Below the pieces are notes generated by a model. The model had not been told where the DNA came from. It worked only from the letters and a program-made list of their open reading frames with translations, and did no database searches. Shown piece by piece: positions 1 through 38,447 of a DNA stretch of 38,447 nucleotides. A program made the position numbers and the translations under genes. The DNA is from a bacterium (lineage in GTDB: Bacteria > Bacillota > Clostridia > Lachnospirales > Lachnospiraceae), in the NCBI GenBank assembly GCA_030539495.1, contig JAUNRX010000020.1:1-38447 (forward strand). The letters are read 5' to 3'. Numbering within the stretch: the stretch's first letter is position 1; the number at the start of each line of letters is the position of its first letter.

Positions 1-1
1 T

Positions 2-469
2 ATGAAGTCAATGCAAGGAACGCCATGGCATATCGGTTTTACAAAGACTCAAGAAGGAGATCCAAGGCGTCATAGATCAAATTGTAAATCTTATAATTTT
101 GAGAAGAAGCGATGCACCAATCGAAAGTCCTTATATTGGGACATGCATTGTGGCGGATCTGCTCATTGTGATTACTATGAGAAAGCAAATGAAGACGAGA
201 TCAATGACCGAAGACGTAGAAAGAGGCTATTGGCAGAGGAACGTCCCAAGGTCATAAAAAAGAATGTACCGGAGCATGAGCTTGTAAAAGAAAATGATAA
301 GATTGAAATTCTAAATGATCGAACAAGAGTGATTGCAAAGTATAGGGTTGCACCTACTGGACTTCACAAAAAATACCCTCCATTGGTGGAGCAGGCAATA
401 GGAAAACAGTTAGGCGAAGAGTTCAGATATCGCAATGTAAAATATAAGATTGTTTCAATTACGAGATAG
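2..469 (+). CDS. Small Cys-cluster protein with GreA/GreB-like C-terminal segment (possibly 5'-partial)
   Basis: The 155-residue reading frame begins at an ATG at base 2. No upstream sequence is available to show a ribosome site, so the true start may lie outside the window. Residues 28-60 hold four spaced cysteines (SNCKSY, KRCTN, MHCGGS, HCDYYE), which looks like a metal-binding knuckle. A charged linker follows. The last 55 residues (from NDKIEIL, through KYPPLVEQAIGKQLGEEF, to YKIVSI) resemble the C-terminal FKBP-like domain of GreA/GreB, where a glycine-rich turn and a final isoleucine-rich strand are typical. The Gre coiled-coil domain is absent, so it should not act as a transcript cleavage factor. 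The Gre resemblance is by eye only; the function is unknown. A terminator follows directly. Confidence 0.55.
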   Translation: MKSMQGTPWHIGFTKTQEGDPRRHRSNCKSYNFEKKRCTNRKSLYWDMHCGGSAHCDYYEKANEDEINDRRRRKRLLAEERPKVIKKNVPEHELVKENDKIEILNDRTRVIAKYRVAPTGLHKKYPPLVEQAIGKQLGEEFRYRNVKYKIVSITR

Positions 470-474
470 AGAGA

Positions 475-508
475 AAAGACTTAATTTTTATAAGATTAAG
501 TCTTTCTT
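475..508 (+). terminator. Intrinsic terminator after the Cys-cluster gene
   Basis: A perfect 11-bp stem, AAAGACTTAAT at 475-485 with ATTAAGTCTTT at 495-505, closes a 9-nt AT-rich loop. It ends in a T-rich tail 6 bases after the stop codon. Confidence 0.8.
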
Positions 509-592
509 CATTTATAAGAGCATTTTTTTGAGCCCTTTGCTAGGAATGAAGTAACTCTATAGAAAAATCATATTACAAAGTGAGGTACAGCA

Positions 593-1153
593 ATGTTTAG
601 AAAAATAGGATACTATTTAGTAGAAGAAGGGGGTAGCCCTAAGGAGCAGATGCCAATCATAACAGCTACAGATTGTATCTGTAATTTACATCCCAAACAG
701 GAGTTATTAGAGTGCAGCAAAGAACTTCAAGAGTTACGTTTGAAGAATAGGCTTACCACGGATCGGCGCTTTCAAACGCCTGAGGAAGCCAGAAAACTAT
801 ACAATACATATCTTAAAAACAATAAAAAGATACATTTAATTAGTATCTCCATTAAGGAAAGGTATCTTCCAATATTAAAAGAAGAGATGGAAGAGGAGTT
901 TACCTTAGTGAATGACCATGAGATAGGAAGTCTAATCGGTTATGATCTATTAGGTTGGGATATTGTAGGATTTCATAGTTATTTATGTAATGGATTGGAA
1001 GAGGCAATTAACCGAACATATCATATACAATATAACAAATCTGGGTTGATTGAAAATAAGTATGAGGAAGTTAAGGAGTTTGCCAAATTAATTCAAGGAC
1101 AGGGGGAGCCCGTAGAATGGTTTCCTTTCAAAGTAGAACAGTATCAGTTATAA
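593..1153 (+). CDS. Uncharacterised 186-residue cytoplasmic protein
   Basis: I do not recognise this family. The ATG has a good ribosome site (GAGGT, six bases upstream). The protein has no signal peptide or membrane segment. It starts MFRKIGYYLVEEGG, has a charged helical middle (QELRLKNRLTTDRRFQTPEEARKL read in parts) and an acidic stretch near residue 105 (KEEMEEEF). The C-terminal third is rich in Trp, Tyr and Phe. Both flanks are terminators, so it appears to be a single-gene unit. Its size and soluble, aromatic-rich make-up would suit an immunity-type or small regulatory protein, but nothing in the sequence demonstrates either. Confidence 0.7.
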   Translation: MFRKIGYYLVEEGGSPKEQMPIITATDCICNLHPKQELLECSKELQELRLKNRLTTDRRFQTPEEARKLYNTYLKNNKKIHLISISIKERYLPILKEEMEEEFTLVNDHEIGSLIGYDLLGWDIVGFHSYLCNGLEEAINRTYHIQYNKSGLIENKYEEVKEFAKLIQGQGEPVEWFPFKVEQYQL

Positions 1154-1160
1154 ACAAATA

Positions 1161-1199
1161 CCCTGCACCATCTAAGAAAGATGGCAGCAGGGCATTTCT
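1161..1199. terminator. Bidirectional terminator between convergent genes
   Basis: The stem is CCCTGC(A)CCATCT paired with AGATGG(CA)GCAGGG, with a short loop, at 1161-1192. T-rich DNA flanks both sides. It can end the plus-strand gene at 593-1153 and the minus-strand permease gene. Confidence 0.8.
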
Positions 1200-1215
1200 A
1201 ATTTGCTAGATTATA

Positions 1216-2592
1216 TTAACAGAAGAAGGAGATAATAAGAGCTACGATAAAGCCGGTACCACCAACTAATGTTTCCATGATCGTCCAAGTCTTAAGTGTA
1301 GTCTTTTCGTCCATTCCTACTAAGGATTTTACAAGCCAGAAGCCTGAGTCATTGAAGTGAGAGCATACAGTAGCACCACCTGCGATTGCAGCAGTCACAC
1401 ATGCAAGGTATAAAGGAGAAAGATCACCGATACCAGGCATTGCGGAGATGATACCAGCAGCCATAGTCATTGCAACGGTTGCACTACCTACAGAGATACG
1501 AACAAGTACCGCTACAAGGAAAGCAACTACAACGATTGGAAGGCTTAAGCTGGAAACAGCATTACCGATAACTTCACCGATTCCTGAGTTTTGAAGGATG
1601 TATCGTAATACACCACCACTGGCAGTTACTAAAAGAATCATACCAGTTGGCTGAAGGGAATCTGTCATAACTTTTTCAAGCTCTTTCATAGAGTATCCAT
1701 GTTTCATTCCAAGTAAGAACATAGCAACTACAGTTGAGATTGTTAATGCTACGAATGGTTCACCAAGGAAAGATAAAACTGGAAGGATACCTGCCATTGC
1801 TGGAACTACGCCTGCAACGGACTTTAGAATAATAAGTACAAGTGGAATTAAAATAATAAGTACAACGCTTGCGAATTTAGGAAGTTTTGATTCGTCTACT
1901 TCTTCCTGATTTTGAATTTGTTCCGGTACTGGAACGAAATATTTATTTCCACAATAGTTACCCCAGATTGGACCTGCTACGATCATAGATACGATACCAC
2001 AGCAAATACCAACAAGGATTACCCAGCCAAGATCAACGCCAAGCATGTTTGCTACAAGGATTGGACCTGGTGTAGGTGGGATAAATGCATGTCCTACTGC
2101 AAGACCTGCTAATAAAGGAATTACATATGCTAAGGAAGATTTCTTTGTCTTTTTAGCAAGGGAGAATGCAAGTGGGATGAGGATGATAAGTCCTGCATCA
2201 AAGAATACTGGCATAGCGATTACTAAGCCTGTGATGGAAAGTGCCCAAGCAGCTTTCTTATCACCAAATTTGTTTACCATGGTTACTGCTAATGTTTGTG
2301 CACCACCTGAGATTTCAAGGATTGCACCAAACATGGAACCAAGGCCGACTAATAAAGCGATTCCTTTTAACGTATTGCCGATACCGGTATTTACGGATTC
2401 AACGATTTCTGTAAGTGGCATTCCTGCGATAACACCGATTGCAACGGCACCAACGAGGATGGAAATGATTGCGTGTAAGTTAAATTTGATAATTAATACA
2501 AGAAGCAGTGCAAGGCCGATCAGAGCAGCAATCACAAGTCTTGTTGGATTAATGTCTGTAGCAGCCGTAGCTGTAAGTGGCATTAAATTCAT
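1216..2592 (-). CDS. GntP-family gluconate/sugar-acid permease
   Basis: A 458-residue polytopic membrane protein with about 12 hydrophobic segments, the usual length for the GntP (gluconate:H+ symporter) family. Family features visible are IAALIGLALLLVLI at the N-terminus, PVFFDAGLIILIPLAFSLAK near residue 130, the FIPPTPGPILVANMLG loop, and the HFNDSGFWLVKSL motif near residue 415. The start ATG has AGGAG nine bases upstream. The preceding dehydratase gene ends 33 bases away on the same strand, so the two are almost certainly co-transcribed. The pairing implies uptake of an aldonic acid (gluconate, xylonate or similar) for dehydration. The exact substrate cannot be read from sequence. Confidence 0.93.
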   Translation of the reverse strand: MNLMPLTATAATDINPTRLVIAALIGLALLLVLIIKFNLHAIISILVGAVAIGVIAGMPLTEIVESVNTGIGNTLKGIALLVGLGSMFGAILEISGGAQTLAVTMVNKFGDKKAAWALSITGLVIAMPVFFDAGLIILIPLAFSLAKKTKKSSLAYVIPLLAGLAVGHAFIPPTPGPILVANMLGVDLGWVILVGICCGIVSMIVAGPIWGNYCGNKYFVPVPEQIQNQEEVDESKLPKFASVVLIILIPLVLIILKSVAGVVPAMAGILPVLSFLGEPFVALTISTVVAMFLLGMKHGYSMKELEKVMTDSLQPTGMILLVTASGGVLRYILQNSGIGEVIGNAVSSLSLPIVVVAFLVAVLVRISVGSATVAMTMAAGIISAMPGIGDLSPLYLACVTAAIAGGATVCSHFNDSGFWLVKSLVGMDEKTTLKTWTIMETLVGGTGFIVALIISFFC

Positions 2593-2625
2593 AGTATGAT
2601 CTCCTATTTTTCATTAGTATTAAAT

Positions 2626-4347
2626 TTATTTCATGTATCCGCCCTTCATAGGGGAAACAGCATGTTTGGAGTAGATGTTAAGGCATCCGGATTTGTATTT
2701 TTCTTCTTTTGGTTTCCATTGCTCTTTACGTTCCGCTAGGATACGGTCAATTTCTTCTTTTGGAAGTTCTTCGCCATGGATTCCTACGATTTCAAGAATA
2801 CGTTCAGGAATATCAATACGGATTAAATCGCCGTCTTCTAATAAGGCAATTGGACCGCCGCTTGCTGCTTCCGGAGAAATATGTCCGATCGCAGGGCCTT
2901 TGGATGCTCCGGAGAAACGTCCGTCAGTAAGTAAGGCGATGCTTTTTCCTAATCGTTCATCAGAGGCAATAGCTTCTGTCGTATAGAACATTTCAGGCAT
3001 ACCAGAACCTACTGGTCCTTCATAACGGATGATTACGGCATCTCCAGGATTAATCTTATGAGTAAGGACTGCTTCAATCGCATCTTCTTCACAATCGAAT
3101 GGTCTAGCCTTTAATACGGCTTTGAACATTTCTTTTGGAACTGCAGAATGCTTTACAACAGAACCTTCTGGCGCTAAGTTTCCTCGTAAGATGGCAACTG
3201 TTCCATCAGTACCGATTGGTTCTTCAAAAGTACGGATTACGTCAGTACGTTTGATATTCCAAGGCTTTAAGTACGCTTCACATTTTTCATAGAAGCCATT
3301 GTTTTTTAGGTCCTCTAAGTTTTCACCAAGAGTCTTTCCTGTTACTGTCATAACATCAAGGTGAAGCATGGATTTGATCTCTTCCATAATTCTAGGAACG
3401 CCTCCAGCATAATAGAAGAACTGTGCTGGCCATTTTCCAGCTGGACGGATATCTAATAAGTAATGCGCACCACGGTGCATACGGTCAAAGGTATCTGCAT
3501 CAATCTCGATACCAAATTCTCTTGCGATTGCAGGAATATGAAGTAAAGAGTTAGTAGATCCGGAAATTGCTGCATGTACCATAATTGCATTTTCAAAGGA
3601 TTTCTTTGTTACGATATCACTGGCTTTTAAGCCCATTCTTGCAAGCTTTACGGATTGAACGCCTGCTTCATAAGCAACTTCTTTTAAGTCGTCACAAGTT
3701 GCCGGCATTAATGCGGAACCAGGAAGCATAAGACCTAAGGCTTCTGCCATGATCTGCATTGTGGAAGCAGTACCCATAAAGGAGCAAGCGCCACAAGAAG
3801 GACAGGCATTATGTTTATAGTAATTTAATTTCTCTTCTGTAATCTCGCCACGTTTCTCCATTGCAGAGTACATACCGATTTGTTCTAGTGTAAGAAGATC
3901 TGGACCGGCATCCATAACCCCTCCGGTTACTACGATGGAAGGAAGGTTAAGTCGGCCAATTCCCATAAGGATTGCAGGTACTGATTTATCACAGCTTGCA
4001 ATAAATACACCGCCGTCAAATCCAATGGAGTTTCCGTGGATTTCAATCATATTGGCAATCATGTCTCTGGAAACCAAGGAATAGTTAATTCCGTCATGTC
4101 CTTGAGAAATACCGTCGCAGATGTCAGTTGCGTAATATCTGGCACCTTTTCCGCCTTCTTCATAAATACCTTTTACGGCTTCTTCTACAAATACATTTAA
4201 ATGTGCACTTCCTGGATGGCTGTCTCCATATGTACTTTCCACAATAATCTGTGGTTTAGAGAGATCCTCTAATGTCCAGCCCATACCCATTTTTAATGGA
4301 TCATTTTCAGGTGCAAGTTTTCGAATTTCTTGACTGTGTAGTGTCAT
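2626..4347 (-). CDS. IlvD/Edd-family sugar-acid dehydratase
   Basis: A 573-residue member of the dihydroxyacid/6-phosphogluconate dehydratase family, which removes water from a sugar acid or dihydroxy acid using an Fe-S cluster. The motifs SCDKSVPAILMG, NACPSCGACSFMGTAS, GPVGSGMPEMFYTTEA, LTDGRFSGASKG and GHISPEAASGGPIALLEDGD are all present. The PCN cysteine site usual in IlvD is replaced by SHPGSAHL, which suggests a sugar-acid branch (YjhG/YagF-like) rather than branched-chain amino acid synthesis. The start at 4347 is chosen over a longer frame opening at 4464 because an AAAGGAG site sits eight bases upstream and the family N-terminus begins here. The GntP permease next door and the FadR-type regulator support sugar-acid catabolism. 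No aldolase or kinase gene is nearby. Confidence 0.9.
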   Translation of the reverse strand: MTLHSQEIRKLAPENDPLKMGMGWTLEDLSKPQIIVESTYGDSHPGSAHLNVFVEEAVKGIYEEGGKGARYYATDICDGISQGHDGINYSLVSRDMIANMIEIHGNSIGFDGGVFIASCDKSVPAILMGIGRLNLPSIVVTGGVMDAGPDLLTLEQIGMYSAMEKRGEITEEKLNYYKHNACPSCGACSFMGTASTMQIMAEALGLMLPGSALMPATCDDLKEVAYEAGVQSVKLARMGLKASDIVTKKSFENAIMVHAAISGSTNSLLHIPAIAREFGIEIDADTFDRMHRGAHYLLDIRPAGKWPAQFFYYAGGVPRIMEEIKSMLHLDVMTVTGKTLGENLEDLKNNGFYEKCEAYLKPWNIKRTDVIRTFEEPIGTDGTVAILRGNLAPEGSVVKHSAVPKEMFKAVLKARPFDCEEDAIEAVLTHKINPGDAVIIRYEGPVGSGMPEMFYTTEAIASDERLGKSIALLTDGRFSGASKGPAIGHISPEAASGGPIALLEDGDLIRIDIPERILEIVGIHGEELPKEEIDRILAERKEQWKPKEEKYKSGCLNIYSKHAVSPMKGGYMK

Positions 4348-4476
4348 ATATAAAACTCCTTTCCGAATGAAAAAGTTGTAATATCTTTTCTGTGAAAATA
4401 GAATAACATCTGAAAAGACATCTAACAAGACGGATGGACAGTTTTCTACTTTATAGCAATACAAACGAGGGAAAAG

Positions 4477-4491
4477 TGTACAAATTGTACA
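4477..4491. promoter_or_regulatory. Candidate operator for the FadR-type regulator
   Basis: TGTACA-AAT-TGTACA is a 15-bp palindrome 130 bases upstream of the dehydratase start. FadR-subfamily operators commonly have GT...AC symmetry, which fits. No matching core promoter is convincing nearby, so this is a suggestion only. Confidence 0.35.
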
Positions 4492-4550
4492 AAAAGGAAT
4501 ACAAAGATATGAAAAAAGAGAAGAATTGAGTCTATATTTTGAAACTTACA

Positions 4551-4585
4551 AAAATAGTTGTCGGACAACTTCTGTCCAACAACTT
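4551..4585 (-). terminator. Intrinsic terminator of the FadR-type regulator gene
   Basis: On the minus strand, AGTTGTTGGACA pairs with TGTCCGACAACT (one wobble) around a GAAGT loop, followed by ATTTTTG. It lies just after the regulator stop codon and separates it from the dehydratase unit. Confidence 0.75.
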
Positions 4586-4602
4586 TGGATAAAAAGGAAG
4601 AG

Positions 4603-5304
4603 TTATGAGCGTTCCTTCATAATCTTTTGGATCATGCTTCGATTAAATGTCATATGCATGATCATGGCATTTCTTGCACCGACTGGATCTCTTGCGGCAA
4701 TTGCATCCACTACGGCTCTGTGAGTAAGCAGGGTTTCGTGTAAAACCTTCTTATGCGTTATGTTTACAAACATCATGACAGCAGTGTCAATAATGGGAAC
4801 AAGCTGTTCCACAACTTTATTTTTAGAACATTCAGCAACATAGCAATGGAATGCGATATCTTCTTTAATATAACTTTCTCCATTTCGTGCTTTCTCTTCC
4901 ACAAGATCGCAGAGTTCTTCTAAATGTGCGATTTCTTCATCCGTTGCATTGCGACAAGCAGCTTCTGCCATAGCAGGCTCGATCATAAGACGTACGTCAA
5001 CCAGGTCAAGGGCAATGGCTTCTTTATCTTCAAAGTCTTTAATTCCTAGCGGATCATCTTCAGGAAGCATGGTGCCCACTACATAGGTCCCAGATCCACG
5101 TCTTACTTCTAGAATTCCTTTCGATGTAAGGCTGCGAATGGCTTCGCGCATGGTACTGCGGCTGACAGAGAAGGTTTCTGCCAGTTTAAACTCATTTGGA
5201 AGCTTTTCGCCGACACCGTAGGCTTCAGATTTAATCATTTGAAATAATTCATCTTCCACTTGCTCAACCAAAAGCTTCCCTTTCAGATTTGATAAGTGAT
5301 TCAT
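4603..5304 (-). CDS. GntR-superfamily (FadR subfamily) transcriptional regulator
   Basis: The 233-residue protein has an N-terminal winged helix-turn-helix (about residues 10-76, with KLPNEFKLAETFSVSRSTMR and the wing VRRGSGTYV). A C-terminal all-helical FCD domain follows. FCD metal-site residues are visible as Asp149, His153 (EDIAFH), His195 (THRAVVDA) and His217 (MIMHM), so the effector pocket probably holds a metal ion that binds a carboxylate. This suits sensing of a sugar acid. An AGGAGGT ribosome site precedes the ATG. It is upstream of the dehydratase-permease pair in the same orientation and is its likely repressor (inference). Confidence 0.9.
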   Translation of the reverse strand: MNHLSNLKGKLLVEQVEDELFQMIKSEAYGVGEKLPNEFKLAETFSVSRSTMREAIRSLTSKGILEVRRGSGTYVVGTMLPEDDPLGIKDFEDKEAIALDLVDVRLMIEPAMAEAACRNATDEEIAHLEELCDLVEEKARNGESYIKEDIAFHCYVAECSKNKVVEQLVPIIDTAVMMFVNITHKKVLHETLLTHRAVVDAIAARDPVGARNAMIMHMTFNRSMIQKIMKERS

Positions 5305-5477
5305 ATGTAACCTCCTATATTATAGATATAGACTTCAATATTATAACAAGGGAATAGGGGAATCACAATGAAAAACACAGATTGAATGTAGTGTTATATA
5401 TTGGTAACAATTCAATAGACATTCGACAATATGTAACTAACTGTGCAAAAATATGATTAATTATAATGTAGTATCAT

Positions 5478-5737
5478 ATGGATAAAACACAAAAGGGAGA
5501 ACTGCAGGGGGAGGACTAGCACTAATCTTCTTACTGTTGCTTGATGTTATATCAGAAGCGAATCGTCGACCTAAAGCTGCTTTAGGATTTCTTGTTTCAG
5601 AGAAAGAGGGAGAGCGATCAAGACTGTCAGATGGCACAGCAAAGCGATTTCGAAACTTTCGTAAAACCATACAAAAGCAAAATCAAACGGAGTCAAATAA
5701 TTATAAACATTATCGTCAATGGAGTAGTTTGATATAA
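5478..5737 (+). pseudogene. Small membrane-protein ORF, apparently frameshifted at a G5 run
   Basis: An ATG at 5478 opens MDKTQKGELQGED and stops at 5517. One frame over, reading from the GGGGG run (5507-5511), the DNA encodes GGLALIFLLLLDVISEAN and continues to a stop at 5735. The second frame alone has only a TTG at 5537 and no well-placed ribosome site. Joined by a -1 slip, or by one missing base, the two give a plausible protein of about 85 residues. It would have a short charged N-terminus, one hydrophobic segment and a basic tail (RRPKAALG, KRFRNFRKTIQ). It may be a decayed gene, a sequence error or a slippage site. Otherwise, 5305-5477 holds only the regulator's leader, with TATAAT at 5462. 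Confidence 0.35.
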
Positions 5738-5786
5738 GCATTTTCTATAAAATATAACAATTATAGGACTCAAGAATGTAAAAATA

Positions 5787-5795
5787 TGGTATAAT
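5787..5795 (+). promoter_or_regulatory. Extended -10 promoter for the ABC exporter operon
   Basis: TGGTATAAT matches an extended -10 element. It lies 60 bases before the first permease gene. No strong -35 hexamer is visible, as is usual for extended -10 promoters. Confidence 0.55.
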
Positions 5796-5855
5796 TATTG
5801 TATCAGGTTTCGAAAGTAATGGCAGAACAAAGGGAAGTACTAAAGGGGGAGGAAA

Positions 5856-7397
5856 ATGAGAATTTTTAAAAGAGCATGGGCAAATTTAGTACATAAGAAA
5901 ATTCAGACAATTGGCAGTATTCTAATCTTTACAGCTCTATTTGGGGTAAGCCTGGTCTGCCTGATGATTTACGATGCAACGGACTCATCCATTGCGATTT
6001 CGGAAAAAGCAATCGCCAATGCAATTACGGTTCAGCCACCAGTAGTGGTAGGGGCCGGTGGCATGGTGGAGACAGCAACGATTAATGAGACCGATGTACC
6101 AAAGATTATTAATTCGGAGTATGTAGAGGAGTATAACAGCATTACTCAATATATGTACTTCTTCCGCCTAAAAGACGGTACAGAGGAAAAAGATGACTTA
6201 CATGTGACAGCAATTCAGAATTCAGAGTATTATGAGCCATTTTCCAGTGGAAGCTTTTACTTGAAAGAGGGAAAGCATTTTGCAACAAAGGACGGAGGAA
6301 AGAAGGAAATCTTAGTTTCCAGCACCTTTGCAGATAAGAAAGGATTAAAGGTAGGAGATACGATTACCGTTCATGAGAGCCAGATATCGACAGAAGTATA
6401 TTTGGAACGTTCTAAGGATCAATTTTGGGACATGAAGATTGCCGGGATATTTACGTCGGATGATGAGAATGCATTAAAGGCTGCGCAGAACTGGATCTAT
6501 ATACCATATGAAACATTCTTGGATTACTGGCAGGGCGTTTATGAGGAGGGTTCTAGATTAACGGTTCATGAAATCAAACAGGTCGTTGTCTATTTAAAAG
6601 ACTCTTCCGATATTCAGCCTTATTTAGACTATTTAAATAAGAATATCAATGTGGAGGAAATTGCAAATATAACGGAAGGAATTAATTATCATAATGTAAA
6701 GGAGGTCTCCGCAGGAACTTATAATACTACTGATCCAAAAGAGTTAAGCAAGTTGTATGCAGATACGATTTTGGGAGAATTTATGTATAAGCAATGGTAT
6801 TATGTCCTAATCGATAGCGACTGGTATCAGATGGTTGCAGCTCCTCTGGAAGGAATTCGAGACATTATGAAGTATACAGGAATCATTATGGGAATCTCGA
6901 CCTTCTTTATTATGGTATTGGTTTGCTCCTTTATGCTTCGAAAGAGGAATCGCGAGTTTGGTGTGCTCCTTAGTATTGGAGAGTCAAAAACGAAGATCGC
7001 AATGCAGGTATTAGTAGAAATTGTTGTACTGGTAATCTTGGCAGCAGGAATTGCAACGGCAGCAGCACCAGGGATTACAAAGAAATATGGTAATCAGATG
7101 CTTTCTTCTATGGCAGAGCAGGCAGAGCTTAAGAATAAATCAATGAAGGATGATTACGAGATTAAGATGTATGGTCAGCCACTTCGCTATACAGAGACGT
7201 ATCAGCTGGATTCGACAGAGGAAACCATTCATAACAATACAGCCAACGTTACAACCAAAAGCTATTTGGATTTTCAGTTGAATACAAGGGTCGTATCCAT
7301 TTTCTTTTGCGTGCTCTTTGCACTGGTTGTTATTACGATGCTGCTACAGTTAGTGTATATCCTAAGATTGTCACCAGGAAATCTAATAAGAAGGTAG
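5856..7397 (+). CDS. FtsX/MacB-type ABC transporter permease (first subunit)
   Basis: A 513-residue membrane protein with the FtsX layout. It has one N-terminal transmembrane segment (ILIFTALFGVSLVCLMIY), a large extracellular domain of about 300 residues, and three C-terminal segments (GIIMGISTFFIMVLVCSFML, VLVEIVVLVILAAGIATAA, FFCVLFALVVITMLLQLVYI). Between the first two of these is RKRNREFGVLLSIGESKTKI, the cytoplasmic coupling loop typical of these permeases. GGGGAGG precedes the ATG. The next two genes (second permease and ATPase) follow within 13 bases each, forming one operon. This architecture exports peptides, lipids or antibiotics, or works mechanically. The substrate is unknown and no adaptor protein is encoded alongside. 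Confidence 0.9.
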   Translation: MRIFKRAWANLVHKKIQTIGSILIFTALFGVSLVCLMIYDATDSSIAISEKAIANAITVQPPVVVGAGGMVETATINETDVPKIINSEYVEEYNSITQYMYFFRLKDGTEEKDDLHVTAIQNSEYYEPFSSGSFYLKEGKHFATKDGGKKEILVSSTFADKKGLKVGDTITVHESQISTEVYLERSKDQFWDMKIAGIFTSDDENALKAAQNWIYIPYETFLDYWQGVYEEGSRLTVHEIKQVVVYLKDSSDIQPYLDYLNKNINVEEIANITEGINYHNVKEVSAGTYNTTDPKELSKLYADTILGEFMYKQWYYVLIDSDWYQMVAAPLEGIRDIMKYTGIIMGISTFFIMVLVCSFMLRKRNREFGVLLSIGESKTKIAMQVLVEIVVLVILAAGIATAAAPGITKKYGNQMLSSMAEQAELKNKSMKDDYEIKMYGQPLRYTETYQLDSTEETIHNNTANVTTKSYLDFQLNTRVVSIFFCVLFALVVITMLLQLVYILRLSPGNLIRR

Positions 7398-7405
7398 GTG
7401 GGGAA

Positions 7406-8680
7406 ATGAATTATTTAAGTCGAATGATTAGCAGTGTAACTTCAAATAAGCGAAACACCGTAGTAATGTTGCTGGTTGCAAGTGTATTATCGGTTGTCCT
7501 TTTAATAGCCATTGCCATCCGCAGTACCTCTATAAAGTCTGTGGAGAAAATCCGTTCTTCCATGGATACCTCGGTTATGGTTCGTACTTCTGCAAGCTAT
7601 TCCACTGATTATCTCTCTTCCTGTCAGATTCCAATGGAGGAAGTAAGGAAGATTGAGAAACTGTCCAATGTAAAGAATGCAAGCTACTATGTTCGTACCC
7701 TTGCCTATGCTTCTAATTTTAAAGCACAGGTGTTAGAGGCACAGACAGAAAATGAAATGAAGAAGAAGAAAAAGGCAGACTATGTTCCTTCTTATGATAT
7801 TTACATACAGGGAAACTCCAATAGCAAAGACAATGATGACTTTTCTAATATGGCCTCAACCTTATTAATCGGCAAGCTGATTAGTAAGGAGGATGACCAT
7901 GTCTGCATTATAAATTATGCACTGGCAAAGGATAATAATTTGGCACTAGAGGATAAGATTACAGTAAAAAATGCAAAAGGCGATCAGGTAAGTCTTACAA
8001 TTATTGGATTGTATTATAGCAGCTGGATTCCGGACGAGGAGGAAATGGGCAAATTTGATCCTTATGCAAATCAGCAAAATACGGTGTATACGGATGTTAC
8101 CTCGGCCATTGAAATCAGTGGGAAAGATGCAATTACCCTGGCACAGTTTGGCATGAAAGATCCGGAAAAGAACAAGGAGTTTGCAAAAGAAGTGGTGGAG
8201 CAGAGCAACTTTGCAAAGGAGAACTATTTATTTGAAAATCAAGATATCTCTTATCGACGCCTCGCTAATTCTTTAAAGACCATAATCAGCATAACCAACA
8301 TTATATTAGCTGCCATTATGAGCCTTGGAGCCATCATCATTACATTGCTGGTCATTATGGCAATGCGTGACCGAGATTACGAAATCGGTATCTTACTGTC
8401 GATGGGGGAGAAAAAATATAAGATCGTGTTACAGCTGATTGGAGAGCAGCTAATTCCTATTTTGATTGGAGGGTTCATTGGGATTTTTGTAGATCTGGCA
8501 TTAAAGGGTGTAATCAATGGATGTTTATCCAGTGTGATAGATATGCGGATTGGATTTTCCGTAGGCTCAATCTTTGCCATGTTTGGGGCAGCAATCGGGC
8601 TTAATGTGATCGGAGCACTGATTACGCTTTATAAGGTAATCTGGTATCAGCCAAGAAAAGCTTTAATGCATGTTGAATAA
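7406..8680 (+). CDS. FtsX/MacB-type ABC transporter permease (second subunit)
   Basis: A 424-residue paralogue of the preceding permease with the same plan. It has one N-terminal membrane segment (NTVVMLLVASVLSVVLLIAIAI), an extracellular domain, and three C-terminal segments separated by MRDRDYEIGILLSMGEKKYKI. The frame can be read from 7307, but the start at 7406 is chosen because GGTGGGG sits four to nine bases upstream and the N-terminal membrane segment begins here. It starts 8 bases after the first permease stops and ends 12 bases before the ATPase. The two permeases probably form a heterodimer. Confidence 0.9.
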   Translation: MNYLSRMISSVTSNKRNTVVMLLVASVLSVVLLIAIAIRSTSIKSVEKIRSSMDTSVMVRTSASYSTDYLSSCQIPMEEVRKIEKLSNVKNASYYVRTLAYASNFKAQVLEAQTENEMKKKKKADYVPSYDIYIQGNSNSKDNDDFSNMASTLLIGKLISKEDDHVCIINYALAKDNNLALEDKITVKNAKGDQVSLTIIGLYYSSWIPDEEEMGKFDPYANQQNTVYTDVTSAIEISGKDAITLAQFGMKDPEKNKEFAKEVVEQSNFAKENYLFENQDISYRRLANSLKTIISITNIILAAIMSLGAIIITLLVIMAMRDRDYEIGILLSMGEKKYKIVLQLIGEQLIPILIGGFIGIFVDLALKGVINGCLSSVIDMRIGFSVGSIFAMFGAAIGLNVIGALITLYKVIWYQPRKALMHVE

Positions 8681-8692
8681 GGGGGAAGAAAA

Positions 8693-9379
8693 ATGGAGAC
8701 CGTACTACAGTTTGATACGATTGACTATTACTATATGAGTGGAGAACAAAAAATCAGTATTTTGGAACAAGCGTCTTATGACTTTACCGACCACAAGCTA
8801 TATACCATTGTAGGTCCATCCGGGTCGGGGAAGACCACAAGCTTATTTTTAGCCGGAGCACTGGAGAAGCCAAGGAGCGGAAGAGTGTTATACAAAGGTA
8901 AGGACCTGTCCGAAATTGGATTAAATAACTATCGTAACCAAAAGATTGGCATTGTATTTCAATCGTATAACCTGCTTACCTATTTTACGCCATTAAAAAA
9001 TGTACTTGCAGCTATGGACATTACGAAGAATAATATCCCAAATAAGAAGCAGAGGGCAGAAGAGTTGCTATCTCGAATGGGATTAACAAAAAATCAGATT
9101 AACCGGAAGACGACTAAGCTTTCCGGTGGAGAGCAGCAGCGTGTTGCAATCGCCAGGGCATTGGCTACAGATGCAGAAATCATTCTTGCAGATGAGCCGA
9201 CCGGTAACTTGGATATCGATACGGCAAAAGAGATCATTGGATTATTTCAGGAGTTGGCACATGAGTATAAAAAGTGCGTGATTGCGGTGACACACTCGGA
9301 GGAGTTTGCAAATGCAGCAGATGAAGTCGTGTGTTTAAAGGACCATAAGTTTGCAAAACGTAAGATAAATAGTATATAA
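8693..9379 (+). CDS. ABC transporter ATPase, LolD/MacB type
   Basis: The 228-residue nucleotide-binding subunit powers the two upstream permeases. Walker A is [10 protein letters not shown] (near residue 42), the Q-loop is [16 protein letters not shown], the signature is [15 protein letters not shown], and Walker B is [12 protein letters not shown]. The switch histidine is in AVTHSEEFA. The GNLD D-loop and length are typical of the LolD/MacB group. The ribosome site is GGGGGAAG. It is the last gene of the operon; a weak hairpin (9381-9401) follows. Confidence 0.95.
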
Positions 9380-9402
9380 AGTATGATATTTCGACATACT
9401 AT

Positions 9403-9431
9403 TTGCGTAAAGAATTGTATTATGTTAATGT
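9403..9431 (+). promoter_or_regulatory. Candidate promoter of the symporter gene
   Basis: TTGCGT and TAATGT are separated by 17 bases. If active, transcripts would start near 9438, just before a terminator-like hairpin and 80 bases ahead of the symporter start. Confidence 0.4.
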
Positions 9432-9445
9432 AAGTACATAATCAA

Positions 9446-9479
9446 AGAGGATTAGCAGTTAAATGCTAGTCCTCTTTTT
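9446..9479 (+). terminator. Terminator hairpin in the leader of the symporter gene
   Basis: AGAGGATTAGCA pairs with TGCTAGTCCTCT (one G-T pair) around a 6-nt loop, followed by five Ts. It may end the ABC operon. If the 9403 promoter is used, it would instead be an attenuator for the symporter. Confidence 0.75.
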
Positions 9480-9520
9480 ACGACATGGAAATAATATACT
9501 TAAATGGGAAGGAAAAGACA

Positions 9521-10786
9521 ATGGAGAAGAGCAAAAGACAACATTCAAAAAAAATAGGTCTAACAACGAAGATAATATTGGGATTAGTGTTAGGTATTAT
9601 CTGTGGTTTCTTACTACAAGAGCATCAATCCATCGCAACAGATTACATCAAGCCATTTGGAACGATTTTTCTTAATTTAATTAAGACAATTGTTGTTCCT
9701 CTTGTTATATTTTCAATTACACAAGGAATTATCTCACTAAAGGATATTAAGAAAGTTGGAAGCATCGGTGCAAAGACAATTATGTTCTATGTATGCACAA
9801 CTGCATTTGCAGTAGCTTTCGGGCTTTTAGTAGCGAATACGTTAAATGTAGGTGGAAGCTATGTATTAAATAGCAGTACCCTTCAATCTTACGATTCTGC
9901 AGTGAATAAAGTTTCTTTGATGGATACGTTTGTTAATATATTCCCATCCAACTTTGTGGAACCGTTATTAAATGCAACGATGCTTCAAGTAATCGTTATC
10001 GCAATATTCTTTGGATTTGGTATCATTAAGGCTGGAGAAAAGGGAAAAGTAGTAGCTAATTTTGTTGAAAGTATGTCTGAAGTTTGCATCAAGATCATGG
10101 AAATGATTATTGCATTATCACCAATCGGTGTGTTTGCATTAATTACGCCAGTAGTTGCAACTAACGGAATTGCAATCTTACTTCCATTATTACGATTAAT
10201 CGGAATTGCGTATTTTGCAAGCATCCTTCACATTATCGTAATCTACTCTGGAACAGTAAAACTATTTGCGGGCATGAGTCCAAGAAAGTTTTTCAAGGGA
10301 ATGAGTCCAGCAATGCTATTTGCATTCTCAAGTGCAAGCAGTATTGGTTCCTTACCATTTAACTTAGAATGTACTGAAAAATTAGGAGCAGATAAGGAAG
10401 TTGCAAGCTTTGTATTACCACTTGGTGCTACCATCAATATGGATGGTACGGCAATTTACCAAGGGGTATGTGCAATCTTTATTGCACAGATTTTCGGAAT
10501 TGATTTAGGCTTTGGCCAACAGCTTATGATTATCTTAACAGCGACACTTGCATCCATAGGTACTGCAGGGGTTCCAGGTTCAGGGGTCATCATGTTAGCA
10601 ATGGTATTACAAAGTGTAGGCTTACCATTAGAAGGTATTGCACTTGTACAAGGGATCGATCGAATTCTTGACATGGCACGTACTACTGTAAATGTTACAG
10701 GTGATGCTGCATGTACAATCTGTGTCGATGCTTCTGAAAAGAGAAAGCTTAGAAAAAGAGCAGCGGTCGCTTCTTTAGAGAATTAG
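9521..10786 (+). CDS. Dicarboxylate/amino acid:cation symporter (GltP/DAACS family)
   Basis: A 421-residue membrane transporter that moves acidic amino acids or dicarboxylates with Na+ or H+. Family marks are the serine-rich hairpin FSSASSIGSLPFN (HP1), NMDGTAIYQGVCAIFIAQ in TM7, GTAGVPGSG in HP2, and DRILDMARTTVNVTGDA in TM8. The arginine in DMART corresponds to the residue that binds a side-chain carboxylate in characterised glutamate/aspartate carriers, so an acidic substrate is favoured. The start at 9521 is preferred to a frame start at 9485 because AAGGA is seven bases upstream. It is a single gene bounded by a terminator-like leader and the repeat-associated terminator downstream. Confidence 0.92.
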   Translation: MEKSKRQHSKKIGLTTKIILGLVLGIICGFLLQEHQSIATDYIKPFGTIFLNLIKTIVVPLVIFSITQGIISLKDIKKVGSIGAKTIMFYVCTTAFAVAFGLLVANTLNVGGSYVLNSSTLQSYDSAVNKVSLMDTFVNIFPSNFVEPLLNATMLQVIVIAIFFGFGIIKAGEKGKVVANFVESMSEVCIKIMEMIIALSPIGVFALITPVVATNGIAILLPLLRLIGIAYFASILHIIVIYSGTVKLFAGMSPRKFFKGMSPAMLFAFSSASSIGSLPFNLECTEKLGADKEVASFVLPLGATINMDGTAIYQGVCAIFIAQIFGIDLGFGQQLMIILTATLASIGTAGVPGSGVIMLAMVLQSVGLPLEGIALVQGIDRILDMARTTVNVTGDAACTICVDASEKRKLRKRAAVASLEN

Positions 10787-10813
10787 AGCGATTTTCCTTA
10801 TAGAGGAATAAAA

Positions 10814-10841
10814 AGAGTTCCGGAAGTTTATCCGGGGCTCT
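10814..10841 (+). repeat. Left copy of a 28-bp terminator-hairpin direct repeat (no T-tract)
   Basis: This hairpin (AGAGTTCCGGA...TCCGGGGCTCT) lies 28 bases after the symporter stop. It is identical to the hairpin at 11077-11104. Here it is followed by CAGCTTG instead of a T-tract, so it is unlikely to terminate efficiently. The 233-bp structured element sits between the two copies. Confidence 0.85.
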
Positions 10842-10842
10842 C

Positions 10843-11075
10843 AGCTTGTCGACAAAGTCGCCAAGCTTTGGATGAAATCAGGATTTCATCCAGCACCGAG
10901 GGAAATGATTAGTGCTCATTCGTGCAAGTCCTTAAAAGGCAGGACCTATTCGCACTAATCCGATATCCGAAAAGCGTCGTTTCCGGATATCGATTTGAAT
11001 GAACACCGATGGTTTTCATACTTTTCCCCAAGAATTACTTCGGAGAAAATGAAAAAATCACTTTGTCTACAGTCT
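10843..11075. repeat. Structured 233-bp element with terminal inverted repeats
   Basis: The left end AGCTTGTCGACAAAGT and the right end (read from the other strand) AGACTGTAGACAAAGT match at 13 of 16 positions. The inner DNA is almost entirely hairpins: GGATGAAATC/GATTTCATCC (10870-10891), GATTAGTGC/GCACTAATC (10907 and 10952), CGATATCCG/CGGATATCG (10961 and 10984), and an imperfect TTTTC...GAAAA pair near 11022-11049. The first 87 bases recur at 36111-36197. No credible protein is encoded. It looks like a MITE-like or RNA-forming intergenic repeat. Confidence 0.75.
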
Positions 11076-11076
11076 G

Positions 11077-11109
11077 AGAGTTCCGGAAGTTTATCCGGGG
11101 CTCTTTTTA
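11077..11109 (+). terminator. Terminator, right copy of the duplicated hairpin
   Basis: This is the same 28-bp hairpin as at 10814, here followed by TTTTTA. It is presumably the working terminator for the symporter transcript. The stem is AGAG-TT-CCGGA with TCCGG-GG-CTCT, where the TT/GG positions pair as wobbles in RNA. Confidence 0.8.
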
Positions 11110-11230
11110 TTACATAAAAGACATAGCTTGGAAGTTTAGGCTGTGCGCATATGAGCGGATGAATTTCCTCGTATGCCAAAAAGATAGCAGGAGAGCATTA
11201 TTGATAAGAGTTCGCATTTAATAATTTAAC

Positions 11231-11259
11231 TTGAAATTTAATTGTAATAATTATATACT
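11231..11259 (+). promoter_or_regulatory. Promoter of the RND pump operon
   Basis: TTGAAA, 17 bases, then TATACT. The predicted start is near 11266, immediately ahead of the operator-like palindrome. Confidence 0.75.
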
Positions 11260-11270
11260 AATACGCATAG

Positions 11271-11288
11271 CCGACCGACGGGTCAGTC
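11271..11288. promoter_or_regulatory. TetR-type operator over the RND transcription start
   Basis: CCGACC-GACG-GGTCAGTC is an imperfect palindrome with the GACC...GGTC symmetry frequent in TetR-family operators. It begins about 12 bases downstream of the -10 box, where repressor binding would block transcription. The TetR gene is the second gene of this transcript, so autorepression is likely (inference). Confidence 0.6.
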
Positions 11289-11327
11289 AACAGAAGACAA
11301 GAGTAAATGAAGTAGGAGGGAATAAGT

Positions 11328-14300
11328 GTGATTTCAAAATTTAGTGTCAAGAAACCATATACCGTACTGGTAGGGGTAGTATTGGTAATCGTTCTTGGTA
11401 TTGTATCATTAACAAGAATGACAACAGATTTACTTCCAGACATGGATATGCCATATGCAATCGTTATGACTACATATGCAGGTGCTAGTCCGGAAGAAAT
11501 AGAGAAAGAGGTTACAGCCCCAATTGAAGGAGCAATGGCCACCACGTCCAATATAAAGAGCGTCAGTTCAACGTCATATGACAACTATTCGGTTGTTATT
11601 TTAGAGTATGAGCAAACAGCTAATATGGACTCTGTATTAATTGAAATGCAACAGAAACTGGACCAGTTAAAGGGAAATTGGAAGGATACCGTAGGTGCTC
11701 CAATGATCATGCAGCTAGATCCAGATATGATGCCAGTCATGGTAGCGTCAGCCGATGTAAAAGATATGTCCCAGTCAGAGATTTCTGAGTATGTAGAAAA
11801 TACATTGGTTCCTTCTTTAGAAAGTATTGAAGGGGTTGCTACAGTTACTACAACTGGAGCATTAACAGAAAATCTTCAAGTAACAATGGATAAAGATAAA
11901 ATCAAGGATTTAAATAAGAAAATTCAAAAGAAGATTGAAGAACAGTTTACAGAACAAGAAGATAAGCTATCCAGTTCCTCCAGTGAGATCAAAGAAGGAC
12001 AAGATAAGCTTCAAGACGGAAAAGAACAACTATCTGATAAGATGAGCTCTTCAACAAATGAGATCATTAATCAGAAAATTGAGCTTTCTAAGCAAGAAAC
12101 AGAACTTGCAAAACAATTAGAAGAGTTAAAGGCGAATAAGAAGTCAATGTCTTCTGCAATCGAGTCATTACAGGCAGCTTATGATGGAGCAACAAAGCTT
12201 GAAAATGCCATTGCTCAGTTAAAGACATTACAAGAAAGCCTTCCGGCAGTACGTCAAGGTGCAGTAGCAGCCTTACTTACTCAAAATCCACAAGCAACAG
12301 AAGAAATGCAGAAGCAAGCAGGGGATGCAGCTATTGCAGGCATGCTTTCTTCTTTAAAAGAGAAAACAGGATATGACATCAAGTCAGAAGAGCAGTTAAA
12401 GGCAACGGTTGACTCTCTTCAAGCAAATCTTGATGAAATCAATGCAAGCTTACAAAAACAAGCAGCAACATTTGCAGATGCAGGTGTTAAGATGACAACG
12501 TATAAAGACATCCCGGCAGCAGTTTCTCAGTTAAGCAAAACATTGACTCAGATCAACAAGGGAATTACAACAATCCAAGCTGGACAAAAGAAAATCAGCG
12601 AAGGTAAGACATCCCTAGACCAGGCACTTGTGACATTAAATCAAACAGAGATCAAGTCGATTCTTGAGATGAGCGAGTCTTCTTCAAAGCTTGACAGTGC
12701 ATCCAGTCAGATTACAGATGGAAAGTCTAAGTTAGAAGAAGCAAAAGACAGTGCGAAGAAGTCAGCAGATTTAAATACTGTCTTAACACTTGATAACTTA
12801 AATAATTTATTAGTAGCACAGAACTTCTCTATGCCGGCAGGTTACGCAGGAACAGGGGAAGATAAATATCTTGTACGTGTCGGAAACAAGGTTACTTCCG
12901 AAAAAGAATTAAAAGACCTTGTATTAGTAGACCTTGGAATGGATGGAATTGATCCAATCAAAGTATCCGATGTAGCAGAAATCAAGACAATTGATGACTC
13001 AGGGGATACGTATTCCAAAGTAAATGGCAACCCAGCCGTTATGCTTTCCTTTGAAAAGCAGACAGGATACTCAACAGGTGACGTTACTGATCGCCTATTA
13101 GATAAGTTTGATTCTTTAGAGAAACAAAATGCAGACTTAAATATGAGTGTTATGATGAATCAAGGTGTTTACATTGACATTATCGTGCAATCTGTTATGG
13201 AAAATATGATTGTCGGAGCAATCCTTGCTATTATCGTATTACTCCTATTCTTAAAGGATTTAAAACCAACATTAATTATTGCATGTTCCATTCCATTAAG
13301 TGTAATCTTTGCAATCGTATTAATGTACTTTAGCAATATATCATTAAATATCATTTCCTTATCAGGTTTAGCACTGGGAATTGGTATGTTGGTAGATAAC
13401 TCCATCGTTGTAATTGAAAATATCTACCGTTTAAGAAATGAAGGTTTATCTATCCGTAAGGCAGCCGTACAAGGTGCCAGCCAGGTGACAGGAGCAATTG
13501 TTGCATCCACACTTACAACAGTTTGTGTATTTGCACCAATCATCTTTACCGAAGGTATCACACGTCAGTTATTCGTGGATATTGCATTAACAATCGCATT
13601 TACATTAGCAGCCAGCTTATTAGTTGCCCTTACCTTTGTACCGATGATGGCAGCAGGCTTGTTAAAGAATACAAAAGAAATCAAACATGGTTTCTTAGAA
13701 CGTATATTAGATGGATATGAATTTGTATTAAGAAAATCCATGAAATTCAAAGCACTTGTATTTATCGTAGGTATTGTTCTTCTTGTAATCAGTGGAAAAG
13801 CAGCATTTTCAAGAGGATTCTCCTTTATGGATATGAACATGAGTACAGATCAGATTTCTGTAACGATTGCTCCAAAAGAAGGGGAAACACTTACCTTTGA
13901 TGAATTAACTACGGCTTCGGATGAAGTAATGGAGAAACTTTCCGGAATTGAAGGAATTAAAGATATTGGTGCCATGGCAGGTGGCGGCGGAATGCTTTCC
14001 TCTATGGGCGGTGGTTCTGCAAGCAGCGTGTCTATGTACCTTGTATTAGAAGAGGATGCAAAAGGCTCCAACCAAAAGATTATCGATCAGGTAAATGAAT
14101 TAACAAAAGATATGAATTGTGAAGTATCCACTAGTACTTCGGCATCGGGTGTAAGTTCCTTTATGGGAAGCGGTATCAGTGTAGAGATTAAAGGGAATGA
14201 TCTTGATAAGTTACAAGAACTTGCAGCAAAAGTTGCAGACGTTGTAAAAGGTACTGAAGGTACTGAAAAAGTACAAGATGGCCTTGATGATACAACACCA

Positions 14301-15266
14301 TCCTTTACAATCGTAGTAGATAAGGATAAGGCAGCAGAGTATAACATGACAGTTGCACAAGTATTCCAGATCGTACACAAGGAGATGGCTTCCAGCACAT
14401 CGGCAACTACGATTACGACAGATACAAAAGATTATGAAGTATTTGTTCAAAGTGAAGAACAAAGCGATGTTACAATCGACGATATTAAGAAGTTGAAATT
14501 TAGCTACACAGATCGTGAAGGCAAGAAAAAAGACATTCCATTAAGTAAGATTGCTAAGTTTGAAACAGGTACTTCCTTAAATAGCATTCAACGTGATGCA
14601 CAGGTAAGAACCATCAACGTAACAAGTGCAATTAAAGAAGGATACAATGTCAGCCTTGTAAGTAATGATATCCAAAAGAATTTAAAGAATATCGAGATTC
14701 CAGATGGTTATACCATTGAAATGGCCGGAGAAGATGAGCAAATCAAGGACTCCATGAATCAGTTAGTATTAATGCTTGTACTTGCCATCGTATTTATCTA
14801 TCTTGTAATGGTAGCACAGTTCCAATCCTTACTTTCACCATTTATCATTATGTTTACGATCCCATTAGCATTTACCGGCGGTCTGTTTGCACTGTTCTTT
14901 ACCGGAAATGAAGTAAGTGTCGTAGGTATGATTGGTTTCGTAATGCTTGCAGGTATCATTGTAAACAATGGTATCGTTATGGTAGATTATATCAACCAGC
15001 TTCGTCGTGAAGGCATGGATAAGAAAGAAGCAATCGTAGAAGCAGGTAAGACAAGATTACGTCCAATCTTAATGACAGCGTTGACTACAATCCTTGCAAT
15101 GTCAACAATGGCACTTGGACTAGGAAGTGGTTCGGAAATGATGCAGCCAATGGCAATCGTAACCGTTGGTGGTCTTATTTACGGTACCATCTTAACCTTA
15201 ATTGTAGTACCTTGTATCTATGATGTGTTTAATAGAAATAAGAGTATGGTAGAGGAGGAATTATAA
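11328..15266 (+). CDS. RND-family efflux transporter with long coiled-coil insertion
   Basis: A 1312-residue RND permease, well above the roughly 1050 residues typical of AcrB-type pumps. The first transmembrane helix (residues about 12-29), the porter start (DMDMPYAIVMTTYAGASPEEIEKEV) and two later helix bundles are standard. The excess is a stretch at about residues 190-485 rich in Lys, Glu, Ser and Gln with heptad-like repeats (EIKEGQDKLQDGKEQLS, ITDGKSKLEEAKDS), resembling the coiled coils of YhgE/Pip proteins. The TM4 motif is GMLVDNSIVVIEN, with one acidic residue where AcrB has two. The TM10 motif is GIIVNNGIVMVDY, with Asn at the AcrB lysine position. It starts at GTG with AGGAGGG upstream. 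No membrane-fusion adaptor gene is present, so the coiled coil may replace it (inference). Confidence 0.93.
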   Translation: MISKFSVKKPYTVLVGVVLVIVLGIVSLTRMTTDLLPDMDMPYAIVMTTYAGASPEEIEKEVTAPIEGAMATTSNIKSVSSTSYDNYSVVILEYEQTANMDSVLIEMQQKLDQLKGNWKDTVGAPMIMQLDPDMMPVMVASADVKDMSQSEISEYVENTLVPSLESIEGVATVTTTGALTENLQVTMDKDKIKDLNKKIQKKIEEQFTEQEDKLSSSSSEIKEGQDKLQDGKEQLSDKMSSSTNEIINQKIELSKQETELAKQLEELKANKKSMSSAIESLQAAYDGATKLENAIAQLKTLQESLPAVRQGAVAALLTQNPQATEEMQKQAGDAAIAGMLSSLKEKTGYDIKSEEQLKATVDSLQANLDEINASLQKQAATFADAGVKMTTYKDIPAAVSQLSKTLTQINKGITTIQAGQKKISEGKTSLDQALVTLNQTEIKSILEMSESSSKLDSASSQITDGKSKLEEAKDSAKKSADLNTVLTLDNLNNLLVAQNFSMPAGYAGTGEDKYLVRVGNKVTSEKELKDLVLVDLGMDGIDPIKVSDVAEIKTIDDSGDTYSKVNGNPAVMLSFEKQTGYSTGDVTDRLLDKFDSLEKQNADLNMSVMMNQGVYIDIIVQSVMENMIVGAILAIIVLLLFLKDLKPTLIIACSIPLSVIFAIVLMYFSNISLNIISLSGLALGIGMLVDNSIVVIENIYRLRNEGLSIRKAAVQGASQVTGAIVASTLTTVCVFAPIIFTEGITRQLFVDIALTIAFTLAASLLVALTFVPMMAAGLLKNTKEIKHGFLERILDGYEFVLRKSMKFKALVFIVGIVLLVISGKAAFSRGFSFMDMNMSTDQISVTIAPKEGETLTFDELTTASDEVMEKLSGIEGIKDIGAMAGGGGMLSSMGGGSASSVSMYLVLEEDAKGSNQKIIDQVNELTKDMNCEVSTSTSASGVSSFMGSGISVEIKGNDLDKLQELAAKVADVVKGTEGTEKVQDGLDDTTPSFTIVVDKDKAAEYNMTVAQVFQIVHKEMASSTSATTITTDTKDYEVFVQSEEQSDVTIDDIKKLKFSYTDREGKKKDIPLSKIAKFETGTSLNSIQRDAQVRTINVTSAIKEGYNVSLVSNDIQKNLKNIEIPDGYTIEMAGEDEQIKDSMNQLVLMLVLAIVFIYLVMVAQFQSLLSPFIIMFTIPLAFTGGLFALFFTGNEVSVVGMIGFVMLAGIIVNNGIVMVDYINQLRREGMDKKEAIVEAGKTRLRPILMTALTTILAMSTMALGLGSGSEMMQPMAIVTVGGLIYGTILTLIVVPCIYDVFNRNKSMVEEEL

Positions 15267-15901
15267 TGAGCCAAGCGGAGAAAGACTTGCTCAATAATCC
15301 ACCGGAAAAAGTAGTTTTAATGTATGATGCAGTAGTCAATCTGATTAACGAGAATAGTAATATCAATGCCATGAAGGTTGTTGATATTACGACTCGTGCA
15401 GGAATTGGAAAGGGTACGGCATACGAATATTTTTCAAGTAAAGAAGAAATCATCACAAAAGCATTGATGTTTGACACAATGAAAAAGATGCAAAGCCTGA
15501 AAAACATTGCAGATAGTGAGAGTAAGTTTGAACAGAAAGTAATGGGCGTTCTTGATTTCATTGCAGATAATTTCCATGAGAACCGTTCCTTCTGTCAGCT
15601 ATTTAAAATCAGTATGGCGGCTTATGATGTAACTGATCGTTTTTATCAGGAATTTGAAAAGGTTCAAGATATTGTGAACTGCAGACAGATGGAAGAAATC
15701 CAGGATCAGATTATGGAGACTGCAGCCAAAGAAGGGCTGATTACAGAAGCAAACATTATGAAGCGCAGAATGACATTTAACTCACAGGTCATCTCGTATT
15801 CCTTACTTCTTTTGATGGAACAAAAGAATACGGCAATGGGAATGACTCGTGAAAATGGAAAGCAATTTGTACTGGAAAGTATTATAAAGGTATTAAATTA
15901 G
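15266..15901 (+). CDS. TetR-family transcriptional regulator of the RND pump
   Basis: A 211-residue protein with an N-terminal helix-turn-helix (about residues 30-65: MKVVDITTRAGIGKGTAYEYF, then SKEEIITKAL). A ligand-binding helical domain follows. The ATG overlaps the pump's TAA by one base (TAATG), with GAGGAGG upstream, so translation is coupled. The likely role is ligand-released repression of the shared promoter through the palindrome at 11271. The inducer is unknown. Confidence 0.92.
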   Translation: MSQAEKDLLNNPPEKVVLMYDAVVNLINENSNINAMKVVDITTRAGIGKGTAYEYFSSKEEIITKALMFDTMKKMQSLKNIADSESKFEQKVMGVLDFIADNFHENRSFCQLFKISMAAYDVTDRFYQEFEKVQDIVNCRQMEEIQDQIMETAAKEGLITEANIMKRRMTFNSQVISYSLLLLMEQKNTAMGMTRENGKQFVLESIIKVLN

Positions 15902-15908
15902 AAATAGG

Positions 15909-15937
15909 TTGCTTATAGTATTAATTGTTGCTATAAT
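15909..15937 (+). promoter_or_regulatory. Strong promoter of the small RNA
   Basis: TTGCTT, 17 bases, then a perfect TATAAT. It starts 8 bases after the TetR stop codon and predicts a transcript start near 15944. Confidence 0.75.
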
Positions 15938-15943
15938 GTAATT

Positions 15944-16093
15944 GTATTAAATTGTCTGAGCGGAATTACCCGTTCCAAACAGACAATGTTGCCAGATAGA
16001 AGACAGCGGTGAAAGTCCGGTCGGTCCTATCTAAATGTTTGGCAAAATTGGGGATGCATTGGCTACCAACCCGGCCGGTGTACTCCCCTTTTT
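15944..16093 (+). ncRNA. Free-standing structured small RNA of about 150 nt, class unknown
   Basis: The DNA between a strong promoter and an intrinsic terminator folds into three domains. The 5' hairpin is TTGTCTG (15952) with CAGACAA (15980), and GGAA/TTCC inside. The central branched domain is closed by TTGCCA (15989) with TGGCAA (16040), containing GATAG/CTATC and an apical arm around GGTGAAAGTCC. The terminator stem is GGGGA (16050) with TCCCC (16084), an inner GCATTGGC/GCCGGTGT stem and the loop TACCAACCCG, ending in five Ts. No ORF has a ribosome site. The next gene is on the opposite strand, so this is not a leader riboswitch for it. It matches no RNA class I know; GGTGAAAGTCC only superficially resembles cobalamin and FMN riboswitch boxes. 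Confidence 0.7.
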
Positions 16094-16114
16094 GTTATAT
16101 AAAAATAATAGTAC

Positions 16115-16147
16115 ATAAAAAAAGACACGATTCGGTTCGTGTCTTTC
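16115..16147 (-). terminator. Terminator of the minus-strand lipoprotein gene
   Basis: AAAGACACGA pairs with TCGTGTCTTT around a 6-nt loop. On the minus strand it is followed by a run of seven Ts. It lies between the small RNA and the lipoprotein gene. Confidence 0.8.
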
Positions 16148-16149
16148 AG

Positions 16150-16193
16150 ATTATAGGAAACAAGGCTAAGAATACAAACTTGTTCCCTATAAT
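16150..16193. repeat. Long inverted repeat at the 3' end of the lipoprotein gene
   Basis: ATTATAGGAAACAAG (16150-16164) and CTTGTTCCCTATAAT (16179-16193) pair over 15 positions with one mismatch. The stem starts inside the lipoprotein stop codon. There is no T-tract, so it may protect the mRNA 3' end in front of the terminator at 16115. Confidence 0.65.
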
Positions 16194-17011
16194 TATTTGC
16201 AGGCAGAGAATTGTTTCATTAAGGCATTCATATCATTCTCTTTTCCTTTTAATCCGGTTAATGTAATAAAGATAAAGTTATTTTCTTTTTTACGAATATA
16301 TACTTTTTCCGTTACTTCCACAGAATTAACTTTCATAGTGACTGGTGCAACTAAATAGCTTTGACCACATAAGGTCTCAGTTACGGAGTCTCCAACCGTT
16401 GCCTTAACGGTTCCAAGACTGCTAAGCTGTGTCTTGAATGCTTCAAAGTATTGAGCTTCTGTCATAGAGTCGATCGTTGCTTTTTCTACACCTATGCTTA
16501 CATTAGGATATCCGGTCTTACCGGCAGCCATCATTTCATAAGTAACCATATCTTTTGTCAGTGCTTGTACTTCATCACTCTTATCACCATAGGCAATCTT
16601 GGCACCTTGTCCAAATGCTTGTTTTAATTGTTCCTTAGTTGCTAAGACATAGTCTTTGCTTGCTTTAAACTGTAATCCGATATATGTACTTTTGTATTCT
16701 TTGTCTGATAAGGTACCTGCTTTGTAGGTGTCAGTTGTAGGTGTGCTTGTAGCTGTTATTGCGGCAGAATCATCAGAAATCATAGTTCCTAGAGTTGCTT
16801 CTGGACTTGGTGTAGGAGTCCAGGTCGCTCCAGCCTCATAAAGTGTAGTGCTATCTGGGCTTGGAGCGGCAGTTGTGGCTTCTGCCGTTGGAGAGATACT
16901 TGCACTAGCCTCTGCAGAAATCTGCTCATTGCTTTTACAGCCGGAAAGCAGCATACAGCTGCAGCTTGCAGCCAACGTAACCATTGAAATCATAAGTTTT
17001 CTAATTTTCAT
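16193..17011 (-). CDS. Secreted lipoprotein of unknown function
   Basis: A 272-residue protein with a lipoprotein signal peptide. The lipobox LLSGC places the lipidated cysteine near residue 25. A low-complexity linker rich in Thr, Ser, Pro and Ala follows (about residues 30-95, for example TPTPSPEAT). The folded C-terminal domain of about 170 residues begins near STYIGLQFKASKDY. That pattern resembles clostridial lipoproteins whose domain handles stress or cell-surface binding, but I cannot name a family. The ATG at 17011 is chosen over a TTG one codon earlier; GGAG lies seven bases upstream. It has its own promoter and terminator. Confidence 0.8.
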   Translation of the reverse strand: MKIRKLMISMVTLAASCSCMLLSGCKSNEQISAEASASISPTAEATTAAPSPDSTTLYEAGATWTPTPSPEATLGTMISDDSAAITATSTPTTDTYKAGTLSDKEYKSTYIGLQFKASKDYVLATKEQLKQAFGQGAKIAYGDKSDEVQALTKDMVTYEMMAAGKTGYPNVSIGVEKATIDSMTEAQYFEAFKTQLSSLGTVKATVGDSVTETLCGQSYLVAPVTMKVNSVEVTEKVYIRKKENNFIFITLTGLKGKENDMNALMKQFSACK

Positions 17012-17043
17012 CAAAACACTCCTTTTTAATTTATACAGCCCCT

Positions 17044-17072
17044 ATTGTAGGTCTTATAGCTGGAAAATACAA
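17044..17072 (-). promoter_or_regulatory. Promoter of the lipoprotein gene
   Basis: On the minus strand, TTGTAT and TACAAT are separated by 17 bases, with the -10 box 33 bases before the ATG. Confidence 0.65.
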
Positions 17073-17160
17073 CCAAATAATGGAAATTAAACAAATATTA
17101 AGGTATTCATTAACTGCGATATACTTCTTAGGTGCTTGTTTAGTTTTTGCTTATAACATA

Positions 17161-17189
17161 TTGAAATGTGAAAAATATGGTAATACAAT
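17161..17189 (+). promoter_or_regulatory. Promoter of the MraY-like gene
   Basis: TTGAAA, 17 bases, then TACAAT. Transcription would start near 17196. A nine-codon frame (17203-17232, MKSRGITND) lies between this point and the gene start and overlaps it. Confidence 0.6.
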
Positions 17190-17224
17190 AGGAGTAAGAA
17201 AAATGAAAAGTAGAGGTATTACAA

Positions 17225-18187
17225 ATGATTGAGTATTTTAATCAGGGAATTGATCAAGCGTTACTTGCCATGTCAGGCTTGCTAGCAGCATTTCTAGTAA
17301 CCTGTTTTTTATTACGCTTTTTTGCAGACAAGCTTCCACATGATTTAGGAAGGGATTTTGCATTTAACGGAAAACTTTCTGCCGGAAAGCCTAGAGGGGC
17401 AGGATTTATCTTTATCTTAGTATTTACCGTAGCAGCACTCCTATTTGGAAAGATAGGCACAGAGATGATAATCTATCTGATTATGGTAGTAGCAGCCATG
17501 CTTACCGGATTTTTAGATGACTGTTCTAGATCTCCTTGGGGAGAGTATAAAAAGGGATTTTTAGATTTAGTAATTGCTGTTATGACTGCAATTACATTCT
17601 TAAACTTCAATACCAATGTAGTAACGATTGCAACCTTACATACCACAATTACCATACCACCTGTTTTATTTGTGATCTTAGCAGTCGTTCTAATCTGGGT
17701 ATCCATTAATGTAACGAACTGTTCCGATGGTGTAGATGGACTCTCTGGTTCTTTAACCATCGTGACGCTTCTTACCATTTATGTCATTGATCAGATACAG
17801 GGAAGGGATAAGTACTTCTCTTATCTAATTTTATTATTTGTAATCTGTATTCTAGGCTATCTTTGGTTTAATGCCACGCCTAGCAAGATGATGATGGGGG
17901 ATGCAGGATCACGTGCAATGGGGCTGTTTATTGCAATTGCAATCCTAAAGACAATGAGTCCATTTTTATATATTCCAGTGGCTCTTGTCCTTATTTTAGA
18001 TGGAGGACTTGGATTAGTAAAAGTATCCTTACTTCGTTTCCTTAAGATCAAAGTATTAGCCAATGTGCGTACGCCTCTTCATGATCAGACAAGAAAAGTA
18101 TGGGACTGGTCTAATACACAGACCGTATTCCGATTTGTAATCATTCAGGCAATGATTGGGGTTGCTGTTGTTTATTTAATACAGTAA
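17225..18187 (+). CDS. MraY-like polyprenyl-phosphate phospho-sugar transferase, divergent
   Basis: A 320-residue membrane protein of glycosyltransferase family 4 (MraY/WecA superfamily), which joins a UDP-linked sugar phosphate to undecaprenyl phosphate. Conserved signs are GKPRGAGF near residue 55, the acidic pair in FLDDCSRSPWGEYKKG, NCSDGVDGLSGS (family: N-x-[ST]-DG-x-DGL), FNATPSKMMMGDAGSRAMG, and TPLHDQTRKVWDWSNTQTVFRF. The last corresponds to MraY's PLHHH...GW...VVFRF region, but only the first histidine is kept. The gene stands alone and is not in a cell-division cluster. It is therefore probably a paralogue with a different donor or substrate rather than the essential MraY. AGAGGT precedes the ATG by seven bases. 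Confidence 0.85.
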   Translation: MIEYFNQGIDQALLAMSGLLAAFLVTCFLLRFFADKLPHDLGRDFAFNGKLSAGKPRGAGFIFILVFTVAALLFGKIGTEMIIYLIMVVAAMLTGFLDDCSRSPWGEYKKGFLDLVIAVMTAITFLNFNTNVVTIATLHTTITIPPVLFVILAVVLIWVSINVTNCSDGVDGLSGSLTIVTLLTIYVIDQIQGRDKYFSYLILLFVICILGYLWFNATPSKMMMGDAGSRAMGLFIAIAILKTMSPFLYIPVALVLILDGGLGLVKVSLLRFLKIKVLANVRTPLHDQTRKVWDWSNTQTVFRFVIIQAMIGVAVVYLIQ

Positions 18188-18194
18188 TTAGTCG

Positions 18195-18234
18195 AGTCAA
18201 ATCTCAAGTTTTAAGAACTTTAGATTTGACTTTT
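18195..18234 (+). terminator. Terminator of the MraY-like gene
   Basis: AGTCAAATCT pairs with AGATTTGACT, with AAGTT/AACTT continuing the stem inside. It is followed by TTTTCC, eight bases after the stop codon. Confidence 0.85.
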
Positions 18235-18273
18235 CCTTTCTTATAAGCAGCAGGAGGAAGGGGATTTTTTACT

Positions 18274-18339
18274 ATGCAGGACAATGAAAAAGATGATATA
18301 CTAAAGATAACTACAGAAAAAGGATTGATTAATAAGTGA
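18274..18339 (+). CDS. Possible 21-codon leader ORF overlapping the hydrolase start
   Basis: ATG at 18274 opens MQDNEKDDILKITTEKGLIN plus a lysine and stops at TGA (18337-18339), which overlaps the hydrolase GTG start (GTGA). GGAAGGGG lies ten bases upstream. It is too short to judge by composition. The overlap would allow translational coupling. Confidence 0.25.
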   Translation: MQDNEKDDILKITTEKGLINK

Positions 18340-19073
18340 AGAAAAGAAGATTAAAATTACGTCATTACATAGAGATTGTTCTGCTGGCAGTTGTAATTAT
18401 TGCAGGTGTAGGATTTGCCAAATGGGTGGGGAATTCCTATCAGCCAAATGACAAAGCAATCGAAGCATGTAATGAAAATGATAAAGTAACGGTTACACAG
18501 GAAGATTATATTGAGTTTATGCCAAAAGAGACGCCAACGAAGGGGTTTATATTCTATCCGGGAGGATTAGTAGAGCCAGAAGCATATGCGCCATTATGTA
18601 GAAAGATTGCAGAACAAGGATATCTAGTAGTAATTGCACCAATGACATGTAATCTTGCCATTCTTTCTCCAGACAAGGCGGAAAGCATACAACAAAAGTA
18701 TGAGTATATTAAGACATGGGCAATCGGAGGACACTCCTTAGGCGGAGTTATGGCTTCAAAATATGCAAGCACCCACAGCTCTATTTCAGGCGTGGTATTG
18801 TATGCCTCCTATCCACAGTCGGATGAATTAGAAAATATGGATATCAAAGTATTGAGCTTATATGGAAGCATGGATGGCGTTGCAAAGTTATCTAAAGTAA
18901 AAGAGGCAACATTATCAAAGGATGCAAAAGTTAAGGAAATAGCCGGTGGTAATCATAGTTATTTTGGAAGTTATGGATTACAGAATGGCGATAATGAGGC
19001 ATCCATTACAAGTGATGAGCAGCTAGAACAGGCAGCAAAAGAGACCATAGAATTTTTAAGTACATTAAATTAA
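18336..19073 (+). CDS. Membrane-anchored alpha/beta hydrolase
   Basis: A 245-residue protein with an N-terminal membrane anchor (about residues 11-30, IEIVLLAVVIIAGVGF) and an extracellular alpha/beta-hydrolase domain. The nucleophile elbow is GGHSLGG (serine near residue 135). The likely acid is in LYGSMDGVA and the histidine in GGNHSYFG, giving a complete Ser-Asp-His triad. The oxyanion region is FIFYPGGLV. The GTG start is forced by an in-frame TAA directly upstream; AAGGA is 11 bases away. It resembles small dienelactone-hydrolase/lipase-like proteins of Firmicutes. The substrate is unknown. Confidence 0.85.
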   Translation: MKKRRLKLRHYIEIVLLAVVIIAGVGFAKWVGNSYQPNDKAIEACNENDKVTVTQEDYIEFMPKETPTKGFIFYPGGLVEPEAYAPLCRKIAEQGYLVVIAPMTCNLAILSPDKAESIQQKYEYIKTWAIGGHSLGGVMASKYASTHSSISGVVLYASYPQSDELENMDIKVLSLYGSMDGVAKLSKVKEATLSKDAKVKEIAGGNHSYFGSYGLQNGDNEASITSDEQLEQAAKETIEFLSTLN

Positions 19074-19076
19074 GAA

Positions 19077-19112
19077 AAAAGCTATCGCAGGAAAGTCTGT
19101 GGTAGCTTTTCT
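19077..19112 (+). terminator. Terminator of the hydrolase gene
   Basis: AAAGCTATCGCAG pairs with CTGTGGTAGCTTT (one wobble) around GAAAGT. It is followed by a T-rich tail. Confidence 0.8.
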
Positions 19113-19153
19113 TTGCATTATATAAATGATATAGGGGAGAAGGAGGCATTAAT

Positions 19154-19573
19154 ATGAGGATTAAGGTTGTGTATGAAAGCAAGAAGCATACGAAGAAGGT
19201 TGCAGAAGCAATTGCAAAGAGAATGGGTGTAAAGGCAGAGGCACTAAATGAGGTTCAGAATCTGGACAAGACCGACCTTTTATTCTTGGGATTTGGAATT
19301 TATGGAGGAGGGCCTAAAAAAGAGCTGGAGGAGTTTGCAAATCGAGAGGAACTAAAGTCTGTGAAGAAAGTCGTATTATTTACAACCAGCTGTAAGGGGC
19401 AGGATCAGACGGCGTCTTACCGAGAAAAATTAAAAGGCTTAGGAATTCCGGTTTCTGACCAGGTATTTGCGGGAAAGGGAAGATTTTTATTCTTAAATTG
19501 GAAACAGCCAAATCAGAAGACGATTGAAGATGGCGTTAAGTTTGCCTGCAAGGTAAGAAAAAGAGGAATTTAA
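19154..19573 (+). CDS. Flavodoxin-like protein
   Basis: A 139-residue single-domain flavodoxin fold. The first strand and phosphate loop region is KVVYESKKHTKKVAEAIAKRMG, where the usual T/S-x-T-G-N-T loop is altered. The next strand is DLLFLGFGIYGGGPKKEL, which matches the FMN-contacting loop. The fourth strand is KKVVLFTTSCKGQ. FMN binding is probable but weakened by the atypical P-loop. The superoxide reductase gene begins 69 bases downstream on the same strand, so a role in passing electrons to it is possible (inference). Confidence 0.8.
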   Translation: MRIKVVYESKKHTKKVAEAIAKRMGVKAEALNEVQNLDKTDLLFLGFGIYGGGPKKELEEFANREELKSVKKVVLFTTSCKGQDQTASYREKLKGLGIPVSDQVFAGKGRFLFLNWKQPNQKTIEDGVKFACKVRKRGI

Positions 19574-19588
19574 GAATTGAATACATAG

Positions 19589-19638
19589 AATCCACCAGAT
19601 AAGGAAAACTAACTAGGAAGTTAGGAAAGGTGGTTTTT
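19589..19638 (+). promoter_or_regulatory. Hairpin that hides the superoxide reductase ribosome site
   Basis: AATCCACC (19589-19596) can pair with GGTGGTTT (19629-19636), with an inner CTAACT/AGTTAG hairpin. The GGTGG arm is the ribosome site of the next gene, and five Ts follow. It could work as a terminator of the flavodoxin gene or limit translation of the reductase. Confidence 0.45.
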
Positions 19639-19642
19639 GAAT

Positions 19643-20017
19643 ATGATGAAATTTTTTAAATGCAACAATGATGGTTTGGTAATTCCAATTACAAAATGCT
19701 TTACTTCAGAAGCTTCCTTTGCAGAGGCACAGGAAATTACACCAAACACAGTAGATGCTGCAAAAGAGAAGCATATGCCAGTAGTTACATTAAGTGGAGA
19801 TAGTGTAACAGTTAATGTAGGAAGCGTGGCACATCCTATGTTAGAGGAACACTCTATTACTACTGTAGTACTTGAAACACAAAATGGCGGACAATATAAG
19901 TTCTTGCCTCATGACAGCGAACCAGTGGTTCATTTCAAACTTTCAAATGGTGACAAGCCATTGGCTGCCTATGCATACTGTAATTTACATGGATTATGGA
20001 AAGCAGATATTGATTAA
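19643..20017 (+). CDS. Superoxide reductase, neelaredoxin type (desulfoferrodoxin family)
   Basis: The 124-residue enzyme reduces superoxide to hydrogen peroxide without making oxygen, a defence common in anaerobes. The catalytic iron ligands are all present: His44 (KEKHMPV, with the Glu42-Lys43 catalytic pair), His64 and His70 (HPMLEEHSI), Cys113 and His116 (YCNLHGLWK). The N-terminus (FFKCNNDGLVIPITKC) lines up with the desulforedoxin domain of class I enzymes but keeps only one of each cysteine pair, so the second iron centre is lost. The ATG at 19643 is favoured over an upstream TTG. AAGGTGG is nine bases away. Confidence 0.93.
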   Translation: MMKFFKCNNDGLVIPITKCFTSEASFAEAQEITPNTVDAAKEKHMPVVTLSGDSVTVNVGSVAHPMLEEHSITTVVLETQNGGQYKFLPHDSEPVVHFKLSNGDKPLAAYAYCNLHGLWKADID

Positions 20018-20031
20018 TTATATGGTACAAA

Positions 20032-20069
20032 AAAACGCTTCTAGGATTATAGTAATCCTGAAGCGTTTT
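20032..20069. terminator. Bidirectional terminator between superoxide reductase and tRNA-Val
   Basis: AAAACGCTTC pairs with GAAGCGTTTT, and AGGATTA/TAATCCT extends the stem. A run of A on the left gives a strong T-tract for the minus strand, so it serves the tRNA gene as well. Confidence 0.85.
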
Positions 20070-20077
20070 GCTATGTA

Positions 20078-20151
20078 TGGAGCCAATGGGGCTCGAACCC
20101 ATGACCTCTCGCGTGTGAGGCGAACGCTCATCCCGGCTGAGCTATGACTCC
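20078..20151 (-). tRNA. tRNA-Val (anticodon CAC)
   Basis: The minus strand folds as a complete cloverleaf. The acceptor is GGAGTCA with TGGCTCC, the D-arm has GCTCAGCCGGGATGAGC, the anticodon arm is TTCGC-CTCACAC-GCGAG, and the T-arm is ATGGG-TTCGAGC-CCCAT. The anticodon CAC reads GUG. The discriminator is A and CCA is not encoded. Confidence 0.95.
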
Positions 20152-20163
20152 GTTACAAGGAAA

Positions 20164-20191
20164 ATTATACCATACTGGAAGAAAAATACAA
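20164..20191 (-). promoter_or_regulatory. Promoter of tRNA-Val
   Basis: On the minus strand, TTGTAT and a perfect TATAAT are separated by 16 bases. The -10 box lies 12 bases before the tRNA. Confidence 0.7.
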
Positions 20192-20222
20192 CTGTAAAAG
20201 GAGAAAAAAGCAGAAAAAACAA

Positions 20223-20251
20223 TTTACAGAAGGCCTAAAATAGTATATGAT
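20223..20251 (+). promoter_or_regulatory. Promoter of the secreted metallo-beta-lactamase gene
   Basis: TTTACA, 17 bases, then TATGAT. The leader downstream contains a hairpin (GGGGCAGGA...TCCTTGTCCCC, about 20266-20303) before the ribosome site GAGAGG. Confidence 0.55.
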
Positions 20252-20333
20252 ATTGAGATTTAATTAGGGGCAGGATAAGCCTCTGGGCGCATTCCTTGTC
20301 CCCAATACATTTAAGGGACATAAGAGAGGCATT

Positions 20334-21368
20334 ATGAAAAACATCAAAAGAATAATTTCCATGGTTATGTTGAGCATCATGATTATGATGGCGGCAGTTC
20401 CAGCGGAAGTAAATGCGGCAACTAATTTAACAGTACATTTTATTGATGTAGGACAAGGGGATGCAATCCTTGTACAGTATGGGAAAAATTATTCCCTAAT
20501 TGATACCGGAGTAGAGAAGAAGTATTCTCAGTTAAACACATATTTAAAGAAAATCAACGTTAAGAAGATTACCAATTTAGTCGTGACGCATCCAGATGCA
20601 GATCATATGGGTGGTGCAGATCTTGTCATTAAAAATTACGGTGTAAAGAATGTTTATATGACAAAGTATACGAGCAATACTGGCGAGTATAAAGAACTGA
20701 TTGCAGCTATTAAGAAGTATAAGGTAAAGAGAACCAATGTTTCTAGAGGTGCAAAGATTAATCTTGGTGGAATTAAGGCACAAGTTTTAAGTGCTGATGC
20801 AAAGGCTTCAGACAGCAATGATTCCAGTATCGTCTTAAAGTTAGTACATGGCAAGAAGAGTTTCCTATTTACAGGAGATATCAGTGCAAAGCTTGAAAAG
20901 CAAATTGCTAGTCAGTACAACGTGAATGTGGATGTATTAAAGGTATCCCATCACGGATCCAACTATTCTAGCGCAGTTTCCTTTATTAAGGAAACAAGTC
21001 CGGAATACTCTGTTCTTTCTGTTGGAAAGAATAATAATTATGGACATCCGGATAAGAATGTAAATAATAGATTAAAAAAATATTCTAAGAATATAGTTCG
21101 TACTGATCAAAAGGGTACTATCGTTATTACTTCAAATGGGAAGAAGTTAACCTATAAAAACGTACCAACAAAGAGTTCAAGTTCATCAGGAAGCAGTTCT
21201 TCTAACAATAGTTCATCAAACTCATCCACAGCAGTAGGAAGCTACGTATACGTAACACCTACAGGAAAGAAATATCATAAGAAGGCATGCGGAAGAGGAA
21301 CATTTACAAAAGCAACGATTAAGTCTGCAAAGGCAAGAGGCTTAACAGCTTGTTCTAAGTGTTTCTAG
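20334..21368 (+). CDS. Secreted ComEC/Rec2-type metallo-beta-lactamase-fold hydrolase
   Basis: A 344-residue protein with a signal peptide (first 29 residues, ending NAA). A metallo-beta-lactamase domain follows, like the C-terminal domain of ComEC: VHFIDVGQGDAILV (36-48), THPDADHMGGAD (85-96), FLFTGDIS and VLKVSHHGSNYSS. The metal ligands His86, Asp88, Asp90 and His91 and the later His pair are present. After a serine/asparagine linker comes a C-terminal module of about 40 residues, YVTPTGKKYHKKACGRG through ACSKCF. This is a small Cys/His metal-binding tag seen on extracellular clostridial nucleases and hydrolases. It lacks the ComEC channel, so a role in extracellular nucleotide or DNA hydrolysis is more likely than DNA uptake. 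Confidence 0.88.
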   Translation: MKNIKRIISMVMLSIMIMMAAVPAEVNAATNLTVHFIDVGQGDAILVQYGKNYSLIDTGVEKKYSQLNTYLKKINVKKITNLVVTHPDADHMGGADLVIKNYGVKNVYMTKYTSNTGEYKELIAAIKKYKVKRTNVSRGAKINLGGIKAQVLSADAKASDSNDSSIVLKLVHGKKSFLFTGDISAKLEKQIASQYNVNVDVLKVSHHGSNYSSAVSFIKETSPEYSVLSVGKNNNYGHPDKNVNNRLKKYSKNIVRTDQKGTIVITSNGKKLTYKNVPTKSSSSSGSSSSNNSSSNSSTAVGSYVYVTPTGKKYHKKACGRGTFTKATIKSAKARGLTACSKCF

Positions 21369-21369
21369 G

Positions 21370-22131
21370 ATGTATATAGATGCGCATACCCATTTAGATT
21401 TTTATGGGGAACAGGTAGAAAAGGCATTAAGGGAAATTAAAGTCCATAAGATCATTACTATTGCGAATAGTATGGATCTTGAAAGCTATAAGAAGAATAA
21501 CGAGTATGCAAAAGACTGTGCTTATGTAATACCGGCATTTGGCATTCATCCTTGGAAGGCAGGTTCCTTGAAAGGAGAGCTAAGTGAGTTAGTTCCTTGG
21601 ATTGAGGAGAGCAAGATGATTGGAGAAATAGGGCTGGATACGGTATGGGCAGAAGATCCTGAAAATTACGAAAGACAACAGGCAGTATATTATTTCTTAT
21701 TAGAACAGAGCATGAAGCGTAAGAAGGTAATTACCATTCATACGAAAGGTGCAGAGGAAGAAATCTATGAGAGCCTGAAAGCATATGATTGCAGCAGGGT
21801 AATTATTCACTGGTATAGTGGAAGCCTTGAGACATTTAAAAAGCTGATCTTGTTAGGCTGTTATTTTACAATCAGTGTGGATTATGGAGTATCTGCTTTG
21901 ACGGAGCAATTGCTTCCACTTATTCCAATGGAGCGTCTGCTGACAGAGACAGATGGACCCACTGCATTGGAGTGGGTAACAGGTGAATATGGCTATCCAT
22001 CTGAAGTAATTCGGATTGTAGAACGCTTGGCAGCAGCAAAACACTGTACAGTAGCAGAGATAAAACAGATAATTTGGTGTAATTTCTGCCAATTGATGGA
22101 AGAGTCTGGTATTGGATTGACAATTGAATAA
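21370..22131 (+). CDS. TatD-family metal-dependent hydrolase
   Basis: A 253-residue TIM-barrel amidohydrolase of the TatD family (3'-5' nuclease or related). Metal-site motifs are IDAHTHLD (residues 3-10), AFGIHPW, MIGEIGLD (the key glutamate), TIHTKGAEEE, IIHWYSG and the final TETDGP aspartate. The sequence is more divergent than housekeeping TatD, so a DNase role is uncertain. The ATG follows the upstream stop codon by one base with no separate promoter, so it is co-translated with the secreted metallo-beta-lactamase protein. Confidence 0.85.
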   Translation: MYIDAHTHLDFYGEQVEKALREIKVHKIITIANSMDLESYKKNNEYAKDCAYVIPAFGIHPWKAGSLKGELSELVPWIEESKMIGEIGLDTVWAEDPENYERQQAVYYFLLEQSMKRKKVITIHTKGAEEEIYESLKAYDCSRVIIHWYSGSLETFKKLILLGCYFTISVDYGVSALTEQLLPLIPMERLLTETDGPTALEWVTGEYGYPSEVIRIVERLAAAKHCTVAEIKQIIWCNFCQLMEESGIGLTIE

Positions 22132-22145
22132 ATAGTAGTTAACAT
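22117..22145 (+). promoter_or_regulatory. Promoter of the thiamine-precursor operon
   Basis: A perfect TTGACA, 17 bases, then TAACAT. The -35 box lies within the last codons of the TatD-family gene. The TPP riboswitch starts directly after. Confidence 0.7.
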
Positions 22146-22152
22146 ACAGTTA

Positions 22153-22238
22153 TATCTGGGGAGGTAGAGTATTACCTGAGAGGAAAGAGTGTTTTCGACC
22201 CATGTACCTGATTTGGATCATGCCAACGTAGGGAGATA
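22153..22238 (+). promoter_or_regulatory. TPP (THI-box) riboswitch
   Basis: The conserved core is clear: CTGAGA at about 22175, then ACCTGATTTGGATCATGCCA and ACGTAGGGA. Stem P1 is formed by TATCT (22153) and AGATA (22234). Thiamine pyrophosphate binding should favour the terminator at 22254 and shut off thiX-thiY-thiZ. Confidence 0.95.
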
Positions 22239-22253
22239 ATTATGTTAATTCAT

Positions 22254-22298
22254 AGGCATAGTATTTTCTAATCTTGGAAAATGCTATGCCTTTTTTTA
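22254..22298 (+). terminator. Riboswitch-controlled terminator (expression platform)
   Basis: AGGCATAG-TATTTTC pairs with GAAAATGCTATGCCT and is followed by seven Ts. It is the expected off-state hairpin of the TPP switch. Confidence 0.85.
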
Positions 22299-22301
22299 TA
22301 T

Positions 22302-22357
22302 GCGCACTCAGGGGAAAGGAAGATGTCACAAAAAACAGCGACATTCCCCTTCGGCGC
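22302..22357 (+). repeat. Extra imperfect hairpin between the TPP switch and thiX
   Basis: Arms GCGC, AGGGG and GATGTC (22302-22326) can pair with GACAT, CCCCT and GCGC (22340-22357). Nothing in a standard TPP leader requires it. It may be an inserted element. Confidence 0.5.
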
Positions 22358-22358
22358 G

Positions 22359-22383
22359 AAAAGAGTGTCGAAGACACTTTTTT
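22359..22383 (+). terminator. Second intrinsic terminator ahead of thiX
   Basis: AGTGTC-GAA-GACACT is preceded by AAAAG and followed by TTTTT. It lies in the same leader, after the riboswitch terminator and 29 bases before thiX. Confidence 0.7.
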
Positions 22384-22411
22384 ATATATTCTATTAGATA
22401 GGAGAAAATAG

Positions 22412-23176
22412 ATGAAGAGTCATTCTATAGTAAAAAAGATAATACCAGTCCTATTTATAGTAAGTTTGTTAGGAGTCTGGGAAGCAGTTGTCAGAATAAA
22501 TCAAATTGAACCATATATTCTGCCGGCACCAAGTAATGTGGTAGACGCGCTGTGTAAGGACTTTCCTATATTATGGGACAATATGTTAGTAACCTTATAT
22601 GAAGGAATGCTGGGGTTTGTAATTGCCATTGGCTTATCATTGGTATTGGCCATTATCATTGACTTAGTGCCAGTATTAAAGGAAGCAATCTATCCGGTGC
22701 TTGTCATTTCACAGACCATTCCCACCATTGCAATTGCACCATTGTTTTTGATCTGGTTTGGGTTTGGTATATTGCCAAAGGTAGTCGTAGTCGTGCTTGT
22801 ATGCTTCTTTCCAATGGTAATCAGCCTGGTGGATGGAATGGAAGCCGTAGACCAAGACTTAATCAATCATTTTCAGTTAATGGGAGCAAATAAACTTCAG
22901 AGATTTGTACATTTAAAACTTCCATTTGGCCTGATTAACTTTTTCTCAGGAATGAGAATTGCGGCAACCTATAGCATTATGGGAGCAATTATTGGAGAGT
23001 GGCTTGGTGGAAATAAAGGACTTGGTGTCTATATGACAAGGGCAAAGAGTGTATATGCCATTGATAAGATGTTTGCGGCAATCGTACTGATCGTGGCAGC
23101 CAGCTTACTTGTATTTGGAGTAATTCATTTCATAGAGAAAATAACAACACCTTGGATGAGACAGAAAGGAGAGTAA
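22412..23176 (+). CDS. thiX: ThiX: ABC permease for thiamine pyrimidine precursor
   Basis: A 254-residue permease of the binding-protein-dependent family with about six membrane segments. The coupling motif that contacts the ATPase is EAVDQDLINHFQLMGANKLQRF, then LKLP (near residues 145-170). The segment after it contains GAIIGEWLGGNKGLG, typical of the SsuC/ThiX group. The start has TAGGAG seven bases upstream. The TPP riboswitch in the leader and the ThiY and ThiZ partners directly downstream identify the system as the importer of hydroxymethylpyrimidine or formylaminopyrimidine for thiamine synthesis or salvage. Confidence 0.92.
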   Translation: MKSHSIVKKIIPVLFIVSLLGVWEAVVRINQIEPYILPAPSNVVDALCKDFPILWDNMLVTLYEGMLGFVIAIGLSLVLAIIIDLVPVLKEAIYPVLVISQTIPTIAIAPLFLIWFGFGILPKVVVVVLVCFFPMVISLVDGMEAVDQDLINHFQLMGANKLQRFVHLKLPFGLINFFSGMRIAATYSIMGAIIGEWLGGNKGLGVYMTRAKSVYAIDKMFAAIVLIVAASLLVFGVIHFIEKITTPWMRQKGE

Positions 23177-23177
23177 C

Positions 23178-24176
23178 ATGAACAAAAGAATAACGAAACT
23201 ATTGGTAGCAGGAACATTAGCGGCAAGTATGATGCTTACGGCTTGTGGAAAAAACAATGAGGACGAGGACGGACTAAAGAAGGTTACAGTAATCTTAGAC
23301 TGGACAGCGAATACGAACCATACAGGACTTTATGTGGCAAAGGAAAAAGGCTATTACAAGGACCTAGGTCTGGATGTAGAAATCGTTGAACCAGCGGAAG
23401 GTTCTTCCCTTCAATTATTAGCAGCAGGCAAAGGTGATTTTGCAGTGAGCTATCAAGAGGATTTTACTTATGCATTGACTGCAGAAAATAAGCTGCCGCT
23501 TAAGGCAGTTGCGGCAATTATCCAACATAATACGTCAGGATATACATCCCCAGCATCCAAAGGAATTAAGACAGTAAAGGATTTCGAAGGTAAGGTATAT
23601 GGCGGCTACGGCGGACCAAGTGAAGATGCAATCTTAAAAATGGTAATGGAAGCAGGCGGAGCAGACTTTAGTAAGCTTACATCGGTAGTGGTAGGAACGG
23701 AAGACTTCTTTATGGCAACGAAAAACAACATTGATTTTGAATTGACCTTTGAAGGATGGACCAATATCGAGGCAAAGCTTAAGGGAGAAGAAGTAAACTT
23801 TATTCCTCTTCGTGAGCTAAATGAGAGTCTTGATTACTACACTCCAATAATTGCAACATCCAACAAGGTAATTGAGAATGATGAGGAAATGATTTATAAG
23901 TTTATGGAAGCAACTACAAAAGGATATGAGTTTGCAATTGAAAATCCGAAAGAGGCAGCAGAAGTACTTGTAACAGAAGTTCCAGGAATTGATAAAGAAC
24001 TAGCAGTAGAAAGCCAGAAATATCTTGCAGGCCAGTATAAAGCAGATGCTTCGAAGTGGGGCGAGATGAAGGACAGCGTATGGAACAACTATACAAAAGT
24101 CATGTTAGAAAATAAGTTAATTCAAGAAGATTTAGCAGCAAGCGAGGCGTATACCAATGAGTACTTACCAAAATAA
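23178..24176 (+). CDS. thiY: ThiY: pyrimidine-precursor-binding lipoprotein
   Basis: A 332-residue lipoprotein (lipobox LTAC, cysteine near residue 23) of the NMT1/THI5-like family. It captures the thiamine pyrimidine moiety outside the cell. Family features are VTVILDWTANTNHTGLYVAKEKGYY (in parts, residues 36-60), EPAEGSSLQLLAAGKGDFAVSYQED, and YGGYGGPSEDAILKMVMEAGG. It starts one base after thiX ends, with the ribosome site inside the thiX tail. Its 3' end overlaps thiZ by 20 bases. Confidence 0.93.
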   Translation: MNKRITKLLVAGTLAASMMLTACGKNNEDEDGLKKVTVILDWTANTNHTGLYVAKEKGYYKDLGLDVEIVEPAEGSSLQLLAAGKGDFAVSYQEDFTYALTAENKLPLKAVAAIIQHNTSGYTSPASKGIKTVKDFEGKVYGGYGGPSEDAILKMVMEAGGADFSKLTSVVVGTEDFFMATKNNIDFELTFEGWTNIEAKLKGEEVNFIPLRELNESLDYYTPIIATSNKVIENDEEMIYKFMEATTKGYEFAIENPKEAAEVLVTEVPGIDKELAVESQKYLAGQYKADASKWGEMKDSVWNNYTKVMLENKLIQEDLAASEAYTNEYLPK

Positions 24177-24885
24177 GATAGCTCTTTCCCATGTAAAGAA
24201 GTCATTTGGAACTGCTGAAATATTAAAGGACATTTCACTGGAGGTCAAGAAGGGGCAGGTAGTAGCTCTTCTTGGTCCAAGTGGAAGCGGCAAGAGCACC
24301 ATCTTTAATCTGATTACTAACCTGATTACTCCGGATGAGGGAACAATTACAGTGGATGGAAACGTTGGCTATATGTATCAAAAGGATACGATGGTGCCTT
24401 GGAAAAAGGTAATCGATAATATAGCCCTGCCATTACGTTTTCAGGGAATGAACAAGCGTGAGGCAAGAGAAAAGGCAATCAGCTATCTTGATACCTTTGG
24501 CTTGTCGGGATATGAAACTAAGTATCCATCTATGCTTTCCGGTGGGATGAAACAGCGTGCCAATTTCTTAAAGACCTATCTAACGTCCAATGACATTATC
24601 TTATTAGATGAACCATTTGGAGCATTGGATTCAATGACAAGAAAGAGAATGCAGATGTGGCTGTTATCAGTGACTAAAGAGATGAATGCAACCATCTTAT
24701 TAATCACCCATGATATTGAGGAAGCAATCTTTCTTGCAGATCAGGTATATGTATTATCAGATAAGCCTGCAACGGTGTTAGGACAGGTAGCCGTGGAATT
24801 TGAGACAGAACGAACAGAAGCAACCGTATTAGAAGAACGCTTTATTTCTTATAAGAAGAAAATCACAGAGATTTTGGAATTATAA
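24157..24885 (+). CDS. thiZ: ThiZ: ABC ATPase of the pyrimidine-precursor importer
   Basis: A 242-residue ATPase of the nitrate/sulfonate/taurine type. Walker A is GPSGSGKST, the Q-loop is YMYQKDTMVPWKKVIDNI, the signature is LSGGMKQRANFLKTYL, Walker B is IILLDEPFGALD, and the switch histidine is in LLITHDIEEA. The signature has Ala-Asn-Phe where Val-Ala-Ile is usual. The start overlaps thiY by 20 bases, so translation is coupled. No clear terminator follows. Confidence 0.93.
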   Translation: MSTYQNKIALSHVKKSFGTAEILKDISLEVKKGQVVALLGPSGSGKSTIFNLITNLITPDEGTITVDGNVGYMYQKDTMVPWKKVIDNIALPLRFQGMNKREAREKAISYLDTFGLSGYETKYPSMLSGGMKQRANFLKTYLTSNDIILLDEPFGALDSMTRKRMQMWLLSVTKEMNATILLITHDIEEAIFLADQVYVLSDKPATVLGQVAVEFETERTEATVLEERFISYKKKITEILEL

Positions 24886-25024
24886 CCATATTATGAAGTT
24901 ATTAACTCCTCTTCCATATATATTATATTTCATAAATATTAACTAAATGTTACAATAATGTTAACTTGAAAAACACATTTGTTAACAACTATGTAACAAA
25001 TGACCAAAAAAGAGGAGAGTAATT

Positions 25025-25567
25025 ATGAAAAACTTCAAAAAAGTAATTTTAGCAGGAGCAATGTTATTATCAGTAGGAACGATGTCTGTTCCAACAGCGA
25101 GTGTATCCGCAGCAAAAGCGAAATGCAACACAAACGTTACTTCAACTCAATCTAATACAAGTAAAAAATTCACATCCGGTAACTTATGTTATAAAGTGAC
25201 AGGCAATAATACTTGTACGGTAACAGGATTATCTAGCCAAGGTAAGAAATCATCATCTTGTTCTATTCCAACAAGTGTAACTTGTAACGGTAAAAAATAT
25301 AAAGTTACTTCAATTGCAAACAATGCATTTAAAAATTGTGATAATTTAAAATCAGTAAAAGTATCCAACTGCGTAAGCAACATTGGTGCAAATGCATTCA
25401 AAGGCTGTGATAGCTTAAAAAATGTAACATTAGGAAAAGGCGTTTCTAACTTAGGAAGCAATGCATTTTCTAGCTGTAATAGTTTAAAATCGGTAAACTG
25501 TGGTAGCACAATCAAAACACTAGGAAGCAACTGTTTTGGTAACTCTACTTGCAGAGTAGTTCGATAA
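25025..25567 (+). CDS. Secreted Cys-rich protein with BspA-type leucine-rich repeats
   Basis: A 180-residue protein with a signal peptide ending near VSAA (residue 30). The mature part carries LRR_5/BspA-like repeats from about residue 95: IANNAFKNCDNLKSV, IGANAFKGCDSLKNV, LGSNAFSSCNSLKSV, then a capping LGSNCFGN. It has 12 cysteines, mostly one per repeat and in the N-terminal cap, which is unusual for a Gram-positive secreted protein. BspA-type repeats usually mediate adhesion to surfaces or proteins. There is no LPXTG or cell-wall-binding domain, so it is probably released. GAGGAG precedes the ATG. Confidence 0.87.
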   Translation: MKNFKKVILAGAMLLSVGTMSVPTASVSAAKAKCNTNVTSTQSNTSKKFTSGNLCYKVTGNNTCTVTGLSSQGKKSSSCSIPTSVTCNGKKYKVTSIANNAFKNCDNLKSVKVSNCVSNIGANAFKGCDSLKNVTLGKGVSNLGSNAFSSCNSLKSVNCGSTIKTLGSNCFGNSTCRVVR

Positions 25568-25580
25568 TATAGAGTATAAA

Positions 25581-25617
25581 AAATGAGCAGGGACAAAAGT
25601 GTCTCTGCTCATTTTTT
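25581..25617. terminator. Bidirectional terminator between the LRR gene and a chemoreceptor
   Basis: AATGAGCAG-GGACA pairs with TGTCT-CTGCTCATT around a short loop, flanked by A and T runs. The two genes converge on it. Confidence 0.85.
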
Positions 25618-25619
25618 CA

Positions 25620-27356
25620 TTATACTGTAAAGAAGGAAAGTGTCTTTGTAAGATCATCAATAAGGGTTTGATTGTCTTTTAGCCCTTGTGCCGTTTTTAG
25701 CATAGTAGCTTGAAGTTTATCTGTTATTTGAGTTACCTCTCCCATGTCTGTAGTGTTTTTCGCTAAAACTTCAGCCATCATTTGAATGGAAGCCGTTACA
25801 TCGGATACTTGCAGTTGTAATTGCTCTGAGTTTTTATGGAATCCAGACATTAATGTTTGGAATACTTCTGCATCATTACTATACTGCTCTGCCGTAGATA
25901 CCAGCGTATCGTAATCAGATAGTACATCCGTATTTAGATATTCAATAATAGAGGAAACCAGAGTAGAGAAACCATCCATAGCATCTAAGATAATCGTATT
26001 TACTGTACTGATTTGGGATGCTGTCTTCGCACTTACATCGGCAAGTGTTCCAATTTCATTTGCAACGATGGCAAATCCTTTTCCATGTTCACCGGCTCTT
26101 GCAGCTTCAATGCTGGCATTTAGGGAAAGCAGGTTGGTTTGGGAGGAGATTGAAATAATATCTTTTGTCAGTTCATTAATTTGATAAATGGATTGTGACT
26201 TAGTAAGTTGTGCTTGTAAATCTTGATTGTACTGTTCAACTAATTGCAACATAGTTTCTTTATTTTCTAGGGAAGACTCTTTTAATACTTTAGCATGTTC
26301 CTTGATTGTCTCACTATGGGAAGATTGCTCTTTTGCCTGTGCGCAAATGCTTGTTAAGAATGCAAGTACTTGGGAAGTAGAAGCATTCATGGATTCCATA
26401 GAAGATTGTATTTCCTCCATAGAAGCACAAAGTACTTGGATTGAAGCATTAATTGTTGTCACCTGGTTATTGTTTTCCTCAAAGATATCTACCGTAGAAT
26501 TTGTAAATTCAGTTATTCCATTGGTTGTATGAAGAACCTTTTCAATGGAAGAACGTATTTTTGTGGTGAAACCGTTAAATGTCTTAGCAATTAACTCTAA
26601 TTCATCCCCTGAATGAACATCCAGCATTTGAGTAAGGTCGCCATCCTTTTCAGAAAGATCTTCCACTTTATCAATAACCGTATATAGATTTTTTTGTAGT
26701 TTACGTGTTAATAAATAGCTTAAAGTCAGGAACAATAGCCAAACGAATAGTATGACAATGGAAAGAATGACAACCATGGAAGTTAACTCTTGTGAGATTC
26801 CCTCCGCAGAGAAATCAATGCCAACAACACCAACAATTTCTTTCTGACTATTGTAGATAGGTGCATACCCTGAGATATATTGTCCCCATTCATCTTCTGT
26901 TATATCTTCATCGGCTGTTACAGTACCTTCTAATGCTTTTTGTAAGCTAGCTGTGGCATCGTAAGTTAAATGCATAGAGTTAGCATTGTTTAAATAGTCA
27001 TCAGAAGAAAGGACGAAATGAAGTTCCGCAGGATTAGTCGAGGAGAGTGTGTAGACGAATTGAACTCCTTTGATGTTTAGGAAGCTGGTAAGTAACTCTT
27101 GCTGACGAATAAATTCATCCGAAGTAATATCCTCTTTTGTATAAAAGGAATGTCGATCTCCATCAACGCACTCTGCTATAATAGAGGCAGATTCTTTTGC
27201 TTTTATTTGAACAGAAGATAAAAGACGATGTAAGGAATACTGGTAAATACCATACATACATGTGATACATACAATAGTAACAGCAATGGAAACGTAGATA
27301 AGGATCTTAGTAGAGAGCCCCATCTTCCTTGTTTTAGTATTTGTTCTTTTATTCAT
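25620..27356 (-). CDS. Methyl-accepting chemotaxis protein with extracellular sensor
   Basis: A 578-residue receptor. It has an N-terminal helix (residues 17-38), an extracellular Cache/PDC-like domain of about 155 residues ([25 protein letters not shown] is its final strand pair), and a second helix (about 193-215). A HAMP region follows, then the cytoplasmic signalling coiled coil with hairpin tip [20 protein letters not shown] and [15 protein letters not shown]. Ligand binding cannot be predicted. The ATG has AAAGGAG seven bases upstream. ACCGATAA lies 47 bases upstream on the same strand and resembles a flagellar sigma factor -10 box, but I see no matching -35. Confidence 0.93.
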
Positions 27357-27501
27357 AAAACTCCTTTACCCTTTTAGGGATTAGATAATATAGATATATT
27401 AATTATCGGTGAAATTGGGGAAGATTGGGAGTGGTAAAAACTGGGTGACAAGCATGAAGAATACTGGGAAAAACTACCTCTAAAATAGTGCTGTTTTTCT
27501 G

Positions 27502-27530
27502 TTGACAAAGGAATTGAAATACGATAAACT
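27502..27530 (+). promoter_or_regulatory. Promoter of the tRNA-Gly/tRNA-Arg pair
   Basis: A perfect TTGACA, 17 bases, then TAAACT, with the -10 box 33 bases before tRNA-Gly. Confidence 0.75.
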
Positions 27531-27562
27531 ATACAAGCGTCACAGGTAATCACCTAAGACAT

Positions 27563-27633
27563 GCGGGTGTAGTTCAATGGTAGAACACTAGCCTTCCAAG
27601 CTAGATACGTGGGTTCGATTCCCATCACCCGCT
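27563..27633 (+). tRNA. tRNA-Gly (anticodon TCC)
   Basis: A complete cloverleaf. The acceptor is GCGGGTG with CACCCGC, the anticodon arm is CTAGC-CTTCCAA-GCTAG, and the T-arm has GGGTTCGATTCCC. The discriminator is T and CCA is not encoded. It is transcribed with tRNA-Arg 23 bases downstream. Confidence 0.96.
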
Positions 27634-27656
27634 TTGTAACGAAAGTTGCAACATAT

Positions 27657-27730
<74 letters not shown>

Positions 27731-27747
27731 GTTTCATAACTGTGAGG

Positions 27748-27785
27748 AAAGCCATAAAAGAGTAATTTCTTTTATGGCTTTTTTT
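27748..27785 (+). terminator. Terminator of the tRNA pair
   Basis: AAAGCCATAAAAG pairs with CTTTTATGGCTTT and is followed by a T run. Confidence 0.88.
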
Positions 27786-27786
27786 G

Positions 27787-27825
27787 ATACATAGGAAACT
27801 TCTCTTCAAGAAGCCTCCTATGTAT
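27787..27825. repeat. Long palindrome after the tRNA terminator
   Basis: ATACATAGGA and TCCTATGTAT pair perfectly, with CTTCT/AGAAG inside and a CTTC loop. It directly follows the tRNA terminator. The ten bases ATACATAGGA recur at about 28745, after aroD. The role is unknown. Confidence 0.65.
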
Positions 27826-27955
27826 TAAAAAAGCACCCTGAATATGAAGAATACATAACATGCTATCCTAATTGTCTAAACCTATGGTAAAATGGTAAAA
27901 ACAAAAATGAAACACACACAGCAACAGCAGATTATTTTCACTGAAGGAGGAACTT

Positions 27956-28729
27956 ATGAAGCAGGCAGTAACCGTTCGTAATGTAGCAATTGGAGAAGGA
28001 ATTCCGAAAGTATGTGTTCCCATCGTAGGAAGAAATCGAGAAGAGATCTTGGCTGCGGCAGAAGAGATTAAGACAATTCAAGCCGATATCGTAGAATGGC
28101 GGGTTGACTGGTTTGAGCAGGTAATGGAACTGAAACAGGTAAAAGAGATGGCAAAAGAGCTTAGAGAGACTCTTACAGACTATCCCATTCTATTTACCTT
28201 CCGAACCTCAAAAGAGGGAGGAGAAAGAGCAATTAGCGTGGCGGATTATGCGGCATTAAATAAGGAGATGGCAGCAACCGGATATATTGATTTGTTGGAT
28301 GTGGAAGTATTTACAGGAAATCAGGTAGTTTCTGAAATTATAGAAGAGGCACATCGTAACCAGGTATTTGTAGTGGCATCCAATCACGAGTTTACAATGA
28401 CACCACTTAAAGAAGAGATTGTACGCAGATTAAGAAGTATGCAGGAGCTCGGGGCAGATATTCCAAAGATTGCAGTTATGCCACAGAGTACCGGAGACGT
28501 ATTAGAACTATTACAGGCAACGGATGAGATGAGTACGAAGTATGCCAATGGACCGATTATTACCATGTCTATGGGAGCAAAAGGTGTAATTTCCAGAGTA
28601 GCAGGAGAAACCTTTGGATCTGCGGTAACCTTTGGTGCAAGCAAGAAGACAAGTGCACCTGGACAAATGGGAGTTGAGGATTTAACAGAGGTATTGAAGG
28701 CATTGCATAATAGCTGCAGGGAAGCGTAG
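27956..28729 (+). CDS. aroD: Type I 3-dehydroquinate dehydratase
   Basis: The 257-residue enzyme converts 3-dehydroquinate to 3-dehydroshikimate in the shikimate pathway by Schiff-base chemistry. Active-site residues match the characterised type I family: Glu47-Trp48-Arg49 (VEWRVDW), Arg83 (TFRTSKEGG), His144 (ASNHEFTMTP) and the Schiff-base Lys171 (IPKIAVMPQS). The C-terminal substrate loop is SMGAKGVISRVAGE through SAPGQM. The start has GAAGGAGG seven bases upstream. No other shikimate gene is adjacent, so this copy could serve quinate/shikimate use as well as aromatic synthesis. Confidence 0.95.
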   Translation: MKQAVTVRNVAIGEGIPKVCVPIVGRNREEILAAAEEIKTIQADIVEWRVDWFEQVMELKQVKEMAKELRETLTDYPILFTFRTSKEGGERAISVADYAALNKEMAATGYIDLLDVEVFTGNQVVSEIIEEAHRNQVFVVASNHEFTMTPLKEEIVRRLRSMQELGADIPKIAVMPQSTGDVLELLQATDEMSTKYANGPIITMSMGAKGVISRVAGETFGSAVTFGASKKTSAPGQMGVEDLTEVLKALHNSCREA

Positions 28730-28744
28730 ACAGTTCCCTGTTTT
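28717..28744 (+). terminator. Terminator overlapping the aroD 3' end
   Basis: CAGGGAA pairs with TTCCCTG and is followed by TTTTA. The left arm lies in the last aroD codons. Confidence 0.65.
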
Positions 28745-28811
28745 ATACATAGGAAGGACAAAAATTGAATATAGTTAGTAACAAAGCCACAACATAGAGA
28801 GGGGATTTATT

Positions 28812-30191
28812 TTGACAAGTGAGTGGAACTATTCAAGTGATCGAAGGGGAATGGCAACCTTTATTCACGGGTGGTACTATTTACGATTAGAGGGCAGTCC
28901 TTATGAATGCGGTTTACAACATGGAGAGTTGCTTGCGAACTATATTAGTGAGACCATTGCAAGGATGAAACGCCTTGTCTATGTAGAAACAGGACTTACG
29001 TGGGAATATTTTAAGCAAATGGCTTATGATAATTGGAAAGACAAACTGTATCAGGAGCTTACAGAGGAGTTAAATGGAATTGTAGACGGAGTAAATAAAA
29101 GGGTACAGCAAAAGATTGAGTTTCAGGACTTATTACTGTGGAATGGCTATACTGAGGTCGTAAGTTATTGGTACCCATCTCATGGAGTAGAAATATACAA
29201 GGACGTTACAAATGGTAAAGTTACATCAGGAAGACAGTTTCAAAGCAGAGCAGAAGATTCCTGCAGTGCATTTTTAGCGACAGGAAGCTACACGAAAGAC
29301 GGAAGCATTGTTGCAGCACATAATTCATTTGAGCCATTTGAGAATGCCAGGTATTCGAATGTGATTATCGATATTACTCCTTGTAATGGACACTCATTTA
29401 AGATGCAGTCCCAGCCAGGGTATGTACATAGTATGACTGATTTTTATGTGACGGATATTCCAATGGTGATTACAGAAACGACGATCGGAGGATTTTGTGT
29501 CTATGATCCCGACGGAGTTCCGGAATTTGTACGGATACGAAGGGCAGTACAGTTTTCCAATTCCCTTGAGGAGTTTGTAACGATTATGCTAGACAGGAAT
29601 TCTGGCGGATATGCAAATACCTGGCTAGTAGGGGATTACCGCACCAATGAGATTATGCGTTTTGAACTAGGACTTAATTATTATGCAGTGGATAAGACAA
29701 GTGATGGGGCGTATGCAGGCTTTAATGCTCCATTAGATCCAAGGATACGTAATCTAGAGTGTAGCAATTCAGGATTTGCGGATATTAGAAGGCATCAGGG
29801 GGCAAGACAGGTAAGGCTTCCTAAGCTTCTTGATAAGTTTCGTGGGATCATTGATGAAAAGATTGCAAAACAGATTATATCCGATCATTATGATGAGTAT
29901 TTGAATAAAGTAAATCCATGTTCCAGAACGATATGTGCTCATTATGAATGTGATCCAAGAGAATATATGAGCCAGCCGGGAAGGCCGCTTCCATTTGCAC
30001 CTAGAGGCGCGATCGATGGCAAGATATGTACAAGACAGTTTGCTTATTGCAGAGGCTTTGTTGCAAGATATGGGGCACCATGTGGAAAAGAATTTGATGC
30101 GGAGAAGTTTTTTAAAGAGCATCCTCAGTTTCTATATCTAAAGGAGTTTATTATAAGTCGTCCATCTGAGCCATGGACCTATTTTGGATAA
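28812..30191 (+). CDS. Phospholipase B-like Ntn hydrolase
   Basis: A 459-residue protein of the phospholipase B-like (PLBD) / C45-type N-terminal-nucleophile hydrolase group. These cleave amide or ester bonds after self-processing at a cysteine. The expected nucleophile is Cys151 in EDSCSAFLATGSYTKDG, followed by IVAAHNSFEPF. The PGYVHSMTDFYVTDI and MVITETTIGG motifs match the PLBD pattern (PG..SS.DDFY....L...ETT). There is no signal peptide, unlike the lysosomal relatives, so it should be cytoplasmic. The TTG start is supported by GAGGGG seven bases upstream. The C-terminal region has a Cys-rich stretch (NPCSRTICAHYECDP). Substrate unknown. Confidence 0.78.
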   Translation: MTSEWNYSSDRRGMATFIHGWYYLRLEGSPYECGLQHGELLANYISETIARMKRLVYVETGLTWEYFKQMAYDNWKDKLYQELTEELNGIVDGVNKRVQQKIEFQDLLLWNGYTEVVSYWYPSHGVEIYKDVTNGKVTSGRQFQSRAEDSCSAFLATGSYTKDGSIVAAHNSFEPFENARYSNVIIDITPCNGHSFKMQSQPGYVHSMTDFYVTDIPMVITETTIGGFCVYDPDGVPEFVRIRRAVQFSNSLEEFVTIMLDRNSGGYANTWLVGDYRTNEIMRFELGLNYYAVDKTSDGAYAGFNAPLDPRIRNLECSNSGFADIRRHQGARQVRLPKLLDKFRGIIDEKIAKQIISDHYDEYLNKVNPCSRTICAHYECDPREYMSQPGRPLPFAPRGAIDGKICTRQFAYCRGFVARYGAPCGKEFDAEKFFKEHPQFLYLKEFIISRPSEPWTYFG

Positions 30192-30269
30192 GGAAAGTGC
30201 TAAGAATAGCGGAGGTTTTGATTGGAGATACTACATGCTGATAAATAGATAAAGAGAGGCTAGAGTAGC

Positions 30270-31763
30270 ATGAACCAATCAATATGGTCAAAGGAGGAGC
30301 GAGGCATAACGTATCCTCCTAACACGACCAACCGAAACGTTGAGGTAGCAGTGATCGGTGGCGGATTAGCGGGAATACTGACTGCTTATTTGTTACAGCA
30401 GCAAGGCCTGCAAGTAGAAGTATTTGAGGCTGAAACCATAGGAACAGGCATGACGGAGAAGACAACAGCAAAGATCACAAGCCAGCATCGATTAATTTAT
30501 GACCGATTAATCAGCCAGTATGGACTGGATAAGGCAAGAGAGTATGCAAGCCGGAACGAGGCTGCAATTGTTAAGTATGAAGAGATTGTAAATAAGTTGA
30601 AGATTGACTGTGGATTTAAGAAAGAGTCTGCTTATGTCTATACAACCAAGGAGCCAACAAATATAAAAAATGAAGTAATGGCGGCTAAGAAATGTGGAAT
30701 AAATGCATATTACACAACGAATACGGCATTGCCATTTGAAGTGACCGGAGCTGTCTGTTTTCAAAATCAGGCATCGTTTCACCCAATTAAGTTTCTTAAT
30801 ATCATTGCAGAGAAACTAACAATTAATGAAAAGTCTAGAGTCCTTCGTATGAAGAAGCATGAGCTTGAAATTGTGAGCCTGTCAGACGAGGGAGAGGAGA
30901 AAACATATCAGGTAAGTGCCAAATATATTGTAATTGCAACCCACTATCCAATGATTAACCATCCAGGATACTATTTTACAAGAATGCATCAAGAGAGATC
31001 CTATGTCATAGCTGTAAAGAGGAAGGAAGCTCTTCCTTATGGAATGTATATTGGTGAGTGTGATCAGGATTATTCCTTTAGAAAGTATGAAAACTATGTA
31101 TTAATTGGAGGCATGGGACATCGTACCGGATCTGCCAAGAAGAAAGATCATTATGGCGAATTAATTCGGGCAGCAGAGAAGTATTATCCAGGTGCTAAGA
31201 TTGAGTACAAGTGGTCCAATCAGGACTGCATAGCCATTGATGAGATCCCCTATATTGGACGATTTTCAAAGCGGTATCCGGATGTATTCGTAGCTACTGG
31301 ATTTAATAAATGGGGCATGAGCAGTTCCATGGTATCAGCAATGATGATCAGTGAGGCTATCGCCGAAGGAAAGCGCAATGATGATTCCATATTCTCTACT
31401 ACACGGTTTCAATATCAGGCATCCAAAAAGAATATAAGATCCAATGTAAGAGTAACTCTAAAGCGACTTTCTCTTCAAAGCTTCCTTTTACCAAAGGGAA
31501 AATTATCTGACTTAAGGCCGGGAGAAGGAAAAATCATTCGCTGCGGACTACAGAAAGTTGGGGTATATAAAGACGAAGGCGGAAAGATATATGCAGTAAG
31601 TACAAGATGTCCGCATCTAGGATGCATGCTGGAGTGGAATAAGGAAGAAAAATCCTGGGACTGTCCTTGCCATGGCTCAAGATTTGACTATAAAGGAAAG
31701 TTATTGTCCAATCCATCGGTAAAGGATTTAAAATCAAAGGAAAATAAATTAAATAGCAAGTAG
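30270..31763 (+). CDS. FAD-dependent oxidoreductase with C-terminal Rieske domain
   Basis: A 497-residue fusion. Residues 25-380 are a DadA-type FAD-dependent amine or amino acid oxidoreductase. The dinucleotide site is VAVIGGGLAGILTAYLLQQQ, with the family segment EKTTAKITSQH after it and the late FAD contact ATGFNKWGMSSSMVSA. The last 90 residues form a Rieske [2Fe-2S] domain with both ligand pairs, CPHLGCMLEW and CPCHGSRFD. The same architecture is seen in Bacillus YhfW-type proteins. The Rieske centre presumably passes electrons from FAD to an acceptor. The substrate is unknown. The gene follows the phospholipase B-like gene by 78 bases on the same strand. Confidence 0.92.
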   Translation: MNQSIWSKEERGITYPPNTTNRNVEVAVIGGGLAGILTAYLLQQQGLQVEVFEAETIGTGMTEKTTAKITSQHRLIYDRLISQYGLDKAREYASRNEAAIVKYEEIVNKLKIDCGFKKESAYVYTTKEPTNIKNEVMAAKKCGINAYYTTNTALPFEVTGAVCFQNQASFHPIKFLNIIAEKLTINEKSRVLRMKKHELEIVSLSDEGEEKTYQVSAKYIVIATHYPMINHPGYYFTRMHQERSYVIAVKRKEALPYGMYIGECDQDYSFRKYENYVLIGGMGHRTGSAKKKDHYGELIRAAEKYYPGAKIEYKWSNQDCIAIDEIPYIGRFSKRYPDVFVATGFNKWGMSSSMVSAMMISEAIAEGKRNDDSIFSTTRFQYQASKKNIRSNVRVTLKRLSLQSFLLPKGKLSDLRPGEGKIIRCGLQKVGVYKDEGGKIYAVSTRCPHLGCMLEWNKEEKSWDCPCHGSRFDYKGKLLSNPSVKDLKSKENKLNSK

Positions 31764-31767
31764 GAGG

Positions 31768-31817
31768 AAAAGTGTATTTTACCTAGCTTTATGATAAGCA
31801 GGAGAAATACACTTTTT
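31768..31817 (+). terminator. Terminator of the oxidoreductase gene
   Basis: AAAGTGTATTT pairs with AAATACACTTT, with GCTT/AAGC inside, and ends in TTTTT. Confidence 0.82.
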
Positions 31818-31905
31818 ATATATTGAAGATACTTTGTTCGGTAACAAGACAATCATAGAGGGCATAGAATAGATTGAGCATAGTATACGTGGGAGGTCAT
31901 TTTGG

Positions 31906-32466
31906 GTGAGGAATACGTTTCTTTGCACAACATGCATTCAATTAATCGATGGAGTACCCGTGGAAAAAGGGAGGTCTGGATTTATGCTTGGCCGAGACGA
32001 TCAAGGAAGCCATGCAATGTATTTATATGTCCCCTTAGAAGGGTGCGTTACTATAAAAAAGATAAAGCAGGCAAGGTTGTACTTATATCTAACTGAGAAT
32101 AATGCAGATCAGCAGAATGAGCAGCGATATCAGATTATTCCCACGAATCAGACGGTAAATCCCTATTCAAAAAATGATATTGTTCCTCTTATATGGAATC
32201 AGCCCGATTATATCGGTATAGCAAGTATAAAAAGCTCTATTTTTATAATGGATATTTCCGAATTGGTAAAGAAATGGGTAAAGTCACCCAGAAGAAATTA
32301 TGGAATGATAGTAGAACCTTTTATGGAGACAGAGAGTGTGTCAATTGTCGATATGGAAAAGAAGCAAACTTGTCCTTATATTTACATAGAAGAAAGAAAA
32401 GAGAAGAAAAAAGAGAATAGAAAGGTTGAGGTTATTGGTTCAATTAAGGGAATAAAGCAATTTTAA
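31906..32466 (+). CDS. DNRLRE-like domain protein of unknown role
   Basis: A 186-residue protein. The central part (about residues 45-135) reads like a single DNRLRE/carbohydrate-binding-type beta-sandwich: IKQARLYLYLTENNA, then IFIMDISELVKKWVKSPRRNYGMIVEP, where the D-[IV]-[ST]..V..W....N.G pattern is typical. There is no signal peptide, which is odd for a domain usually found in secreted proteins. The C-terminus is a highly charged Lys/Glu stretch. The GTG start is set by GGGAGGT eight bases upstream. I am moderately sure of the domain and cannot assign a function. Confidence 0.6.
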   Translation: MRNTFLCTTCIQLIDGVPVEKGRSGFMLGRDDQGSHAMYLYVPLEGCVTIKKIKQARLYLYLTENNADQQNEQRYQIIPTNQTVNPYSKNDIVPLIWNQPDYIGIASIKSSIFIMDISELVKKWVKSPRRNYGMIVEPFMETESVSIVDMEKKQTCPYIYIEERKEKKKENRKVEVIGSIKGIKQF

Positions 32467-32598
32467 TACAAAAATAATGTTAAAATTATTAAATATAAAT
32501 AAAATTATGCAATTTGCTCTGTATAAATGGCGAAATAGTCCGATATAAATATATGGAAAATAATTTAATTTATTGCTAGAAGTACTAAGGGAGAGAAA

Positions 32599-34086
32599 AT
32601 GAATAGAAATAACGTAATTGAAGAGAACCAAAAAGAGTCTGACCAGCTCGTGTTTAAGGCGCTAATAGCAGGTGTGATTTCAATGATAATCAATTTTGTT
32701 GTTTTGCTCGCTAGAGGAAAGGTAGATGATCTATTAGCATTATTACCTGGATTTACGATATTTGTGTTATTGACACCGATCATTTACTACAAAAAGAGTA
32801 AAACGAAAAAGCATTTTTTGAACATAACATTGGTTTCAGTAGAGTTTATGTCAGCAGTAATATTCTTATCTACATGGTTGTATGGTGCACTCATATGGAT
32901 AATGTCATTTGCCGTTGCCTGTCTCTATTTTGATACGAAAATAATGAGACGTGTCTTTATTGTAAAGATACCAGTACTTATCATAATAAGCTTTATAGCA
33001 TCGAATGCAAGACCTGGATATGCAATTTATGCAAATAATGAAACTGCTATAAGTGTTGTAATTTATTATCTTTTACAAATTGTAATCATTGGATATATGT
33101 TTGTTATGATAACAAAGAAAACGAATATTATCTTTAATAAAACAGTAGAGCAGACAGAACAAATTGCAGTTGTTTTTGATGAGAGTGTAAAAGGCTCTCA
33201 AGCAATCAATGAGAATATCAATGAACTTTATCACCATATCAATACAAGCGTAGCCGCAATTGAGGAAGTAAGTACTACAAGTGGTGAAATTGCAGAGAAA
33301 TCGTTATCTATGGCTCAAAAGGCTGTAGAAGGAGAGGCGTCTGTGGAAGGAATGATCCAGCAGCTAGATGCGACTACAAAAAACACAGAAGTTGTTGGCG
33401 AGCTTACAAAACAGATGAGTGACGTAACGAAAGTAAATCAGGAGAATATAAAGAAGCTGTTTGATAAGATTAATGAAATTGAGAACAGTAACAATAAGTC
33501 GAAGGAAGAATTTAATCGTCTGCTAAACAGTACAGATCGTATTGCAAATGCGGTAGGCATTATAAATTCAGTATCCGATGAAACAACTCTTCTTGCGCTG
33601 AATGCTTCCATTGAAGCGGCAAGAGCTGGTGAGGCAGGAAAAGGATTTGCAGTCGTTGCATCCGAAATCAGTAAGTTAGCGGAACAATCGAATACTTCAG
33701 CAAGCGATATTAATAATATTTTAAGTGAAATCACTATGAATACAGAGCAGTCCTTACAGTCGATGAATGACATGCAAAAGATCATTGCACAAAATCTTGC
33801 AATGGTTCATGCGACACAATCAGACTTTGAGCACATGTTTAATATTCAAAATGAAGTAATTACACGCATTGATGAATTACAGCAGTTTATGAAAGAAGTA
33901 AAGTTAAGTGTTGCGGATGTGAAAGATTTAATCACAGAGACACAACAAGACTGTAATAGTACTACAAATGAGATCCAAGAAGTATCTGCAGTATTAGATC
34001 AGTTAAATACATCGTTCCAAAGTATTGAAGCATATGCAAAACAAGTACAAGACAGTTCTACTGGGCTTGTAGAAAATTTTAAATAG
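32599..34086 (+). CDS. Methyl-accepting chemotaxis protein with membrane-embedded sensor
   Basis: A 495-residue receptor without a large extracellular domain. The first about 170 residues hold five or six membrane helices joined by short loops. The rest is a cytoplasmic signalling coiled coil with tip [20 protein letters not shown] and [19 protein letters not shown]. There is no HAMP domain. Receptors of this type sense the membrane state or internal signals such as energy level. GGGAGAG precedes the ATG. CCGATATA lies 52 bases upstream. Confidence 0.92.
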
Positions 34087-34094
34087 AAGAAGTA

Positions 34095-34132
34095 AAAGGG
34101 CTCATTGCTTTGTGCAATAGGGGCCCTTTCTC
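34095..34132 (+). terminator. Terminator of the second chemoreceptor gene
   Basis: AAAGGGC pairs with GCCCTTT, with TTGC/GCAA inside, and is followed by a T-rich tail. Confidence 0.72.
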
Positions 34133-34245
34133 TATCTTCAAGTAGAAAATATAAAAAGGCTTTTAAGAAGTGAGACTTGAATAATAGACATAAATTAGAT
34201 ACAGTTATTTGTGGACATAATATTATTTACATCGGAGGAATTAGT

Positions 34246-35025
34246 ATGAAAAGAGAATTCAAAGGGCAGATACTTGAAGAACTCCCTGCAGATTATGTGA
34301 TACTCGATATAAAGACGACGGGGGCGGATCCTTACTATGATAGGATGATATCCATTGAAGCAATCTGTTATCTAAATGGGGAAGAAATCGAACGCTTTTT
34401 TGAAATACTAACAGAGAAGGAAACAGAGAAGATAATCGCTTTTAGACATTTACAGCAATTTATAGGTAAAAAACCGTTAATCGGATATGCCATTAACCTT
34501 ATCATTAATTTTTTATATGATGCATTTATTACATATCTAGAAGTTCCATTAACAAATGACTATCTAGACTTAAAAGAAGTATTACGAAAAAACGACTGTC
34601 TTAATATAAACTATAGTCTGGATGCTGCCTGTAAAGGCTTAAAGCTTTCAAAGAAAGAAGAGGCAGGGCTAACAGAAGCAGATCAGATCGTGCAAGTATA
34701 TGAGTACATAAGACAGGAAGTATTACATAACGGCAACATAGACTATTGCATGCCATTTGAGAACAGAAGATGTGTATTTACAGGGAAACTGCAAAGATCA
34801 GGTCCCAAAGAAGCGAGTCGATTACTCCTGGAAAATGGTGGAATAAAAGGCGACCGTGTAACCATGAAGACCAATTATTTGATCTTAGGAAACCATGATT
34901 ACTGTTCCAAGATTGAAGCAGGGAAAAGCAATAAGCAGAGAAAGGCCGAAGAGTTAAAGCAGAAAGGCTATGATATTGAGATCATCAGTGAAAATGTATT
35001 CTATGATTTAATTGATGTATATTAA
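34246..35025 (+). CDS. DnaQ-fold protein with BRCT domain, exonuclease residues lost
   Basis: A 259-residue protein. Residues about 15-165 follow the DEDDh 3'-5' exonuclease fold: YVILDIKTTGADPYYDRMISIEA, then KPLIGYAINLIINFLYDAF and TEADQIVQVYEYI. The catalytic DxE is DIK here, the usual HN..FD block is YAINLIINF, and the histidine before the last aspartate is missing. Nuclease activity is therefore unlikely. Residues about 172-259 form a BRCT domain (RRCVFTGKL, ENGGIKGDRVTMKTNYLILGN, KAEELKQKGYDIEIISENVFYDLI) like those of DNA ligase and PolC-like exonucleases. It may bind DNA ends or partner proteins. The start at 34246 has GGAGG seven bases upstream, favoured over 34177. Confidence 0.85.
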   Translation: MKREFKGQILEELPADYVILDIKTTGADPYYDRMISIEAICYLNGEEIERFFEILTEKETEKIIAFRHLQQFIGKKPLIGYAINLIINFLYDAFITYLEVPLTNDYLDLKEVLRKNDCLNINYSLDAACKGLKLSKKEEAGLTEADQIVQVYEYIRQEVLHNGNIDYCMPFENRRCVFTGKLQRSGPKEASRLLLENGGIKGDRVTMKTNYLILGNHDYCSKIEAGKSNKQRKAEELKQKGYDIEIISENVFYDLIDVY

Positions 35026-35040
35026 TGCGTATGCTATAAT
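35012..35040 (+). promoter_or_regulatory. Promoter of the DUF4234/DUF2752 pair
   Basis: TTGATG, 17 bases, then a perfect TATAAT. The -35 box lies inside the end of the BRCT gene. Confidence 0.7.
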
Positions 35041-35081
35041 TTCTTTATAAAAAGTTTATAGATTTTTTAGGAGGTAATGTT

Positions 35082-35672
35082 ATGTATTGTAAAAATTGCG
35101 GTAGTTTTTATGAAGATGAAAATGCTGGATTTTGTTTTCGATGCGGAACGCCAAAAGGTCAGGGAAAAAGTTTCTGTGATGGATGCGGCAGTCCGATAAA
35201 TGAAGGACAAGCGACGTGTATGAATTGTGGAAAGTCAACAGGAAATGAAGGGGGCTACACATATACACAACAAGGTGGGTACAATAATTATAAACAAACT
35301 CCACCACCACAACAGCCACCAGTACCAATCAAGTATAGAAGCATACCACTCTGCATTATCTTTTCAATCATCAGCTGTGGCTTCTATGGAATCTATTGGT
35401 TCGTGACGTTAACAGATGATACAAATGCGCTTTCCGGTGATTACAAGACATCAGGAGGAATGGCATTTTTATGGACCATCTTGACTTGTGGGATTTACGG
35501 TATTTATTGGGCTTACAGACAAGGCGAGAAACTTGATTATGCAAAACAGTCTAGAGGAATTCCATCTGCTAACTCAGGAATTCTTTACTTAATCTTAGAG
35601 CTTATACAGTTCGGTTTTATTGGAAACTGCCTAATGCAAAATGAAATTAATAAATTTGCCAATATGGACTAA
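35082..35672 (+). CDS. Zinc-ribbon and DUF4234 membrane protein
   Basis: A 196-residue protein. Two zinc ribbons occupy the first 50 residues (CKNCG...CFRCG and CDGCG...CMNCG). A Gln/Pro/Tyr-rich linker follows, then a DUF4234 membrane region with two similar halves (IPLCIIFSIISCGFYGIYWFVTLTDD and FLWTILTCGIYGIYWAYRQGEKLD) and a third hydrophobic segment. The halves look like an internal duplication of a C-G-[FI]-YGIYW helix. AGGAGG precedes the ATG. The next gene overlaps by one base. The function is unknown. Confidence 0.88.
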   Translation: MYCKNCGSFYEDENAGFCFRCGTPKGQGKSFCDGCGSPINEGQATCMNCGKSTGNEGGYTYTQQGGYNNYKQTPPPQQPPVPIKYRSIPLCIIFSIISCGFYGIYWFVTLTDDTNALSGDYKTSGGMAFLWTILTCGIYGIYWAYRQGEKLDYAKQSRGIPSANSGILYLILELIQFGFIGNCLMQNEINKFANMD

Positions 35673-36061
35673 TGACAGAACGGATTAAAAGAGTAGTTAA
35701 GAGAAGTAGCAGTTTACTTGTATTGGGAATACTTTATGGAGTATGGCTTATTAAGACGGACATTGGCATACCATGTCCAATCCGTACCATAACAGGCTTA
35801 AGATGTCCTGGATGTGGAATCAGCCATATGTGCATGGCATTGATACAAGGTAACTTTACGGAAGCATATCATGCAAATCGTATCTTATTCTGCTTACTCC
35901 CTGTTTTTATAGTAGAAGGAATACATTTAATATTGCGCTACATAAAGCAAGGCAATAAACCGTTATCAAAATGGGATAACTGGTTAATGTATTGTTTGAT
36001 TGTAATTATAGTTATATGGGGAATTGTTCGCAATATACCGGCCTTCTCTTATTTAAATTAA
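35672..36061 (+). CDS. DUF2752 membrane protein
   Basis: A 129-residue protein with three hydrophobic helices (about residues 14-28, 70-90 and 105-120). The DUF2752 motif is CPIRTITGLRCPGCGISHMCMALIQGNFTEAYHANRILF, read in parts. The paired cysteines in LRCPGCGISH may bind a metal or form a disulfide. The ATG overlaps the DUF4234 stop (TAATG), so the two proteins are made together and may form one membrane complex. The function is unknown. Confidence 0.88.
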   Translation: MTERIKRVVKRSSSLLVLGILYGVWLIKTDIGIPCPIRTITGLRCPGCGISHMCMALIQGNFTEAYHANRILFCLLPVFIVEGIHLILRYIKQGNKPLSKWDNWLMYCLIVIIVIWGIVRNIPAFSYLN

Positions 36062-36070
36062 TAAAAATTA

Positions 36071-36110
36071 AAAGACGGAAGCATATCTTTTTTAGGTATG
36101 CTTCCGTTTT
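36071..36110 (+). terminator. Terminator of the DUF4234/DUF2752 pair
   Basis: ACGGAAGCATATC pairs with GGTATGCTTCCGT and is followed by TTTT. The second repeat copy begins at the very next base. Confidence 0.87.
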
Positions 36111-36197
36111 AGCTTGTCGACAAAGTCGCCAGACTTGAATGAGATCAGTATTTCATCCATTCCCTGGAGGAAACGATTACTGCTCATTCGTGTAAGT
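36111..36197 (+). repeat. Partial second copy of the 10843 structured repeat
   Basis: This 87-base block lines up with 10843-10929. The first 21 bases are identical (AGCTTGTCGACAAAGTCGCC and one more), and the end GATTACTGCTCATTCGTGTA differs from the first copy at two places. As at 10843, the element abuts a terminator hairpin on its left. The right half and the matching terminal repeat are missing. Confidence 0.8.
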
Positions 36198-36216
36198 GCT
36201 TTTGGGCAAAATAATA

Positions 36217-36269
36217 CTCCTATATATGTGAATATAGTAAATACTATAGCGAGGGAACATATACAGGAG
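36217..36269. repeat. Nested palindrome after the second repeat copy
   Basis: CTCCTATATATG pairs with CATATACAGGAG (11 of 12), and TATAGT/ACTATA nests inside. It replaces the hairpin region that follows the shared 87 bases in the first copy. Confidence 0.6.
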
Positions 36270-36353
36270 ATAATATTGTGGGCAAATTCATATTAAATTA
36301 ATTATATGTACAACTTAAAAATAAGTATAGAATAAATGTTTATATTTGTCAAT

Positions 36354-36397
36354 GGACAAAATGTCAATATATGGTATGAGACATTTGTCCTTTTTTT
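36354..36397 (+). terminator. Terminator-like hairpin upstream of the BMP-family gene
   Basis: GGACAAAATGTC pairs with GACATTTGTCC (one bulged A) around a 14-nt loop and is followed by seven Ts. It lies 97 bases before the BMP-family gene. A good -10 box (TATAAT, 36414-36419) follows it, so it probably insulates that promoter. Confidence 0.7.
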
Positions 36398-36413
36398 GTG
36401 CATAATAGTTGTA

Positions 36414-36419
36414 TATAAT
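36414..36419 (+). promoter_or_regulatory. -10 box of the BMP-family/Crp unit
   Basis: A perfect TATAAT 75 bases before the gene start. No convincing -35 hexamer is found at 16-18 bases. The remaining DNA from 36270 to 36353 is AT-rich with nothing recognisable. Confidence 0.5.
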
Positions 36420-36493
36420 GGGCTTAATCAAAAAACAAGAAGAAATGCTTACTTAAATTTAAGCTAAATTTCGAACGACAGTAAGGAGAACGT

Positions 36494-37585
36494 ATGAAAA
36501 AATTAGTATCATTATTATGTATTATTTCAATGTTATCAATGGCCTTAGTAGGTTGTGGTTCAAAAAATGGATCAGATAGCAAAAAATCAGGTTCCGCTGA
36601 AATTGCTCTTATCACAGCTACAGGATCAATCGATGATAAGTCATTCAACCAAGGTGCTTGGGAAGGCTTAAAACAATATGCAGACGAAAATGGTAAAACT
36701 TATAAATACTACAAACCAACAGACTCTTCTGAAACAGCTATCGAAAATGCAATCGAATTATCAGTTGCAGGTGGTGCAAAAGTTGTAGTTTGTCCAGGAT
36801 ACTTATTCTCAGTACCATTATTCAATCTTCAAGACAAATACCCAGATGTAACATTTATTCAATTAGATGGTACTCCAGCAGATGCAAACGGAAATGAAAA
36901 GATCGGAAACAATGTAGTAGCATGTTCTTACGCTGAAGACCAAGCAGGTTTCTTAGCAGGTTATGCAGCAGTACAAGATGGTTACAGAAAATTAGGTTTC
37001 ATGGGCGGTATCGCAATGCCTGCTGTAGTTCGTTTTGGTTACGGTTTCGCACAAGGTGCTGAATTCGCAGCAAAAGAATTAGGCTTAAAGAAAGACGAAG
37101 TAGTTCTTAACTACAACTACACTGGAAACTTTGATGCAACTCCAGATAACATGGCAAAAGCAGCATCTTGGTACTCTAACGGAACAGAAGTAATCTTTGC
37201 TTGTGGTGGTTCTGTAGGTAACTCAGTAATGAGTGCAGCAGAAAACAACAATGGTAAAGTAGTTGGTGTTGATATCGATCAAGCAAGCGAGTCTAACACA
37301 GTAATTACTTCAGCAATGAAAAACATTAGCAAATCTGTTTATGACTACCTTGTAGAATACTATAATGGAACATTAAAGACTGGTACTAGTGCAGTACTTG
37401 ATGCAACAACTAACAGCGTATTACTTCCAGCTGAAACATCTAAGTTCTCAACATTTACACAAGAACAATACGATGCTATTTACAAAGAACTTGTTGACGG
37501 TAAAGTAACAATCAAAGCTGACAAAGATGCTAAGACTGCATCTGACTTAGGCTTAGACTTAGTAAAAGTTACAGTAATTGAATAG
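36494..37585 (+). CDS. BMP-family nucleoside-binding lipoprotein
   Basis: A 363-residue lipoprotein (lipobox LVGC, cysteine near residue 21) of the basic membrane protein / PnrA family. These are solute-binding proteins for nucleosides in ABC importers. Family signs are IALITATGSIDDKSFNQGAWEGL, then VVVCPGYLFSVPLF, VACSYAEDQAGFLAGYAA, and GFMGGIAMPAVVRFGYGFAQGAEFA. The codons are strongly biased toward TTA, GCA and AAA/AAC forms, suggesting high expression. The ATPase and permease genes are not beside it. The Crp/Fnr gene 25 bases downstream is probably co-transcribed. AAGGAG precedes the ATG. Confidence 0.92.
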   Translation: MKKLVSLLCIISMLSMALVGCGSKNGSDSKKSGSAEIALITATGSIDDKSFNQGAWEGLKQYADENGKTYKYYKPTDSSETAIENAIELSVAGGAKVVVCPGYLFSVPLFNLQDKYPDVTFIQLDGTPADANGNEKIGNNVVACSYAEDQAGFLAGYAAVQDGYRKLGFMGGIAMPAVVRFGYGFAQGAEFAAKELGLKKDEVVLNYNYTGNFDATPDNMAKAASWYSNGTEVIFACGGSVGNSVMSAAENNNGKVVGVDIDQASESNTVITSAMKNISKSVYDYLVEYYNGTLKTGTSAVLDATTNSVLLPAETSKFSTFTQEQYDAIYKELVDGKVTIKADKDAKTASDLGLDLVKVTVIE

Positions 37586-37609
37586 TTAAAGTATAAGGAG
37601 TCATAATCA

Positions 37610-38332
37610 ATGAACAGCTCAAAGTATAGAGAAATCCTTACCCTATTTGAAACGCTTGATATAAAAACGAAAGGGTATATGAAGGACTACTTTAAAAATG
37701 CGCCAGAATGGGTTTATGACTCCTGTTCTGTTATAGCGCTAGATAAAAATGATATTTTCATTACGGAGAATTCAAAGGTACAGAACGTCCACTTATTAGT
37801 GGAGGGGTTTGTAAAGGCAACGGATTTTCGTATTCAAGGTGCCATTTATAACTTTATGTGGTTCCAGCCGGTAATCGCATTCGGGGCATTAGAAGTACTG
37901 CTTGGCGAGACCACATATAAGACCACCCTTATGGCATCCACGCCTTGTAAGATGATCAAGATGCCAAAGGTAGTATATGAAAAATGGGTTCGTGAAGATG
38001 TAAATGCGTTATTTATTGAATCTGCAAATACTGCTTCTCATTTAATGAACCAGTCTAGGCGTGAACGTGTCTATCTGTTTATGCAAGCCGTAGACCGTCT
38101 TGCTTACTTTATGATCAATTACTATGATCAATTTGAAATTGACGGTGTATGTCAGGTAGGTCTTACAAGACAGGATCTTTCGGACTGTACGGGGGTAAGC
38201 AGTAAGACAATTACTCGTTCGTTAGCAAACTTAATGGAAAAAGGGTGCGTTGGTAAAAAAGGAAATAAGATTATTATTGGACCGGAGCAGTATTATAAGC
38301 TTAGCCAATATATTTCGGATATCGTAGACTAG
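37610..38332 (+). CDS. Crp/Fnr-family transcriptional regulator
   Basis: A 240-residue regulator. The N-terminal cyclic-nucleotide-binding-like domain spans about residues 30-130 (FITENSKVQNVHLLVEGFVKA, FGALEVLLGETTYKTTLMAS). It has no cysteine cluster for Fe-S sensing and no clear cAMP phosphate-binding motif. The C-terminal winged helix contains LTRQDLSDCTGVSSKTITRSLANL. It may respond to a small molecule linked to nucleoside supply, given its partner gene, but this is inference. AAGGAG precedes the ATG. Confidence 0.9.
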   Translation: MNSSKYREILTLFETLDIKTKGYMKDYFKNAPEWVYDSCSVIALDKNDIFITENSKVQNVHLLVEGFVKATDFRIQGAIYNFMWFQPVIAFGALEVLLGETTYKTTLMASTPCKMIKMPKVVYEKWVREDVNALFIESANTASHLMNQSRRERVYLFMQAVDRLAYFMINYYDQFEIDGVCQVGLTRQDLSDCTGVSSKTITRSLANLMEKGCVGKKGNKIIIGPEQYYKLSQYISDIVD

Positions 38333-38367
38333 ACAACCGGCATTGAACTGTGTTAATGCTTTGGGAT

Positions 38368-38425
38368 AAAAGAGTAGCTGTTTCTGATGTGAGTTTAAAA
38401 CATTAGAGACAGCCTACTCTTTTTT
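38368..38425 (+). terminator. Terminator of the BMP-family/Crp unit
   Basis: AGAGTAG...CTGT(T)TCT pairs with AGA(G)ACAG...CTACTCT in a long stem and is followed by six Ts. Confidence 0.85.
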
Positions 38426-38447
38426 ATTAGGGTTTTGAGTGGCTGGT

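Follow-up and report, generated by a model that had tools for sequence, protein, structure and literature searches.

Immediately behind an RND efflux operon, the analysed stretch of DNA (38,447 nucleotides from a member of the Lachnospiraceae, contig JAUNRX010000020.1; in the following called the window) very probably contains a genuine RNA gene of about 150 nt, and the comparison with a related genome indicates that this gene is under selection. We propose, with a probability of about 50%, that it specifies a trans-acting small RNA, which is located in the 3' untranslated region of the tetR gene, has its own promoter, and would act by base pairing via the open ACCAACCC loop of its terminator. 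The RNA is probably new by sequence and ordinary in kind, i.e. a new regulatory small RNA. A literature search by title found no paper concerning it; it may nevertheless be included in a transcriptome list. The features of the locus are listed in Table 1.

Table 1. Features of the RNA locus and its surroundings (window coordinates; G001 is the related genome introduced below)
Feature	Position	Strand	Remarks
Small RNA	15944..16096	+	5' end presumably about 7 nt past the -10 box; 3' end at or just past the T run
Promoter, TTGCTT - 17 nt - TATAAT, TG at 15929-15930	15909..15937	+	read from sequence; 15902-15943 identical in G001 (42/42)
Domain 1	15951..15987	+	stem AUUGUCUG/CAGACAAU; upper stem GGAAU/GUUCC; loop UACCC; one of several near-equal folds
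Domain 2	15989..16045	+	UUGCC/GGCAA and AGAUAG/CUAUCU; apical loop UGAAAGU (16010-16016)
Domain 3, intrinsic terminator hairpin	16050..16093	+	open loop ACCAACCC (16065-16072); TTTTT 16089-16093
RND efflux permease (AcrB type), upstream operon gene	11328..15266	+	Pfam ACR_tran 8.7e-207; homologues in 4/4 genus genomes
TetR-family regulator	15266..15901	+	from ORF list; start overlaps RND stop by one base; Pfam TetR_N 7.9e-07
Terminator-like hairpin of convergent gene 16193-17014	16120..16147	-	unrelated hairpin there in G001
Many-copy element, ~237 nt, inverted ends	10840-11078		partial copy 36111-36201; copy loci L039-L063

Sharply bounded conservation and the family scans give good support for an RNA gene that belongs to none of the Rfam families. 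For the former, the window's own genome (G000) was compared with the one relative found to carry the RNA (G001). At positions 15944-16096, 149 of 153 nt are identical, which equals the conservation of the known RNAs of the window (tRNAs and a TPP riboswitch, 226/232). With gene borders drawn manually on the basis of the ORF lists, identity was 5122/7685 for third codon positions (Fisher p = 5e-21 versus the RNA) and 14217/15342 for first and second codon positions (p = 0.019). For other intergenic sequence it was 1514/1971 (p = 4e-12); these 1,971 are the aligned ones among 13,774 such positions, partly since the G001 contig ends opposite window position 27615. The top ones of 190 aligned non-coding 100-nt windows lie inside the RNA. 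When all 2,453 aligned windows of 150 nt are considered, the RNA shares the top identity (97.3%) with parts of conserved coding genes. In the 87 nt past the terminator (behind 16105), identity drops to 31/87. The gene order – RND, tetR, RNA, convergent lipoprotein-like gene – is common to both genomes. Three of the four differences in 15944-16096 fall inside the modelled RNA, all of them in domain 1; domains 2 and 3 show none. Each of the 45 pairs in the working structure is kept in both species, one of them being changed one-sidedly (A-U to G-U); as only two sequences are compared, this neither proves nor refutes the stems.

The family scans gave no assignment. Rfam 15 at its gathering cut-off lists no family at 15900-16100, and at E ≤ 10 there were three weak matches, the best of which (Trp_leader) reached 16.3 bits compared to a cut-off of 41 (E = 0.75). 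The original prediction, which named no matching RNA family, is thus borne out. Two candidates were absent from these three matches and were rejected: the cobalamin riboswitch, whose core GGUGAAAGUCC presumably resembles by eye, and domain V of group II introns, to which we took the RNA to bear some resemblance. The LhrC family was rejected as well; it gave no Rfam match, the loops of the RNA read UACCC, UGAAAGU, and ACCAACCC, and its CUCCC lies in the paired terminator stem.

Judged from the searches, the RNA appears to be narrowly distributed, being present in two of four genus genomes with no credible copy beyond, notwithstanding that a strongly diverged homologue could have escaped. A covariance model (R1) was built from the window and G001 copies, which therefore match by construction; at E ≤ 10 it has matches in two of the four genus genomes. 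By means of blastn, the RNA was detected in 2 of 61 genomes (own and G001). Among 397 family genomes, blastn gave matches in five, the own genome and four others; the latter four (20-36 nt) contain no credible copy, as they lie by eye in unrelated sequence and show no extension. R1 matched twice in 299 family genomes, in the own genome and in G315, where the match (18.7 bits, E = 0.065) was rejected due to many broken pairs. A 25-nt core pattern with at most three mismatches occurred in 1 of 397 family genomes, the own one; G001 and G002 are outside this set. Note that the three sets of family genomes overlap. A loop-to-loop pattern was found in six stretches of the collection genome_contigs, and R1 scores at the pattern site only in L019, the G001 record. 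Rejected for broken pairs or low scores were L021 (17.9 bits at a place away from the pattern site, E = 0.0041), L014 (18.7 bits, E = 0.0024), and L012 (11.5 bits, E = 0.22), all E-values being those of a small search. The same pattern had no match in viral_contigs, and the plasmids and phages searched gave no RNA match. In G003, R1 finds no RNA; different genes lie behind its RND homologue (48% identical) and upstream of its glycosyltransferase-4 neighbour (88%). Of the four genus genomes, only G000 and G001 have a match to tetR (E ≤ 1e-10), and matches to the lipoprotein-like gene (E ≤ 1e-8) are confined to this same pair.

About 150 nt of strongly paired sequence in three domains had been predicted originally, and the computed folds agree. 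For positions 15940-16093, the folding energy is -54.3 kcal/mol compared to a shuffle mean of -37.89 (z = -4.42; none of 200 shuffles as good). Without the terminator, z is -3.33 (1/200). Domain 1 alone, which is strong for its size, has z = -5.29 (0/200); domain 2 alone is weaker (z = -2.15; 10/200), and its alternative pairings differ by at most about 1.3 kcal/mol. In both species, the 7-nt stretches with a predicted open probability above 0.25 comprise the 5' end, UGAAAGU, and ACCAACC/CCAACCC; the 3' tail is open at 0.26 in the window copy only. For ACCAACC and CCAACCC in the terminator loop the predicted probability is 1.0 in both species, which makes this loop, as originally proposed, a good candidate for an interaction site. 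The other segment put forward as unpaired, GGTGAAAGTCC, is so in part: the apical loop UGAAAGU of domain 2 is predicted to be open (0.81), but the flanking GG and CC are paired.

The extended -10 promoter TGCTATAAT was described as near-consensus. This is true for the -10 box, as TATAAT (15932-15937) is perfect and preceded by TG, but not for the -35 box TTGCTT (15909-15914), which matches in three of six positions. The motif alone is weak, because TGNTATAAT occurs eight times in the window with 3.44 expected and because a promoter scan of the window did not list it; better support comes from the identity of all 42 positions between 15902 and 15943 in G001. At the other end, the expected terminator was recovered in all folds inspected: a hairpin of 15 bp with one bulge (16050-16088) is followed by TTTTT. 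It is missing from the output of a terminator scan of the window, for which the bulge is probably responsible.

The RNA had been regarded as a free-standing gene without a downstream coding partner. The latter is correct, as the next gene (16193-17014) is on the opposite strand, likewise in G001; this convergent gene is lipoprotein-like and has no match to Pfam or NCBIfam at E ≤ 0.001. An RNA gene outside Rfam also stands, but its free-standing nature is doubtful: the promoter begins at 15909, next to the tetR stop, which ends at 15901. By reading, no hairpin is seen in the A/T-rich stretch from the tetR stop to the RNA. The terminator scan lists no terminator on the + strand between tetR and the RNA either; its silence counts little, because it also missed the RNA's own. 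As no terminator is seen at this place, the RND-tetR mRNA should read into the RNA, which is therefore, as far as can be read from the sequence, probably not free-standing. Barring processing or some other stop, the operon mRNA would run through the RNA and end at its hairpin, such that operon transcript and RNA would share one intrinsic terminator.

This arrangement raises the question of whether the RNA is nothing but a folded 3' terminus of the RND-tetR mRNA, whose hairpins and terminator protect and end the message without any action in trans. Its strong hairpins are what one would expect in this case, and so is its position immediately after tetR, where no further terminator is visible. 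However, a terminator or stabiliser need not be 97% identical with loops and linkers included, the terminator of the neighbouring gene is unrelated in G001, and the promoter region is fully conserved. We consider this explanation rather unlikely.

Further observations were made in and around the operon. Just before the RND gene, at 11273-11284, the palindrome GACCGACGGGTC occurs, which reads GACCGGCGGGTC in G001 and is likely to function as a TetR operator. The operator-like palindrome GACCNNNNGGTC is present once in the window, at this same place, and control of the RNA promoter by TetR was consequently rejected. The RND permease possesses a long extra segment near its N-terminus (approximately residues 147-492), which gives weak scores with coiled-coil ATPase models. 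Between the RND gene and the upstream symporter gene, there is no ORF of at least 110 aa as a possible fusion partner. Farther downstream, the TPP riboswitch (22147-22251) lies ahead of genes that by eye resemble an ABC uptake system (22412-24885).

Domain 2 could be a core that binds a ligand or a protein, in which case the RNA would be a sponge or an aptamer-controlled RNA and not an antisense RNA. In accordance with this idea, domains 2 and 3 do not differ between the species, the apical loop of domain 2 is predicted to be open, and GGUGAAAGUCC bears by eye a putative similarity to a cobalamin riboswitch core. As a point against the proposed pairing in trans, domain 2, which is unchanged between the species, does not resemble a simple antisense RNA. 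On the other hand, no riboswitch family, cobalamin included, was found at E ≤ 10, the fold of domain 2 is weak, and there is no downstream gene to control; a binding core is thus quite improbable. Likewise improbable is a new class of structured RNA, in which TetR and the RNA in its 3' untranslated region would form a mixed protein-RNA efflux circuit; the invariant domain 2 would bind a ligand or protein, and pairing would be left to the terminator loop.

That the locus encodes a small protein is very unlikely. Open frames exist in both species, namely 15 codons from TTG 15952, 27 codons (26 in G001) from ATG 16035, and longer frames from 16009 on. Yet no ribosome-binding site is seen before these frames, two of three changes in the 15-codon frame alter the residue, and the other frames overrun the terminator, the longer ones into non-conserved sequence. 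Finally, it is hardly conceivable that the RNA derives from a mobile repeat, be it as a copy or as a remnant: a structured many-copy mini-element does occur in the window upstream of the RND gene, but the RNA is single-copy in its own genome (the second match comprises 25 nt with E = 0.08) and is found at the same place in G001.

The mini-element itself, which has no copy before the RND gene of G001, is strongly folded (z = -6.53 for 10830-11090). Counting partial matches, there are at least 45 in G000, at least 42 in G001, at least 38 in G003, and none in G002. Of 25 checked copies, 18 have an ungapped direct repeat of 13-31 nt with at least 85% identity precisely at their borders; with a nearly identical rule, this applies to 19 of 18,400 randomly chosen places. 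When shifts of the ends by at most 4 nt are permitted, which was not the case for the control, the repeats are found in 20 of the 25 copies and measure 11-31 nt. In 16 of these 20 repeated units, self-complementarity starts at the very ends and extends over at least four pairs, and in two more it does so with a one-base offset; 18 have at least five T in the last 10 nt of the right copy. Therefore, most of the repeated units look like whole intrinsic terminator hairpins. In an alignment of 24 of the 25 copies (L057 was excluded, as its right end is broken), 17 of 59 consensus pairs are changed on both sides, many of which reflect a single split between G003 and the rest. Four stretches of the viral collection contain the 18-nt end sequence; the right end was found in L096 and in none of the other three. 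In L096 (approximately 790-2300), both ends enclose a 1.5-kb element, which is bordered by a duplicated hairpin and encodes a transposase of the IS1182 family (485.6 bits, cut-off 270). It is likely to be an autonomous relative of the element in the window, and because of the shared ends the 237-nt repeat is probably a non-autonomous relative of IS1182 that inserts at terminators. According to PMC4923244, IS1272, a member of the IS1182 family, inserts into hairpins, several of which are terminators, with partial deletion of the target; a review cited there states that some IS1182 members target palindromes. In contrast to this partial deletion, the whole hairpin is duplicated in the element described here, and a limited literature search found no report of such a duplication.

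For the RNA, base pairing in trans is the most likely mode of action, judging from its anatomy and from precedent. Small RNAs of Gram-positive bacteria often pair via C-rich loops. Accordingly built, the ACCAACCC terminator loop and perhaps also the UACCC loop of domain 1 may serve as seeds for short pairing with G-rich sites such as ribosome-binding sites, and domains 1 and 2 would give stability or bind a partner. Several target searches were performed. When four loop segments were compared with 32 hand-set gene starts of the window, shuffled loops were as good in 60, 75, 82, and 87% of 60 shuffles. The RND leader of the window pairs with the RNA no better than shuffled sequence (64.7% of 300 as good). 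A match seen by eye between CGGUCGG of domain 2 and CCGACCG of the RND leader was rejected, since for the window copy the duplex with the whole leader is no better than shuffled. The target pattern GGGTTGGT with an ATG within 16 nt is not clearly enriched relative to a reversed control (18 versus 15 in G000, 11 versus 9 in G001), these counts including the RNA locus itself. Of the 29 target-pattern loci listed, 11 have an ATG frame of at least 100 codons, and as 73 or more open codons precede each of the 11, none resembles a simple start site, although this does not exclude them. The two genomes share one target-pattern site without any difference (L078, L088); the open frames in which it lies extend 172 and 152 codons upstream of it.

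Three known systems are comparable. The closest in layout is ArgX of Lactococcus lactis, which lies in the argR 3' untranslated region, has its own -10 promoter and a shared terminator, and for which no homologue was found in distant bacteria (PMC6586332). Like ArgX, the RNA directly follows the gene of a regulator with the same orientation, is predicted to have its own -10 promoter, presumably shares its terminator, and has no homologues found outside close relatives. The differences are that ArgX comprises about 66 nt and has a known target, the arc operon (PMC6586332), whereas the RNA described here has about 150 nt in three domains and accompanies TetR and RND efflux genes. LhrC of Listeria likewise combines hairpins and a terminator with C-rich seeds in loops, and mutating its loop A or its terminator loop reduced binding to lapB mRNA; it has CUCCC in two loops and a linker and occurs in several copies (PMC4132741), compared to ACCC loops and a single copy here. 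RsaC of Staphylococcus aureus is similarly placed at the 3' end of a transporter operon (mntABC) and is freed from the operon mRNA by RNase III (PMC9438474); for the RNA studied here, an own promoter is predicted.

If the proposed pairing of the RNA in trans is right, a TetR-RND efflux operon would be accompanied by a small RNA whose anatomy is clear and whose seed can be tested. ArgR-ArgX was reported as the first pair of a regulator gene and an sRNA in its 3' untranslated region (PMC6586332); the locus described here would then add another such pair.
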